A stretch of 64,000 nt of DNA from an uncultured Desulfosarcina sp. (GTDB taxonomy: Bacteria; Desulfobacterota; Desulfobacteria; Desulfobacterales; Desulfosarcinaceae), in assembly GCF_963668215.1 (NCBI RefSeq), contig NZ_OY764190.1:3348001-3412000 (forward strand). The letters are read 5' to 3'. The position numbers and the translations under genes were made by a program. The notes beneath the pieces were generated by a model, which ran no database searches, had not been told where the DNA came from, and was given only the letters and a program-made list of their open reading frames with translations. Shown piece by piece: positions 1 to 64,000 of the stretch (position 1 is its first letter; each line of letters opens with the position of its first letter).

Positions 1-1808
1 AGCGCATCGTGGCCATGTGCCGCGAAGCCGGCGTACGGGTGGTCGGACCCAACTGCCTGGGGGTCATCAACCCCAATGCCGATGTGCGGCTCAACGCCAG
101 TTTTTCCAGCCGGATGCCAAAGGCCGGCAACATCTCCTTCATTTCCCAAAGCGGCGCCTTGTGCACCGCGGTGCTGGATTTCGCGGCGGACAAGGAATTC
201 GGATTCTCCAAGTTCGTTTCCATCGGCAACAAGGCCGACGTGGACGAACTCGACCTGCTGCGCTATTTCCACGCCGATCCGGAAACCGAAGTGATCATGC
301 TCTATATCGAAGAACTGCAGCGCGGTCCGGAATTCATCCAGGCCGTCAAGGAGATTACCGGGGGCGATCGGCCCACGCCGGTTCTGGCCATCAAATCCGG
401 GCGTACCAGCGCCGGCGCCAAGGCCGCTGCCTCGCATACGGGATCTCTGGCCGGCAGCGAAGCGGTGTACGATGCCCTTTTCACCCAAAGCGGCATCATC
501 CGGGTGGAGTCCATCAACGAACTGTTCGATTTCGGGACCGCCTTTGCCTATAAAAACGAGAGCGCCCTGGGAAAAATGCGGCGCAAGGTGCCTTTGGGCA
601 ACCGGCTGGCCATCGTCACCAACGCCGGCGGACCGGGGATCGTGGCCACGGACATGACCATCACCTCCGGTCTGGAACTGGCCACGTTCAGCGAGGAAAC
701 CGTCGATGTCCTGAAAAGCCATCTGCCGGAGACCGCCAACTTCAACAACCCGGTGGACGTTATCGGCGACGCGGCCCAGGACCGCTATGAAAACGCCCTC
801 TGGGCCGTTATCCGGGACGAAGGCGTGGACGGCGCGCTGGTGATTCTGACTCCCCAGAGCATGACCAACGCCATCGGGACGGCCGAGGCCATCGTCCGCA
901 TTGCCCAACGTTCGCATAAACCGATTTTGTGCTGCTTCATGGGGATCATCGACGTTTCCGCCGGCGTGAAATACCTTCAGGAACACGGGGTGCCGGTGTA
1001 TCGTTTCCCGGAAAGCGCGGCCAAGACCTTCGGCGCCTTGTACCGCTATTCCCGGTGGCTCAACCGGCAGCAGCTGGCGCCGTTTCCCGTAAAACACGAT
1101 AAAGAGAAGGCCAGGGCGATCATTGCCGAGGCCGTCGAAAAAGGCCAGACCTACATGGGCGAGATCGGCGGCACGGAACTGCTCAAGTGCTATGGCTTCA
1201 ATGTGCTGCCCACGGTGCTGGCCGACAGCGCGGAGCAGGCCGGTACTGCGGCTGAGGAGATGGGCTATCCGGTGGTCATGAAGATCGTTTCGCCCCAGAT
1301 CATTCACAAATCCGATGCCGGCGGCGTTATGGTCGGGCTGAACAGCCGCGAGGAGGCGGTCGAAGCCTTTACCACCATCGTCGACAATGCCAGAAAATAC
1401 AGCCCGGATGCCGAGATCACCGGCGTGCTGGTGCAGAAACTGGCGCCCCAGGGCAAGGAAGTGATCCTGGGAATGAGCCGCTACCCCATTTTCGGGCCGT
1501 TGATCATGTTCGGCTTCGGCGGGGTTTTCGTGGAGGTTTTCAAGGATGTGGCCTTCCGCCTGGCGCCGCTGACGCGCAACGGGGCCCGCAACATGGTGCG
1601 CAGCATCAGGGCCAACAAACTGCTCAGCGGCTACCGCGGCGCCCCAAAGGCCGACATCGCCACCATCGAGCGCATGCTGGTGAATCTTTCCGATCTGGTC
1701 CTGGACCATCCGGAGATCAAGGAACTGGACATCAATCCGCTGCTTGTCCACCCTGAAGGCGAGGGGGTCACTGTTGCCGATTGCCGGTTGATCTTGGAAG
1801 AGAAATAG
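1..1808 (+). CDS. ADP-forming acyl/acetate-CoA ligase, 5' truncated by window edge
   Basis: This is a fused alpha-beta acyl-CoA synthetase (NDP-forming), which interconverts acetyl-CoA + ADP + Pi with acetate + CoA + ATP. The open frame runs off the left edge of the window, so roughly the first 100 residues (most of the CoA-binding Rossmann domain) are missing. Visible parts are the end of that domain (VVGPNCLGVINP), the succinyl-CoA-ligase-like flavodoxin domains with the phospho-histidine motif SHTGSLAGSE (about residue 143 of the visible chain), and a C-terminal ATP-grasp domain with HKSDAGGV and ELDINPLLV. All key residues look intact. The acetyl-CoA hydrolase/transferase starts 97 bp downstream on the same strand, so the two probably form an acyl-CoA/acetate module. 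Confidence 0.93.
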   Translation, partial: RIVAMCREAGVRVVGPNCLGVINPNADVRLNASFSSRMPKAGNISFISQSGALCTAVLDFAADKEFGFSKFVSIGNKADVDELDLLRYFHADPETEVIMLYIEELQRGPEFIQAVKEITGGDRPTPVLAIKSGRTSAGAKAAASHTGSLAGSEAVYDALFTQSGIIRVESINELFDFGTAFAYKNESALGKMRRKVPLGNRLAIVTNAGGPGIVATDMTITSGLELATFSEETVDVLKSHLPETANFNNPVDVIGDAAQDRYENALWAVIRDEGVDGALVILTPQSMTNAIGTAEAIVRIAQRSHKPILCCFMGIIDVSAGVKYLQEHGVPVYRFPESAAKTFGALYRYSRWLNRQQLAPFPVKHDKEKARAIIAEAVEKGQTYMGEIGGTELLKCYGFNVLPTVLADSAEQAGTAAEEMGYPVVMKIVSPQIIHKSDAGGVMVGLNSREEAVEAFTTIVDNARKYSPDAEITGVLVQKLAPQGKEVILGMSRYPIFGPLIMFGFGGVFVEVFKDVAFRLAPLTRNGARNMVRSIRANKLLSGYRGAPKADIATIERMLVNLSDLVLDHPEIKELDINPLLVHPEGEGVTVADCRLILEEK

Positions 1809-1905
1809 CCGATAATTCGACTGGCTGGCGGTCTACCCGGCTTGGATCTCTTTCGACAGCGGCGCAGCGAAAAAGCACCCATCTCAATCAACAGGAGGCA
1901 GCCCC

Positions 1906-3792
1906 ATGAAACGGTCGATCTACTGGGCCGACACCTATGTGGAGAAGCAGCGGACGGCACAGGAGGCCATTTCCATGATCCGCCCCGGCAAGCGGGTATT
2001 CATCGGCAGCGCCAGCGGGGAGCCCCAGGCGCTGGTAAAGGCGCTGAGTACGGCTGCCATCAATATCAGCGGGTTGGAGGTCGTCCGGCTCATGAGCCGG
2101 GAGACCACCTCCCTGTCCGAAATTGCCGATAAAACGCGGGACCACAGCCTCAATATCCGCACCATCTATCTGGGTTCGGCGGACACCGAGGGGATCGCCC
2201 GTTACATGCGTTTTATCACGCCCATCAACATGTCCGAGGTCCCCAGCCTGTTTCTCTCGCGCAAGTTGCCGATTCACGTGGCCCTGGTCCAGGTTTCGCC
2301 GCCGGACGATTTCGGCTGGATGAGCCTCGGGGTGTCCGTGGACGTCACCCTGGCCGCGGCCCAGAGCGCCGACCTGGTGATCGCCCAGGTAAATCCGAGA
2401 ATGCCGCGTACCATGGGGCAGAGCTTTATCCACGTAAACAGCGTCCATGTGCTGGTGGAGCAGGAAGAGCCCATTCTTTCGGTCAACCTGCGCCAGCGGT
2501 CCGGACCGGCCGAGTGGATTGGAAAGCACATCGCCCGTTTCGTGGATGACGGCTCCACCATCCAGATCGGCCTGGACGCCGCTTCCCAGGCCACGGTCAA
2601 AGCTCTGGCGGACAAGAACGACCTGGGGTTTCACTCCCAGTACATTACCGACGATGTCATGCACCTGTATGCCTCCGGGGTGATCACCAACCGCAAGAAA
2701 GGGCTCAACGAAGGAAAGCTGGTGGCTTCCTGCGCCATCGGCAGCCAGAACCTCTACGAATTCCTGCATGACAACCCGGCGGTGGATTTCAGGCCTTCGG
2801 ATTATGTCAACGATCCGTATATCATCGGCCAGCACAACCGCATGATATCCCTGAACGTGGCCCACACCATCGACCTGACCGGTCAGATGGCCGCCGAGGC
2901 GAGCGAGCACACCTTTTTCGCCGGGGTTTCCGGCATTCCCGACTTTGTCCGCGGGGCCAAACGCTCCAAGGGGGGCAAGGCCATTTTAATGCTCTACGCC
3001 ACCTCCCGGGACGGCAAACGCAGCAACATCGTTCCTTTTCTCAACGGCCCTTCCGTGGTGGTGCCCCGCGGAGACGTCCACTACGTGGTCACCGAATACG
3101 GCGCCGTCAATCTTTTCGGCAAAAGCCTCCAGGAGCGGGTGCTGGCCCTGATCGGCATCGCCCATCCGGACCACCGCGAGTGGCTTTTCGACGCCGCCAA
3201 AGAGGCCAAACTGATCGGCAGCGAGCGGCGGTTGGGGGAGGCGACCCGGGGCGTCTACCCGATTCACCTGGAAGAAACCATCGAGCGCGACGGGGAGCAG
3301 ATCACCATCCGGCCCTCCAAGCCCGTGGACGAACGTCGAATCCAGGAGCATTACTACAGCCTGGACAAAAAGGATGTTCAACTGCGCTTTTTCCACGACA
3401 AGATCAGCTTCGACCGCAGCGACGTGGAAACCCGTTCCCAGATCGACTACATCAAAGATCTCACCCTGGTGGCCGTGGTGGGCGAGTTCGGTTTCGGCAA
3501 GGTGGTGGGCGTCGGCGAATACCTGCTGCTTGTGGACAGCAATATCGCCGAAGTGGCGTTCTCCATCTCCAAGGAATACCAGGGCAAGGGGCTGGGCAAG
3601 CTGTTCATCCGCAAGCTGGCCCGGGCCGCCAGGGATAACGGCATTTCGGGGCTGGTGGCCTACACCTCGCCCCAGAACAGAGCCATGATCGCCCTGTTCA
3701 AGACCTTGCCCTACAAGGTGAAGACCAGTTTTGACGGCGAATCGCTGATGCTCAAATGCCGATTCGACGAAATGGCCGACACCGTTAAGTAG
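1906..3792 (+). CDS. Acetyl-CoA hydrolase/transferase fused to GNAT acetyltransferase
   Basis: A 628-residue fusion. The AcetylCoA_hydro domain spans about residues 10-200, AcetylCoA_hyd_C about 240-440 (DLTGQM, FVRGAKRSKGGKAI, VVTEYGAVNLFGKS), and a GNAT domain about 465-620 has the acetyl-CoA-binding motif QGKGLGK. The start is fixed by AGGAGG at 1893-1898. In family I CoA-transferases such as 4-hydroxybutyrate CoA-transferase the catalytic Glu sits in a GIHTEM-like motif. Here the matching segment reads GFHSQY, with Gln245 at that place, so normal thioester chemistry is uncertain. The fused GNAT domain suggests an acyl-CoA sensor or protein acylation role, but that is inference. It follows the acyl-CoA ligase and precedes nifJ. 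Confidence 0.9.
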   Translation: MKRSIYWADTYVEKQRTAQEAISMIRPGKRVFIGSASGEPQALVKALSTAAINISGLEVVRLMSRETTSLSEIADKTRDHSLNIRTIYLGSADTEGIARYMRFITPINMSEVPSLFLSRKLPIHVALVQVSPPDDFGWMSLGVSVDVTLAAAQSADLVIAQVNPRMPRTMGQSFIHVNSVHVLVEQEEPILSVNLRQRSGPAEWIGKHIARFVDDGSTIQIGLDAASQATVKALADKNDLGFHSQYITDDVMHLYASGVITNRKKGLNEGKLVASCAIGSQNLYEFLHDNPAVDFRPSDYVNDPYIIGQHNRMISLNVAHTIDLTGQMAAEASEHTFFAGVSGIPDFVRGAKRSKGGKAILMLYATSRDGKRSNIVPFLNGPSVVVPRGDVHYVVTEYGAVNLFGKSLQERVLALIGIAHPDHREWLFDAAKEAKLIGSERRLGEATRGVYPIHLEETIERDGEQITIRPSKPVDERRIQEHYYSLDKKDVQLRFFHDKISFDRSDVETRSQIDYIKDLTLVAVVGEFGFGKVVGVGEYLLLVDSNIAEVAFSISKEYQGKGLGKLFIRKLARAARDNGISGLVAYTSPQNRAMIALFKTLPYKVKTSFDGESLMLKCRFDEMADTVK

Positions 3793-3810
3793 AAAAACAA
3801 GCCATTTTAA

Positions 3811-7647
<3,837 letters not shown>

Positions 7648-7671
7648 GCGCCGGTTCGAATATTAAACAAA

Positions 7672-7720
7672 AAAAGGGCCGTGTCACCCGGTTGGGTGGC
7701 CGGCCCTTTTCCTTTTTTTT
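7672..7720 (+). terminator. Intrinsic terminator after nifJ
   Basis: AAAAGGGCCG at 7672-7681 pairs with CGGCCCTTTT at 7701-7710. An inner CACCC/GGGTG stem adds stability, and a T-rich tract follows. Confidence 0.9.
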
Positions 7721-7745
7721 CTTTCGAAAAAATATTTTATTCCCC

Positions 7746-7773
7746 TTGACAGCGCTTTTCTTTACATTACTAT
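7746..7773 (+). promoter_or_regulatory. Sigma-70-type promoter of the hsp20 pair
   Basis: TTGACA at 7746-7751 and TACTAT at 7768-7773 are separated by 16 bp, directly after the nifJ terminator and 57 bp before the first hsp20 start codon. No CIRCE dyad is seen, so control by HrcA is not evident. Confidence 0.65.
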
Positions 7774-7830
7774 TTTCTCAAAAATGGTTTGATAATTTTT
7801 CCTGAAAACTCAAAAAAGGAGGAAATCGCC

Positions 7831-8292
7831 ATGTTTGCAAGAAGACTGTTCGATTTTCCGTCAATGGGGTGGCAGTATCCGTTTGCCGAACTGGAGCGCA
7901 TGTCCCGCCAGATGGATCGGTTGAAGGACGGTCTGATCGGCAGACCGGGGCTGGGTTGGCGGCCGGCCAGGGTGTTTCCGGCAGTTAACCTGACCGAGGA
8001 CAAGGACAAATACTACGTGCGCGCCGAGCTGCCCGGCATCAAGGCCGACGCTTTGGAGATTCAGATCACCGGAAGGAATTTGAGCCTTTCGGGTCACCGG
8101 ACCATTGCCTCGGAAGGCGAAAACATCCGGTACCACCGGCGGGAGCGCGAGGCCGGCAAGTTTTCCCGGATCATCGGCCTGCCCGGCGACATCGATGCCC
8201 AGAAAGTGGAGGCCCGGTTGGTCAACGGGATGCTGACGGTCACCATCGCCAAGGCGGAAGCGGCCAAACCGAGACAGATCTCGGTCAGCTAA
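7831..8292 (+). CDS. Small heat-shock protein, Hsp20/alpha-crystallin family (copy 1)
   Basis: A 153-residue ATP-independent holdase chaperone. The N-terminal arm (FARRLFDFPSM) is followed by the alpha-crystallin domain from about residue 50 (RVFPAVNLTEDKDKYYVRAELPGI), with the typical closing strands LVNGMLTVTIAKAEAAKPRQISV. The start at 7831 is set by AAGGAGG at 7816-7822; an in-frame codon 14 residues upstream is less likely. It is co-transcribed with a second Hsp20 gene 29 bp downstream. Such pairs often co-assemble, but that cannot be seen here. Confidence 0.93.
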   Translation: MFARRLFDFPSMGWQYPFAELERMSRQMDRLKDGLIGRPGLGWRPARVFPAVNLTEDKDKYYVRAELPGIKADALEIQITGRNLSLSGHRTIASEGENIRYHRREREAGKFSRIIGLPGDIDAQKVEARLVNGMLTVTIAKAEAAKPRQISVS

Positions 8293-8321
8293 CCACTTTT
8301 ACAGGAAGGGAGGGATGACAA

Positions 8322-8726
8322 ATGACGGATTCCAGAGAGCTTCAGGTAAAGGGCAAACAGGAAGTGGCCAGCTCTGCCGAGCAGACGCGACCCGGCATCC
8401 TTTTCACGCCGGATGTGGATATCTTCGAAGACGAGCGGCAGATCACGCTGCTGGCGGACATGCCCGGCGTGGGGCCGGACGATATCACGATCGATCTGAA
8501 CGAAAACGTGCTGAGCATCTCCGGCGAGATCAAGCCATTCGAGGGCGGCGAAGAGTCGGATGTGCTCATTGAGTTCGAAATCGGTCGCTATTTCCGGCAG
8601 TTCACCCTGTCGGAGGTGATCGATCAGGGCAAGATCGAAGCCAAACATGAAAACGGGGTCTTACGTCTGAGCCTGCCCAAGGCGGAAAAGGCGATTCCTC
8701 GGCAGATTACGGTCACGGCTGCATAA
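8322..8726 (+). CDS. Small heat-shock protein, Hsp20/alpha-crystallin family (copy 2)
   Basis: A 134-residue second Hsp20. The alpha-crystallin domain starts at about residue 28 (PDVDIFEDERQITLLADMPGV) and ends with HENGVLRLSLPKAEKAIPRQI. It is shorter at the N-terminus than copy 1 and has diverged from it, so this is an old duplication rather than a recent one. A GGAAGGGAGGG purine run lies just upstream of ATG 8322. It ends the two-gene operon. Confidence 0.92.
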   Translation: MTDSRELQVKGKQEVASSAEQTRPGILFTPDVDIFEDERQITLLADMPGVGPDDITIDLNENVLSISGEIKPFEGGEESDVLIEFEIGRYFRQFTLSEVIDQGKIEAKHENGVLRLSLPKAEKAIPRQITVTAA

Positions 8727-8815
8727 TCTTTATGGAGTAGAATTTTAATAGCCATAAGCATTGTCAGCCTTGTTTCGATAAAGTCCCATCGACCGATTCA
8801 AATCTTTTAAGCAGG

Positions 8816-8856
8816 AGAGGCCAACCGCCAGATGTTGGGGTTGGCCTCTTTGTTTT
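8816..8856 (+). terminator. Intrinsic terminator after the hsp20 pair
   Basis: AGAGGCCAACC (8816-8826) pairs perfectly with GGTTGGCCTCT (8839-8849), followed by TTGTTTT. Confidence 0.88.
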
Positions 8857-9545
8857 CAATGTTTCGCATTATATGGATAGTGCAACTTTGCAAATTATTG
8901 TGCTTTGGGTATTGGGTATCTTTAACTGAGTCGAAACGGATGGCGCTTGGGATAGAATCGTCTATCCTGCAATATTAAGTAAAAAGCGTTTGCCACAAGA
9001 TTTTTTATATGATCGCCTTTCCTTGGCGGTTTACTTGAGTCCAAATATATAGCAGTAAACACAAGGTCCGCCATCAATGCTGTATGTCGCGTCTATCTCA
9101 CGAATCAGTTACAATCGATACCAGCCACCTAATTGAATAAGTGAAAGCTAATTTTTGCATTGCATTGGTATTGTTATCTGTTTCAGAAAGACCGAAACTC
9201 ATGAATAGGGTAATTAGTCAAAAGATGAGCCTATGGCTTAAAAATATGCCATGACACCCGTAATCTGGTATACTGGCTCATCCCTGATGCCCATTAGCCG
9301 CAATCACCTCGAAGACCTCTTGGGTGGCATTGCCGCTCCGCAATATTTACATTGAAAATTATCACTTTTCTTATCAGATGAGCAGTGAGGGTTTTTCCAA
9401 AGGTTACGGCAGAAACAGGCTGCGGGAACCGGGAAAGGTGCACTAATGTTGCGGTTCAGTAGCGCAGATTGCCGATTTGTAAGCTCTCCTGGAGGGCTTT
9501 TCCTGCCGCCTTGCTTTTGAAAAAAGGGTTGAACCCCATGGCGCA
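8857..9545. other. 689-bp stretch with no recognisable gene
   Basis: The stretch is more AT-rich than the DNA to its left. I see no ORF with a good ribosome site and family resemblance, and no tRNA. One short dyad GGATAG-N6-CTATCC lies near 8950. It marks the change from plus-strand core metabolism to the minus-strand island. Confidence 0.5.
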
Positions 9546-11198
9546 TCAATACTTTCGCCTGCGAATGATGTTGATCAGCAGCCAGATGCCGAGCAGTCCG
9601 GAAAACAGGTACCCGATCACGCCTAGAGCCGGGAAACCGAACAAAAGCGGTCTGACACCGGTGGTGATGATCATCGAAGATCCGACGATCATAGCCGCGA
9701 TGATGATGCCAAAAGTCACACGGCTAGCGACGTTTTCGAGGGTATGGATAAGGCCCTTGAGGTTTTCGTGCCGGAATCCCAGTGTCAGTTCATTGCGGTC
9801 GGCCTTGCCCAGCAGGCTCTCCAAGCGACTCGGAATATCCTTTTGCAAACTGAACAACTGGGCCACGGTGAAGCGCAGGCGCCGCAACACCGATTCGGGT
9901 GTGTACCGCTGGTTCGCCAGCTTTGAAATTTGCGCCTTAGCCTCGGAGACCACATCCAGTTCGGGATAGATTAGCCGGGCTGTGCCTTCGGCGGCAACCA
10001 ACGCCTTGGTCATGATCACCAGGTCCGGGGGCAGCCGGAGGTGATAGGTCCGTAAAAGATCCGTGATCGCCATGAGCAACTGCCCGATGTTCATGTCCTG
10101 GATGGGAACCGCGTAGTGAAGGTCCAGGATATCCAGCAGGTCCCTCTCCATGCCTCTTTGGTCGATGGCCGCTTCGGCACGGCCGATACGCAAAAGGGTG
10201 TGAACCATGGCTTCGCCGTCTTTTTCCAAAACCGCTTGCAATAACCCGATGAGCTGGTGGCGGTCGCGTTCCGACAGCCTTCCCGTCATTCCCCAATCGA
10301 TCAAGCACATGCGACCAACTTGGTTGATCAGAATATTTCCGGGGTGCGGATCGGCATGAAAAAAGCCGTGTTTGAGGATTTGGTCGATGGCGGCACCAAG
10401 GCCCTGCCTTGCCAGCAATTCGGGATCGGCGATGGATTCGCGCTTGAAATCTTTCAGTTTCGTGCCCTGGATGAATTCCATCACCAGCAGGTGCTCTGAG
10501 CAATACGCTTCATAAACCTCTGGAATATAGACATCGGCTGCTTCGCCCGCATATATGCGTGCAATTTTCATGTGTCGTGCTTCACTTCTAAAATCGAGCT
10601 CACGGAGCAGGGTTTTTTTAATTAAGCGAACGAGATTTGGAAGGTCGAAACTGTTGAGTTCTTCGACGCGCTCGTGAAGTTGTTCCGCCAGGATCGCCAG
10701 AATGTCGAGGTCGGTTCGCATCTTGGTCCGAATACCCGGACGCTGGACTTTGACCGATGCGATACGCCCATCCGCCGCCAAAACGCCGCGATGGACTTGG
10801 GAGATGGAAGCCGCCGCCACCGGCGTCACATCAAAAACGCTGAACGTCTCCTTGATCGGTTTTCCGGTGCTTTGTTCAATCACTTCGCTGATCTGCGACA
10901 TGTCCACGGGCGCAACATCATCCTGTAGTTTGCCGAGTTCATCGATTAACGGCGGCGGCACCAGATCCGGCCGCAGACTCGCCATCTGCCCGAACTTGAC
11001 AAAAGTCGGTCCCAGTTCTTCGCAGGCGCATCGGATTCTTTCAAAGGTGTTCAGCGGCTGGTCGATGGGACTTTTTTTCCGCATGAACTTGGTCCCCGGA
11101 ATGTTGAGACGATCAACCAGATCGTCAAATCCGTATCTGAGAAGGACCATGATGATATCTTTGAAACGACCCAAACTCGTTAATGTCTTCCAGTCCAT
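9546..11198 (-). CDS. ABC1/UbiB-family atypical kinase
   Basis: A 550-residue member of the UbiB/AarF/ADCK family, atypical protein-kinase-like ATPases linked to isoprenoid quinone and lipid metabolism. Seen motifs: KFGQ (about residue 68), the Ala-rich nucleotide loop PVAAASISQVH (126-136), VKVQRP with Lys150, HADPHPGN (281-288) and DWG (301-303). Two hydrophobic segments near the C-terminus form a membrane hairpin typical of the family. The start is placed at the ATG that follows an AAAGGAAAG purine run. It begins 13 bp after the stop of the enzyme I gene, so the two are co-transcribed. The substrate is unknown. Confidence 0.9.
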   Translation of the reverse strand: MDWKTLTSLGRFKDIIMVLLRYGFDDLVDRLNIPGTKFMRKKSPIDQPLNTFERIRCACEELGPTFVKFGQMASLRPDLVPPPLIDELGKLQDDVAPVDMSQISEVIEQSTGKPIKETFSVFDVTPVAAASISQVHRGVLAADGRIASVKVQRPGIRTKMRTDLDILAILAEQLHERVEELNSFDLPNLVRLIKKTLLRELDFRSEARHMKIARIYAGEAADVYIPEVYEAYCSEHLLVMEFIQGTKLKDFKRESIADPELLARQGLGAAIDQILKHGFFHADPHPGNILINQVGRMCLIDWGMTGRLSERDRHQLIGLLQAVLEKDGEAMVHTLLRIGRAEAAIDQRGMERDLLDILDLHYAVPIQDMNIGQLLMAITDLLRTYHLRLPPDLVIMTKALVAAEGTARLIYPELDVVSEAKAQISKLANQRYTPESVLRRLRFTVAQLFSLQKDIPSRLESLLGKADRNELTLGFRHENLKGLIHTLENVASRVTFGIIIAAMIVGSSMIITTGVRPLLFGFPALGVIGYLFSGLLGIWLLINIIRRRKY

Positions 11199-11211
11199 CC
11201 AGCTTTCCTTT

Positions 11212-12849
11212 TCATGACTTTCTCCCCTTTTTGTTTTCGATTCCCATGATGGCAAACTTCACGTCCGGCACAAGCGATGCAGCCACACTGAGAGACCTGA
11301 TTCCGGTTTTCAACAACTTCAGGATAACATCGACCCGGCCCGCCAACTCGCCGCAGATTGAAACGGGCGTGGTGCCGGATTCCCTGACCACCAACTCGAT
11401 GAGGTGCAGTATCGCCGGATGGTCGTCGATGAAATATTTTGCAACCAACGGATTTTCCCGACCGGCGGCCATAGTATACTGCGTTAGATCATTCGTGCCG
11501 ATGCTGAAAAAATCAACATGCGTCCTTAGAGAAGCGATTGACAATGCCGCGGCTGGTGTTTCAATCATCGCACCGATACGGGGAAGCTTGCGAATGCCCA
11601 TTTCAGCGGCAAATTTTCGCAACCTTGAGACAACATGCGTCACGTCGCTCTCGACCGTGACCATCGGTATCAGAATACCGAGCCCGAACTCCTGCGACAC
11701 CTCCAATACCGCCCTCAACTGTGCCTCCAACAGCTCGGGATACTCACGCAACACACGCACGCCCCGCCGTCCCAAAAAAGGATCGGGTTCCGGCGGAAGA
11801 TGAAGGTAAACTGGATTCTTGTCGGCACCGATGTCGAGCAGACGAACATCGATATGCCTTCCGCGTGCCGGCTCGAGGCTGTTTCGAAGAAACGTCGCGA
11901 AGGTTTTGTCTGAAGGTAAATGTTTGGTCGAAAGAAAAAAGGGCTCGGTTCGGAACAGCCCGATCCCATCCGCTCCGCATTGCATCCCCAGTTCGACATC
12001 CTCACGACTGCGGACGTTGGCCATGACCGAGACCTCGATTCCATCCACGGTTGCCGTTCGTTCGACGGTGTTGACACATACCATCGTCATCCTGCGTTTG
12101 CATACTTCATCAAATGCTTTGTTGTGCTTTTGCAAGGCCTGGCGGCTTGGATGGATCACCACTGCCCCCGTGGTCCCATCGACAAGCACAACGTCACCTT
12201 TGTGGACCGTTTCCAACAGATCGGGGATTCCCCCCACACAGGGGATGCCGAGTTCACGGGCAAGAAGGGCAGCATGGGCTGCGGGACCCGCAAACTCAGC
12301 GAGAACACCTACGGTGGATGAACGCGAGAGAAACACCGTGTCCGACGGCAGCAGCCGACGGGCGACGAGCACCGTATTGGCCGGCAGGTGCTCGAGGCTG
12401 TGCGCATGAATGCCTGCCAATGACAGCAACAGCCGGCGCGAAAGGTCGTCGATATCATCCCCCCGTTCGCGAAGCACTTCATTGTCCAGGTCTCTGAATC
12501 GTCGCGCCAGCAATCGGAATACCGTTCTGACCACTTGCTCGGCATTGATCATCTTTGTTTCCAACGTCCGATTCATTTCATTGATCACATGAGAATCTTG
12601 CAGGATCGCCTTTTGCGCGCGGAAGATGTCCGCCGATTGCTTGCCTAGCTTGCCCTCGATTTGCTCGGCATCGATTGTCAGGCATTTGCTTACATCGTCG
12701 ATCGCTTTTTTAATTCTTTTTTTCTCATCGTCGAGCTGGCTATCGTGGATCAGATAGAGTTCGGAATCCCTTAACAGCACATCTTTATAAACAAAGGCCT
12801 TCCCTTGGGCCATCCCCGGGGAAACGCCCTTTCCAATCAGTTTCAACAT
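11212..12849 (-). CDS. PTS enzyme I-like phosphoenolpyruvate-protein phosphotransferase
   Basis: A 545-residue enzyme I homologue, which takes phosphate from PEP onto a histidine. The phospho-His domain has GPAAHAALLARELGIP with His192; the PEP/TIM-barrel domain has GIGLFRTEPFF, DFFSIGTNDLTQYTM and SICGELAGR. The start is the Met of MLKLIGKG, which matches the usual enzyme I N-terminus and follows AGAAGGAAA; a longer version from Met-Glu-Asn-Asn is possible. No HPr or enzyme II component is encoded in this window, so it is an orphan enzyme I here. It sits between two GH130 genes and a UbiB kinase. Confidence 0.9.
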   Translation of the reverse strand: MLKLIGKGVSPGMAQGKAFVYKDVLLRDSELYLIHDSQLDDEKKRIKKAIDDVSKCLTIDAEQIEGKLGKQSADIFRAQKAILQDSHVINEMNRTLETKMINAEQVVRTVFRLLARRFRDLDNEVLRERGDDIDDLSRRLLLSLAGIHAHSLEHLPANTVLVARRLLPSDTVFLSRSSTVGVLAEFAGPAAHAALLARELGIPCVGGIPDLLETVHKGDVVLVDGTTGAVVIHPSRQALQKHNKAFDEVCKRRMTMVCVNTVERTATVDGIEVSVMANVRSREDVELGMQCGADGIGLFRTEPFFLSTKHLPSDKTFATFLRNSLEPARGRHIDVRLLDIGADKNPVYLHLPPEPDPFLGRRGVRVLREYPELLEAQLRAVLEVSQEFGLGILIPMVTVESDVTHVVSRLRKFAAEMGIRKLPRIGAMIETPAAALSIASLRTHVDFFSIGTNDLTQYTMAAGRENPLVAKYFIDDHPAILHLIELVVRESGTTPVSICGELAGRVDVILKLLKTGIRSLSVAASLVPDVKFAIMGIENKKGRKS

Positions 12850-13110
12850 TTTCCTTCTTTTCTGGTTATTTTCCATCGATCGAACGCCTAAGGTATGCTT
12901 GCAAAAAGCTTTTCCAGGCCAATCTTGGCCACACATCCGTACAAAAGAAACACGTTTTACGGCTTACGGGTGAATGCGGCAACATATGGGAAAAGCTTTT
13001 TATTTAAAGTTCTTATAAAATGTTTTGGACAACGAGTTCCTTAGAAGTGGAAACGCTTTTCGTATGCCGTGCCCAATTGCGGTTGGTTTTTCAGGCACAA
13101 TTCAAAGATT

Positions 13111-14592
13111 TCATGATTCGACCGCCCGCATACTGTTCAGCAGCGCATCCACGGCGACGGTTGCAATGCCGGAATTGATGTCGGACATGGCGTAGGGAAT
13201 AACCAGCTCACGATTATGAATGATTGCACCGCAGGAATAAACGACATTGGGAACATATCCTTCGCGCTCTTTCTCATGCGGCGATAGCAGCGGCGTGTCC
13301 AGGCGAGCGATTATTTTCGCTGGATTCTCAAGATCAAGCAAGATGGCGCCAATGCAATATTGACGCATGGGCCCGACCCCATGGGTGAGGACGATCCAAC
13401 CTTGATCCGTCTCCAGGGGCGATCCGCAGTTGCCGATCTGGATGAATTCCCATGGATATTCAGGCTCCTGAATAATTTTAGATGCTTGCCAAAAATGGAT
13501 ATTATCCGAAAACATGATATGATTGTTTTCACCATCCTGGCGGGAGAGCATGGCATAGCGGCCCCCAACTTTTCGCGGGAAAAGCGCCATACCCTTATTT
13601 TTGATCGCTTTCCCGTTGAGGGTGACAATGTTGAATTTGATGAAATCCTTGGTTTCGATCAGTTGCGGCAGGATGGTATGTCCATTATAGGCGGTATAGG
13701 TCGCATAATAAATTGCTTCTTGCCGGTCATCTATAAATTGAACGAAGCGGGCGTCTTCAATACCTCGGCTTTCGTTTTTTGAGACCGGAAAGATCACCCG
13801 TTCGGATATGCGGTGATCGGGGTGAAACCCCACCTCATAATTGGAATTGGCAAGCCACCACATCACCTCGAAGGCTCTGTTTTGACGATCCTTTGGAAAT
13901 AGTGGTTTCACTCGAAGTTTGCCAATTTTTTCGATTAGCTCATTATACGTAAAATCATCTGGCATCTGATCAAGAATATGGGCGGTTATCTCATTACCAA
14001 CCCTCATCTCGTTCAATTTGCGCTGGAAAGGATCGCGTTTGTAAACCGGATTTAATTGGAGGTCGGGTGTTTCTACGTAATCGCTGATCGGGTCGAAGCG
14101 AAACCGGTTGTATCGATCAAGGACGCCGCTGCGAAAAACGATGGACGAAATATGCCCTTCACCGGTTGCCCGGAGACTCATGACAAAACGCAGGCTGCCA
14201 TTCTTCAAATGGCTCTGATCCGGATGGGGAACAATGGATGGGTTGAAAAGGGCCGCCGATTCAATGGAGTACTCCTTTGTAAAAAATGCCCCGATGAGTG
14301 TTTTCTGAACATCGCTGAGCTCGGTATCCGGCGGCAGATGATCCTTCACCGCATCCAGGTGCCGTTCAAAAACATACCCGATGTCTTCGTGCCGTCCGGC
14401 AAAGTCAACCATGATCTGTGCCATCAGCGCTTCGGCCGCCGAATTCGGCAGGTTAACAATACGCTGAATAATTTTTTTGATCCGGGACCGCTCATCGGGC
14501 AGATGAAGCCGGGTGATCACCCGTGACGTATCACCGACGATCTTGATCGCTTTTCTTTTCACTTTCAGCCGTTGAATCTTGCTTGCTTGCAT
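13111..14592 (-). CDS. GH130-family glycoside phosphorylase-like protein, long form
   Basis: A 493-residue five-bladed beta-propeller of the GH130 type (beta-mannoside phosphorylases and hydrolases). An alpha-helical N-terminal extension of about 110 residues precedes the propeller, which shows FNPSIVPHPD, FVMSLRATGEGH and SRGIEDARFVQF; Asp280 in EDAR is the expected general acid. The start at 14592 follows GAAGGATG. A reading frame reaching further upstream only overlaps the next GH130 gene and is not used. It lies 26 bp after that gene. The exact activity (mannobiose phosphorylase, mannan phosphorylase or mannosyltransferase) cannot be told from sequence alone. Confidence 0.85.
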   Translation of the reverse strand: MQASKIQRLKVKRKAIKIVGDTSRVITRLHLPDERSRIKKIIQRIVNLPNSAAEALMAQIMVDFAGRHEDIGYVFERHLDAVKDHLPPDTELSDVQKTLIGAFFTKEYSIESAALFNPSIVPHPDQSHLKNGSLRFVMSLRATGEGHISSIVFRSGVLDRYNRFRFDPISDYVETPDLQLNPVYKRDPFQRKLNEMRVGNEITAHILDQMPDDFTYNELIEKIGKLRVKPLFPKDRQNRAFEVMWWLANSNYEVGFHPDHRISERVIFPVSKNESRGIEDARFVQFIDDRQEAIYYATYTAYNGHTILPQLIETKDFIKFNIVTLNGKAIKNKGMALFPRKVGGRYAMLSRQDGENNHIMFSDNIHFWQASKIIQEPEYPWEFIQIGNCGSPLETDQGWIVLTHGVGPMRQYCIGAILLDLENPAKIIARLDTPLLSPHEKEREGYVPNVVYSCGAIIHNRELVIPYAMSDINSGIATVAVDALLNSMRAVES

Positions 14593-14618
14593 ACCACCGC
14601 ATCCTTCAAAGGGATAAG

Positions 14619-15560
14619 CTACATTGCCGGACGAGAATCCGAAAGGCAGCGGTCGACCAGGTCCTCGATCACGGCCGTTCCGACACACATGACCGTATCC
14701 GCGCCGCCCCAATAAATTTTTACCGTACCATCGGCTTCCGGAACCGCACCGCAGGTAAAGACCACATTGGGAACATAGCCGGTCACCTCCCAGGGGTCTT
14801 CGGGTTGCAGAATCCACCTATCGGAAACACCGCTGATGGTCGCCGGGTCGTCAAGGTCATGCAGGGCCGCACCAAGCCGGTACACCGTCCCGGCCATGGT
14901 CTTGAAAACCCCGTGGTAAATATGCAGCCAGCCTTTGTCGGTTTTGAAAGGTGGCGCGCCTGGCCCGATTTTCATTTCATCCCAGTGGTAGGTCAAGGGC
15001 TTCAGGATCACCCGGGAATCACCCCAATGAACCAGATCCGGAGAATAGGAAATCCAGATCGACCAGGGTGAGATTTCCGAGTGCGGCCGGTCCAGACGCA
15101 CATAGCGACCTCCGAACTTCTCTGGGAAAATGACAACGTTGCGCAGGTCGGCCTGGGTGATCAGCGCCACCCGTTCCACTTTTTCGAAATCGCTGGTACG
15201 CGCCAGGGCAATCCTTACGCCATGACGGGAATAAGCGCTGTAGGTCAGGAGGTATTCGTTTTCCACCGGGGAAATCCTCAGATCTTCAACGCCGAAGGCT
15301 TCATATTCGGCGAAAACCGGGTCTGTCGACGGTGTCAAAAAGGGCTCAGGATGAACCGTGAAAGTATACCCATCCTCACTATCGGCCCTGCCGATGATCG
15401 AGCGACCGTTCGACAGATGAGACCTGAACAGCATGATGTAGCGGCCGTCGTGTTTGACGATGCCCGCATTGTGAACGGTCACAACCGGATAGGGAACATC
15501 TTTTCTGGTCAGGATGGGATTTTTTTTAAACCTTGTTATTATGGGAAAAGGCGTTTTCAT
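14619..15560 (-). CDS. GH130-family beta-mannoside phosphorylase-like protein, short form
   Basis: A 313-residue single-propeller GH130 protein. The motif GVEDLRIS (residues 90-97) holds the expected catalytic Asp93; other family marks are FRSHLSNGRS, the central KIGPGAPPF and the closing GYVPNVVFTCG. ATG 15560 follows AGAGAGG and is preferred over a TTG seven codons upstream. Known members phosphorolyse or transfer beta-linked mannose. It is part of a run small protein - GH130 - GH130 behind two GT4 glycosyltransferases, so the cluster could both make and break a mannose-rich glycan. Confidence 0.88.
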   Translation of the reverse strand: MKTPFPIITRFKKNPILTRKDVPYPVVTVHNAGIVKHDGRYIMLFRSHLSNGRSIIGRADSEDGYTFTVHPEPFLTPSTDPVFAEYEAFGVEDLRISPVENEYLLTYSAYSRHGVRIALARTSDFEKVERVALITQADLRNVVIFPEKFGGRYVRLDRPHSEISPWSIWISYSPDLVHWGDSRVILKPLTYHWDEMKIGPGAPPFKTDKGWLHIYHGVFKTMAGTVYRLGAALHDLDDPATISGVSDRWILQPEDPWEVTGYVPNVVFTCGAVPEADGTVKIYWGGADTVMCVGTAVIEDLVDRCLSDSRPAM

Positions 15561-15585
15561 ATCCTCTCTATTGAATACCAATACG

Positions 15586-15786
15586 TTACGCTTTAACCAG
15601 CTTCAATGTGCCGTTTCCCAACAACTCCTGGAACTGGCCGAGCATCCTCTGTTCATGATCATCGATGATGCCATCCCTGTTCGCTATCTTCATAATTTCT
15701 TCATACTCGCTGTTGGTGATGACACAGTCTGCAATCGCCTTTTCAATCACCTCTTTCAATTCTAATCCCGATTTAGTTAGTTTCAT
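15586..15786 (-). CDS. Small helical acidic protein (66 aa), unknown function
   Basis: I do not recognise a named family. The chain is predicted to be all helical (KEVIEKAIADCVITNSEYEEIMKIA, then a DGIIDDHEQRML turn-helix), which loosely recalls a single TerB/EF-hand-like unit. It has a strong AAGGAG site, and its ATG lies inside the last codons of the upstream glycosyltransferase (14-bp overlap), so translation is coupled. Confidence 0.7.
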   Translation of the reverse strand: MKLTKSGLELKEVIEKAIADCVITNSEYEEIMKIANRDGIIDDHEQRMLGQFQELLGNGTLKLVKA

Positions 15787-16810
15787 TTTTTTTCTCCTTT
15801 TCAGTGTGATGAATCATTTCATAGACATTTATGTATTCAGCGACCATGCGGTCGACCGTGAAATGCCTTTCGACATGGCCCCGACAATAATCGCGATCAA
15901 CCTCCTGGATTCGTGCAACGGCTTCAACGGCCTCGTCCACGTTGCCCACTAAAAAGCCATTTTTACCGTTTTCGATAAGTTCAGCCATGCTACCTCTGTC
16001 GAAAGCTATCACGGGTGTACCACAGGCCATGGATTCGATAACAGACAGCCCGAAGGGTTCATCAAACTGGATGGGGTGCAAAAGCGCCATAGCTTTGCCG
16101 AGCAACAGGCTGCGTTCAGCAGGGCCGACACTGCCGATATAAGACACTTTGTCGTTGTCTATATGAGGGGCGACATATTGATCGTAGTAAGCCTGATCCT
16201 GGATAATGCCGGCCAATATCAATTTTTTTCCGCAGGCCTTGGCGATTTCAATAGCCTGCCGGGTCCCTTTGTCGTTATGGATACGCCCGAAAAAAAGCAG
16301 GATGTCATGTGGGGCTGGTTGAAAGTCAAACGGACTCATATCAATGCCGTGGTGAATCGTTTTGATATAATCGAGATCCGGCGACCGGTCGGCATCGCTG
16401 ATGGAAACATAGAACACGCTGCCGTTGTATTTTTTGTAAACCGGCAGGATGCCGGGTGATGAAAATCCATGGATGGTGGTCACGACCGGTGTAGCGGTCA
16501 GCCCGCTGTAGGTCAACGGCAGGAAATCGAATTGGTTGTGGATGATGTCGTAGGTCTCGGCATCTTCGAAGAGTTCTGAAATATGCAGGCACTCCCAGAC
16601 TTTGGGGATGAGTGCATGGTCTTCTTCATAGCCCCGTGGGCAAACGGCATGCAGCCTGCCGATGGTTTGAGAATCCGCGGTTGCAAATAAGGTCACGTCA
16701 AGACCTCGCGACACCAGCCCCTCGGTCAACAGTGACGTCACGTTCTCCCACGGTCCGTAGTGGCGGGGAGGCGTGCGCCAGGCAATGGGTGAAAGCATGG
16801 CAATATGCAT
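15773..16810 (-). CDS. GT4-family glycosyltransferase
   Basis: A 345-residue retaining GT-B glycosyltransferase. The N-terminal Rossmann half starts MHIAMLSPIAWRTPPRHYGPWE; the C-terminal half has FFGRIHNDKGTRQAIEIAK and the nucleotide-sugar EX7E motif in EPFGLSVIESMACGTPVIAF. Proteins of this type often use GDP- or UDP-sugars; the donor is not evident. AAGGATCC precedes the ATG. It is 12 bp downstream of a second GT4 gene, next to two GH130 genes. Confidence 0.9.
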   Translation of the reverse strand: MHIAMLSPIAWRTPPRHYGPWENVTSLLTEGLVSRGLDVTLFATADSQTIGRLHAVCPRGYEEDHALIPKVWECLHISELFEDAETYDIIHNQFDFLPLTYSGLTATPVVTTIHGFSSPGILPVYKKYNGSVFYVSISDADRSPDLDYIKTIHHGIDMSPFDFQPAPHDILLFFGRIHNDKGTRQAIEIAKACGKKLILAGIIQDQAYYDQYVAPHIDNDKVSYIGSVGPAERSLLLGKAMALLHPIQFDEPFGLSVIESMACGTPVIAFDRGSMAELIENGKNGFLVGNVDEAVEAVARIQEVDRDYCRGHVERHFTVDRMVAEYINVYEMIHHTEKEKKNETN

Positions 16811-16822
16811 GATGGATCCTTG

Positions 16823-19129
16823 TTATTCGATTTTCTGCGATGCCCACTGATTGAGCGTCTCTTCGGCATAGAGGTTTTGCAGGGTCATCAGCGACAGCAG
16901 CCATGCAAGGGAGGATTCGGCGCCTTGATTCTGGTTGATGCCGTCGGCCATCAGTCCATCCCGACAGCCACCGGTCTTGGGGTCATAGAGCGGCATGTTC
17001 AGGTCATTATGTCCGAGAAACCAGTTAAAGCACATGACCGCATTCTCGAACCAGGTCTGGTCACGGGTAACGTTAAACGCTTCGATACAGGCTTCGACCA
17101 TGGCGTTGGCCTCGACGGGTTGCTGGTCGAAACGGGCCCTGGAACCGCCTTTTTCATACCATCCGTTGCTGCCGATGGGCACGAAGTGCTTGTTCTCGTT
17201 CTGGATGGCGAGTAGCCATTTCAGGACCCTGAGACCCATATCGACCATATCGTCGCGTTGCATCCCCTGACCGGAGAGCAGCAGGGCATGAGGCAGTTTT
17301 CCGTTGGCATAGTTCAGGGCGTTTTCAAGCCAGGGCCAATCGTCGGTTGCCTGGTTGCTAAACTGATCGAAAAGCCGGTCGGCGAGAACACTGCGAATTC
17401 TGCGTACATCGCTGTCGCCGGAGAATTTATTCAGATAGGCGTGTATGCCCACCAGGCAGAAAGCGATTGCGCGGGGCGAATGAAAGGTCTCGGCAGCCGG
17501 CAGGGCCTTGTTGAAAAGGGTTGTGCTCATCGCCAGATATCCGGGATCGTCGAGGAAAGCTATGGCTTTACCGATGCACCAGAGCGCTCTGCCATGGGCG
17601 TCCTCGGACCCGACCCCCTCCATCCACTGCCGTGAATAGGTCATGAAATTGCGAAAACGACCGTTTTTTTCATTGTAGGCATATAGAAGGAATCCGAGAT
17701 AATGACCGCTGAGAGAATCGAGCCCCAAGCCGTTGGTCGGCAGGTATTTTTGACCCATGGCGGCAACCAGTAGCGCCCTGGCGTTATCATCGGTGCAGTA
17801 GCCGTGGGCACGATCGGGGATGGTATGATTGGCATGTTGCAGGATGCCGGTATCATCGGTAAAGGCCTTCAGGTGATCGAGATTGATCTCCGGCAGTTCA
17901 AAATTCGTGATGGCTTTGATATTTTCAACATAGGAATACCGGGGGCGGGGGTGATGGGTACGGTTTTGCCGGACCTCATTGAAAACCTGGAGGTATTTTC
18001 GGGATACTTCCCTCCATATTGCTTCACGGCTGAAGGTATAGGCTTTCTTGCGCATGGCGTGCCGCTCAACGTCGTTGTCCAGCAGGTCGATGATTTGTTC
18101 GGCGATGGCGTCCGGATTGCTGAAGGGTACGATTCGGCCACGACCGTCGGCAAGCATCTCGGTGGCGTACCAGTAGGGCGTCGAAACGATGGCCTTGCCC
18201 GTGCCCATGGCGTAGGCAAGGGTCCCGGAAGTGATCTGGGCTTCTTCGAGATAAGGGGTAACGTAAATATCGGCAATGCCTAAAAATTCACACAACTCCT
18301 TGAGTTCCACGAACCGGTTTTGGAAAATGACCTGCTCGCCGATATCGAGTTTGCGCACGAGCTGCTGCAGCATGATCCGATAGGCATCTCCTTGTGATTT
18401 GAGGATATGCGGGTGCGTTGCCCCCAGGATAATATAGGCCACATCCGGGTGCTTGTTGACGATCGCCGGCATCGCATGCAGCACATTTTCGATGCCTTTG
18501 TTCGGGGAAAGCAATCCGAAGGTGAGTAGCACTTTCTTACCTTCCACCCCAAACTTGTCCTTATAGAAGCTTGAATCGATAAACGGCGTATCCGGAATGC
18601 CGTGATGGATGAAGACGATTTTCTCTTCGGGTACCGCGTAAATATCCTCGAGGAAGTCGGAGGCCTTCCGGCTCATGACGACCAGTTTATCGGACAGATC
18701 GGACAGTTTGGACATGACGGCACGATATTCCGGCGCGGGATCATTCAATACCGTGTGCAGGGTCGTCACCACCGGCATGCGCAGATCACCCAGCAGTTTC
18801 AGCAGATGACTGCCGGCCGGCCCACCGAAAATACCGTATTCGTGCTGCACGCAGACGATATCCGTCTGATTGATATTGAGAAATTGAGACGCGGTGCGGT
18901 AATCGCTCAACTTGTTCTGATTGATCTCGAAGCGTACGTTGTCCGGGTAAGGGTATCCCTCGGGTTTGTCGTTCATGACCGCCGCCCAGCAGCTGATATC
19001 CGGTGCTTCCGCCGACAGCGCCTCAACCAGGTCCGTGGTGAAGGTGGCGATGCCGCATTGGCGGGGCAAATAATTGCCGACGACGGCAACCGAGTTGATT
19101 CCCGCGTAATACTTGATAACCGATGTCAT
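16823..19129 (-). CDS. Two-domain protein: GT4 glycosyltransferase plus C-terminal (alpha/alpha) barrel
   Basis: A 768-residue protein. Residues 1 to about 400 form a GT4 glycosyltransferase (VVGNYLPRQCGIATFTTDL, GLLSPNKGIENVLHAM, YLEEAQITSGTLAYAMGTGKAI). The C-terminal ~350 residues are helical with glycosidase-like segments (HGYCTDDNARALLVAA, EDAHGRALWCIGKAI, PVEANAMVEACIEAF), suggesting an (alpha/alpha)6 barrel whose catalytic role is unproven. The start at Met-Thr-Ser is chosen because AAGGTGA precedes it and the homologous region begins there. Fusion of a transferase with a glycosidase-like barrel, beside GH130 enzymes, points to a dedicated glycan made and recycled by this operon. Confidence 0.87.
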   Translation of the reverse strand: MTSVIKYYAGINSVAVVGNYLPRQCGIATFTTDLVEALSAEAPDISCWAAVMNDKPEGYPYPDNVRFEINQNKLSDYRTASQFLNINQTDIVCVQHEYGIFGGPAGSHLLKLLGDLRMPVVTTLHTVLNDPAPEYRAVMSKLSDLSDKLVVMSRKASDFLEDIYAVPEEKIVFIHHGIPDTPFIDSSFYKDKFGVEGKKVLLTFGLLSPNKGIENVLHAMPAIVNKHPDVAYIILGATHPHILKSQGDAYRIMLQQLVRKLDIGEQVIFQNRFVELKELCEFLGIADIYVTPYLEEAQITSGTLAYAMGTGKAIVSTPYWYATEMLADGRGRIVPFSNPDAIAEQIIDLLDNDVERHAMRKKAYTFSREAIWREVSRKYLQVFNEVRQNRTHHPRPRYSYVENIKAITNFELPEINLDHLKAFTDDTGILQHANHTIPDRAHGYCTDDNARALLVAAMGQKYLPTNGLGLDSLSGHYLGFLLYAYNEKNGRFRNFMTYSRQWMEGVGSEDAHGRALWCIGKAIAFLDDPGYLAMSTTLFNKALPAAETFHSPRAIAFCLVGIHAYLNKFSGDSDVRRIRSVLADRLFDQFSNQATDDWPWLENALNYANGKLPHALLLSGQGMQRDDMVDMGLRVLKWLLAIQNENKHFVPIGSNGWYEKGGSRARFDQQPVEANAMVEACIEAFNVTRDQTWFENAVMCFNWFLGHNDLNMPLYDPKTGGCRDGLMADGINQNQGAESSLAWLLSLMTLQNLYAEETLNQWASQKIE

Positions 19130-19208
19130 TACAGTCACCTTTTTATGTTTCGTTGTCGCTTGTCGCTCAGCTTGCTGTTGAATTTTGGAAGGCTTGCATA
19201 GCGAAGAT

Positions 19209-19784
19209 CTACGCCACGGCACATTCATGCATTGCATCGCAGACTAACTCAAAGACATCCACGATTCTGAGCACACCTACGATTTCTTGTGCGTCATGGT
19301 CGGATGTCACCAGCAGGCTGTGGTGACGTCCGACAATCAGTCGGTGAATGGCTTCATCCAGGGTGGTGCTTGCATTGACGAACTCGCCCATTCCGGGCGT
19401 ATACATGATGTCTTTAACCTTCAGGTGAATCGCTTTTTCGCAAAGGTTCTCGAGGGCTTTTTCCCACAGGTGATATTGCTCCAGGGTCGATTTAGCAAAG
19501 CCATCACTTAGACCGAGGCGATGCATGGATCCATGATTCATGGAACTTTTCATTTCTTTGTAGTTGGGTTCGAGAGCCGCGATCAGATCATGCTGGCTCA
19601 ACTTGCCCACAAAATGATTGTCGCCGTTGAACACCAGAATCGCCCGGTGCCGGTAACGATCCTGGCCAAAAGCGGCCTGGGCTTTCCTTAATGAATCGAC
19701 GGCATATAGCAGCGTAGCCGATTGGGGAACTGTCGCATACTCTGAAAGCGGTACCATCAGGTCTTTCACTTGGTAAGATCGCAT
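19209..19784 (-). CDS. Two-CBS-domain protein
   Basis: A 191-residue protein made of a CBS pair: YQVKDLMVPLSEYATVP...AILVFNGDNHFVGKLSQHDL and KVKDIMYTPGMGEFVNASTTLDEAIHRLIVGRHHSLLV...VGVLRIVDVF, joined by a helical linker. CBS pairs usually bind adenine nucleotides and report energy charge. There is no fused effector domain, so it may act on a partner protein. GGAGG lies upstream of the start. It sits 14 bp after the GlsB-type gene. Confidence 0.88.
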   Translation of the reverse strand: MRSYQVKDLMVPLSEYATVPQSATLLYAVDSLRKAQAAFGQDRYRHRAILVFNGDNHFVGKLSQHDLIAALEPNYKEMKSSMNHGSMHRLGLSDGFAKSTLEQYHLWEKALENLCEKAIHLKVKDIMYTPGMGEFVNASTTLDEAIHRLIVGRHHSLLVTSDHDAQEIVGVLRIVDVFELVCDAMHECAVA

Positions 19785-19797
19785 TTAACGCCTCCGT

Positions 19798-20043
19798 CTA
19801 AACTCTTTTGATCAAGCGCACGCCATACAAAAAAATAATTGCGCCTGTAGTTGCAACGAGCAGACTTCCGATCAGGCTGCTTCCGGCAAAAAGGCCTGCT
19901 TTTTCAAAAATAAGCCCGCCGATCAACGAACCAACCATGCCGGCAATGATGTCGACAGTCGCCCCAAAGTCTTTGCCCTTCATAAATTGCCTGGCAAGCG
20001 ACCCGGCAATCAGGCCAATCAAAATCATCCAAAAAAATTCCAT
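19798..20043 (-). CDS. GlsB/YeaQ/YmgE-family small membrane protein
   Basis: An 81-residue protein with three hydrophobic segments and the family pattern WMILIGLIAGSLARQFMKGKDFG...DIIAGMVGSLIGG. These transglycosylase-associated proteins are induced by general stress in many bacteria; their biochemical role is unknown. AAGGAG precedes ATG 20043; codons further upstream look non-coding. Confidence 0.9.
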   Translation of the reverse strand: MEFFWMILIGLIAGSLARQFMKGKDFGATVDIIAGMVGSLIGGLIFEKAGLFAGSSLIGSLLVATTGAIIFLYGVRLIKRV

Positions 20044-20143
20044 GTTTTTCTCCTTGCAAGGGGAATGGTGGATCAGCCTCACCCTTCCCATTTAATCGAA
20101 CCAATTTCATTTCTTAAGGGAGGTTTTCCAATATGCCGCTACG

Positions 20144-20515
20144 TCAATCCTTTTTGAGTAAATTCGGCGCAACGGCATGACTGTGACCGCGCTGTTTCCC
20201 TCGGGCTTCATAAACAGCTTCCATCCCTTCCGATTGATGAATGGTATAAATATTTATCCCATGCGGTTCGATCAGCAGGCTCTTCGTTCCCAGAAAAACG
20301 CCGAACATATCGGAACCCAGGTATTGATCCAAATCCCTTCGCGTATGCCACTCTTGAAGAAGATTAAGGAGGCATTTATCTTCCATATTGCAAAAGAGAG
20401 AATAGCTTATACAGCCCTTCTCCTTTTCCATTGGCTCAATCATCGAGAGAATTGTTTGCACCAGTTCTTTCTGTTTTTCAGGAATCACCTGCATGATAAT
20501 TCTGACGACGATCAT
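20144..20515 (-). CDS. ABM-domain (antibiotic biosynthesis monooxygenase-like) protein
   Basis: A 123-residue dimeric alpha-beta barrel (ABM) protein: IVVRIIMQVIPEKQKELVQTI, EKGCISYSLFCNMED, LLQEWHTRRDLDQYL. Relatives act as cofactor-free quinol monooxygenases or are of unknown role, so no substrate is assigned. ATG 20515 is preferred because GGAGG lies 8 nt away; a GTG three codons upstream is the alternative. This is the first gene of the minus-strand run ending at the UbiB gene, and the -24/-12-like sequence and dyad array lie upstream of it. Confidence 0.8.
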   Translation of the reverse strand: MIVVRIIMQVIPEKQKELVQTILSMIEPMEKEKGCISYSLFCNMEDKCLLNLLQEWHTRRDLDQYLGSDMFGVFLGTKSLLIEPHGINIYTIHQSEGMEAVYEARGKQRGHSHAVAPNLLKKD

Positions 20516-20672
20516 TATGGCCACCTCCAGGAAATGCCTTCCATCCTAATCATTCGATGATTTCAAGCCGAGAACGCTTCTTTGTTTTGGAAGAAACCGC
20601 GTTGACGATTGTGCGCAACGCACTTGCGGTTCGTCCTTTTTTGCCGATTATCGGCATCCGCCGACATTATAC

Positions 20673-20687
20673 TCAAGGTTCATGCCG
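20673..20687 (-). promoter_or_regulatory. Possible sigma-54 (-24/-12) promoter, weak match
   Basis: On the minus strand CGGCATG-N4-TTGA resembles TGGCAYR-N4-TTGC: the -24 GG is present but the -12 C is replaced by A. It lies about 158 bp before the start of the ABM gene and about 100 bp downstream of the dyad array, the geometry expected for a sigma-54 promoter with an enhancer. Confidence 0.4.
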
Positions 20688-20785
20688 TCTTTTGCATGTT
20701 CGGTGAATCAACTTCAATGGTCTGATTTAATAAGGAAAGATGATGGGAGAGATAAAGGTATTGGGAAAAATGCGGTATAATCGGT

Positions 20786-20818
20786 CGGCCATATATGACC
20801 ATTGATCATATGCGACCA
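20786..20818. promoter_or_regulatory. Tandem 16-bp dyads, candidate enhancer sites (array 1)
   Basis: CGGCCATATATGACCA (20786-20801) and TGATCATATGCGACCA (20803-20818) are two related inverted repeats whose starts are 17 bp apart. The same kind of array with the same period occurs at 42307-42356. They lie between the activator gene and the minus-strand directon that starts with the ABM protein. Confidence 0.6.
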
Positions 20819-20822
20819 ATAA

Positions 20823-22241
20823 TTATGGTTTCTGGATATCGAGTTTTCGCATGCGTGCGCGCAAGGTGCTTCGGTCTAATCCAAGTATCTCGGCAGCACT
20901 GTTTTTACCGCTTACCTTCCAGTGTGCCCGCTCAAGCACCTGAAGAATATATTCGCGCTCCACATCTGCAAGGGTCCGATTCGCCTCTGCTACCATTTTG
21001 CCCGCTTTTTGCAGTTCGTCAACCAAGTGCAGCTTGGGACCCGACGAATTGATCACGGCTCGCTCAAGGACGTTTTCAAGTTCGCGAATATTGCCAGGCC
21101 AGTGGTAGTTGCGCAACGTGTCCATCACATTGACTGGAACCAGATTGATCGACTTTCCGAGTCTTTTGGATATTTTTTCGATAAAATAATTGACCAGCAA
21201 CGGAATGTCTTCCCTGCGCTCCCTGAGCGGCGGCATGGTGATCGGGAAAATATTCAGCCGGTACCAGAGATCCTCACGGAAGGTCCCTTTTCGAACCTCA
21301 GCTTCCAGATTTCGGTTGGTGGCGGCAATGATGCGCACATCGACTTTTGTGGTGTTGGAACTGCCCAGGCGTTCAAATTCTCCGGTCTCGATGACCTGGA
21401 GCAGTTTGGGCTGCAACTCCAAAGGCAGCTCGCCGATCTCATCCAGGAACAGGGTGGTGCCGTTGGCAATCTCGAACCGCCCCAACCGTTTGGAATGCGC
21501 ATCGGTGAAGGCGCCTTTCTCATGGCCGAATAGTTCGCTTTCAATGAGATTCGAAGGCAGGGCGGCACAATTCATTTTAACCAGGGCCCGGTCCTTTCGA
21601 CCGCTCAAGCCATGAATCGCCCGCGCCACCAGTTCTTTGCCGGTTCCGGTTTCTCCGAGAACCAATACATTGGTATCCGTGGAGGCAATTTGCTCGACCT
21701 TGTAGAACACATATTTGATTTCGTTGCTTCGGCCGATAATGTTCTCATGGTTGAATTCCAGCTTGATTTCTTCCTGCAGGTAGGCTCTCTCGGCCTCGAG
21801 CAGATCTTTGAGTTTTCTGATTTCAGCGGTTCGTTCCTCAACCAGGTCCTCAAGGTGTCGTTTATAATATTCGCGTTCGGTCACATCTTCGATGGCCAAC
21901 AGAATCATATCGGTCTGGTTGCCCGCGCCATAGATCCGTCTGGCATTTAGATGCATGATTTTGGGACCGATGGTTTCAAAGGTATGTTCCACCTCAAAAT
22001 CATGAAAAGAGGTATTCTGAGGAAGAATGTCTTCCAGCAGTTTCCTGAGCCGGGGAATGTCCCACTGCCGGTTGCCCAGGTCATAGATCAGCACGCCTTC
22101 GGTCTCGGCGGGCTTGACATTGAATGTCCGATAAAATGTATGATTGGCCGTTACGACTTTCAGATCGGAATCAAGCACGATCAGGGGCTCACGGATCGAC
22201 CCCAGAATCCTGTTGTGAATTTCCAGAAAGGTTTTTTTCAT
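20823..22241 (-). CDS. PAS-domain sigma-54-dependent transcriptional activator
   Basis: A 472-residue enhancer-binding protein. A PAS sensor (about residues 8-125), a coiled coil (about 125-165), the AAA+ domain with Walker A GETGTGKE (196-203), Walker B TLFLDEIGE (263-271), WYRLNIFPITMPPLRER and HWPGNIRELENVLERAV, and a C-terminal Fis-type helix-turn-helix (SAAEILGLDRSTLRARM). The sigma-54-contact loop reads GAFTDA (243-248) instead of GAFTGA. The ribosome site is weak. The dyad array lies 5 bp beyond its 3' end. Its PAS domain is closely similar to that of the diguanylate cyclase at 28.8-29.8 kb. It is the best candidate regulator of both large directons. Confidence 0.93.
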   Translation of the reverse strand: MKKTFLEIHNRILGSIREPLIVLDSDLKVVTANHTFYRTFNVKPAETEGVLIYDLGNRQWDIPRLRKLLEDILPQNTSFHDFEVEHTFETIGPKIMHLNARRIYGAGNQTDMILLAIEDVTEREYYKRHLEDLVEERTAEIRKLKDLLEAERAYLQEEIKLEFNHENIIGRSNEIKYVFYKVEQIASTDTNVLVLGETGTGKELVARAIHGLSGRKDRALVKMNCAALPSNLIESELFGHEKGAFTDAHSKRLGRFEIANGTTLFLDEIGELPLELQPKLLQVIETGEFERLGSSNTTKVDVRIIAATNRNLEAEVRKGTFREDLWYRLNIFPITMPPLRERREDIPLLVNYFIEKISKRLGKSINLVPVNVMDTLRNYHWPGNIRELENVLERAVINSSGPKLHLVDELQKAGKMVAEANRTLADVEREYILQVLERAHWKVSGKNSAAEILGLDRSTLRARMRKLDIQKP

Positions 22242-22805
22242 CGCTGATCTATGCTGTCAGTTGACTTGATGGTTAGCTTTTTATCAGGCAGTTGCTGGCT
22301 ATTGGGTATCAATTCAATTATTTTAGTATAGTTTTCTTGTGAGCGCAACCGGGCATGGACACCCCGAAGACGGGCATCCATGGAACCTAAAGCTATTTTA
22401 ACTTGTAAATACAGATACTTTTCCCCTATATCGCGTTTGGTTTCGTTCCGTGGCAACGATTCCGTGTTGGGAGCCAGGTTTCTGAAACAAGATCGCCAGA
22501 ACAGGTTTGCAGCTTCTCGTTTTGAAGCACCTTGACAAGGTGGCTCGGCATACGTATTTTTTTGTATTATCACTTCTTACGACATCTTTCTTTTCTATTT
22601 TTCAACGTGCATCGATTGCGATATTGACCTGAATCGGGTTCCACGCCAGTGAAGCACATTGCATCCCTTCATATGGGTGCGTTTAAACGATATTTTAACG
22701 CCAGGGCGCAGGCTCTTTGATCCAGCCGAGATTTCCAGACAGAACAAATCTCGGTGTGAGGTTGGCTGCTTTGGGGAAACATTATTAGAAAGGAAAAATG
22801 GAACC
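22242..22805. other. 564-bp intergenic region upstream of the groES stub
   Basis: It separates the divergent activator gene and groEL. I see no credible gene. An inverted repeat GAGATTT-N11-AAATCTC lies near 22729-22753, about 55 bp before the groES start. No CIRCE element (TTAGCACTC-N9-GAGTGCTAA) and no good -24/-12 match were found, so groEL control is unclear. Confidence 0.5.
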
Positions 22806-22868
22806 ATGAAACTCAGACCATTACAGGATCGTATTTTAGTTCAACGCGTCAAAGAATATGGAGAATAG
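22806..22868 (+). pseudogene. groES: groES remnant, 20 codons
   Basis: The frame reads [20 protein letters not shown] and stops with TAG at 22866-22868. The first 17 residues are a textbook GroES N-terminus, but GroES is normally about 95 residues; the mobile loop and the rest of the barrel are gone. An AAAGGA site precedes it and groEL begins 6 bp later, so the initiation region and coupling to groEL are preserved. The simplest explanation is one deletion from about codon 17 to near the original stop. It may now serve only as a leader peptide for groEL translation. Confidence 0.8.
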
Positions 22869-24509
<1,641 letters not shown>

Positions 24510-24647
24510 CCTCAGGCATTCCATGGTTTTCATGGTGGACCTGAAAGGCTGAAATGCAGACTTGAGCTGACAGTTCCCGATGTTGTGGTTGTCACTTCAA
24601 GACCATACCAACACCATTCAGTTGGATGTCGAGAGTATAACCCTCTC

Positions 24648-26063
24648 CTATAATGACATCACCCGAATCATATTCGTCATGCCGGCGACCCAGACAGGGT
24701 TGCCGGCAGTGATGACAGCTGTGTCCCCTTCAATCAAATCGCCTGTTTCAACCGCCTTTTTGGATACCTTTTCGATCAGATCATCCGTATCCCGATGGTT
24801 CAAAATCATGCGGGGGTATATCCCACGGAAAAGAGAGAGTTGCCTCAAGGTGGGCTGGCTGGGCGTAAAGGCAATAATCGGTTGCTTGGGCCTGAATCTG
24901 GAGATGTGTATGGCTGTCCGGCCGGACCGTGTCGGCGCTAAAATCGCAGCCGCATCCAGGTGGTCCGCCAAAACGCAGGCCGCATAGGTCACCGCGTCCG
25001 AAATCTCTTTTTCCGGCACCATTTTCAGGTACCGATCATGGGGATAGGTTTTTTCCGCTTCGGCAACGATGCGAATCATATAGTGAAGCGCTTGAACCGG
25101 ATAATTCCCTGTCGCGGTTTCTTCCGAAAGCATAACGGCATCCGTTCCGTCCAAAACGGCGTTGGCGACATCCGAGGCCTCGGCTCGGGTTGGTCGTGGC
25201 GCGTCTACCATGGATCGCAGCATCTGGGTAGCCGTAATAACCGGTTTTCCCAAAGCGTTGGCTTTTTGAATCAGTCGTTTTTGGATGCCGGGCACTTCTT
25301 CCAAAGGTATCTCCACCCCCAAGTCACCTCGGGCCACCATGATTGCGTCCGCAGCATCCAGGATGTCGTCGTAATGATCGATGGCCTCATGCTTTTCAAT
25401 TTTGGCGATGACCGGTGTCTGCTTGTTCTCCCGGCGGATGATTTCTTTTATGTCCTGAATGTCTGCTGCCGTCCTGACAAATGAAAGCGCGACATAATCC
25501 ACATCAAGACCCAGGCCAAAATGCAGATCGTCACGGTCTTTGTCCGTCATGGAAGGCATGAGAATACTTCCGGTCGGCAAATTTATCCCTTTGTGAGACG
25601 TAAGCACCCCGCCCGTAATGATCTCACAGTGGATTTCAGCCCCGCTTACCGCGCCAACCCTGAGTTCCAAAAAACCATCCGCGAGCAATATTCGATCCCC
25701 GTTCTTTACTTGTTCGTTTAAAAGCGGATAAGAAACCGATATGCGCTGTTGCGAACCCGAAACGGTCTGCGAGGTAAGAATAATATGACGTCCCGGTTCC
25801 AATCGAATCCCTGGATCAGGGATAACCCCCACCCGGATTTTTGGTCCTCCGAGATCCTGTAATATCGCAACCGGTTTGGCCAGCTCTTCGGCGATTTTCC
25901 TGATGACATGGATTTTTTTCTCATGGTCAACGTGTGTACCGTGAGAAAAATTCAAGCGGGCAACACGCATGCCGCCTGCAATCAATTCTCTAATGACCTC
26001 AGGCGTGTCACTGGCGGGTCCGATGGTACAGACAATCTTGGTTTTTGGCAGGGCGATGGCCAC
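24648..26063 (-). CDS. pyk: Pyruvate kinase
   Basis: A 471-residue enzyme catalysing PEP + ADP to pyruvate + ATP. Seen: TKIVCTIGPASDTPEVI, RLNFSHGTH, the active-site signature IAKIEKHEAIDHYDDIL, MVARGDLGVEIP, TATQMLRSM, EASDVANAVLDGTDAVMLSEETA, and the C-terminal allosteric-type domain ending with TNMIRVM. The start is GTG 26063, seven nt after AGGAG. It is the last gene of the long minus-strand directon, 49 bp behind a pfkB stub, so glycolytic steps were once paired here. Confidence 0.95.
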   Translation of the reverse strand: MAIALPKTKIVCTIGPASDTPEVIRELIAGGMRVARLNFSHGTHVDHEKKIHVIRKIAEELAKPVAILQDLGGPKIRVGVIPDPGIRLEPGRHIILTSQTVSGSQQRISVSYPLLNEQVKNGDRILLADGFLELRVGAVSGAEIHCEIITGGVLTSHKGINLPTGSILMPSMTDKDRDDLHFGLGLDVDYVALSFVRTAADIQDIKEIIRRENKQTPVIAKIEKHEAIDHYDDILDAADAIMVARGDLGVEIPLEEVPGIQKRLIQKANALGKPVITATQMLRSMVDAPRPTRAEASDVANAVLDGTDAVMLSEETATGNYPVQALHYMIRIVAEAEKTYPHDRYLKMVPEKEISDAVTYAACVLADHLDAAAILAPTRSGRTAIHISRFRPKQPIIAFTPSQPTLRQLSLFRGIYPRMILNHRDTDDLIEKVSKKAVETGDLIEGDTAVITAGNPVWVAGMTNMIRVMSL

Positions 26064-26112
26064 AATAGCGCTCCTGTTGTTTCAATGCTTTACAGGCGTT
26101 GACATCCAATAA

Positions 26113-26259
26113 TCATTCCCGGATCACCCTGGACACATCGATTCCTTTGCCGGCAGCATACGGTGTTTCCGAAAGAATGCGGGTGGTGTCTTCCGCAAGC
26201 AACTGTTCAACGACGATGAAACGGTCCAGTGCAGGATTTAATGTGACGGTATAAATCAT
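26113..26259 (-). pseudogene. PfkB-type phosphofructokinase remnant, 48 codons
   Basis: The frame starts MIYTVTLNPALDRFIVVEQL, followed by LAEDTTRILSE, then TPYAAGKGIDVSRVIRE and a TGA. This is the N-terminal substrate-binding strand-helix region of the PfkB/1-phosphofructokinase family (TLNPALDR and the GGKGINVSR-like motif, here AGKGIDVSR). The family is normally about 310 residues; the nucleotide-binding half and the catalytic GAGD motif are absent. A GAAGGA ribosome site is intact. Pyruvate kinase begins 49 bp after the stop, so a deletion of some 800 bp is the likely cause. Confidence 0.8.
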
Positions 26260-26292
26260 CTATGATTCCTTCAATAATTCCTGGGCAATTAA

Positions 26293-26472
26293 TCAATGCT
26301 TTTTCTGAATGGAATCTCTAATTTGATTAATTTTGTCCTTGGTCTTATTGGCCCTGAGATTCATTCGGCTAAATGTTTCCATGCCCTTCCCATAAACGAT
26401 TTCTTGAAATCGACGACTCTGATCACCTATTCGTTTCATGCTTTTCATAGCCGCACTTTTAATCTTGTCCAT
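26293..26472 (-). CDS. Small basic helical protein (59 aa), unknown
   Basis: Starts MDKIKSAAMKSMKRIGDQSR and ends NQIRDSIQKKH. It is rich in Lys, Arg and Met and amphipathic throughout. I do not recognise a family. A GAGGAAA purine run lies upstream, but rather far from the ATG. It lies in the directon 33 bp before the pfkB stub, which supports it being real. Another short Lys-rich frame immediately upstream (26445-26630) overlaps it in another phase and is less convincing. Confidence 0.35.
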   Translation of the reverse strand: MDKIKSAAMKSMKRIGDQSRRFQEIVYGKGMETFSRMNLRANKTKDKINQIRDSIQKKH

Positions 26473-26718
26473 TCATGTTTTATCGATATTTCCTCGTTTT
26501 TTTTCAAGTAAATATTTAAATGGGCTTGCGGTATATCGGTGGTTCGCGCAAACGGGTTTTGGTTTTTGATCAAATTGTCTTTCTTCATTTTTTTCTTTTT
26601 CCAATTTCCATTTCTCTTTTTATCAATCATTGGTTTTCATGCGAATGCTCAACATTTGATGGATAGCCATCCATGGCCTCTGCAGGATATCCGGATGCAA
26701 TGGGCGGCGAATGAAGGG

Positions 26719-27375
26719 TCAGGCCGCATACCAAAGCACGAGGAAGTAATGACATGCGGTACCGGTGATGACAAATAGATGCCAGACCAGATGGCCATAG
26801 GGTATTCGCGAATCGGTTGCAAAAAATACCACGCCGACGGTGTAGGACAAACCGCCCGCAATCAATAAGAAAAGTCCCGCAGTCGGCATGCGGGAAAGCA
26901 GCGGTTCTACCGTTATCACGGCCAGCCACCCCATCACCAGATAAAGGGCCGTCGATAAAATGGGATGTGAGGCCTTATAGATGGTTTTCAGCGTTATTCC
27001 GGCGACAGCCAACCCCCAAACCAATCCGAAGAGCGTCCAGCCCACTGCGCCTCGAAGGATGCCAAGGGTTAACGGGGTATACGTGCCCGCAATAAGAAAA
27101 AAGATCGCGGAATGCTCGACGATTCGAAAACAGCGCTTGACCTTGCCAACGGGCCATGCATGGTAGAGCGTGGAGGCGAGGTAAAGAAGGACCATGGATG
27201 CGGCGAAGACAATCGTGCCGACAATGAATCCGGCATCCCCATGGCGCACCGCATGAATGATGAGAAATGGCGTTCCGATGAGCGCGCCGAGCAGCCCTAT
27301 GCCGTGACTGATACTGTTGGCGATCTCTTCGCCTTGGGACGGCATCTGCTTAAGATCTGAAAGAATCGATTCCAC
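26719..27375 (-). CDS. Hemolysin III / PAQR-family membrane protein
   Basis: A 218-residue integral membrane protein with seven hydrophobic segments. Family marks are ANSISHGIGLLGAL, VEHSAIFFLIAGTYTP and HLVWHLFVITGTACHYF, which place the metal-binding Ser/His/His/Glu set of the PAQR fold. The start is GTG 27375, one base after the stop in the remnant of the Pat-like gene, so the pair was translationally coupled. Its bacterial role is poorly known; relatives affect membrane homeostasis. Confidence 0.9.
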   Translation of the reverse strand: MESILSDLKQMPSQGEEIANSISHGIGLLGALIGTPFLIIHAVRHGDAGFIVGTIVFAASMVLLYLASTLYHAWPVGKVKRCFRIVEHSAIFFLIAGTYTPLTLGILRGAVGWTLFGLVWGLAVAGITLKTIYKASHPILSTALYLVMGWLAVITVEPLLSRMPTAGLFLLIAGGLSYTVGVVFFATDSRIPYGHLVWHLFVITGTACHYFLVLWYAA

Positions 27376-27376
27376 G

Positions 27377-28836
27377 TCACTTCACGCTCCCTTCATCGCA
27401 TTCCGTGCCGGCTCGGCTTCGAGAGACGGCGTTACCCGGCAATGTTTCCGAATCGGTTCCCCCTTCGAAATGAATGATCAGCTGATTGCCCCCGGCATCC
27501 AGGTCTCTTTTTGCCTCAAACCCCAGTTTTTTTCCCAGCGCGAGCATGTTCCGATTCTCTTGTAATACGATGCCGTGAACCGTTTTGAATCCCTACTTCT
27601 CGGCTATCGAGAGGCATTTTTCCAACAGATTGCCCCCGATGCCCTTGCCTTGCCAGGCATCACCCACGATAACGGCGAATTCACCCGTCCTGCCATCCGC
27701 ATCACCGATGATTCGGGCAACCCCCAGTATGTTGTCGGTTGGCGATTCTTCATCGATGGCCACCAGCGCGATCTCCCGGTCGTAATCGATCTGGGTGAAC
27801 CGCGCCAGTATTTCGGGATTCAATTCCTTTAACGCCCCGAAGAAACGATAGTAAATCGTCGTGGGCGAAAGCGTCTTGAAAAAGGCTGTGAAAAGGGGTG
27901 CGTCCTCGGGCTTGACCGGTCGGATAAAAATGCGGCGCTCGTCGACGCTGACCATATGGGACTCATCCTCCTCCGGATACGGGCCGATCACCAGGTGCAG
28001 CGATGATGGCAACGCAAGCGGTGAAACGAGGATGCGGGCATCTACTGTGACGGGCTTGCCATCCTTGATCAGAACGGGATTCATGTCCAGTTCGGCGATG
28101 TCGGGAAAATCGATCAGCAGCTGCGAGAGCCGGATGATCATCTCTTCTATCCGCTGCATGTCGGCGGCGGGGCGGTTGCGATACCCTTTCAGTAGAGAAT
28201 AGGCCTTGGTCTCCTGCATGAGCCGTTTAGCCAGCAATCGGTTCATGGGGGGAAGCCCCAGGAGCGGTCTTTCAACTCGAGGTTCCTGACATATTCGACC
28301 ATATACAGAAACGCCCGGACCGCCCGCTCCGGCGTGTCATAGGTCGGGATTCCCGCGGCATTCAACACGTCGACGGCAGGGGCGATGCGTTTGCCGCCCA
28401 TCCAGCAGGCAAATATCGGAAACCGGCGTCCCTGGATCGCGGCGGCCAGCGTCTCGGCTACGGAAAGGGGGTCGGTCAGGGACTGGGGCGCAAGGATGAC
28501 CAGCACGCCGTCGAGTTTTTTCGAGTTGAAGCAGATCGCCAGGGCGCGGCTGAACCGTTCCGCGGAGGCGTCACCGAGGATGTCGATGGGGTTGCTTCGG
28601 CTCCAGAAGTCCGGCAGGAAGGCATCGAAGGCCTGCAATGTTACATCGTCAAGGGGCGCGGACTCCTGGCCGTGCATGGTTTGGTATTTGGGATTGACCG
28701 GCAGCACCGTTCCGGAAAACCCGCCGTCAACCAGATTTCTCATCAACGCGTTGCCGATGGTGCCCGTTTTTTTGCTGGCGCCCACCACGGCAACCTGCCG
28801 CGGTTTAAAGATGCGGTTCAGATTGTATTGGGCCAT
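27377..28836 (-). pseudogene. Pat-like protein acetyltransferase (acyl-CoA synthetase-like + GNAT), multiply deleted
   Basis: Intact relatives are about 900 residues: CoA-binding, two succinyl-CoA-ligase-like domains, ATP-grasp and a C-terminal GNAT domain. Here a 197-codon frame (28836-28243) begins normally (FKPRQVAVVGASKKTGTIGN), but after PKYQTMHGQ it jumps to LPDFWSRSNPIDILGDA, skipping about 230 residues. After VEYVRNLEL a second junction near 28265 removes most of ATP-grasp and changes frame; the matching sequence resumes LLGLPPMNRLLAKRL. That second frame (28246-27593) runs into the GNAT domain (DAWQGKGIGGNLLEKCL) and meets TAG at 27593-27595, beyond which the GNAT sequence continues in frame (GFKTVHGIVLQENRNML) to a stop at 27377. 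Its start overlaps the diguanylate cyclase gene by 32 bp. Confidence 0.85.
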
Positions 28837-29752
28837 CCCAGTCGTCCTTGCTATAAAGATGATATTGGTTTCTTCCGGCCTGTTTGGCTTGATACATGGC
28901 GCTGTCGGCGTTCTTCAAAATGGTGTCTACATTCTCGCCATGATCGGGATAGATGGAGATACCGATGCTGCTGGTGATGATTAATGTGTGCCCCTCAAGG
29001 ACAACTGCCTTCCGGAAAGTATTGATAATCTTCCGGGCAACCTTCATAGCTGTCTGGACGTCTTTTTGTTCAGGAAGCACAAGGACGAATTCATCACCAC
29101 CGAAGCGGGCAACGGTGTCTTCTTTCCGGAGGACTCCTGTAAGTTTTTCCGCAACCACCTGCAACAGCATATCCCCGATGTGGTGGCCGTGGGTATCATT
29201 GATCTCTTTAAACTTGTCGAGATCCAGCATCATTAGGGCCACCTTTTTCCGATTTCTATCGGATTGGCCTTTGGCCATTTTCAAACGATCGTTGAGAAGC
29301 ATTCTGTTCGGCAGGTTCGTCAGCGAGTCATGATAGGCAAGTCGCTTGATCTCCTGTTCCATTTCCCTCCGAATCGTGATGTCCTCGATAGCCAGAAGGA
29401 TGGTCTGCGCCTTTCCCATACCCCGTTCAATCTGCCGGGCATTCAGAAGCATGATGCGTCTTCCGATGGTGGCAAAATCGTGTTCAACCTCATAGTTGTC
29501 AAAAAATGCCTTTTGGGGAAGGATGGTTTCCAGCAGTTCCCGCAGCTTGGGGATATCCCATTGCTTGTTGCCCAGTTCATAAATCCGCTGCCCCACGGTC
29601 TCCTCGGGCTTCACCTTGAAGACATCATAGAATGAGCGGCTGACCGAGACCACCCTTAGATCTTGATCCAGGACGATTAAGGGTTCACGCACGGTGTCGA
29701 TGATGCTCTCGGCGTATTCCAGGGATTTTGTCTCAATTTTTTCCCCGCCCAT
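28805..29752 (-). CDS. PAS-GGDEF diguanylate cyclase
   Basis: A 315-residue protein making c-di-GMP from GTP. A PAS domain (about residues 10-130) is joined to a GGDEF domain with intact RFGGDEF and the RxxD product-inhibition site (RKED) five residues before it. ATG 29752 follows AGGAG by 7 nt. The PAS domain is strikingly like that of the sigma-54 activator (shared LGN-QWDIP-LR-LLE-ILPQ and REPLIVLD-DL-VV blocks), so both probably sense the same cue. It sits upstream of and overlaps the Pat-like remnant. Confidence 0.93.
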   Translation of the reverse strand: MGGEKIETKSLEYAESIIDTVREPLIVLDQDLRVVSVSRSFYDVFKVKPEETVGQRIYELGNKQWDIPKLRELLETILPQKAFFDNYEVEHDFATIGRRIMLLNARQIERGMGKAQTILLAIEDITIRREMEQEIKRLAYHDSLTNLPNRMLLNDRLKMAKGQSDRNRKKVALMMLDLDKFKEINDTHGHHIGDMLLQVVAEKLTGVLRKEDTVARFGGDEFVLVLPEQKDVQTAMKVARKIINTFRKAVVLEGHTLIITSSIGISIYPDHGENVDTILKNADSAMYQAKQAGRNQYHLYSKDDWDGPIQSEPHL

Positions 29753-29803
29753 TCCATGTCTCCTGGTTCGACTTATCGTTGCCAATGATTTCAGAGGACC
29801 GAA

Positions 29804-29944
29804 TCATGATTTTTGTTTCGGCAGTAACAGTTCTGGCCGCCCTTTTTGTTGTTTTTCAAGCTTGTCGTTGGCTTTCCGCCGCTTTTTGTCATTGCTTTGT
29901 TTTTGGCTTTTATGCTTGTCTTTTTTACCACCCTTGTCTCCCAT
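29804..29944 (-). CDS. Small Lys-rich protein (46 aa)
   Basis: Starts MGDKGGKKDKHKSQKQSNDK and ends PELLLPKQKS. It is extremely rich in Lys, Gln and Asp and probably disordered. Short proteins beginning MGDKGxKKDK recur in Desulfobacterota as far as I recall; no function is known. A strong AAGGAG site precedes the ATG, which overlaps the end of the degraded receiver frame upstream. Confidence 0.65.
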   Translation of the reverse strand: MGDKGGKKDKHKSQKQSNDKKRRKANDKLEKQQKGRPELLLPKQKS

Positions 29945-30333
29945 TACCGTGCTCCTTCTTCGAAGTTGTTTTTCAGGTTATACCGGAACAAACGCCTGCC
30001 ATCTGATGGTGTCACCCGTTTCCATTTCCATCGGAGGCTATGGCGACCGGTCATGATGATCACGTTGGCGTCCTGCATCTACCGTTTGATCCTATGGGTC
30101 AGATGGTATCCATTCATATCTGGCATTTCCAGATCCGTCACGATCAGAACGTAGGGGCCGGTGGCCAGCATTCGCACCACTTCAGGTTGTTTCTGGGCGG
30201 TGTCCACGCCCTGGAATCCGAGCATCGTAAGCATACGGGCCACGAATTTAAGAATCATATGGTCATCGTCGACCACTAAGCTGCGCAGATGGTTTCCGCT
30301 TTGTTTGGCTGAGTTCAGAGGTGAAGATGTCAT
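29944..30333 (-). pseudogene. Response-regulator receiver domain, interrupted by TAG
   Basis: The frame begins with a normal receiver: LVVDDDHMILKFVARML, acidic pocket DD, phospho-acceptor in VLIVTDLEMPDMNGYHL. It stops at TAG 30079-30081 after 84 codons. In the same frame the next strand continues (DANVIIMTGRHS), after which the sequence no longer resembles a receiver and ends at TAA 29944-29946. The alpha4-beta5-alpha5 output face with the conserved Lys is therefore missing. AAGGGA precedes the start. An 84-residue stub could still be made. Confidence 0.75.
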
Positions 30334-30369
30334 GGAGTTCCCTTTTGACTATTTCTGGACAGACAATAG

Positions 30370-30597
30370 TTATCTGCATTCCTGGGATGTCCGGCTGCAT
30401 TGGACATCTTTGAGTCGTTCGGTATACCGAGCCCAAAACCCTTTTTTGGTTTTGGCGTCCGCTTTATCGAATTTGTTCTGACAATCTTTGGAGCAAAAAT
30501 AGTGTGTCCCTTTTTCATCATCACTGCGAAACCGACATTCGTCAATATGGACGCTTTTGCCGCAAACCGGATCTATCGTTTGTTGACTTTCATTCAT
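30370..30597 (-). CDS. YHS-domain protein
   Basis: A 75-residue protein with one YHS domain: DPVCGKSV, KGTHYFCSKDCQNKFDKAD. The Cys residues suggest metal (copper or zinc) binding, as in the YHS segments of heavy-metal ATPases and TRASH-like domains. GGAGG precedes the ATG. It lies between glycogen phosphorylase and the receiver remnant. Confidence 0.85.
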   Translation of the reverse strand: MNESQQTIDPVCGKSVHIDECRFRSDDEKGTHYFCSKDCQNKFDKADAKTKKGFWARYTERLKDVQCSRTSQECR

Positions 30598-30644
30598 GAT
30601 AATCCTCCATTGATTGATAGTTTGAATAGCTTATTACCTGCACC

Positions 30645-32792
30645 CTAATCTTCCAGCGCATGTTCAATGCCGCTGGAATAAAACTTCTCAATATATTGCT
30701 TGACCATCCGGCGCGCGGAGAAACCAGATGCAGCGCTTTTCATGGTTTCCTTCATCAGTCGGACCCATTTTATGGGGATGCCGTTATCCGACGCCTTGTA
30801 ATAAATCGGTATGATCTGATTTTCCAGAAGGTAGTAGATCTTTTCGGCATCATGGCCATCCGGATTTTCGGCCATTGCATCATGGTCCACGGCCCAGCCA
30901 TTTTTACCGTTAAACCCTTCCTCCCACCAGCCGTCCAGTACACTTAAATGGGGGACACCGTTCAGGGCCGCCTTCATGCCGCTCGTCCCGCAGGCTTCGA
31001 AAGGAGGTAAGGGGTTGTTCAGCCATACGTCCACCCCGTGCACCAGGTACTGAGCCAATTGTTCGCCGTAATCCTCCACAAAGGCGATTCGGCCCCCTAA
31101 TTGCGGATCGCGTGCCAGGTTGATCAGGTCCTGCAGCAGCCGCTTGCCGGGGTCGTCAGCCGGATGGGCCTTGCCCGCGAAGATAATCTGTATGGGACGC
31201 CAGCGGTCCTTAACGTATTTTTTGAGACGATCCAGATCCTGGAAGATCAGCAGCGCTCTTTTGTATGTGGCGAACCGGCGGGCAAAACCGAGCGTCAGCA
31301 CCGAAGGATCGAGGAAGGCGCCTCCGGCAAGTATGACCGAGGTACTGCCTCCGCCCTCAGCCCAACGCAGGCGGGTGCGCTCCCGAATCGCATCGATCAG
31401 TTTTACCTTGAGCCAGTGGTGCGTTTGCCACAACTCGGTGTCGGGGACGTTGTCGAGACGCTGCCAGATAGCCGCATCATCATGCTTGTCCAGCCAGCCG
31501 GTTCCGAGGTACGTGTCCAGCAGCAGCTTTATTTTCGGTTCGATCCAGGTGGGCACGTGGACACCGTTGGTAACGTAATCGATGGGGACCTGGTCTTCAG
31601 GCAGGTCGGGCCAGAGGCTTCGCCACATCTTCCGGGAGACCTCGGCGTGCCGTTTGCTCACCGCGTTCCGACAGCCGGATAATCGCAACGCAAAAGCGGT
31701 CATGTTGAATCCGGCATCCGATTTTTCCGGATGAATGCCCAATTGGAAAAAGGCATCGCGATCGAGACCCAGGTCAGGCCAGTAGGAATGAAAATACTTT
31801 TCGATCAGCTGAAAGGGAAACACATCGTGACCCGCGGGGACGGGCGTGTGCGTCGTGAAGATCGTGGCCTCGATATTTTTTTCGCGGGCCGCGCTAAAAT
31901 CCTTGCCCGTTGATACCGTTGCCCGGAACCGTTCCAGCAGGGCGAAGGCGGCATGGCCTTCGTTCAAGTGCAGGAGGTAATGATCGATGCCCAACTCCTT
32001 GAGCACCGCAGCGCCGCCTAAACCCAAGACGATCTCTTGGCGCAGGCGCTGCTCCAAATCACCGATGTAGAGCCGGGCGGTAATGCCTCGGTTCCATGGA
32101 TCGTTAATTTCGATATCCGTGTCCAACAAATAGAGGGCAACACGTCCGACGGCGACTTTCCACACCGCGACATGGATGGGCGGATCGGTCAACGGCACCT
32201 TGACGATGCGCTGGCGTCCATCCTTGTCCATCACCTTCGAAATAGGAGCGGCTTCGCGGTTGATGGGCTCGATGACATTCTCCTGCCAGCCGTCATCCCT
32301 GATCTGTTGTCGAAAATAGCCTTCCGGGTACATGAACCCCACCGCTACCAGCGGGATACACAAATCACTGCATTCCTTGATGAAGTCTCCCGCCAGAAAG
32401 CCCAGTCCGCCGGCATAAAAGGGTAAGGAGCGATGCAGGCCGTATTCGGCGGAAAAGTAGGCCACGGCATACTTGTGGTCCGGCGAAAACGGCCCGAGCA
32501 GATGGCACGCTTTTGGTTGCATATATTCTTGAAACACACCCATGACATTATCGTATCTGGCAAGGTAGTCGGCATCGGTGCCGGCCTTTTCCAGAAGCTC
32601 GCGGGGAAGCTCCCTGAGCATCTTGTCCGGGTTGTGGCCGCTTTCCTTCCAGGCCTGCCGGTCGAGGGTCTTGAAGAGCATGCGCGCGCCCGGATTCCAG
32701 CTCCACCAGAGGTTTTCCGCCAGCTCCACCAAGCCGGTTAGGCGTTCCGGCAGATGGGGAAACAGGCGTTGTGCGGTATAGTTGTTTTTCAT
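30645..32792 (-). CDS. glgP: Alpha-glucan (glycogen) phosphorylase, GT35
   Basis: A 715-residue short-type alpha-glucan phosphorylase that releases glucose-1-phosphate from glycogen or maltodextrin with PLP. Marks: an N-terminal DUF3417-like segment (LAENLWWSWNPGARMLF), the catalytic core (YFSAEYGLHRSLPFYAGGLG, HLNEGHAAFALLER, TTHTPVPAGHDVFP, DYVTNGVHVPTWI) and the PLP-lysine region ACGTSGMKAALNGVPHLSVLDGWW. Just before it NNPLPPFEACGTSG departs from the common NxPRRPxEASGTSG. GGGAGG precedes the ATG. Within the directon it would feed the glycolytic steps further downstream. Confidence 0.94.
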   Translation of the reverse strand: MKNNYTAQRLFPHLPERLTGLVELAENLWWSWNPGARMLFKTLDRQAWKESGHNPDKMLRELPRELLEKAGTDADYLARYDNVMGVFQEYMQPKACHLLGPFSPDHKYAVAYFSAEYGLHRSLPFYAGGLGFLAGDFIKECSDLCIPLVAVGFMYPEGYFRQQIRDDGWQENVIEPINREAAPISKVMDKDGRQRIVKVPLTDPPIHVAVWKVAVGRVALYLLDTDIEINDPWNRGITARLYIGDLEQRLRQEIVLGLGGAAVLKELGIDHYLLHLNEGHAAFALLERFRATVSTGKDFSAAREKNIEATIFTTHTPVPAGHDVFPFQLIEKYFHSYWPDLGLDRDAFFQLGIHPEKSDAGFNMTAFALRLSGCRNAVSKRHAEVSRKMWRSLWPDLPEDQVPIDYVTNGVHVPTWIEPKIKLLLDTYLGTGWLDKHDDAAIWQRLDNVPDTELWQTHHWLKVKLIDAIRERTRLRWAEGGGSTSVILAGGAFLDPSVLTLGFARRFATYKRALLIFQDLDRLKKYVKDRWRPIQIIFAGKAHPADDPGKRLLQDLINLARDPQLGGRIAFVEDYGEQLAQYLVHGVDVWLNNPLPPFEACGTSGMKAALNGVPHLSVLDGWWEEGFNGKNGWAVDHDAMAENPDGHDAEKIYYLLENQIIPIYYKASDNGIPIKWVRLMKETMKSAASGFSARRMVKQYIEKFYSSGIEHALED

Positions 32793-32916
32793 CAGCTATA
32801 TCCTCCCAGGCTTTAGTGGCACCATCGCCGGCCTTGATGTCGGGCGGTTATGATTCCAGATTCCTTTTCTTCCAGGCAAACGCTCACTCAGGGAACATCA
32901 GAGAGTTCCTTCTGGG

Positions 32917-33093
32917 TTACAGAGCTTTGTCATGCATGGGGGCAGTTTTTATTCTCCTGAAGCTGCCATGCAGTAACCATCCTAAGATAACTCCGACTGA
33001 CAAAATCAGGAACATCAACAATGCTCTGGACATCGATAACGTCCAGAATAAAAATGGCAACTCTACAGGCATGACATTTGAAAAATGACCCAT
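32917..33093 (-). CDS. LapA-type (lipopolysaccharide assembly protein A domain) fragment, 58 aa
   Basis: The frame reads VELPFLFWTLSMSRALLMF, then LILSVGVILGWLLHGSFRRIK, the second half of a LapA (DUF1049) membrane domain. The first transmembrane helix that normally precedes the PV-L-FLFW motif is absent and the frame has a stop six codons upstream of the first ATG, so it is probably 5' truncated. It starts 4 bp after the primase stop. It could still be expressed by coupling. Confidence 0.5.
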   Translation of the reverse strand: MGHFSNVMPVELPFLFWTLSMSRALLMFLILSVGVILGWLLHGSFRRIKTAPMHDKAL

Positions 33094-33097
33094 CGAC

Positions 33098-34363
33098 CTA
33101 TAAACGTTTCAGGGAAAATCCACTGATGGCGCTGGCCACTGGTTCCAGCTTGTCATAGGGGTTCTGACCGTCTGCCAGACCGCCAAGGTAGTAAACCCAC
33201 CCCCCTGATTGGACTGCCGTCCGTTCGATGCCGTTTCTGCCGAGTTCGTCCCAGTCGAAAGCGGCAATAAAGTTTTCGATATCAAGGTTTTTGAGAATGG
33301 CCGCCGCGTTGGGCGTGAGATAGGAACCCAATGTCGACACCACCACCAGTTTGTCCTGGCCGTGGAGCAGATTGTAAAAGGAAAAATAATCAAATAGGCC
33401 CTCCACCAGGATGATCGTCCGGTAATGCCGGATATACCTGGCGGCCTTTTCAATGCCGTAAAGCCAGCTTTTGGCGGATAGGGGGACTTCCCTGGCCTGG
33501 TGCTTGAGCCAGCGAACGCCCCTATCACCCGGGTGCCTGCCCACCATTCCGATCACACCGGCATCTGCGTCATAAATTGGAAACACCATCCGACCGGCGA
33601 AGAAATCACCGTAATTTCTTGAAAACAGGTTTTTGCAGTTGAAATCGATCTGCCGGCAATAGTACCCGTATTCCTTGACGGTCGCATCATTCAAAAATCT
33701 GAATAGTCCGCGATTTGAGAATGCAGCGAAGGCATCAGCATCCTTGTCGAAGTTTGGCGAGCAACTGTCTATCAGTGCCCTGCCATGGTGTTGTTCATCG
33801 CTGTATGGCGGCGAGTAGCCGATGTTGAACTTGTCGATGGTCTCTTTCCCGACGCCCCGGTAGGCAAGATACTCCCAAACGGTCCTGAACCGGTCTTCAT
33901 TAGCGATAAACAGGTCATGGTAAAAATCGGCGGCATTTTCCAGGGCGGCAACCCTCTTTTCATCGGCTTGCTTCGATTCGACAAAACCAACCGGTTCATC
34001 GGGTTCCGGTGTTTCGCCAGGCTCGGGAATGCAGGGGCTGCGTGCATCACTGAATGTGAAATCCGCAACACCCAGATGCTCGGCCCAAACCTGCTGCGCC
34101 TGTCTGAACGGATATTTGTTCCGCAGCATGATCAGGTCGGTAATGTCCCAATCTCCCTTACACGCGCCAAAACAATGGAATCGGACCTCATTTTCTTTAT
34201 TGACATACACCATGAAATTCTCTTGGGTGTCAGCGTGGAACGGGCAAGGGGCATTATACCGGTGTTTTTTGATGCGCTTGAAACGAATATCAAACAGCGC
34301 TTCAACATAGGGTATAACGGCATCCATGGTCGCTGCCGATTTTATGTTCAGGTAGGTTTCCAT
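33098..34363 (-). CDS. DnaG-like primase protein lacking the helicase-binding domain
   Basis: A 421-residue protein with a CHC2-type zinc finger (Cys40, His43, Cys64, Cys68 in CPFH and FHCFGAC), a primase-core N-lobe (YLAYRGVGKETIDKFNIGYSP, FPIYDADAGVIGMVGR) and a TOPRIM domain (TIILVEGLFDYFSFYNLL; FDWDELGRNGIER). Housekeeping DnaG is near 600 residues with a C-terminal DnaB-binding domain, which is missing. This is an accessory primase of phage/plasmid style, yet it is embedded among stress genes with no other replication gene. The role is unknown: RNA priming under stress, or an RNA/DNA-responsive enzyme. Confidence 0.82.
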   Translation of the reverse strand: METYLNIKSAATMDAVIPYVEALFDIRFKRIKKHRYNAPCPFHADTQENFMVYVNKENEVRFHCFGACKGDWDITDLIMLRNKYPFRQAQQVWAEHLGVADFTFSDARSPCIPEPGETPEPDEPVGFVESKQADEKRVAALENAADFYHDLFIANEDRFRTVWEYLAYRGVGKETIDKFNIGYSPPYSDEQHHGRALIDSCSPNFDKDADAFAAFSNRGLFRFLNDATVKEYGYYCRQIDFNCKNLFSRNYGDFFAGRMVFPIYDADAGVIGMVGRHPGDRGVRWLKHQAREVPLSAKSWLYGIEKAARYIRHYRTIILVEGLFDYFSFYNLLHGQDKLVVVSTLGSYLTPNAAAILKNLDIENFIAAFDWDELGRNGIERTAVQSGGWVYYLGGLADGQNPYDKLEPVASAISGFSLKRL

Positions 34364-34391
34364 CTCGTATCCCGATTCAGCATCATGTCGT

Positions 34392-35567
34392 TTATTTTTG
34401 CTTTGCCTGACCTGGTTTTATCCCCGGGGCATACCCGGCGATTCCGATCATGAATCGCACCACGCCATAGCTTAGCCAATTCACCAGACGCAGTTTTGTT
34501 GATTTCGTTCTCCAGCCGTTCTCAAGGATCCGGCGCGCATCCGTTTTGATTGCCTGTTCCAGGCTATGTTTTAATTCCAGAGCAAAACTTCCGTCATCAA
34601 CGACAATATTTGCCTCCATAGACAGCAGCAGGCTGAAAGGGTCGAGGTTTGAAGATCCCACCGTGGCCCAATGCTCATCGACCACAGCGACTTTGGCGTG
34701 CATCATGCTTTTGCAATATTCATGGATCTCGATCCCAGCATCGAGAAAACTGCCATAGAGTGCATGGGAGGCATAATGCAGCAAGGGGTGATCCCTCCTT
34801 CCCTGCAACAGCAAAACCACCCGGACTCCCCGCCCGGCCGCATCCAAAAGCGCATGTCGGAAATTCAATCCTGGCAAAAAGTAGGCACTGGCAATAACAA
34901 TTTCGTATCGCGCCTGTTCGATCGCCTGCACATAGGCATTTTCGATATCGCGGCGGTGGCGGATGTTGTTGCGTACCAGAAAAGCCGAGCGCATCGAACC
35001 CTTGGGTTCAATTGAAGACTCCTGTCTGTCATTGTCCTCATCCCAGCCAGGAGACAAGCGAGTCCAAGCCACCCGGGACCACACCCGACGGGCGGAATCA
35101 TGAATTTCTTTCACCAGCGGCCCGTTCACCCTTACCGCGTAGTCAAAGCGCGTCGATGTCTGACGATGAATGTCCATATGATCGATGATATTCATGCCGC
35201 CGACAAAAGCGATCGTCCTGTCCACGACCACGATCTTTCGATGCAAGCGACGCAACCGTCGCCGCCGCAGCGTCCAGGGCGAAGTCTTGGGCCGGAACTT
35301 CAGCACCCATACGCCGGCCGCCTCAAGAAAATCGACCATGGTTTCCGGCAAACTGAACGAGCCGAATCCATCAATCAGCAGGTGGGTTTTTACACCCCGT
35401 AAGGCCGCCCGCCTGAGGGCTTCGGCAATGCGTCGCCCGGTCGTGTCATCTTCGAAGATATAGGTTTCCAGATAGATTTCATGTGTTGCCAGGTCTAACG
35501 CTGCTTCGAGTGCCGGGAAATAGGCCTTGCCGTTTTGAAACAGGGTGATCTGGTTGTTCGGCATCAT
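34392..35567 (-). CDS. Phospholipase D-family cardiolipin synthase (ClsB-like)
   Basis: About 391 residues with two HKD motifs: RLHRKIVVVDRTIAFVGGMN and MMHAKVAVVDEHWATVGSSNLDPFS. Order and size fit ClsB-type cardiolipin synthases, which join phosphatidylglycerol and a second phospholipid to make cardiolipin. The N-terminus NNQITLFQNGKAYFPALEAAL matches the family start, so the Met just before it is used; an in-frame ATG 26 codons upstream is possible. The primase gene follows 28 bp downstream. Confidence 0.88.
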   Translation of the reverse strand: MMPNNQITLFQNGKAYFPALEAALDLATHEIYLETYIFEDDTTGRRIAEALRRAALRGVKTHLLIDGFGSFSLPETMVDFLEAAGVWVLKFRPKTSPWTLRRRRLRRLHRKIVVVDRTIAFVGGMNIIDHMDIHRQTSTRFDYAVRVNGPLVKEIHDSARRVWSRVAWTRLSPGWDEDNDRQESSIEPKGSMRSAFLVRNNIRHRRDIENAYVQAIEQARYEIVIASAYFLPGLNFRHALLDAAGRGVRVVLLLQGRRDHPLLHYASHALYGSFLDAGIEIHEYCKSMMHAKVAVVDEHWATVGSSNLDPFSLLLSMEANIVVDDGSFALELKHSLEQAIKTDARRILENGWRTKSTKLRLVNWLSYGVVRFMIGIAGYAPGIKPGQAKQK

Positions 35568-35724
35568 AAGGGTCACAGCAGCGTTATCTCTTTTCTCAAC
35601 TCTCTGTTTGCGTAAGCCAGCCGCTTCGATGAAACCGGCATTCAAATAACAACTATCTATGGTACCCGTCTGGGAAAAGCGATTGCTCTTCCCAGATTCA
35701 GTCGGAGGTCGGAACCTCCGCCCT

Positions 35725-35799
35725 TTATGCCACGTTAACTTCGATGGCTTTCGGTTTGGCCTCCTCCGTCTTAAGAATCTGTAGGTTCAGGATGCCATT
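35725..35799 (-). pseudogene. 3' end of an hsp20 gene fused behind ftsH
   Basis: Read in the frame that opens at 35799, the DNA gives [16 protein letters not shown] then KAIEVNVA and TAA. This is the closing strand and C-terminal tail of an Hsp20 protein (compare NGMLTVTIAKAEAAKPRQISV in the intact copy at 7.8 kb). It overlaps the last codons of ftsH in a different frame, so a deletion appears to have joined the ftsH 3' end to the hsp20 3' end. No start signal for this frame is present. Confidence 0.7.
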
Positions 35800-37700
35800 G
35801 TTGTCGTTACAGGTTTTGCGGCCGACAGCATCTGCCTGAGTTCATCACCCTGTACACTTTCATTCAGCGAAAGGAGGCGGGCCAGATCATCTAGAACAGG
35901 TCGCCGCGCCGAGAGGATTTTTCGCACACGCTGATGCGCCTCATCGACAAACCGGGAAACCTCGTCATCGATCTGGGCGGCTTTGGCTTCACTGTACTGT
36001 TTAGCAGAAGAAAAATTATCCGGAAGAAACATCGCCTGGCGCGGTCGCTCGTAGCTCACCAGCCCCAGGCGGTCGCTCATGCCATATTCCGCGACCATGG
36101 ATCGGGCAATGTCCGTCGCCCGCTGCAGGTCGTTCTGGGCCCCGGTGGAAATTTCGTCGAAAACGAGTTCCTCGGCCACGCGACCGCCCAGGAGCACGGC
36201 CAACCGGTCCAGCAGCTCCGCGCGGGTCATCAGGTAGCGGTCCTCGGTGGGCTGCTGCTGGGTGTAGCCCAGCGCTGCAATCCCGCGGGGGATGATCGAG
36301 ATTTTATGCACGGGGTCGGCGTGCTCGACGGACTCGGCTACAATTGCATGTCCGGACTCATGGAAAGCGACAATTTCCTTCTCCTTGGGATTCATCACCC
36401 GGTTTTTCTTCTGAAGACCCGCCACCACCCGGTCGATGGCCTCGTCGAAATCCGTCAACTCAACCGTTTCCTTATCGTTGCGGGCGGCCAGCAACGCGGC
36501 TTCATTGATGATATTGGCCAGGTCGGCCCCCACAAACCCGGGCGTGCGGCCGGCGATCAGACGCAGGTCGACTTCGGAGCCCAGGACCACATTCCGGGAG
36601 TGAATTTTCAAGATGGCTTCCCGTCCATTGATGTCCGGCCGGTCCACCAGCACCTGCCGGTCGAATCGGCCCGGCCGCAGCAACGCCGGATCGAGAATTT
36701 CCGGCCGGTTGGTCGCGGCCATGATGATGACCCCCTTATTGGTTTCGAACCCGTCCATCTCCACCAGAAGTTGGTTAAGCGTCTGCTCGCGTTCGTCATG
36801 TCCGCCCATCACATTCATGCCCCGCGCCTTGCCCAAGGCATCAAGCTCGTCAATGAAGATGATACAGGGCGCTTGCGCCGCGGCCTGGGAGAAAAGATCG
36901 CGAACGCGGGCCGCACCCACACCGACAAACATCTCCACAAACTCGGACCCGCTGATGCTGAAAAAAGGCACTTTGGCTTCCCCGGCCACCGCCCTTGCCA
37001 GAAGGGTTTTGCCGGTTCCCGGCGGGCCGACCAGAAGCACCCCTTTGGGTATCCTTCCCCCCAGTTTCTTGGATTTTTCCGGGGTGCTTAGAAATTCGAC
37101 CACCTCCTGCAGCTCTTCTTTGGCTTCGTCGATGCCGGCGGCATCTTCGAACGTGACCTTGGTCTCGCTCTCGGCGAAAATCTTGGCTTTGCTCTTGCTG
37201 AAAGACATCACCCCCATGCCCGGCCCCATTTTTTTCATTGTAAATCGCCAGATCAGGTAAAAAAGGCCCAAAGGGAGAACCCAGGAGAGAAGACTGCCTA
37301 AAAATTTGTTCTCGTATTGACCGGAATAACTGATGCTGCGCTCGTCCAGTTCCTTCACCAGACCGGGGTCGTCGATCCGAATGGTCTTGAAGGTTTGGTT
37401 TGATGATCCTGCCAGCGTTCCGGTGATGTTCTCCGGTCCAATGATCAATTTATCAACGGTTCCGTCGGCGATGGCTTTTTTGAACTTGCTGTACGGGATC
37501 GTTTCCACTTTTTCAGAAAACAAGAAAGGCTGCAGATAAGAAAAAAAGAGTACGGCCATCAGGAGATACCAGATGTTGAAACGCCTTTTCGGCGGCAACG
37601 TGTTGTTATTTTTCGGATGATCACCGAAACCAAAGAGACCTCGTAGCTTTTCCTTCAGATTAGCGATGGGGTCTTTGTCTCCATTGGATGCCACCTTCAT
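35787..37700 (-). CDS. ftsH: ATP-dependent zinc metalloprotease FtsH
   Basis: A 637-residue membrane AAA+ protease. Two N-terminal transmembrane segments flank the periplasmic domain; the AAA+ core has [21 protein letters not shown] and [20 protein letters not shown]; the protease domain has HESGH and an [11 protein letters not shown] segment. ATG 37700 follows GAGGAAA. The C-terminus ([11 protein letters not shown]) lies at the junction with the hsp20 remnant, so its last residues may be non-native. It is in the same directon as hflK-hflC, whose products bind FtsH, so a complete FtsH-HflKC quality-control module is present. Confidence 0.95.
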
Positions 37701-37719
37701 TTTCCTCATTTCCCTGTAA

Positions 37720-37998
37720 TCATTTAAGATACTTAACCAATTCTCCCATGGCCTTGGCAATCTCCTGGATCGCCTCATGCATGCCCTCGGCGCCGTGATC
37801 GAATGCGGAGGTTCCTTTCTTCTCGATCTTGGCCTGAACCTCGGATTTGATCCTTTTCAAATGCTGAGCGTGTTTTTCAACCTGCAAGCGATGCTCCTCT
37901 TCCAGGTCTTTGATGGCATCAGCATCAATCCGTTTGACCAATTCATCGGCCTCGGCCATTAATTGCTTGATATCGTTGGATTCTAAGTATTCTGACAT
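37720..37998 (-). CDS. Small coiled-coil protein (92 aa), unknown
   Basis: Starts MSEYLESNDIKQLMAEADEL. Mostly charged helix (IKDLEEEHRLQVEKHAQHLKR) ending EIAKAMGELVKYLK. No signal peptide or catalytic motif; I recognise no family. AAAGGA precedes the ATG. It lies 19 bp upstream of ftsH, so it may be an FtsH-related adaptor or substrate, which is speculation. Confidence 0.75.
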   Translation of the reverse strand: MSEYLESNDIKQLMAEADELVKRIDADAIKDLEEEHRLQVEKHAQHLKRIKSEVQAKIEKKGTSAFDHGAEGMHEAIQEIAKAMGELVKYLK

Positions 37999-38100
37999 GA
38001 TATGTCCTTTCGACGGCTTTTTGCCCGACCCGACATGAAATTCGGCAAAAATCAATTTGCCGGCGGACACGCTATCCGCATCTTTTTTTCACAGTCGGAC

Positions 38101-38451
38101 TCATTTTTTCAACCGCAGTTCAATCCCAGCTGCACAGGCTCGAGCGACGCCAGAACTTGCCTCTTTCTGCCCGGGCATCTTGTCCCAACCGCCCTTTTCA
38201 ACCAATTCATATCTTTTCCAGCTGTCGATCTTCTCAAATTCCAAAAGATTGTCGGCATTACCGGAATCTGCCATGAATTGGGCCACGCAGATCGCCGTCC
38301 GGTTTTCCAGAATCGCGTTTTCGGTCATCTCTTTAGTAGCCGATGCGGTAGACCAGCCACCCCATCCGAAACCGATGATCATCGCTATGGCGGCTCCAAT
38401 CACAAGCCCCCAGCTTCCATACTTCATTTTACTTTGCGTTTCCTGTTTCAT
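38101..38451 (-). CDS. Membrane-anchored small protein (116 aa), unknown
   Basis: One N-terminal transmembrane segment (WGLVIGAAIAMIIGFGWGGW), then an STASATKEM stretch and a soluble domain with two conserved-looking cysteines (TAICVAQFM, VARACAAGI). I recall similar small proteins as conserved but unnamed in Proteobacteria. AGAGG precedes the ATG. It sits between hflC and the coiled-coil protein. Confidence 0.75.
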   Translation of the reverse strand: MKQETQSKMKYGSWGLVIGAAIAMIIGFGWGGWSTASATKEMTENAILENRTAICVAQFMADSGNADNLLEFEKIDSWKRYELVEKGGWDKMPGQKEASSGVARACAAGIELRLKK

Positions 38452-38555
38452 GAATAATACCTCTCTTGTCTATTTGTTGGATTTTCCCCGGTAACATCTC
38501 GTCTCCCCGGGAGTGGATCAAATCAACCCCAACTATGGGGTCAACGGATCGGCAT

Positions 38556-39524
38556 TCATCGGTCCCACCCTTTTTCGGGGCTCGCCTGTTTGATATAATG
38601 ATAGAAATCACTATCAGTGGTGAGAATCAAAACGGAGTTCATATTGGTTTTCTCCTTGTAGCTTTCGAGGGTGCGCAAGAAAGCATAAAATTCTGGGTCC
38701 TTGTTGTATGCCTGGCCATAAATGTGCGTGGCGTCCGCGTCGGCCTGGCCCTGGACCTCCTGGACGCGACGGTAAGCGGTGGAACGGATCTGGCGCAGCT
38801 CTTTCTCCATTGTACCGAGAATCTCGGCGCTGCGCCCCTCGCCTTCGGAGCGGAACTGCGCTGCGATGCGTTTGCGCTCGGAAATCATGCGCTCGTATAC
38901 CTTTTCGCGGACACTTTCCACGTAATCCAGGCGCTTGATGCGCACATCCACCAGTTCGATGCCGTATTGCGGGATAATCTTCCGCGCTTCCGTCAGTATC
39001 GTTCGGGTGATCTCCTCCCTGCCGCGGGCAATCTCCCTTTTAAGCTCCTCTTCGCGTTCCTTTGGCACCTCCTTCAGGGCCTCGTCCTCGGGAACCTCCC
39101 ACGATGCGCTTCTTACAAGTTCAACGAGTTCGCTGCTCGACACCTGGTCGCGCACCACCGAATCGAGAATATCGTTCAGGCGCGACTGGGCACCCTCTTC
39201 GCTGGCCACATTCTCCAGAAATTTTTTCGCGTCGGCGATCCGCCATCGGGCCGTGGTGTCCACCCAGATGAACTCGCGCCCCTTGGTGGGAACCTGGTTG
39301 GGATCGCCGTCCCATACAAGCAGACGCTTTTCGAATCGCCGGACCTCCTGCACAAAAGGCAGTTTCATATGCAGTCCCGCCTCGGTCACCGGATCCCCCA
39401 CCGGCCGGCCAAACTGGACGACAATGGCCTGAAGACCCTCTTCCAATGTATATAGACCCCCATAGAGCACGATAACGATCACCACGGCTATCGCGGTGAT
39501 TACTGCTTTCAAGGTGAACTTCAT
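38556..39524 (-). CDS. hflC: HflC, FtsH-modulating SPFH protein
   Basis: A 322-residue SPFH/band-7 protein: an N-terminal membrane anchor (AVITAIAVVIVIVLYGGLY), the band-7 domain (AIVVQFGRPVGDPVTEAGLHMKLPF), a long helix with QFRSEGEGRSAEILG and a C-terminal AFLRTLESYKE. ATG 39524 follows AAGGGAG and overlaps the hflK stop by 4 bp. With HflK it forms the cage that limits FtsH access to membrane substrates. Confidence 0.93.
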   Translation of the reverse strand: MKFTLKAVITAIAVVIVIVLYGGLYTLEEGLQAIVVQFGRPVGDPVTEAGLHMKLPFVQEVRRFEKRLLVWDGDPNQVPTKGREFIWVDTTARWRIADAKKFLENVASEEGAQSRLNDILDSVVRDQVSSSELVELVRSASWEVPEDEALKEVPKEREEELKREIARGREEITRTILTEARKIIPQYGIELVDVRIKRLDYVESVREKVYERMISERKRIAAQFRSEGEGRSAEILGTMEKELRQIRSTAYRRVQEVQGQADADATHIYGQAYNKDPEFYAFLRTLESYKEKTNMNSVLILTTDSDFYHYIKQASPEKGWDR

Positions 39525-40570
39525 GGTTGACTCCCTTGCGTTGAAGGTTGCGCGTCGGACGCCAGTGGCAACCACGGCACCATCGCCTTCTGGTCCTGGT
39601 CCACGATATAAAGTCCTTTCATGTCCGACAGGAAACCGGTCATGGCCTCCAGATACAGTCGCCGGCGCGTAACCTTCGGCGCCTGTTCGTATTGTCCTAA
39701 AATGGCCTCAAAACGGGTGGCTTCTCCTTGGGCCCGGTTGACGCGTTCCAGCGCGTAACCTTCGGCCTCGCTGATGCGTTGTGTGGCCACCCCTCGGGCT
39801 TTGGGGATTTCCCGGTTGGCCTGTTCCTGGGCTCTATTAATCGTTCGCTCTCTGTCCTGGCGCGACTCGTTGACTTCATTAAAGGCCGGTTTTACGGTAT
39901 CCGGCGGAGTCACATCCTGAAGTTCCACGGTAACCAGACGCACGCCGGACTTATAGGTTGTCAGGATTTTCTGGATTTCGGTTTTGGCTTCACTGGCCAC
40001 CGCCACCCGTCCGGTGGTCAATACATCGCTGCCCAGACGGTTGCCGACCGCGCGGCGCATGACCGCCTCGGTAGTGTCGCGGATGGTTTTCGATGTGTCG
40101 CGGACCTGAAACAGGTAGTGGATCGGGTCTTCGATGCGGTACTGGACGATCCACTGAACATCGATAACGTTCAAATCTCCGGTGAGCATCAGCGACTCGT
40201 CCTTGTGGGTGCCGCTCGTATCATAGCGGGTCTTTTCACCGGGAATGGTGGAAACCGAGACCGTTCGAAAGCCGAACTCTTCTTTGAGCACGCGAGCCGT
40301 GGGCAGCAGACGGACCTTTTCGATGCCATAGGGCAATTTGAAATGCAGCCCCGGACCGGCCGTGCGCATGACCTTGCCGAAACGCTGTACAATCCCCGTC
40401 TCCTCCGGTTGGACGGTGAACCATGCGGTCCATAAGACCACCACCACCAAACCGGCGACAAGAATGAAGACAGGACCGCCTTTGAATCTTTTAAACTGCT
40501 GTAGAATTTTATTCAGCACGTCATCCAACGTCTCTTTGGATCCCCCTGGGGGTTGATTCTGTTCTGTCAT
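39521..40570 (-). CDS. hflK: HflK, FtsH-modulating SPFH protein
   Basis: A 349-residue SPFH protein with a Gly/Pro-rich cytoplasmic head (NQPPGGSKETLDDVL), one transmembrane segment (PVFILVAGLVVVVLWTAWF), the band-7 domain (GIVQRFGKVMRTAGPGLHFKLPYGIEKV) and an Ala/Glu-rich helix (AQEQANREIPKARG). AGGAGG precedes ATG 40570. The gene order hflK-hflC is canonical; an ftsH in the same directon is less usual. Confidence 0.93.
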   Translation of the reverse strand: MTEQNQPPGGSKETLDDVLNKILQQFKRFKGGPVFILVAGLVVVVLWTAWFTVQPEETGIVQRFGKVMRTAGPGLHFKLPYGIEKVRLLPTARVLKEEFGFRTVSVSTIPGEKTRYDTSGTHKDESLMLTGDLNVIDVQWIVQYRIEDPIHYLFQVRDTSKTIRDTTEAVMRRAVGNRLGSDVLTTGRVAVASEAKTEIQKILTTYKSGVRLVTVELQDVTPPDTVKPAFNEVNESRQDRERTINRAQEQANREIPKARGVATQRISEAEGYALERVNRAQGEATRFEAILGQYEQAPKVTRRRLYLEAMTGFLSDMKGLYIVDQDQKAMVPWLPLASDAQPSTQGSQP

Positions 40571-40666
40571 AACCTGCCTCCTAATTAATGAGCCGATCAG
40601 CTTCATCGATGCTTGTTTGTTCAGGGCGAATACCCTTCAGGCGATATGGATTCTTGCTCGCCTTGC

Positions 40667-41503
40667 TTAAAGGATATGCAACTCGCATATCCTCCGGTAA
40701 TGGTAGCCGTAGATGGTAAAGGTAACCGCTAACGGCAGCAACTTGGGCCTTCGTGCCAGGGTCCAGATCAACAGATACCAGTATTGAAATCGCTCTTTGC
40801 CCAATACGCCCAGTCGCAGGCAGGCACGAAAAAACGCCAGGAATCGCTGCCAATCGATGGGAACGGTGGCCGCCGGCGCATTGAGTTCTCTTAAAACGGA
40901 TCTGACCCGCTGGTAGTATTTGCGGGGTGAATAGATCTGCCGCATGATCCCACGGTACCCATCGATCAGGTGATCCAGCCCCATAGCCGGGAAAATGTTG
41001 GTCCGACCGTCCACATTATCCCCGGAAAAATCGGTGCATAACGGAATGGGGGTCTGGTGAATATCAGGGTAGCCGTCCGCACGGTATATTTTTTTCGGGC
41101 AGCCATTTTTCAAATCCGCAATAAAAGCCGGCAGGGTGATCTCGGCTTCGTCCAAAACCATTTGATCCACCTGTTGAAACGCGTCCGGTTCGGCGGTGAA
41201 AAGCGGTCCGCCGGCAACGACCGTCAACCCGTTGTTTCGGCAATGCGCGATGATATCGACAGCCGATTTGCGCTGGACCGCCATGGCACTGATAAATACC
41301 ATATCGGCCCATTCAAGATCGTCATCGGAAAGATCTTCCACGTTCAGATCCACAAGGCGTAAAGACCATGAGCGCGGCAGGGGGGCTGCGACCGTGAGCA
41401 ATCCAAACGGCGGAAATGCCGCTTTTTTGCCGATGAACCGCAACGCATAGGAAAAAGACCAAAACGTATCGGGAAAAGCTGGGTAAATCAGGAGAATGTT
41501 CAT
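40667..41503 (-). pseudogene. B12-binding radical-SAM protein with the radical-SAM core deleted
   Basis: The 278-codon frame is open. Residues 1 to about 140 are a B12-binding-type Rossmann domain (NILLIYPAFPDTFWSF, PPFGLLTVAAPLP, LVDLNVEDL, FISAMAVQRKS, VVAGGPLFT). After YPDIHQTPIPL it passes directly to CTDFSGDNVDGRTNIF...IYSPRKYYQRV, the C-terminal DUF4070-type region. Intact relatives are about 480-530 residues with a radical-SAM barrel between these parts; no CX3CX2C cluster motif is present here. The deletion is in frame, so a cobalamin-domain-only protein may be made. AAAGGT precedes the ATG. Confidence 0.75.
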
Positions 41504-41557
41504 ATGACAAAAACCTTTCATTATCCATGGCGGAAAACAGGATTATGCGGTGTTTCC

Positions 41558-42055
41558 CTATTTTGCTTCAGCTTCCAGATTTATCTTTTTCATTCGAATA
41601 ATATGTTCAATCATCTTTTGCTCGAACATTCCCTTGGCCTCAGAAATATGCTTCTGGAAACTCAGTGCGATGGCGGTATCCGGATTCCTTTTGACCAACT
41701 CGGCTTTCAGATAAAGCTCTTTCTCGTATATCGTCTGTCTCAGATCTTCAGTCGCCTTAATGAAAGATTCCTGCTCGCTATTCAGCTTTTTGACGGTCTC
41801 ATCGCCTAAATGATCATAGTACCCTGGATACTTGTTGTTGCCCCCCGGCATTCCCGTCTCATGAAAGCCATATCTCATCATATCCCGGCCGTATTTTATG
41901 ATTTCATCAGGATCTTGTCCCATGGTCCCGTAAGATCCATATCCTTTTCGATAACTGCTGGATTCCCAATCTCCGCTAATGGCAATCGAGGACAACATAA
42001 AAACCATCGCCACCGTCAGTATGATCCATATCCTACTCGATAGGTGGTTTCTCAT
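41558..42055 (-). CDS. Periplasmic Spy/CpxP/ZraP-like helical protein
   Basis: A 165-residue exported protein. The signal peptide (SSRIWIILTVAMVFMLSSIAISGDWE) is followed by a Gly/Tyr-rich stretch (YRKGYGSYGTMGQ) and a long helical region (LNSEQESFIKATEDLRQTIYEKELYLKAEL) typical of the heavy-metal-sensor/Spy group of periplasmic chaperones. AAGGAG precedes ATG 42055. It is the first gene of the long minus-strand directon and lies about 100 bp downstream of an excellent -24/-12 sequence. Confidence 0.75.
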   Translation of the reverse strand: MRNHLSSRIWIILTVAMVFMLSSIAISGDWESSSYRKGYGSYGTMGQDPDEIIKYGRDMMRYGFHETGMPGGNNKYPGYYDHLGDETVKKLNSEQESFIKATEDLRQTIYEKELYLKAELVKRNPDTAIALSFQKHISEAKGMFEQKMIEHIIRMKKINLEAEAK

Positions 42056-42155
42056 TTCTCTTTCTCCTTGATAATGGTTGACAAGATCAAACCAACAACA
42101 ACCGATTGTATCTATTCGGACGGAATTGGCACGAGGGTATCGGTGGGAAGACCTC

Positions 42156-42171
42156 GGCAATCATTATGCCA
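42156..42171 (-). promoter_or_regulatory. Sigma-54 promoter (-24/-12) for the 42-24.6 kb directon
   Basis: On the minus strand TGGCATAATGATTGCC matches TGGCAYR-N4-TTGC at every defined position except the final W. A second, weaker candidate, TGGCAC-N5-TTGTA, lies at 42193-42208 on the same strand. The dyad array is 135-200 bp further upstream. Confidence 0.7.
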
Positions 42172-42306
42172 CCGTTCTCTGCGTCTTTACTGTACAATCT
42201 TTGTGCCAGGAAGAGACAAGGATCGCTACTATCCCCATCATATTGATTTGATACATTTATTTTGGCGCTTAACTTAAGTTGCAAATCAATCATCAGGCTG
42301 TGGTAA

Positions 42307-42356
42307 GGGTCACATTTAACCGATGGTCACATATGACCATTGTGGTATATCGACCT
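42307..42356. promoter_or_regulatory. Tandem 16-bp dyads, candidate enhancer sites (array 2)
   Basis: GGGTCACATTTAACCG (42307-42322) and TGGTCACATATGACCA (42324-42339), with a degenerate third unit TGTGGTATATCGACCT (42341-42356). Unit starts are 17 bp apart, exactly as in array 1 at 20786. The array lies between the divergent Spy-like and universal-stress genes. Confidence 0.6.
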
Positions 42357-42505
42357 TGTATATGGTTGGTCAGTGGTCTACCATCAGTAAAGATTTTCTT
42401 GACTTTTGATTCGCAATTTACGCACCCTTAAATTGCAATGAGATTGGATAGAGAGTTCGGAAACAGAATTCCCTAACCGCCGCCTCGGCAGAAAGGAGCG
42501 AGCAC

Positions 42506-42955
42506 ATGTTCAAGCGTATTCTTTGCCCAATCGACTTGAAAGACCGGTCCGACATGGCTGTCAAAAAAGCCATACAGATTGCGCACCAGTTCGGTTCGGA
42601 AATCACGTTGCTCAATGTCCACGAAGAGTTCATGGATAAGGAAGAAAGGGAGATGCTGCGCGTAAGTGTCACCAAGATGAAGGAAAAATACAGCCACATC
42701 GCCTCCGAATCCAAGGAAGAAATGAAGGCTATCATCCACCAATTACACGCTGATGATATTAAAGTGGATTACCTGTTGCACAGCGGCAAGCCAGAGCATG
42801 CCATCGTTGAAGTTGCTACGGAACTTGGACCGGACCTGATCGTCATGTGTACCGACGGCAGAAACAGCCTCAAGGATTTCGTTGTCGGCACCATCACTCA
42901 GCATGTTATCAATGCGTCCCCCTGCCCTGTGCTGGTTATCCCCAACCGAAAGTAA
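42506..42955 (+). CDS. Universal stress protein (UspA family)
   Basis: A 149-residue single-domain Usp: FKRILCPIDLKDRSDMAVKKA at the N-terminus, ITLLNVHEEF, and the C-terminal CTDGRNSLKDFVVGTITQHVINASPCPVLVIP. The ATP-binding pattern G-X2-G-X9-G-S/T is only partly kept (a Cys takes the place of the first Gly), so nucleotide binding is uncertain. AAAGGAG precedes the ATG. It diverges from the Spy-like gene and shares its regulatory region. Confidence 0.92.
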   Translation: MFKRILCPIDLKDRSDMAVKKAIQIAHQFGSEITLLNVHEEFMDKEEREMLRVSVTKMKEKYSHIASESKEEMKAIIHQLHADDIKVDYLLHSGKPEHAIVEVATELGPDLIVMCTDGRNSLKDFVVGTITQHVINASPCPVLVIPNRK

Positions 42956-43157
42956 GAAACGAAATGCCCATATCGAGACCGAATCGAAATCAGAATCAAA
43001 CCCAAAGTTTATGGTTTGGAAGAATGGAACGCACGCTAAGTCCTTTAGACTTCCATATATCATTAAATGTTACTGGATGGACTGAAGGTTCCAAGTTTCA
43101 TGAAGTTCAAAATCTATGCAGAAACGGAAATCAGCGACGCCCGGTTACGTCGACATA

Positions 43158-43544
43158 CTAGTCCCATGGCCCCCAATTGCCACTGGATTTAAAAAGTTTA
43201 AGCGCTTGAAGAATCGTATATTCTTTAACACCGGTGATCGTGTCGTTAAGATAGTAGTCTTTCTTTAATAGTAGTCGTTTATGTCCGTCGCTGATGTCGT
43301 ATACAAAGTCAAACTCTTCGAGCCAGGCATGATTTACAGGTTTATCTTGATCTAAAGAGGCCAGATTCCCATGCACGAGGCGATGCTTTCCGAAGAAATC
43401 CTTGATTCGAAGCTGTTGTATGAGTTCTGCTGCAGCTTTAAAGCAATTGTACGGTATATCTCGTTTTCGGTAATCCGCGTTCAAGTTTGAAGACAATAGT
43501 GTTGCCACATTTTCATGTTTCAGAAGTTTGGTCTTGAGTGTCAA
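43158..43544 (-). CDS. Unknown protein with possible Cys-His-Asp hydrolase pattern (128 aa)
   Basis: No family is recognised with certainty. A Cys at the start of a helix (PYNCFKAAAELIQQL), a downstream HAWLEEFDFVYDIS segment and an aspartate recall papain/transglutaminase-fold cysteine hydrolases, in which C, HAW and D line up this way. The start is unclear: the frame begins at TTG 43544 and has no internal Met; a GTG 12 codons in is another option. It is an isolated gene in lower-GC DNA. Confidence 0.55.
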   Translation of the reverse strand: MTLKTKLLKHENVATLLSSNLNADYRKRDIPYNCFKAAAELIQQLRIKDFFGKHRLVHGNLASLDQDKPVNHAWLEEFDFVYDISDGHKRLLLKKDYYLNDTITGVKEYTILQALKLFKSSGNWGPWD

Positions 43545-43699
43545 GCGTTCAGTCTCTTTTTAAAGGTTTTTTAACTTAATATCATAGGGTTGTAAATTGG
43601 ATTCGTGTCCGAGAGCGGCATTTCACCTCGTTGATGGGAGCCGGTAAAATTATCTGGGAGAGGAATTGTATCGGCAATAAGAGAGGCAGACGGAGTATA

Positions 43700-43915
43700 T
43701 TACTTCGGCGAGGGATAATCCTCAAGATGATTGGGGTTGACCATCAAATGATCGATATGTGTGCCTTTGCATTGACAACTGCTGCAGTCCAGATAAAGAT
43801 TTTGACTCGCTGCCTCGCCCAGACATTGATCGTAAAAGGGGCATAGATAATTGCGAAGAAAATCAGCAGTATTTATGCCTTTTTTATGAACCGAGAACAC
43901 CGGTGATCTCTCCAT
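43700..43915 (-). CDS. Small Cys-rich protein (71 aa)
   Basis: Contains LCPFYDQCLGEAASQN followed by YLDCSSCQCK. The pattern CPxYxxCLxxA...CxxCxC resembles a small putative metal-binding motif seen, from memory, in short Desulfobacterota proteins. GAGGATCG precedes the ATG. It lies 21 bp downstream of the next gene on the same strand, so the two form an operon. Confidence 0.55.
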   Translation of the reverse strand: MERSPVFSVHKKGINTADFLRNYLCPFYDQCLGEAASQNLYLDCSSCQCKGTHIDHLMVNPNHLEDYPSPK

Positions 43916-43936
43916 CTTATCGATCCTCGAGGATTC

Positions 43937-44299
43937 CTACTGATTGATATCATCCCTGATAGATTCCCAGATTTTGTTGACTTCTTCGCGCCAGCCATTC
44001 ACAAACGCATCGTTGTGGACCCATTTGAATCTCTTTGACTCTTTGGGACATATCTTTTCCAGTGAAGTAAAATAAATACTATACATGAGAGAAAAATAGT
44101 TGGCATCATGTTTGGCGTTGGGACGCCTAACAGCATCCTTGAGTTCCTGATACGATGCCTTGCGAACCCATCTTTCCGCAATCCGCTTCCCCGTTTGATA
44201 AGCTTCTTCAATACCTTCAGATTGGCGATCCTGCATTTCAGATTTCTTTAATTCGATCGCCGCTTTTTCTGCCTTGAATTTTTCTATCACATTTTTCAT
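43937..44299 (-). CDS. Unknown helical protein (120 aa)
   Basis: Charged and mostly helical (MKNVIEKFKAEKAAIELKKS; GIEEAYQTGKRIAERWVRKA; FVNGWREEVNKIWESI). No signal peptide or catalytic motif; family unknown. AGGAG precedes the ATG, and the small Cys-rich gene follows within 21 bp. Confidence 0.65.
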   Translation of the reverse strand: MKNVIEKFKAEKAAIELKKSEMQDRQSEGIEEAYQTGKRIAERWVRKASYQELKDAVRRPNAKHDANYFSLMYSIYFTSLEKICPKESKRFKWVHNDAFVNGWREEVNKIWESIRDDINQ

Positions 44300-44506
44300 G
44301 TGTTACTCCTATGCTGCAGCATATCATCCTTAAACCACCGAGATTCGTGTTTATTCGGAAATACCGTTTAAACATAGGCATGTAGGTCAACTATAGGATC
44401 GCTAACCACCAATATACTGCTTGGACGTGTGGATGATTGATCGGTGTGAAGCCGATGACATCCCCCCGGACTACGAGGGGATGCCGGATCGGGTTATATC
44501 TATCGT

Positions 44507-44707
44507 CTATGCGGCTGTGACATTTTTCGCTGAAGGGCCCTTCGGTCCCTGCTCAACTTCAAAGGTTACGCGCTCACCCTCGCTGAGGGATTTGAAGCCG
44601 GTCGCATTTATCGCTGAATGATGGACAAATACGTCTGAACCATCTTCCTGCTCAATAAATCCAAATCCCTTGCGATCGTTGAACCACTTAACTGTTCCAT
44701 TGGCCAT
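44507..44707 (-). CDS. Cold-shock protein, CspA family
   Basis: A 66-residue OB-fold single-strand nucleic-acid-binding protein: [20 protein letters not shown] with RNP1 (KGFGFI) and RNP2 (VFVHHS), ending [23 protein letters not shown] precedes ATG 44707; frame further upstream is untranslated leader. A GC-rich hairpin near 44458-44486 (CATCCCC/GGGGATG) lies downstream of its stop but lacks a T run. Confidence 0.95.
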
Positions 44708-45034
44708 GATAACATCCTCCTTTCTTACAATATTTTCAATGTCGCTAACTGGAGGGTGCCATTTTGGCAAACGGTTTTTACCTGCAGAGAGGAACTGTCC
44801 TGAAGTGAAAATAAACATAGACAGGACTTGATTGAATACTTCAATAGTAACCTGTTTTCTCCACAATGCAAGTTAAATATTCGTTTATAATATGGATATT
44901 ATCCCTAAAAAAGCATTTAAAACATACAAATCCGAATAGTTAGGATGCATATTGCGCAAGCTGCATCGTGCAAATTAGTCTGGGAAGTAATTTGTTAATA
45001 AAGCTATCAATGCAACAAGGTGCGGTCAAGTTAC
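44708..45034. other. 327-bp AT-rich upstream region of the cold-shock gene
   Basis: No gene is seen. It should contain the promoter and the usual long leader of a csp gene, but no clear -35/-10 pair stands out in this AT-rich sequence. Confidence 0.5.
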
Positions 45035-45433
45035 CTACTGAGAATTATATCCATCTATAATTTTATCAAATATTTTATCTATACCGAATCCTTTTTCCCT
45101 TATTGTGATATATAGCTGCCGAAAGGATTGCAGTGCTTCATCTGAACATATCTCATTTGTATTGTATTCTATTGCTGTTCCATTCTTTACTAATGAGTTA
45201 ATATCTTGACGACTCAAAATTTCAAATTCTCTTACATCATTAACATAAGAATCACCTTTTCCTGTCAAAAAATATAACAGATATCTATTTTCACCTTCGT
45301 AATCACAAATTTTCATACACCAAGCATATTTTTCATCGTATAAAAAATACCAAACACCATCATGATGAATGACTGTTGAAATTTTTTTAGAGTTAGAAAT
45401 CATCACATTGGTTACCGTTACTATTTTACTCAT
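45035..45433 (-). CDS. Unknown AT-rich protein (132 aa)
   Basis: Starts MSKIVTVTNVMISNSKKIST and contains VWYFLYDEKYAWCMKICDYEGENRYLL. It is predicted alpha+beta, without signal peptide or known motif. The gene is markedly lower in GC than its neighbours, which suggests recent acquisition. GGAGG precedes the ATG, so it is probably translated. Confidence 0.65.
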   Translation of the reverse strand: MSKIVTVTNVMISNSKKISTVIHHDGVWYFLYDEKYAWCMKICDYEGENRYLLYFLTGKGDSYVNDVREFEILSRQDINSLVKNGTAIEYNTNEICSDEALQSFRQLYITIREKGFGIDKIFDKIIDGYNSQ

Positions 45434-45745
45434 ATAGTCCTCCGGAAATTTCGTCTAGTACAAAAAGAAGCTACGATCAGTAGAATGTTTTTAGCAGATT
45501 GGAAAAACTCTAAATGACTTACAAACCACAGTGGTTTTGAGTTTTATTGCGAAGCTGGGGCGCAATTCCCCATAGCTTGCGACGATCAAATTGATTGGTC
45601 ATGTGTTGATACTCTCTCTGCTTGCGTCGGGCAAATAATTGAATTGAACACACCGGCATGGCTCTGATAAAGACAAATATAACCATCCTATGTGCATTAA
45701 GCCAATTTTTAATTTAGTAGCTGTAGCTTGCCGAGAACGAGCCAA
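45434..45745. other. 312-bp stretch without a confident gene
   Basis: Only a 27-codon frame beginning MTNQFDRRKLWGIAPQ (minus strand, near 45602-45520) is visible. It is too short to judge and has no clear ribosome site. Confidence 0.4.
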
Positions 45746-47230
45746 TTAGATTTGTATGTGATCTAAAGGGAAAATCGGTCTTGGTACATTGCAATAGGGC
45801 AATCGGTTGTAGCGTGGGGTGCAAAGTGCGCCACTGTCACAAACAATCACTTGTCCTGCAATCGGCTCGAACTCAGCACGGAAGTGTTGCATCGATTTTA
45901 GCGCGACGACACGCTTGTTCTGTGGATCGATATCAAACGCTTTAAATTGCTGTAAATCTAGCATTTGGCGGGCAATGGTTACCACCAATATTTCAATATC
46001 GTCGACGCGTAGAACAGCACTGGGGCCGAAACTGCCCCTAAGCCCATGAATTATTGAACCGTCACCGGCGAAATACCCATCACTGATAGAAACGAGTTCA
46101 CCCTCCACATTGAGTGGCCCACCACCGAAGCTTGGATCGGTTTTACCGCCCAGCGTAATGTGAATCCGTTCACAAATATCAGCAGTATGCAAAGCCTTCG
46201 CTGCCGCGCCATCCACCATGGGACCAAAACAGGAATTCGTCACACCCGCCTCGAGCAATGCACGCAATAGCTCGGTTGAGTCACCATAGCCACCGGCACC
46301 GGGATTATCCGCATAGTCAGCAATTACCAGCGGTCCTTCATTAGCCACATATGTAGCTGCAATATCTGCGGCCTCTTCAACGCTGAGATAGTCGTTCAGC
46401 ACCTCAAAGCGTCTGTTCCAGATGTCATCAGCAACCGTTTCGGCGAAAGCAGTGTGTGCGGAAAAATCGCCTTGGCCTGTGACCAACACGGTTGGGCCAA
46501 TCCTCTTAACATCTGCACTTGCGAAACCGGCATTAATGCTCACGGCGAATACGTCCGCCTTCTCCTCGTATGCCCGCGCTGATGCTATGCGCTCGATCAT
46601 CGGGCCGATGTCGGTGCGGCCGCCATTGACTTCTTCCAGCATAGGTCGACTTACGAGGATCGTGCGCGGTTGAATCTCACCGGCCATCGTCCTGTGTAAA
46701 ATTTCACCGGCATGGCGACCTGTGTCGCGCATATCGATATGAGGATAGGTTTTAAACGACACAATGATATCAGCGAGCGCACACATCTTATTGCTGACAT
46801 TTGCATGTGGATCAAGCGTGATGGCAATTGGCATCTTTTCGCCCACCACGTTGCGGATGCGTGAAAGAAACTCTCCTTCTCCATCTTCACAAAAATCAAG
46901 GTCCATGGCACCATGCAATCCGAAAAGAAGTCCGTCAAAGGAGTGCTGTTTGATGACGGAAATGATAGGATCGCAAAGCCAATTAAATGTTTTTCGCGTA
47001 ACCCTACCACTTGGGCCCGCGGCTGCACTGAGCACATGGCTGATGTTCCAGCCATGCACCCGACCGGCATCGAGGAAGCCAGCAAGTTCGGTATTTGCTT
47101 GGCCACGCTCAGCGATGGCCTCGGCGCCCATCAGGACATAACGGTTTCTAAATGACTGTTCATCCGTTTCCTGGAGACTAAAGGAATTGGTTTCATGGGA
47201 CATTTCGGCAGTCAGGACTTTGAACGGCAT
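45746..47230 (-). CDS. M81-family metallopeptidase (MlrC-like)
   Basis: A 494-residue protein with the DUF1485/MlrC_C architecture: AEMSHETNSFSLQ, GLLFGLHGAMDLDFCEDGEG, ITLDPHANVS, FKTYPHIDMRDTG, then the C-terminal half with VIADYADNPGAGGYGDSTELLRALLEAG and GSFGPSAVLRV. The founding member, MlrC, opens linearised microcystin peptides at an Adda-D-isoGlu bond; most relatives have unknown substrates. AAGGAA precedes the ATG. It stands alone on the minus strand in accessory DNA, about 1.2 kb from a D-amino-acid-type gene pair on the other strand. Confidence 0.9.
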   Translation of the reverse strand: MPFKVLTAEMSHETNSFSLQETDEQSFRNRYVLMGAEAIAERGQANTELAGFLDAGRVHGWNISHVLSAAAGPSGRVTRKTFNWLCDPIISVIKQHSFDGLLFGLHGAMDLDFCEDGEGEFLSRIRNVVGEKMPIAITLDPHANVSNKMCALADIIVSFKTYPHIDMRDTGRHAGEILHRTMAGEIQPRTILVSRPMLEEVNGGRTDIGPMIERIASARAYEEKADVFAVSINAGFASADVKRIGPTVLVTGQGDFSAHTAFAETVADDIWNRRFEVLNDYLSVEEAADIAATYVANEGPLVIADYADNPGAGGYGDSTELLRALLEAGVTNSCFGPMVDGAAAKALHTADICERIHITLGGKTDPSFGGGPLNVEGELVSISDGYFAGDGSIIHGLRGSFGPSAVLRVDDIEILVVTIARQMLDLQQFKAFDIDPQNKRVVALKSMQHFRAEFEPIAGQVIVCDSGALCTPRYNRLPYCNVPRPIFPLDHIQI

Positions 47231-47486
47231 TATACAATTCCTTAATATTTTGAAATAATCGATTTGGTTGACGTAAAAAAGGATTCACCTATCATATCTC
47301 ACAGATAAAACCTTCAAAAAACGTTCAAATAAATTAAGACGGCGTCTGTTTCTGCGATCGTCAACCAGTACGAGGGCATTCTGAATAATTTTGCACTTGC
47401 TTTTTCTTGAAATATAGATACAATATTTGTAACTGCCAAAAAGGAAGGTTCAATATTTGTCTGTCAACCTGGAATGAAATTGATAA

Positions 47487-47978
47487 GTGGAGTATCGTTT
47501 GCCAAGAGTGACAATAACACGTGATACGTTCCTTGAAGACAATCAGGGGCGAAGGTTTTTAGATGTTGTGAACGATCCGGATCAACCTTTTGACGCAGTA
47601 CTGGAGTTTTTTAATGATGCCAACAGGCAACGCCGGATGGAAGAGTCTGAGATTCACCACGACAGGCCGCCTTTGTCTGGTGTCGTCCGGGAGCTTGAAT
47701 CTCATCCAGCCATCGATCGGTGTTTGGCAGATACACACACTCAAAGGAGCAAACGCTTACGACAGGCTGTTGGTGTGGTCATTCGAATGATCATGCAGGC
47801 TAGGGGCTGGCGGAAGACTGGCCGGAAAGGGTCTCTGGGGGTCAGGAGCACCAAAAATGGATTGGCCCCCAATCACAATACGGGCGGACTCGCATTCTGG
47901 TTCATCCGTGCCGAGCGCTACGAGCGTGCTGAGGGGATGCCGTTTATATCAGTTCGTGAGCGATGCCAGAAACTATAG
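47487..47978 (+). CDS. Unknown protein (163 aa)
   Basis: The N-terminal half is poorly recognisable; the C-terminal half (RLRQAVGVVIRMIMQARGWRKTGRKGSLG, then NTGGLAFWFIRAERYE and GMPFISVRERC) looks conserved and well ordered. I recall unnamed proteins of this style in Desulfosarcina-like genomes but cannot give a function. The start is GTG 47487 with no good Shine-Dalgarno, so it may be different. A possible promoter, TTGCTT-N16-TACAAT, lies near 47399-47426. Confidence 0.55.
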   Translation: MEYRLPRVTITRDTFLEDNQGRRFLDVVNDPDQPFDAVLEFFNDANRQRRMEESEIHHDRPPLSGVVRELESHPAIDRCLADTHTQRSKRLRQAVGVVIRMIMQARGWRKTGRKGSLGVRSTKNGLAPNHNTGGLAFWFIRAERYERAEGMPFISVRERCQKL

Positions 47979-48452
47979 CCCATCGGGCATGGCAGTCGCA
48001 AAGCGTATGGTGAGTGCAAATTCATAAGGAATTACGAATATAACCGAACAGCACCGTATCGTGGACAAAACGCAAGACCGACCAATAAAGGTGGCGCTAT
48101 CAGACAAGTAGCAAAAAGCTCACATGATGGGCGATCCAAATAAATCAAAATCGTTCTTCTGACCGATACCTTCCTTGCATCGCTGCATGAGCGGGTCGCC
48201 AGTTATTTTCAATTTTTCAATACTATTTACAATTATGACCCAGTGGAAGCCTGAAAAAATGGTGGCTGCTTGAAACCCATTTGTACATATTGGGTGTGTC
48301 GGATGGCAACCCGGATCAAGATGAACGACTTGTTCTGAACACAGCTGGCCTCAATGGGAATGATGCGTATGCGAAATTTTTCGCGTAGAATTGCCACCTT
48401 GCACTCAGAAAAACTTCTATGAATTTTGGGAATATAAAAAGGAGTATCGATA
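47979..48452. other. 474-bp stretch without a recognisable gene
   Basis: Several short open frames exist, but none has both a ribosome site and family resemblance. The AAGGAG site of the DgcN-like gene lies at its right end. Confidence 0.45.
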
Positions 48453-49571
48453 ATGGCGATCTTAAATGAAACGGCCATAGTTTACTGTGAAAATCAATTT
48501 GGATTAGTTGACGGGAAAACGGCTTCCGGGCTAGTTAGGCACTCTGAAACATATACCGTTGTCGGAGTAATTGATAGTTCTTTAGCCGGAAAGGATGCCG
48601 GGGAAGAATTAGGGGGGAAAAAAAATGGTATCCCTATTTTTGCCAATTTAAAGGATGCCTTGAGTAAGCTTTCTATAGTCCCAGATTGTTACATATATGG
48701 GAAAGCTCCTTTAGAAGCATCTATATCAATGGAAGAAAGAAATTTGATCTTAGAGGCAATGGAAAACGGAATGAATATCATTAGCGGTTTGCATCAGTTC
48801 TTTTCTGAAGATCGAGAGTTTGTTAATACGGCGGCCCGCAACGCAGTCGGTATAAAAGACATCAGAAAGCCGCCGCAATTACAAGATCTGCATGTATTCA
48901 CGGGGAAAAGATCGGAAGTAACTGCTCCTGTGGTCGCCGTATTAGGTACCGATTGTGCCTGCGGAAAAAGGACAACCGCGGTTGAACTCAACAAGGCCTT
49001 GAATAGTCTCGGAATAAATTCGGTATTGGTTGCGACAGGCCAAAGCGGCTTAATGCAGGGGGCAATGTATGGCCTAGCAATCGATGCGCTTGTTTCCCAG
49101 TTTGTGGTCGGTGAAATAGAAAATGCCGTTGTTCAAGCATTTAAAATCGAAAAACCCGATATCATTTTAGTGGAGGGGCAGAGTGCCGTCAGCCATCCCG
49201 CCTTTATGGGCTCTCTCGGTATATTGAAAGGCAGCAACCCCGATGGCGTTATCCTCCAACATCCACCAGCTAGGAAAACAAGGTGTGATTTTCCCAATTT
49301 GAAGATGCCTACTGTTGAGAGTGAAATTAAACTGATTGAAGCGATTTCTCAAGCTAAAGTTATGGCTATCACATTAAACCATGAGGACCTTTCAGACAAG
49401 GAAGTAACGGACATCATGGCAATTTATGAAAAAAAGTTCAAATTGGCGGCAACAGATGTACTAAGCCATGGATGTCAAAAACTTGTTCAAGCCTTAAGCC
49501 ATCATTTTATAGAACTGAGACAAACAATCAAACAAAAGAGAAGTATAAAAACCCCTGCAATGGCAGCGTAA
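48453..49571 (+). CDS. DUF1611 (DgcN-type) protein, putative D-amino-acid N-acetyltransferase
   Basis: A 372-residue protein with an N-terminal Rossmann-like DUF1611_N domain (about 1-150) and a P-loop-type C-terminal domain with GTDCACGKRTTAVELN (165-180) and DIILVEGQSAVSHPAF. A marine member, DgcN, is reported to N-acetylate D-glutamate as the first step of D-Glu catabolism; assignment here is by family only. AAGGAG precedes the ATG. The PLP racemase-like gene follows 25 bp downstream, which fits a two-step D-amino-acid pathway. Confidence 0.8.
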   Translation: MAILNETAIVYCENQFGLVDGKTASGLVRHSETYTVVGVIDSSLAGKDAGEELGGKKNGIPIFANLKDALSKLSIVPDCYIYGKAPLEASISMEERNLILEAMENGMNIISGLHQFFSEDREFVNTAARNAVGIKDIRKPPQLQDLHVFTGKRSEVTAPVVAVLGTDCACGKRTTAVELNKALNSLGINSVLVATGQSGLMQGAMYGLAIDALVSQFVVGEIENAVVQAFKIEKPDIILVEGQSAVSHPAFMGSLGILKGSNPDGVILQHPPARKTRCDFPNLKMPTVESEIKLIEAISQAKVMAITLNHEDLSDKEVTDIMAIYEKKFKLAATDVLSHGCQKLVQALSHHFIELRQTIKQKRSIKTPAMAA

Positions 49572-49596
49572 GAGTTGTAACCATTAGAAATAAAAT

Positions 49597-50733
49597 ATGA
49601 AAATATTCTTGCCCAGAATTGAAATATCACTGCCACAAATACGGGATAATGCCCGGATGCTATCCGAACTTTATGGGAAAAAAGGTATTTCCATAATGGG
49701 AGTTTCCAAAGCAGTGCTTGGAGAACCTTCTATTGTCAAGGCCATGATTCAAGGTGGTGCCAGATTTATTGCCGACTCTCGCATTGAAAACATTGAAAAG
49801 ATGAAAGCGGCAGGGATTACAACTCAATTTGTACTATTGCGGACACCGTTAAGTCAGGCCGAATCCGTGGTTCGAAGTGCAGACATTAGCTTAAATACTG
49901 AGATTGAGACACTTAAAAAGCTATCCTATTATGCAAAAGCAGGTAACAAAAAACATCAGGTAATTGTGATGGTTGAACTGGGCGATTTACGAGAAGGCGT
50001 ACTTCCTCTCGATTTGTCTGAGTTTATCCGGCAGGCTAATTCTTTATCCCATATAAAAATCGTTGGTATTGGATGTAATTTGGCTTGTTACGGAGGAGTG
50101 AAACCTGATGATAAAAACATGCATGAGCTATCTGAACTTTTTGATATTATAGAAAAAAAATTTCATCTTGGTTTAACAATTATTTCGGGTGGTAACTCGG
50201 CAAATTATGAGTGGTATAGATCTACCAAAGATGTAGGAAGAATTAACAATTTTCGACTGGGTGAATCAATCCTTTTAGGCCTTGAAACGGTGAACCGAAA
50301 AACAATCCCAGGATTGCACACAGGTGCTTTTAAGCTCGTTGCCGAAGTTATCGAGTCCAAGAAAAAGCCATCTATTCCATTTGGAGAGATCGGTCAAGAT
50401 GCTTTTGGAAATATCCCAGTTTTCCAAGATAAGGGAATTCACCATCGGGTGATCATTGCGCTGGGAAAACAGGACATCTTGGCATCCAGCTTAAAATCGA
50501 ATAACAGTTTAGAAATATTGGGTTCCAGCAGTGATCATATCATTCTTAATAGCAAAAACAACAACTTAAAGGTCGGGGATGAGGTCAATTTTACTCTGGA
50601 TTACGGCGGCCTTCTCGCAGCAATGACATCCCCTTTCATAAAAAAGCAATTTATTATTAGAAATGACCACGCGTCGGCTGAATATCCCTACCGAAAAGCG
50701 GCCCAGGGAATTTCTACTTATATAGCAAATTAG
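49597..50733 (+). CDS. Alanine/ornithine racemase-family PLP enzyme
   Basis: A 378-residue fold-type III PLP enzyme of the ornithine racemase (Orr)/YhfX group. The PLP lysine is Lys38 in IMGVSKAVLG; other marks are GARFIADSRIENIEKMK, MVELGDLREG, GCNLACYGGVKPD, IISGGNSANYEWY and NNFRLGESILLG. It would interconvert L and D forms of an amino acid, probably not alanine. No strong ribosome site lies before the ATG; it is likely coupled to the upstream DUF1611 gene. Confidence 0.87.
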   Translation: MKIFLPRIEISLPQIRDNARMLSELYGKKGISIMGVSKAVLGEPSIVKAMIQGGARFIADSRIENIEKMKAAGITTQFVLLRTPLSQAESVVRSADISLNTEIETLKKLSYYAKAGNKKHQVIVMVELGDLREGVLPLDLSEFIRQANSLSHIKIVGIGCNLACYGGVKPDDKNMHELSELFDIIEKKFHLGLTIISGGNSANYEWYRSTKDVGRINNFRLGESILLGLETVNRKTIPGLHTGAFKLVAEVIESKKKPSIPFGEIGQDAFGNIPVFQDKGIHHRVIIALGKQDILASSLKSNNSLEILGSSSDHIILNSKNNNLKVGDEVNFTLDYGGLLAAMTSPFIKKQFIIRNDHASAEYPYRKAAQGISTYIAN

Positions 50734-50928
50734 AACTATGCTATTGTTCGACTAAAATTTTCGAAGCGAGATAGTAGGTGGCTATGGCCAACAAATTAAT
50801 TTCATGGAATAATTTGTGCCACCACGAGCGGTGTACATCAAAAAATGCAGGCCTGGTTTGTGCAGTGTTCTTTTGCGTGAGTGAATGGACGCTGTTTCCT
50901 GACCGATAATCAGATGGAGAGAGTCACT

Positions 50929-51141
50929 ATGGAGATGTGCGTTCTTTGCGAGGAGCTATCAAATAAAGTCAATACTGGTAGACCACATGAAAATCTAATA
51001 AAAGTGGATGACCCACGCATTTATAAAGGGGTAACTCCTGGCGGATTCAGGGAACAAGATTACCTGTGCCTAACATGTAAATCAAAGTTCACTCACAGTA
51101 CGAATAAGAACGATATGAGATGGACATTATGGAGGGAGTAA
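50929..51141 (+). CDS. Small two-CxxC protein (70 aa), zinc-ribbon-like
   Basis: Starts MEMCVLCEELSNKVN and contains DYLCLTCKSKFTHST: two CxxC knuckles about 48 residues apart suggest a zinc ribbon. ATG 50929 follows a GGAGAGAG purine run; an ATG five codons upstream (50914) is in the same frame. Function unknown. Confidence 0.6.
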   Translation: MEMCVLCEELSNKVNTGRPHENLIKVDDPRIYKGVTPGGFREQDYLCLTCKSKFTHSTNKNDMRWTLWRE

Positions 51142-51387
51142 TTGGCGAGATTCAAGTATGATGCTGTGCTTTCGGCAAAGAAAAGAATAAACCTTTATCA
51201 CTCCCGCGAGCATCAAATCCATGGAAGTGCCCCCATAATAAGCCCAAAAAAAGGTTGGGAAATGAACTTTTGGCAGGTATGGTAAGCAGACACAATTTAG
51301 ATGATAAGTTCTGAAAGCGCACTATTATGGCAGCGTTAAAGTTGGCCTTGCCATTTTCTATCAATTTAAACGGATAGCCGATTCAAA

Positions 51388-51729
51388 ATGGATAATTCTA
51401 CCAATCCAGACATAAGAGAATTAGGAAAATCCATCCGGGCACTGTTTGCTGCGATTTTAACTCGTGCCCTCAAAGATATTTTTAAGCCTACCTATAGTGA
51501 CCAGGAAATATACAAAAGCCAAGCCTTGTATTGGTTGACAGTAAACGATTTTGATTCCTTCACAAGCTTTATAAATATTTGTAGTTATTTAGATATTGAT
51601 GTGGATAATATTCGCCACATCGTTAATGCTGAAATAAAAAGATTAGAGCGTGGCTTTCCTCAGAATATCAAATTCAATCTGGGCTATTACAAATTGCAAT
51701 TCGAACACATTAGTCCGCATATGATGTGA
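51388..51729 (+). CDS. Unknown small protein (113 aa)
   Basis: Contains LFAAILTRALKDIFKP, QALYWLTVNDFDSFTSFINICSYLDIDVDNIRHIV. The pattern of a Leu/Ala helix, an A-WL motif and C-x2-LxIDxDxIR resembles small DNA-associated proteins of phages and islands, but the link is weak. No Shine-Dalgarno is evident. Confidence 0.5.
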   Translation: MDNSTNPDIRELGKSIRALFAAILTRALKDIFKPTYSDQEIYKSQALYWLTVNDFDSFTSFINICSYLDIDVDNIRHIVNAEIKRLERGFPQNIKFNLGYYKLQFEHISPHMM

Positions 51730-52085
51730 GGCGGAAAACCATATTTGATTCGGTGCAAGATAGATCACAAAAATTGAATCTATCTGTTCCTATCAAAATT
51801 CCATAATACTTGCCAATCTCTTGATTTCAAGGCGACCATCACCCATCCCGCATCTTGTGGTCGGCCATTTTGGACGGATGTACAGATTACAAAAACAAAG
51901 CTGTCCTGCGCCTAAAAAATCGAATTCGGAAGATTTGTACAGGAAATTTGTGGTTTTTCAGAAGGCTTAAAACTCGCGATTTGTTGCCAGTATCTATATT
52001 CGCGGGTGTGCCTGATCATCCCAATATATTGTGGTCGGTTTAGTCCAAATTAAAAACGGCAGAATGCTTATTCGAATTTCGACGT
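51730..52085. other. 356-bp stretch without a recognisable gene
   Basis: No convincing coding frame; it lies downstream of both neighbouring genes (convergent), and no strong terminator hairpin was found. Confidence 0.45.
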
Positions 52086-54947
52086 TCAAGGGTATGGGGT
52101 TGAGCCCCCTCCGGATGAGGCTTCATCAAACCACCCACTAAGCCGGTGGTCGGTGATCGTAGCGTCGTCGGTCGTTGTCAGGGATTTATGGGGTAATCGT
52201 ATTAGTTTGGCCTCATCCAAGACGTTGCGGACCATCGCGGCGATTTTGGAATTGACGACGGGCTTCATCAGAAAGCCTTTGATCCCGATGGCGGCAGCTT
52301 TCTTCCGGTTGATTCTTTCACTGAACCCGGTGCATATAATAACCGGTATATCCGGCCGGATATCGATCAATTCCTTCGCCAGTTGGTCGCCTGTCATATG
52401 CGGCATGGTCATGTCCGAGATCACCAGGTCAAAGGCTTCCGGATCGGATCTGAAGGCATCCAGGGCGTCGGGGCTGGCGATAAAGGAGGTTACATGGTAA
52501 CCGAGCCGCTCCAGTTGCTGTTTTTCAAGCCGCACGATCACTTCCTCATCGTCAACCAGCAGAATCCGCTCGTTGCCCGTCATGTCCATTTCAACGGGAT
52601 TAACTTTAACCGTCTCAACGGCTTCTTCGATCAATGGTAAATACACATTGAAGGTCGTCCCTTTTCCCAACTCGCTGTATACTTTGATATCGCCATCATG
52701 CTCTCTGATGATGCCGTATACCAGGGATAGCCCGAGGCCGGTTCCCTTTCCCTTCTCTTTTGTAGTAAAATAGGGCTCGAAGATCTTATCCATGATTTCC
52801 GGATCAATACCGCAGCCCGTATCGGAAATTGAAAGCAGGGCGTACCGGCCCGGCTTCAGCAGGCTGCTGATAACGTCACCACTTTCTATTCCGACTTCTT
52901 TGAGTTCAACGGCTATTTTTCCGCCGGCAGGTTCTACGGCGTGATAGGCATTGGTGATCAGGTTCATGGCAATCTGGTGGATCTGGATGGCGTCCGCCAT
53001 TGCCAACCCACAGTCATCTTTAACATTCCAGTCAATTTCGATATCGGAAGGAATCGACGATCTGCACAGATGGAGCACCTCCTTAAATATCTTCTGGAGG
53101 CGGACGGGCACCATTTCATGGGCTGATTGACGGCTGAATGTCAAAATCTGTTTGACGAGGTCTTTTGATCTCAAGGTCGCGCGAAGGATTTCATCCACAT
53201 ATTTCTGCAACGGGCTGCCCTCCGGCAGGTCCACCTTGAGCAGTTCGGCATATCCCAGCAGAGGCGTCAAGATATTGTTGAAATCATGGGCGATCCCGCC
53301 GGCCAGCGTGCCGATGGACTCCATTTTCTGCGCCTGGCGGAGCTGATCTTCAAGTTTTATTTTATCGCTGATATTCTCATAAATTACAAATTGATCTCCT
53401 GAGCGCAGTGTCACCGGTTTAAAGTTGATGGTTTTTGTTGAACCGTCATGGCATGTGACAATATAGGTTCTCGGACGGGATTCACCGACACCATAATTCT
53501 GTTTGTCCGCGATCCAGGAATCAATGACCATGCTGCGGTATTTTTCATCCGGAAAAGCCTTCTTAAACCAATCGCTGCCGGTAGGAATCTGCTCCATGGA
53601 GTACCCGAACATTTCGACAAACCTTGGATTCAGATATTTATAATGGCCGTTTGGATCGATCAGAGACAGCCCCATTGGAGATTTCTCGACGAGAACCTGA
53701 AATCTTTCTTTGGCTTCTTTCAACGCCTGTTCGGCATGGATGCGCTCCGTTAAATCGAGGCCCAGGCAAGTGACATCCAGAATTTTTCCATGTGCATTCT
53801 TTGTAAGAACATTTGACCAGCAAATATGACGAAGCCCCCCGGACCTTGTAAGAATCTCGTTTTCATAGGTTAAGAATTCAAGAGAATTCTCCTGACTCAT
53901 GGTTTGGTCAAATAAGGATCGGGTCTCTTCACGGATGGCTTCGGGAATGAATATGTCAAACCAATCCTGCCCGACGATCTCCTCTTCCTTCCAGCCGGTC
54001 AGTTTTTGAAAATGCGCGTTGGCAAATATTATTTTTGCATCCGAATCTAAGGAAATGCTGATTTGAGGGGTGTTGACGAGAATGTTTCGCCATTTCTGTT
54101 CGGACCGCAGCAATGAAATTTCCGCCTGTTTCCGTTCGTCTATGTTTCGGGTGCTGCCTTGCAGGCCAATAACATTACCATTTTCATCCATTAGCGCCCT
54201 TACGGACACATCCACCCAAATCGTGCTGCCATCTTTCCGGTACATTTCCAATTCTACGGTTCGGTCCGCCCATCGCTCTTCCGCAGGCTTGTTGTTTTCT
54301 TCCTGGAAAATATCTCGAACGAATGACATGCTTTCGGGCGTCAATGTCTGCTCCAGGGTGATTTGGTTGGCCTCCGATGGTGTATACCCCCGAAGCTTTT
54401 CAACCGAAGGACTGTGGTAAAGAAATTTGCCGTCAAGGCGCATCATCCATATCGTGTCAGTCGCGTTTTCTGTAAGTAGCCGGTAATGCTTTTCACTCCT
54501 GCGAATCGTTTCCTCTGCTATCTTCTGTTGGGTGATATCCCGCCAGATACAATGGTAAACTTGTTGATCTTCAACGTTAATTACCTGGGCTGTAACTTGA
54601 ACATTGATGATCTTCCCCTGTTTTGTCCGTTGCAGCGTTTCAAAGTCATCGAAACCATTTTCGAAGACCTCCTGAATATGCGCCCGTGTCTCTTCGGTCT
54701 TTTCCTTTGCTTCGAGGTCAGGCAGGCTTAGCCGGGCGAATTCGTCACGGGTATAGCCCAGTTGTTTGCATACCTGATCATTGAACTCGATCGGTCGTAA
54801 CGTTTTAGGATCAAGGATAACGGTACCATACAAACTATTATCGAAGAAGGCTCGATAATAATTCTTCGTCTTCTCCAGAACGTTCACTCTTGTTTCGAGA
54901 TGACGAATTCTTTCTTCCAAATCTTTTTGCAGTGGTGTTCCGGCCAT
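52086..54947 (-). CDS. Hybrid sensor histidine kinase with four PAS domains and a receiver
   Basis: A 953-residue soluble hybrid kinase: a short N-terminal coiled coil (residues 5-30), four PAS/PAC units (about 30-145, 155-275, 285-405, 415-530), HisKA with phospho-His about 554 in GGIAHDFNNILTPLLGY, HATPase with DTGCGIDPEI and GTGLGLSLVYG, and a receiver with Asp about 845 in LVISDMTMPHMTG. No transmembrane segment, so it senses cytoplasmic cues. ATG 54947 is preferred over GTG two codons upstream. No partner regulator is adjacent. Confidence 0.93.
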   Translation of the reverse strand: MAGTPLQKDLEERIRHLETRVNVLEKTKNYYRAFFDNSLYGTVILDPKTLRPIEFNDQVCKQLGYTRDEFARLSLPDLEAKEKTEETRAHIQEVFENGFDDFETLQRTKQGKIINVQVTAQVINVEDQQVYHCIWRDITQQKIAEETIRRSEKHYRLLTENATDTIWMMRLDGKFLYHSPSVEKLRGYTPSEANQITLEQTLTPESMSFVRDIFQEENNKPAEERWADRTVELEMYRKDGSTIWVDVSVRALMDENGNVIGLQGSTRNIDERKQAEISLLRSEQKWRNILVNTPQISISLDSDAKIIFANAHFQKLTGWKEEEIVGQDWFDIFIPEAIREETRSLFDQTMSQENSLEFLTYENEILTRSGGLRHICWSNVLTKNAHGKILDVTCLGLDLTERIHAEQALKEAKERFQVLVEKSPMGLSLIDPNGHYKYLNPRFVEMFGYSMEQIPTGSDWFKKAFPDEKYRSMVIDSWIADKQNYGVGESRPRTYIVTCHDGSTKTINFKPVTLRSGDQFVIYENISDKIKLEDQLRQAQKMESIGTLAGGIAHDFNNILTPLLGYAELLKVDLPEGSPLQKYVDEILRATLRSKDLVKQILTFSRQSAHEMVPVRLQKIFKEVLHLCRSSIPSDIEIDWNVKDDCGLAMADAIQIHQIAMNLITNAYHAVEPAGGKIAVELKEVGIESGDVISSLLKPGRYALLSISDTGCGIDPEIMDKIFEPYFTTKEKGKGTGLGLSLVYGIIREHDGDIKVYSELGKGTTFNVYLPLIEEAVETVKVNPVEMDMTGNERILLVDDEEVIVRLEKQQLERLGYHVTSFIASPDALDAFRSDPEAFDLVISDMTMPHMTGDQLAKELIDIRPDIPVIICTGFSERINRKKAAAIGIKGFLMKPVVNSKIAAMVRNVLDEAKLIRLPHKSLTTTDDATITDHRLSGWFDEASSGGGSTPYP

Positions 54948-55178
54948 AATCACCGCCTTTGTTTTGACAGTGCTTATTTTTCACGCATAAATGGCGCCTT
55001 TCTAAACCCATTTGATAATTACTGCTACTGTCAGCTTTACGGCATCTATTGACCGGCAGCGATTCGACGGGGCGCAAATCAACAAAAATCAGGCAGCGAT
55101 TGATTGACTTGGCAAGTCAGGTTGTAAGGCAAATACAAAATACGGGGGTATCGATCAGACTGGCTCATCTGTAATATG

Positions 55179-55397
55179 TCAGTTTAGCTTTCGAATCGCA
55201 TTTTTGTCAAATGTTTGGATGGATCTATCACGGGTCAGCGAAAAAAAATCACGGCAAGGCGGAGTCACCATGGCTATCCCATAAAAACGAAGCCACCGAT
55301 TCCTGCGATAGCTTATTGTTTGCATTCTGTGGTCCGCCGGATCGACAATCGCCTGCTCCAAGTTTGAATGGGTCGGATGGGGTTTAAATCCTACCAT
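55179..55397 (-). CDS. Unknown short protein (72 aa)
   Basis: Starts MVGFKPHPTHSNLEQAIVDP, ends FDKNAIRKLN, with many Arg/His. No family is recognised. The main support is a near-perfect AGGAGG site 10 nt before the ATG. It diverges from larB. A longer frame reaching into larB on this strand is only a shadow. Confidence 0.4.
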   Translation of the reverse strand: MVGFKPHPTHSNLEQAIVDPADHRMQTISYRRNRWLRFYGIAMVTPPCRDFFSLTRDRSIQTFDKNAIRKLN

Positions 55398-55511
55398 CGA
55401 ATTTTGCCTCCTATCCCCAAGGTCTTTTGCCGGAAACGAATCCGTTGACAGACAGCGACCAAAGCCGATAGATGGGAAGAAGATATAATTTACAAAGGAC
55501 CGCATGTAACC

Positions 55512-56297
55512 ATGAATGCCAACCAACTCAAAAACCTGCTTGAAAATGTAAAAAAGGGCGACCTTACCGTCGACCGTGCCCTGGAAACGTTGAAGGACCT
55601 GCCCTATGCGGATATGGGCTATGCAATGGTGGACCATCATCGCTCCCTGCGCAGCGGCTATCCCGAGACCATTTTCAGCGAGGGAAAAACCGTGGAGCAG
55701 GTAGTCGGCATCGCCCGACGGCTGCTGGAAAAAAGTGCCAATATCATGGCCACCCGGGCGGACCGTAAGGTCTATGAGGCCCTGCAGGCCATCGGCGAGC
55801 CGGTGGAATATCACGCGGCGGCGCGCATCGCGGTGATCAACCGCCAGCCGGTCCCGCCGACCCGGACCACGATCCTGGTGATGTGCGCCGGCACGTCGGA
55901 TATCCCCGTGGCCGAAGAGGCCGCCGTCACCGCCGAGGTGATGGGCAACCGGGTAGAGCGGCTTGCCGACGTAGGGGTTGCCGGCATTCATCGCCTGCTG
56001 GCCAAACGGGAGAAAATTCAGTCGGCCAGCGTGCTGGTGGTCGTGGCCGGCATGGACGGCGCCCTGCCCAGCGTGACGGCCGGCCTGACCGACAAGCCGG
56101 TGATCGCCGTACCCACCAGCATCGGCTATGGCGCCAGTTTCGGCGGCCTAGCGGCCCTGTTGACCATGCTCAACTCCTGCGCCAACGGTGTCACCGTCGT
56201 CAATATCGACAACGGCTACGGTGCCGGCTACGCGGCATCGCTGATCAACCACATGGCCGACCACGCCGCCGGGACGTCGCGAAACCATCCCCTATAA
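55512..56297 (+). CDS. larB: LarB, pyridinium-3,5-biscarboxylic acid mononucleotide synthase
   Basis: A 261-residue protein of the AIR-carboxylase-like LarB family, which carboxylates and hydrolyses nicotinic acid adenine dinucleotide in the first step of the nickel-pincer (NPN) cofactor. Marks: HHRSLRSGYPETIFSEGKT (N-terminal helical part) and the PurE-like half VMCAGTSDIPVAEEAAVTAE, GMDGALPSVTAGL, VPTSIGYGASFGG, NIDNGYGAGYAA. larC, larE and a LarA-type enzyme are not in this window, so the pathway must be completed elsewhere. Confidence 0.93.
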   Translation: MNANQLKNLLENVKKGDLTVDRALETLKDLPYADMGYAMVDHHRSLRSGYPETIFSEGKTVEQVVGIARRLLEKSANIMATRADRKVYEALQAIGEPVEYHAAARIAVINRQPVPPTRTTILVMCAGTSDIPVAEEAAVTAEVMGNRVERLADVGVAGIHRLLAKREKIQSASVLVVVAGMDGALPSVTAGLTDKPVIAVPTSIGYGASFGGLAALLTMLNSCANGVTVVNIDNGYGAGYAASLINHMADHAAGTSRNHPL

Positions 56298-56351
56298 CGT
56301 TTTTTTCGGTGGGAAACCCTAATAAGAAGCCTCTCAGACGGAACCGCCAAC

Positions 56352-56531
56352 ATGACCTATAATTTCGATCCGGACAGATGGTATGACAACGAGCTGGCGG
56401 CCCTGGAACGGATGGCCAAGACCGGTCAGCTGAACAAGGCCGAGTTCGAAAAGCAAAAAGATCGGCTCATGGCGCGCTATGACGATATGATTGCCCGCCT
56501 GGACGGTACCTACCGAATTGACAAGCCCTGA
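56352..56531 (+). CDS. Small SHOCT-like helical protein (59 aa)
   Basis: Reads MTYNFDPDRWYDNELAALER, then MAKTGQLNKAEFEKQKD, ending with a helix and IDKP. The part ALERMAKTGQLNKAEFEKQKDRLM resembles the SHOCT short helical module. The ribosome site is weak (ACGGA). It lies between larB and lapG on the same strand. Confidence 0.65.
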   Translation: MTYNFDPDRWYDNELAALERMAKTGQLNKAEFEKQKDRLMARYDDMIARLDGTYRIDKP

Positions 56532-56609
56532 ATCCCCAGCCAGAGAAAACCGCTCCACCGTTTCTTCCAGCTAACTCTATTTTAACAAGGGTAGGTTAAG
56601 CTGCCGGCC

Positions 56610-57269
56610 GTGCAGATTCGATTCCCATTCATCCTCATCGCCCTGTTGCTGTTTACAGCCGCGGTTTGTTTCACCGGCAGCGATCCCATTTTCAGCAAAG
56701 AATTTTTAAACCGCATCCGGGACCGGTATGGCGACCGAACCATGACGCGCGTGATGGAATGGGAGAAGTTGATGAGCGTTTTCTCCGATCAAGCCGAACG
56801 GATCAAACTGGAGCGGGTCAACGAATTCTTCAACCAGATGGCCAATGTCGCGGATTCGGCCAATTGGGGGCAGCGGGACTATTGGGCCACGCCGGTGGAA
56901 CTGCTGGCCGTGGCCGGGGGCGACTGCGAAGATTTTGCCATCGCCAAATATTTCAGCCTGAAGATGATGGCCGTTCCCGAAGACCGGTTGCGCCTGACCT
57001 ATGTGCGGGCCTACGCCGGAGGAGCGTCGCTCACCATCGTACCGCACCTGGTGCTGGTTTATTACCCCGATCCTGAAGCGGAGCCCCTGGTGCTGGATAA
57101 TCTGATTCCCGAAATCAAACCGGCGTCGGCCCGCAGCGACCTGGTGCCGACATACAGCTTCAATGCCAACGGGCTGTGGCAAGCCCGGGAACGCGACCGG
57201 GGCGCGCGGATCGGTGGACCCGATCATATTTATAAGTGGCAGGACCTGCTGAAACGGATGGAAAATTGA
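56610..57269 (+). CDS. lapG: LapG-type periplasmic cysteine protease (BTLCP family)
   Basis: A 219-residue transglutaminase-like cysteine peptidase. A signal peptide or anchor (FILIALLLFTAAVCFTG) is followed by the catalytic triad Cys106 (GGDCEDFA), His146 (VPHLVLVYY) and Asp163 (VLDNL), matching LapG, the protease that clips the N-terminus of large retention-module adhesins in the periplasm. The start is GTG 56610. It is 24 bp upstream of the LapD-like gene, the usual pair. The adhesin itself is not in the window. Confidence 0.92.
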   Translation: MQIRFPFILIALLLFTAAVCFTGSDPIFSKEFLNRIRDRYGDRTMTRVMEWEKLMSVFSDQAERIKLERVNEFFNQMANVADSANWGQRDYWATPVELLAVAGGDCEDFAIAKYFSLKMMAVPEDRLRLTYVRAYAGGASLTIVPHLVLVYYPDPEAEPLVLDNLIPEIKPASARSDLVPTYSFNANGLWQARERDRGARIGGPDHIYKWQDLLKRMEN

Positions 57270-57293
57270 CGACTTCGTAGAAAAGGAGTTCGC

Positions 57294-59252
57294 ATGTCTA
57301 TTTCCCGTGCACTGATGCTGCTGCTGTCGGGCATGTTGTTCATCGTTCTGGCCGGTACCTTCAGAACGGAGATCGGCAGCAGCCGCCGTTTTTTAGAGGC
57401 CCAACTGGCAACCCATGCCCAGGATACGGCGACATTTCTCGGCCTGGCACTCTCCTCCACCGCTTCTCCGGATGAGCGCACGGCAGCGGAATCCATGATC
57501 GACGCCATCTTCGATCGCGGCTATTACCGGCAGATCCGGATGGTGGACATGCAAGGCAAGATCCTTGTCCAGCGCAGCCTGAAGCTGAGCATCAAAGACG
57601 TACCCGCCTGGTTTGTCGAAGCCCTGACGCTGGATCCGCCCGCCGGAGACGCCCTGGTCATGTCCGGTTGGCGACAGGCGGGAAAGGTCGAGGTGCAGTG
57701 CCATCCCGGGTTCGCCTATGCGCAGCTGTGGGAGAATTTCAAAGGCGTTCTGCTCTGGATGGGGGCGGCCTACGTGATCGGCACCATGGCCCTGGCGTTG
57801 CTGCTGCGATTTCTTCTTAACCAACTGCTGGCTTTGGAGAAGATGGCCGTTGGCATCGAAAGACGCGAATTTCCCGTGCTGGAGCCCCTGCCGAAAAGTC
57901 GGGAATTGCGACAGGTAGCCGCCGCCATGAACCGGATGTCGCGCACGCTGAAGACCAGTTTCGAAGAGCAGACGCGGTTTATCGAGACCCTGCGAGACAG
58001 CGCCTACCGCGACCCCGTCACCCGCCTGGCCAACCGCACGGCCTTCGAGTCCCGGCTGCGCCATCTGCTTCGCACACCAGACGCGTTTCCCAAGGGGGCC
58101 CTGTATTTGATTCACGTCGAGAATTTTCAGGCATTCAACCACAAACATGGCCACATGGCCGGAGACCAGACCCTGCGACGCATGGCCAGTTTGATCGAGA
58201 CCCAATGCCAGCGCTATGGGCAGGAGTATGCCCTGGCCCGGTTGACCGGCGCCCAGTTCGGCATCCTGTCGAACCTGTGGGACAAGGAGTCCCAGGAGGC
58301 ACTGGCCGATCGCATCCTCGCAGAAATGGCCGGCTTGTATGAGAAGATCGGCCATGACGAGCCCTTTGTCGTCCGTTGCGGCATTGGCGTGTATACCGGC
58401 AAGGAATCCAGGGCGCAGTTGCTGGCCCTGGCCGACCATGCCCAGCGTTCTGCCAGCCGGGGGGGAGCTGTCGCATGGAAGCGGATGACGTCGATCCACG
58501 GAGCCCGGTCCAAGGAGCATGGGGCCGATGCCCTGCGCGGTATGCTGAGACGCAGACTGGAAAAAGGCGACATCGAAGTGGAATGGTCGCCGGTATTGGC
58601 AACATCGGATTTGGCGGTACTTCACCGGGAAGCGCTGGTTCGAATCGTCGATGACACCGGGAACCGGCTGCCCGCCGGTCAGTTCCTCTCCCTGGCCGAA
58701 GAAATGGGCGTGGTCCCCGCCATTGACCGGCTGGTCGTAGAACGGGTCATGGCCCAGATGACAAAACCCGCTGCCGGCAGCGTAGCGGTCAACCTGTCGA
58801 CAACCTCGTTGACCGATCCGGATTTCATGGAATGGCTGTGCCGTATCCTGAAAGAACGGCCCGATGCGATGGGCGAACTGTTTTTCGAGTGCCGGGAATT
58901 CGATTTTATCAACAATCTGCCGGATCTGGAGGAACCGATCAAACAGCTATGGGCGGCGGGCGGATGCTTCGGGCTGGATCACTTTGGTCTGGGACCGCGT
59001 TCCTTTGGTTATCTGGTCCATCATCGGCTGGCCTATCTGAAAATGGACGGAAGCTACCTGGTCAACGTGGCCGATAACCCGGAAAACCGGTTTTTCATCC
59101 GTTCTACGGCGAATATCGCCCACGAACTGGGCATCCGGTTAATTGCAACCTGCGTGGAGGATGCCGATACACGCGAACTCCTCAATCTCCTGGGGTTCGA
59201 TGGCGTGCAGGGGGACGGCTTCCGTGCCTCGGCACTGAAGCCGGTGGTGTGA
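57294..59252 (+). CDS. lapD: LapD-type c-di-GMP receptor (LapD_MoxY_N-HAMP-GGDEF-EAL, degenerate)
   Basis: A 652-residue inner-membrane receptor. A first transmembrane helix (about 5-22), a periplasmic LapD_MoxY_N domain with the Gly-Trp loop SGWRQAGKVEV (Trp126) used to hold LapG, a second helix (about 152-172), HAMP, then GGDEF and EAL domains. The GGDEF motif is degenerate (LTGAQF, 317-322), and the EAL domain keeps EAL but has DHFGLG for DDFGTG and FECRE for FEITE, so it should bind rather than make or cleave c-di-GMP. GGAG precedes the ATG. Confidence 0.93.
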   Translation: MSISRALMLLLSGMLFIVLAGTFRTEIGSSRRFLEAQLATHAQDTATFLGLALSSTASPDERTAAESMIDAIFDRGYYRQIRMVDMQGKILVQRSLKLSIKDVPAWFVEALTLDPPAGDALVMSGWRQAGKVEVQCHPGFAYAQLWENFKGVLLWMGAAYVIGTMALALLLRFLLNQLLALEKMAVGIERREFPVLEPLPKSRELRQVAAAMNRMSRTLKTSFEEQTRFIETLRDSAYRDPVTRLANRTAFESRLRHLLRTPDAFPKGALYLIHVENFQAFNHKHGHMAGDQTLRRMASLIETQCQRYGQEYALARLTGAQFGILSNLWDKESQEALADRILAEMAGLYEKIGHDEPFVVRCGIGVYTGKESRAQLLALADHAQRSASRGGAVAWKRMTSIHGARSKEHGADALRGMLRRRLEKGDIEVEWSPVLATSDLAVLHREALVRIVDDTGNRLPAGQFLSLAEEMGVVPAIDRLVVERVMAQMTKPAAGSVAVNLSTTSLTDPDFMEWLCRILKERPDAMGELFFECREFDFINNLPDLEEPIKQLWAAGGCFGLDHFGLGPRSFGYLVHHRLAYLKMDGSYLVNVADNPENRFFIRSTANIAHELGIRLIATCVEDADTRELLNLLGFDGVQGDGFRASALKPVV

Positions 59253-59282
59253 CCCAACCTGTATTTTGTGTCAGGGGGGCGT

Positions 59283-59332
59283 AGCGGCTTCCAGCCGCGA
59301 TAAGAGAAGACGAATCGCGGCTGGAAGCCGCT
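59283..59332. repeat. REP-like perfect inverted repeat
   Basis: AGCGGCTTCCAGCCGCGA (59283-59300) is followed after 14 nt by its exact reverse complement (59315-59332). The GTAGGAGCGGCTTCCAGCCGCGAT style is typical of dispersed REP elements. It lies between two convergent genes and could also end transcription from both sides. Confidence 0.85.
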
Positions 59333-59392
59333 CCCACGTATCCTGTAACCTCATGCAAACATGGGGATTAGAGATGAGATAGCCGGATGCGG

Positions 59393-60337
59393 TTACTCCA
59401 CAGCCAGAGGTGTCAGCAGGGGCGCCACGTTCACCTGTTTTTCGATAAGGCCGTGCTTGAGGGCGAAATCGGCAAAGGCCTGCCACCGATCGGGATCGCA
59501 CACCTGCCCCTTGGCATAATAGGGCCGCGTCAGGTCGAAGGCGGCCGTTTCGACCTTGCGGTCGGCATCGGGAACGGCCTGAAAATAGGCTGCCAGGGCA
59601 GCCTCGGGCGATGCCTCGATCACCTCGATTCCCCGGGCCACCGCTTTCACGAAAGCCGCTATCCGTTTTTTCTCACGGGCAAGGGTCTCGGCGCCGCAGA
59701 TAAAGACCAGTTCGTCGTAGTCGGGGATGCCCCATTTCTCCAGCTCGAAGAATCCCGCCTCCAGGCCCTCGGCGGCCATGGTCACCGTCTCGTAGGTCTT
59801 GAACGGCCCCATGACCGCGTCCACCCGTCCGGCACTCAAGGCCGGTACGATGGAGAATCCCACGTTGACCAGGCGGTAGTTTTCGATGCCGTTGACCTTG
59901 GCGAAGGCATCCATGAGAACATCCATCAGGCCGGGAACCGTGTATCCGATGGTTTTGCCGTTCAAGTCGGCCGGTTTCGTGAAACCGCCGGATTTGAGAT
60001 AGAGCAGGGTGGTCAACGGATGCTCGATCAGCCGGCCCACGACGCGTACGTCGATTCCGCTGGCCGCGGCCATCACCGTCTGGGGTTCGTAGGAGACGGC
60101 CAGATCGACCTTTCCGGCGGCGGCCAGTTTCAGGGCGTCGGCCGTATCCGACGGGCTGAGAATTTCAACAGCCAACCCCTGCTCGTCAAAAAAGCCCTTC
60201 TCCCGGGCCACATAAATGGGCAGGTGGTCCACATTGGGAAACCAGTCCAGCATGAGGGTCAAAGGCGTTTCGGCCCAAAGCGGACTGTTCCAGGCCAGAC
60301 CGGTGCAGAGAATCAGGGCGAACAGAATGCGTTTCAT
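59393..60337 (-). CDS. ThiY-type thiamine-precursor ABC transporter substrate-binding protein
   Basis: A 314-residue NMT1/THI5-like periplasmic binding protein. Signal peptide FALILCTGLAWNSPLWAET, then LMLDWFPNVDHLPIYVAREKGFF, the family start for HMP/formylaminopyrimidine-binding proteins. ATG 60337 follows AGGAG and overlaps the permease stop (ATGA). It is the last gene of the TPP-riboswitch operon. Confidence 0.9.
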   Translation of the reverse strand: MKRILFALILCTGLAWNSPLWAETPLTLMLDWFPNVDHLPIYVAREKGFFDEQGLAVEILSPSDTADALKLAAAGKVDLAVSYEPQTVMAAASGIDVRVVGRLIEHPLTTLLYLKSGGFTKPADLNGKTIGYTVPGLMDVLMDAFAKVNGIENYRLVNVGFSIVPALSAGRVDAVMGPFKTYETVTMAAEGLEAGFFELEKWGIPDYDELVFICGAETLAREKKRIAAFVKAVARGIEVIEASPEAALAAYFQAVPDADRKVETAAFDLTRPYYAKGQVCDPDRWQAFADFALKHGLIEKQVNVAPLLTPLAVE

Positions 60338-61110
60338 TGAATCGTTTCTCCTATAGATGGTTGATCGGATGGGGCTTTCCATGACAGATACCGGTGTTCC
60401 AGCCAGCCCACCACGTGCCAGAGCGCCAGCCCCATCAGGGACAGCCAGAGTATGGCGGCAAAGACCCAGTCGGTTTTCAAACGGGCATTGGACTGGATCA
60501 TGAGATATCCCAAACCCTGCTGGGCGCCGACCCACTCGCCGATGATCGCTCCGATGGTGGCTACCGACACCCCCACCCGCAGCCCGGAAAAGAAATAGGG
60601 CAGGGCCCAGGGCCAGTAGAGCCGCCAAAGGGTCTGCCGGAAACTGGCACCCATCAGACGAAAAAGGACGCGATAGGCGTGATCGCAGCTTTTTAATCCT
60701 TCCAGCAGGCTGACCGTGATGGGAAAAAAGATGATCACGGCCGCCATCAGCACCTTGCTGGCCATGCCGTAGCCCAGCCAGACGACCAGCAAGGGAGCCA
60801 GGGCAAAAACCGGGATGGCCTGGGAAGCCACCAGGAATGGGGCCAGGGCTTTTTCCAGGGAGGGCCGGGCGAACATGATCACAGCCAGCGGAACGGCCAC
60901 GGCCAGCGCCAGGGCAATGCCCGCGACAATTTCCATCAGGGTGACGCCTGCGTGGGGCAGCAGTTGGGGCGCGTGAATCACCGACACCTTGAGAATTTGG
61001 CTGGGCGCGGGCAGGATGAAAGCGGGCAAGCCGCTGATCCGGCTGCCGACTTCCCAGAGGCAGAACAGCACCGTCAAAATGCAGATCGGTACAAGCCATG
61101 ACGATTTCAT
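60334..61110 (-). CDS. ThiX-type ABC transporter permease
   Basis: A 258-residue binding-protein-dependent permease with six hydrophobic segments and the EAA loop (EWVGAQQGLGYLMIQSNARLKTDW). It overlaps both neighbours by 4 bp, so the three transporter genes are tightly coupled. It should move a pyrimidine precursor of thiamine. Confidence 0.9.
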   Translation of the reverse strand: MKSSWLVPICILTVLFCLWEVGSRISGLPAFILPAPSQILKVSVIHAPQLLPHAGVTLMEIVAGIALALAVAVPLAVIMFARPSLEKALAPFLVASQAIPVFALAPLLVVWLGYGMASKVLMAAVIIFFPITVSLLEGLKSCDHAYRVLFRLMGASFRQTLWRLYWPWALPYFFSGLRVGVSVATIGAIIGEWVGAQQGLGYLMIQSNARLKTDWVFAAILWLSLMGLALWHVVGWLEHRYLSWKAPSDQPSIGETIQ

Positions 61111-61856
61111 GAGGCTCTTTTCTCCTGCAGCATGGCCAGCACCCGGTTTTTGATGGCCAGGAGAGCAGGGTCTTCCATGCGCCGCGGTTTGGGATGCTCC
61201 AGGGCCATGCGGGCCGCGACCTGCATGGGAGGTGGCGTCAGTACGAGCAATTCGTCGGCCAGCAGCAGCGCCTCATCGATATCGTGGGTGACCATGAGAA
61301 TGGTTTTGTTGAAATCGGTCTGCAGCAGGCCCAGCATCTCCTGCAGGCTGCGGCGGGTAATGGCGTCAAGGGCGGATAGGGGCTCGTCCAGCAATACGAT
61401 CTCACGGCCGAACATCAGGGTGCGGGCCAACGCACAGCGCTGGCGCATGCCGCCGGATACCATGGACGGCAGGTGGTTCTCGAAACCGGCCAGTCCCAGC
61501 CGGTCGAAAAGGCTTAGGATGCGCCGGCCGGATTTCTTTATCGGTTCCCCGGCAATGTCGGCCGGCAACCGGGCGTTGTCGGCCAGCCCCAGCCAGGGGA
61601 GCAGCAGGTCGGACTGCTGCATGTAGGCCGCCAGGCGATTGAGGTCGGGCACCGCCTTTTGACGCCATCGGATCCGCCCGGTCTCCATGGGCACCACCCC
61701 CATGAGCAGATCGAACAGCGTGCTCTTCCCGCAGCCCGAAGGGCCGATCAAGACGGTGAACCCGTTTTCCGGCACGGTCAGACTGACGTCCGAGACCACC
61801 CGAAGGCCGTTGAAATGCTTGGTCACATTTTCGATGATCAACAAACGACACCCCAC
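61107..61856 (-). CDS. ThiZ-type ABC transporter ATPase
   Basis: A 249-residue ATPase with Walker A GPSGCGKST, signature VSGGMRQR, Walker B VLLDEPLSALD and the switch His in VTHD. The start is GTG 61856 or a nearby TTG before LIIENV; no clear Shine-Dalgarno is seen, as expected if the site is held in the riboswitch leader. First gene of the operon. Confidence 0.9.
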   Translation of the reverse strand: MGCRLLIIENVTKHFNGLRVVSDVSLTVPENGFTVLIGPSGCGKSTLFDLLMGVVPMETGRIRWRQKAVPDLNRLAAYMQQSDLLLPWLGLADNARLPADIAGEPIKKSGRRILSLFDRLGLAGFENHLPSMVSGGMRQRCALARTLMFGREIVLLDEPLSALDAITRRSLQEMLGLLQTDFNKTILMVTHDIDEALLLADELLVLTPPPMQVAARMALEHPKPRRMEDPALLAIKNRVLAMLQEKRAS

Positions 61857-61908
61857 CGGAGTGCTGAATGAACCGGGGCGGCTGGGAGGAAGAAAGAAGT
61901 TATACAGT

Positions 61909-62001
61909 TGACTTCCCTACGCCGGCATGACCCGGATCAGGTTATAGGGGTCGAGGCTTTCAGCCTCCTCTCAGCCGATTCGACCGGCTCCCCCAGCAAA
62001 G
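61909..62001 (-). promoter_or_regulatory. TPP riboswitch (thi box)
   Basis: On the minus strand the conserved parts follow in order: GGGGGAGCC, GGCTGAGAGG, the stem GCTGAAAGC, then GACCCCTATAACCTGATCC and GGGTCATGCCGGCGTAGGGAAG. CTGAGA, ACCTGATC and GCGTAGGGA are the thiamine-pyrophosphate-binding core. It precedes the transporter operon by about 55 bp and identifies its substrate class. Confidence 0.95.
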
Positions 62002-62104
62002 AAGGATTATCCATTATCACCGCTTGCAACCGGTGTCAAACGAACAAAGATACTTCAGCAGGGCAATCGCATGTAGATTTTATGATAATGGAAACGCCAT
62101 ATTT

Positions 62105-62237
62105 CCCCCTCACCCTGTCCCTCTCCCTCCGGGGGAGAGGGAACGTTTTCCGGTTGCTACAAAGCCAACCCGGCTGCTTTCGAGGTTTCAGGAAAGCACT
62201 CCCTCGCCCCTTGAGGGGAGAGGGCCGGGGTGAGGGG
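62105..62237. repeat. Composite inverted-repeat element (MITE-like)
   Basis: CCCCCTCACCCTGTCCCTC near 62105 is answered by GCCGGGGTGAGGGG ending at 62237. Each end carries its own hairpin (CCCTCTCCC/GGGAGAGGG at the left; CCCTCGCCCC-TTGA-GGGGAGAGGG at the right). This CCCTCACCC/GGGTGAGGG type is a common dispersed intergenic repeat. It lies between the riboswitch and the photolyase 3' end, and the rest of 61857-62283 is empty apart from the riboswitch. Confidence 0.8.
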
Positions 62238-62283
62238 TGCATAAATCATCCTTTCAGGGTTACTTGCGATTGCCCTGGATACT

Positions 62284-63675
62284 TCAGTATTGAGACCGGT
62301 CGGCCTTGCGGCAAAGGGCCGCCACCTTTTCGACGTAGGCCTGGATGTCGCACTTGCGCTCGAGGCCCGAGGCAGCCATGTAGCGCACCTTGCCGAAAAT
62401 ATCCCGCTGGAACCAGGCGCGGTCGTGCAGCCCGAAAACCCAGCCTACGCCGGCAAAGGAATTGGGGTCGCGGCCGTCGATGAAGTACCGGTTGTTGAGG
62501 AAAAGCAGCGTGTCGTAGGCCTCCTGGGGCGATGGGGACCACTCCAGGACTTTTTTGCCCCAGTACATGCGCATGTAATTGTGCATGAATCCGGTGGCGC
62601 GCATCTCGGCCATGGCGGCATTCCAGTAGGGATCGTGGGTCCGGCCCGCCTCCAGGGTCTGCCGGTCGTAGGCAATCGGGCGTATGTCCGTGGCATGTTC
62701 GGCCAGGCTTTTCCGGGCCCAGGCGGGCAGGCAGGTGTATTGGTCGTAGTCCGGTGTATAATGGACGAAATTGACGGCCAGCTCCCGGCGCACGATCAAC
62801 TCTTCCAGGTAGGCGTCCCGGTCCTCCTGGGCACCGGTGGATGCATCGCGGATGGCCAGGGCCAGGGCCACCGGCGAGATCTGGCCGAAGTGCAGGTAGA
62901 GGCTCATATGGGAGATGTCGTCGGTCTGGGGCTGGTTGCGGTTGCGCGTGTAGCGGGCCAGACGACGGGAGATGAAATCCTGCAGACGCTTGCGGGCTTC
63001 TTCGGGGCCTCCTTTGAAGAAAACCGAGGCGGCAGGCACGGAATGGTCGAGATCGAGCCCCTCTATAATGCCGTCGATGTCGGCCAGGTCCAGCCCCGGC
63101 CATGAATTTTCATCCGATGGGTGTTCGGGACGGTAGCGGGGGCAGGGGGCCAGAAAGCGTTCCAGGCGGCGGTGAATCTTGGGCCGGATGGTCCGGGCCG
63201 CATACTCGGCCTTGGGCGAGGTGACGGCCACCGGCACGACCACATCCCCTTCAACAGCAAGGGCGCCGCAGTGGCAGGACTGCGAAACGGCCCGGCGCCA
63301 GGTTCGCTGATGGCGCGTGTAGCCCACATCGCAGACCAGCAGCGCTGCTTTTTTCAGCAGGGGGGTGAGCGCCGCTTGGGGATCGTCGCCTTTGATCACC
63401 TGCATGCCGATTCGACGGCGGGCCAGCTGCTCACGGGTTTGTGCAAGACCTTCCAGCATGAAGCGGTAGTGCCGCAGATTGGCTTCCGGATAGCGGTCGG
63501 TGAGGATGAAAATGACGCGTACCGGCAGATTCAGGCGGTTGGCATGGAAAATGGCGGTTTCCAGGGCCGGGTTGTCGTAAACCCGCTGGGACTGCTGCAT
63601 CCAGTACAGCACCCAGCCGCCTTTTTGGATGGGTCGGTCATTGAGCGCGGCAATGCGCTCGGGATCGATGTGCAT
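62284..63675 (-). CDS. Class II CPD photolyase
   Basis: A 463-residue deoxyribodipyrimidine photolyase repairing cyclobutane dimers with light and FAD. The N-terminal alpha/beta domain (GGWVLYWMQQSQRVYDNPALE) and the class II FAD-domain blocks ELIVRRELAVNFVHYTPDYD, GFMHNYMRMYWGKKVLEWSPSP and LNNRYFIDGRDPNSFAGVGW are complete. AAAGGAG lies 12-13 nt before the ATG, a rather long spacing. It suggests that the organism sees light at times. Confidence 0.94.
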   Translation of the reverse strand: MHIDPERIAALNDRPIQKGGWVLYWMQQSQRVYDNPALETAIFHANRLNLPVRVIFILTDRYPEANLRHYRFMLEGLAQTREQLARRRIGMQVIKGDDPQAALTPLLKKAALLVCDVGYTRHQRTWRRAVSQSCHCGALAVEGDVVVPVAVTSPKAEYAARTIRPKIHRRLERFLAPCPRYRPEHPSDENSWPGLDLADIDGIIEGLDLDHSVPAASVFFKGGPEEARKRLQDFISRRLARYTRNRNQPQTDDISHMSLYLHFGQISPVALALAIRDASTGAQEDRDAYLEELIVRRELAVNFVHYTPDYDQYTCLPAWARKSLAEHATDIRPIAYDRQTLEAGRTHDPYWNAAMAEMRATGFMHNYMRMYWGKKVLEWSPSPQEAYDTLLFLNNRYFIDGRDPNSFAGVGWVFGLHDRAWFQRDIFGKVRYMAASGLERKCDIQAYVEKVAALCRKADRSQY

Positions 63676-63707
63676 GACTTCCAGGACTCCTTTGCCGACC
63701 CATGGAT

Positions 63708-64000
63708 TCAGAATAGTGGAAACAGCTTTTCCAGGATATAGCCGACTCCCAAAAGAACATGGGTGAGCAGAATAAACGTTACGTTGTCCGCCATGGCTGG
63801 AATCAGTCTGCCCCTGTCGCGATATTCCTTTGATCCCCGCATGGCTTTAACGGCCCATGGCAGGCCAAGCAGTGCAATCAGGCAATATACCGGCATGACC
63901 ACCCTGCCGAGTACAAAGGTTGCCAGCACACAGGCGATAATCCAGCCATACACCGCCATGGTGGCGATGCTGAATAACCTGGCCGCGGCATCCATGCCGA
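63708..64000 (-). CDS. UbiA-family prenyltransferase, C-terminal part (cut by window end)
   Basis: The visible ~97 residues hold three hydrophobic helices and the C-terminal pattern RGRLIPAMADNVTFILLTHVLLGVGYIL of UbiA-type aromatic prenyltransferases. The frame is open to the window end, so the N-terminal catalytic half with the Asp-rich motifs is outside. It lies 32 bp upstream of the photolyase on the same strand. Confidence 0.7.
   Translation of the reverse strand, partial: GMDAAARLFSIATMAVYGWIIACVLATFVLGRVVMPVYCLIALLGLPWAVKAMRGSKEYRDRGRLIPAMADNVTFILLTHVLLGVGYILEKLFPLF

Follow-up and report, generated by a model that had tools for sequence, protein, structure and literature searches.

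Tandem dyad arrays with stress-type target genes mark a predicted sigma-54/enhancer-binding-protein regulon in Desulfobacteria

The textbook promoters of the sigma-54 class that are served by an enhancer-binding protein (EBP) are those of the NtrC-glnA and NifA-nifH systems, and a C at position -12 is usual, but not invariant, in sigma-54 promoters. For Desulfovibrio vulgaris, two studies describe DVU3305 as a general-stress EBP, with targets that include membrane and UspA-type genes, and DVU3381 as an envelope-stress EBP, both being two-component response regulators, and give tTGCt as the -12 consensus (PMC3333781, PMC4641369). In one survey, the highest EBP counts were those of Desulfobacteria, with up to 69 in a Desulfosarcina (PMC12316311). 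No earlier account of the motif or of the regulon described below was found among the papers listed in searches of the open literature, judged by title and start of abstract.

The window analysed here is a stretch of 64,000 nucleotides of an uncultured Desulfosarcina sp. (contig NZ_OY764190.1, positions 3,348,001 to 3,412,000). It holds two arrays of 33 bp (Table 1), each composed of two 16-bp dyads with a period of 17 bp from start to start, and all four units were read where a preliminary description of this DNA had placed them. Three matches to the 16-bp consensus (≤3 mismatches) were found in the window, all of them inside arrays 1 and 2, with 0.16 expected from shuffles. The preliminary description had noticed no further such array in the window, and had regarded dyads frequent throughout the genome as speaking against its proposal. 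In a search of all 6.68 Mb of the genome, the degenerate tandem pattern (≤3 mismatches) matched only arrays 1 and 2, with 0 matches for the reversed-pattern control, and the array is therefore infrequent. A lone 16-bp dyad pattern is common genome-wide (190 places vs 166 for the control, ≤3 mismatches), so the signal resides in the tandem pair. A weak third unit, suggested at 42341, was rejected: one or two periods past either array end, no position exceeded 3 bits in any of the 106 oriented arrays described below, the window's two included. Four bases lie between the end of array 1 and the stop codon of the activator gene.

Table 1. Positions of the arrays, promoter elements and genes in the window.
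Feature	Position	Strand	Remarks
Array 1, promoter-proximal dyad unit	20786–20801	-	CGGCCATATATGACCA on +
Array 1, promoter-distal dyad unit	20803–20818	-	TGATCATATGCGACCA on +
IHF-like site of array 1	20715–20727	-	AATCAGACCATTG, 1 mismatch, 40 bp upstream of first base of -24 element
-24/-12-type element of array 1	20672–20687	-	CGGCATGAACCTTGAG, GG-N10-GA, 99 bp from array
First gene of array 1, ABM-domain protein	20144–20524	-	Pfam PF03992, E = 3e-12; same cluster behind 36/106 promoters
Second gene of array 1, small GlsB/YeaQ-like (transglycosylase-associated) membrane protein	19798–20043	-	Clusters with L180:18771-19058, PF04226
CBS-domain protein	19209–19784	-	Same direction; putative member of array-1 operon
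Two glycosyltransferase genes	15773–19237 (16823–19237, 15773–16810)	-	Same direction; putative members of array-1 operon
Activator gene	20823–22241	-	PAS - AAA+ - Fis-type HTH, one-component
Array 2, promoter-proximal dyad unit	42307–42322	-	GGGTCACATTTAACCG
Array 2, promoter-distal dyad unit	42324–42339	-	TGGTCACATATGACCA
IHF-like site of array 2	42236–42248	-	AATCAATATGATG, 1 mismatch, 40 bp upstream of first base of -24 element
-24/-12-type element of array 2	42193–42208	-	TGGCACAAAGATTGTA, GG-N10-GT, 99 bp from array
Second candidate element of array 2	42156–42171	-	TGGCATAATGATTGCC, GG-N10-GC, 136 bp from array
First gene of array 2, small ZraP/CpxP-like protein (weak), probably secreted	41558–42055	-	PF13801 Metal_resist, E = 0.002, below Pfam cut-off
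B12-binding/DUF4070 protein	40667–41521	-	Shorter than homologues, no radical SAM match
hflK (39521–40606) and hflC (38556–39575)	38556–40606	-	Over NCBIfam cut-offs
FtsH protease	35787–37778	-	Putative member of array-2 operon

The distribution of the tandem pattern was determined at ≤2 mismatches in 30 genomes of the family and in a class sample of 389 genomes. Arrays were present in 15 of the 30 family genomes, with one match of the reversed-pattern control (G012), and in 103 of the 389 class genomes, representing 49 of 148 genera, with control matches seen in G012, G204 and G332. At 1 mismatch, 7 of the 395 genomes of a phylum sample matched, of which five belong to the 378 genomes from other classes. 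Orthologues of the activator (E ≤ 1e-146, a threshold set after a gap had been seen in the match list) were found in 89 of the 389 class genomes. Co-conservation of activator and dyad in related genomes, proposed in the preliminary description as a check, was found: in the family the array was present in 14/14 genomes with an orthologue vs 1/16 without (p = 2e-7), and in the class in 75/89 vs 28/300 (p = 8e-42). The array is also conserved upstream of related operons elsewhere, the point on which its absence had been thought to tell against the proposal. At the stringency chosen, 14 genomes have an orthologue without an array and 28 an array without an orthologue; incomplete genomes may explain part of these mismatches.

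The regulon had been pictured as two directons, which proved too narrow. Relatives hold more arrays, up to nine listed places in one genome (G257), and both window promoters read leftward, on the minus strand. Arrays of relatives also cluster, with five places in 12.3 kb on contig C64 of G002 and five in 25.5 kb on contig C34 of G004. The family exception, G024 (L188:9378), shows one weak unit and an TGGCATGAAATTTGGG element at 101 bp, without an orthologue-grade activator. Four genomes (G134, G148, G223 and G226; loci L303, L211, L212, L213 and L214) share one array letter for letter, together with about 200 bp of flank that is nearly the same in each; G134 has three copies. On one side the similarity ends abruptly, and the array may belong to a mobile or repeated element.

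Each array had been described as lying about 100–150 bp upstream of a -24/-12-like element, and in both cases this element was found at 99 bp, on the minus strand. The second candidate of array 2, with the usual GC at -13/-12, scores 13.4 with the canonical matrix and the 99-bp element 13.2; we tentatively prefer the latter because its distance is conserved. The same matrix gives no more than 5.5 for the array-1 element, against 11.0 for a site without GG on the opposite side. The gene usp (42506–42955), considered as a target of array 2, was discarded, as the best canonical-matrix score on that side was 5.0 (258 bp) vs 13.4 and 13.2 on the left; the array would instead serve the ZraP-like/HflK/HflC/FtsH operon on the minus strand.

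A search without a preset distance, reaching 300 bp to either side, placed a -24-type element 97–103 bp from the array in 64 of the 73 class arrays; three further elements lay at 110–113 bp, roughly a helical turn beyond, and a fourth elsewhere. In the family, searched at 94–105 bp, it was found at 97–102 bp in 41 of 44 arrays, one duplicate contig included. No element was present at 95–105 bp in 9 of the 73 class arrays, nor at 94–105 bp in 3 of the 44 family arrays. The chance expectation of such an element is 0.0026 per array (~0.003). Outside 85–115 bp the free search matched once in the surroundings of the 73 class arrays and three times in those of 43 family arrays, in the family at 19, 136 and 269 bp; the 136-bp match is that of array 2 of the window. 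The spacing of the units is similarly uniform, being 17 bp in 72 of the 83 class pairs no more than 60 bp apart and in 44 of the 51 family pairs no more than 80 bp apart.

A set of 106 promoters, 42 from the family and 64 from the class, was compiled from loci chosen near listed arrays and activators, not randomly, and its distances are narrow by construction. Left out were L026 (same contig as L187), L178@9852, which lacks an element, and those 9 class arrays in which none was present at 95–105 bp; two of the family promoters, L161@15247 (92 bp) and L165@5638 (111 bp), were oriented by hand. Some genomes share near-identical promoters, leaving 89 of the 106 as non-redundant, and 87 of these 89 have the element at 97–103 bp, which is no independent evidence since the set was chosen by distance.

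All 106 promoters have GG at -24 and G at -13, 10 bp apart, and 104 keep GGCAY at the -24 side. These bases belonged to the selection score, so the independent support for the element is the distance that had been left free (64/73 at 97–103 bp). The base at -12, on the other hand, played no part in the selection. Most promoters show TTG on this side, followed by A in 78, C in 14, T in 9 and G in 5; the consensus C of sigma-54 promoters is thus found in only 14 of the 106, and by its -12 base we call this putative promoter a variant, not canonical, sigma-54 type. A dedicated RpoN paralogue reading the odd -12 was rejected for the window genome, which has a single match to the RpoN DNA-binding domain (Sigma54_DBD).

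Canonical TTGC promoter-like sites were found in 24 places of the window genome vs 5 for the control, one of them preceding a nifH-like reading frame (named by eye from its first residues), and 10 of 12 matches to a TTGA/T/G promoter-like pattern lie elsewhere in the genome. No array pair was present within 260 nt upstream of the nine such TTGA/T/G sites examined, nor upstream of the 10 examined of the 24 canonical TTGCW sites. Some of the nine array-less sites resemble genuine promoters, and bases other than C at -12 are therefore probably found outside the array regulon as well. Two sites of the window genome, L306 and L308 (near 2033312 and 2053802), carry promoter-like TGGCATAAAAATTGAT and TGGCACAAAAATTGAG without an upstream dyad pair, and are possibly TTGA-type sigma-54 promoters of other activators.

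The layout combines an upstream dyad, corresponding to an upstream activating sequence (UAS), with a putative DNA-bending site between the UAS and the promoter. A conserved AT-rich block (AAATCA...GATG) lies in the spacer about 30–40 bp upstream of the -24 box and is present in both window spacers. With the IHF consensus WATCAANNNNTTR, an IHF-like match (≤1 mismatch) was found in 43 of the 106 spacers, mostly at -41/-40, vs 15.9 in shuffled spacers. None of the 14 HU/IHF-type matches in the window genome reached the curated IHF-alpha cut-off, so the identity of the bending protein is uncertain.

The activator matches the AAA+ sigma-54 interaction domain (PF00158, E = 1.3e-70) and a helix-turn-helix (PF02954, E = 3.4e-11). 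None of its NCBIfam matches listed (25 of 30) reached the cut-off. The nearest named relatives of the activator, with 80%, 74% and 71% identity, come from metagenome-assembled genomes, the first labelled as Desulfosarcina sp. and the other two as Desulfobacteraceae. The window protein carries GAFTDA, a variant of GAFTGA; the loop reads GAFTGA in 13 of 18 orthologue rows, GAFTDA in 2 (the window included) and GAFTNA in 2, with none found by pattern in 1. Co-variation of this loop with the -12 base was rejected, GAFTGA being kept in those 13 rows. The PAS domain is strongly conserved across 33 aligned orthologues. HMMER alignments beginning at residue ~131 had hinted at differing sensors, and a sensor swap among orthologues was rejected on BLAST alignments with a conserved PAS, in which an insertion of ~21 residues breaks the alignment. 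Of the 49 orthologue rows listed, a few of which represent one gene in overlapping loci, 48 have RSTLRAR as the recognition helix; near relatives without arrays show PSTLRSR (G023) and SSTLRGR (G017).

At the loci examined, 24 of 47 activator orthologues or near relatives are followed by an array no more than 150 nt past the stop codon, and all 24 adjoining arrays read in the direction of the activator, with the promoter pointing onward. In several genomes an array on the activator's strand precedes the activator by several kb, an arrangement that appears compatible with autoregulation. Downstream of arrays at loci L276 and L263, non-orthologue proteins of 357 and 632 aa share the PAS of the activator (59% and 52% identity); a second protein with the same PAS sensor may feed the regulon there.

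For the genes served by the arrays, operon extent was derived from direction and spacing, downstream gene calls were mechanical open reading frames, ranked by conservation and uncurated, and cluster identities were taken from Pfam matches of cluster representatives. Sixteen stress-type clusters were chosen, and 84 of the 106 promoters have one or more of them within 5 kb downstream, a count that has no matched control and in which neighbouring promoters can share genes. The commonest of these clusters were ABM (36), BON (27), DUF5670 (19), HflK/HflC (18), FtsH (16), KhpA (12) and CsbD (11). These clusters are presumably stress families, by what is established for their homologues, and the word stress is used here in that sense. 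The B12-binding/DUF4070 gene of the window encodes 284 aa, most full-length homologues behind other arrays having ~490–506 aa, and gave no Pfam match to radical SAM; it looks internally shortened in this genome. A chaperonin gene (cpn60, 22875–24509, plus strand) and a pyruvate kinase gene (24648–26063, minus strand) are close to the activator and have no array themselves; in some relatives, members of both families stand behind arrays.

We consider it very likely that the arrays are the UAS, or enhancers, of a sigma-54 regulon, bound by the product of 20823–22241 and driving stress and envelope-maintenance operons. An enhancer layout with its own activator had been proposed at the outset, and it gains support from the co-occurrence of array and orthologue, the fixed distance of the element and the same-direction adjacency. 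Counting against it are the scarcity of C at -12, the low canonical-matrix score of the array-1 element, the GAFTDA loop of the window activator, the arrays that lack an element and the genomes with only one of array and orthologue. The one-component PAS/AAA+/Fis EBP would bind each array, a pair of its dimers occupying the two neighbouring dyads and seeding the AAA+ ring, in response to a signal that its PAS domain may sense. An IHF/HU-type bend ~40 bp upstream of the -24 box would fold the ~100-bp spacer and bring the ring to sigma-54 RNA polymerase at a -24/-12-type promoter, whose -12 is usually A and not C; ATP hydrolysis would then open the promoter and switch on the stress and envelope-maintenance genes. 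From comparative sequence evidence, a conserved regulon of sigma-54/EBP type, with enhancer arrays and stress-type targets, is judged to be real.

The activator need not act alone. The arrays could be bound by several paralogous EBPs of one family with a common recognition helix, and the regulon would then integrate more than one signal; this we regard as rather unlikely. Some genomes (e.g., G034, G134, G142, G143, G148, G223, G226 and G326) have two orthologue-grade activators, and the 28 genomes with arrays but without one point in the same direction, against which only one orthologue is present in the window genome, where the next match (E ≤ 1e-90) is 48% identical over residues 139–469. 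Arrays without an above-threshold orthologue, in those 28 of 389 genomes, would also suit dyads that are operators of a different DNA-binding protein, such as a GntR- or TetR-type repressor, with the neighbouring EBP coincidental. The half-site TGGTC/GACCA resembles FadR/GntR-type operators; however, a repressor operator needs no ~100-bp offset from a -24/-12-type element (64/73; 41/44), and the arrays co-occur with this EBP and adjoin it on the same strand, so that we hold such operators to be highly improbable.

Likewise highly improbable is the reading that the GG-N10-G element is a second binding site and not a sigma-54 promoter, transcription depending on another sigma factor. The absence of C at -12 in 92 of the 106 promoters argues for it, as does the single RpoN DNA-binding domain match, by which no special RpoN paralogue accounts for the shift; against it stand the GG, the 10-bp spacing, the TTG and an activator of the EBP class, which together are the sigma-54 signature, and the textbook C in the remaining 14. 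An EBP-driven sigma-54 regulon is the preferred reading. A broader proposal built on it is tentative, being in our view slightly more doubtful than probable: in Desulfobacteria-type bacteria, sigma-54 and a single PAS-type EBP would govern the general stress response, in place of a sigma factor dedicated to it (RpoS, SigB or EcfG), by means of a distinct promoter class (two tandem dyads, IHF-like bend, GG-N10-GA core at ~100 bp) whose non-consensus -12 would be of functional importance, making it strictly dependent on this geometry and activator. None of the 30 family genomes has an RpoS over the TIGR02394 cut-off; the sub-threshold matches, seen in 29 of the 30, are presumably other sigma-70-type factors.

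For one of the many EBPs of the Desulfobacteria, these data provide a putative DNA code, the architecture of its promoters and a set of genes, in the 75 genomes where activator and array are both present. Two testable questions are raised: do these anaerobes rely on sigma-54 in general stress, and what makes an entire regulon deviate from the usual C at -12?

Compared with NtrC-glnA and NifA-nifH, the array system is alike in the tandem dyad UAS, the IHF-type site between UAS and promoter, the -24 GG 10 bp from the -13 G, and the AAA+ activator with a Fis-type HTH; it differs in the narrow distance (97–103 bp, 64/73 class arrays) and in the A at -12 in 78/106. ZraS/ZraR/ZraP and PspF of enterobacteria are likewise EBP systems driving envelope stress genes, and the first gene of array 2 is weakly ZraP-like; the window activator, however, is a one-component PAS protein and not a response regulator, falls below the NCBIfam cut-offs for ZraR (285 of 760 bits) and PspF (294 of 444 bits), and would control a wider gene set. 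The RpoS, SigB and EcfG regulons share small-protein families with the array regulon (CsbD, BON/OsmY-like, DUF883/ElaB-like and GlsB/YeaQ-like), which here sit behind sigma-54-type elements instead. DVU3305 and DVU3381 are likewise EBPs of a sulfate reducer tied to stress genes; they are two-component response regulators, whereas the window activator is one-component. Judged by its promoters, the predicted regulon is set apart by its -12 base and its narrow spacing as a variant of the sigma-54/EBP systems.
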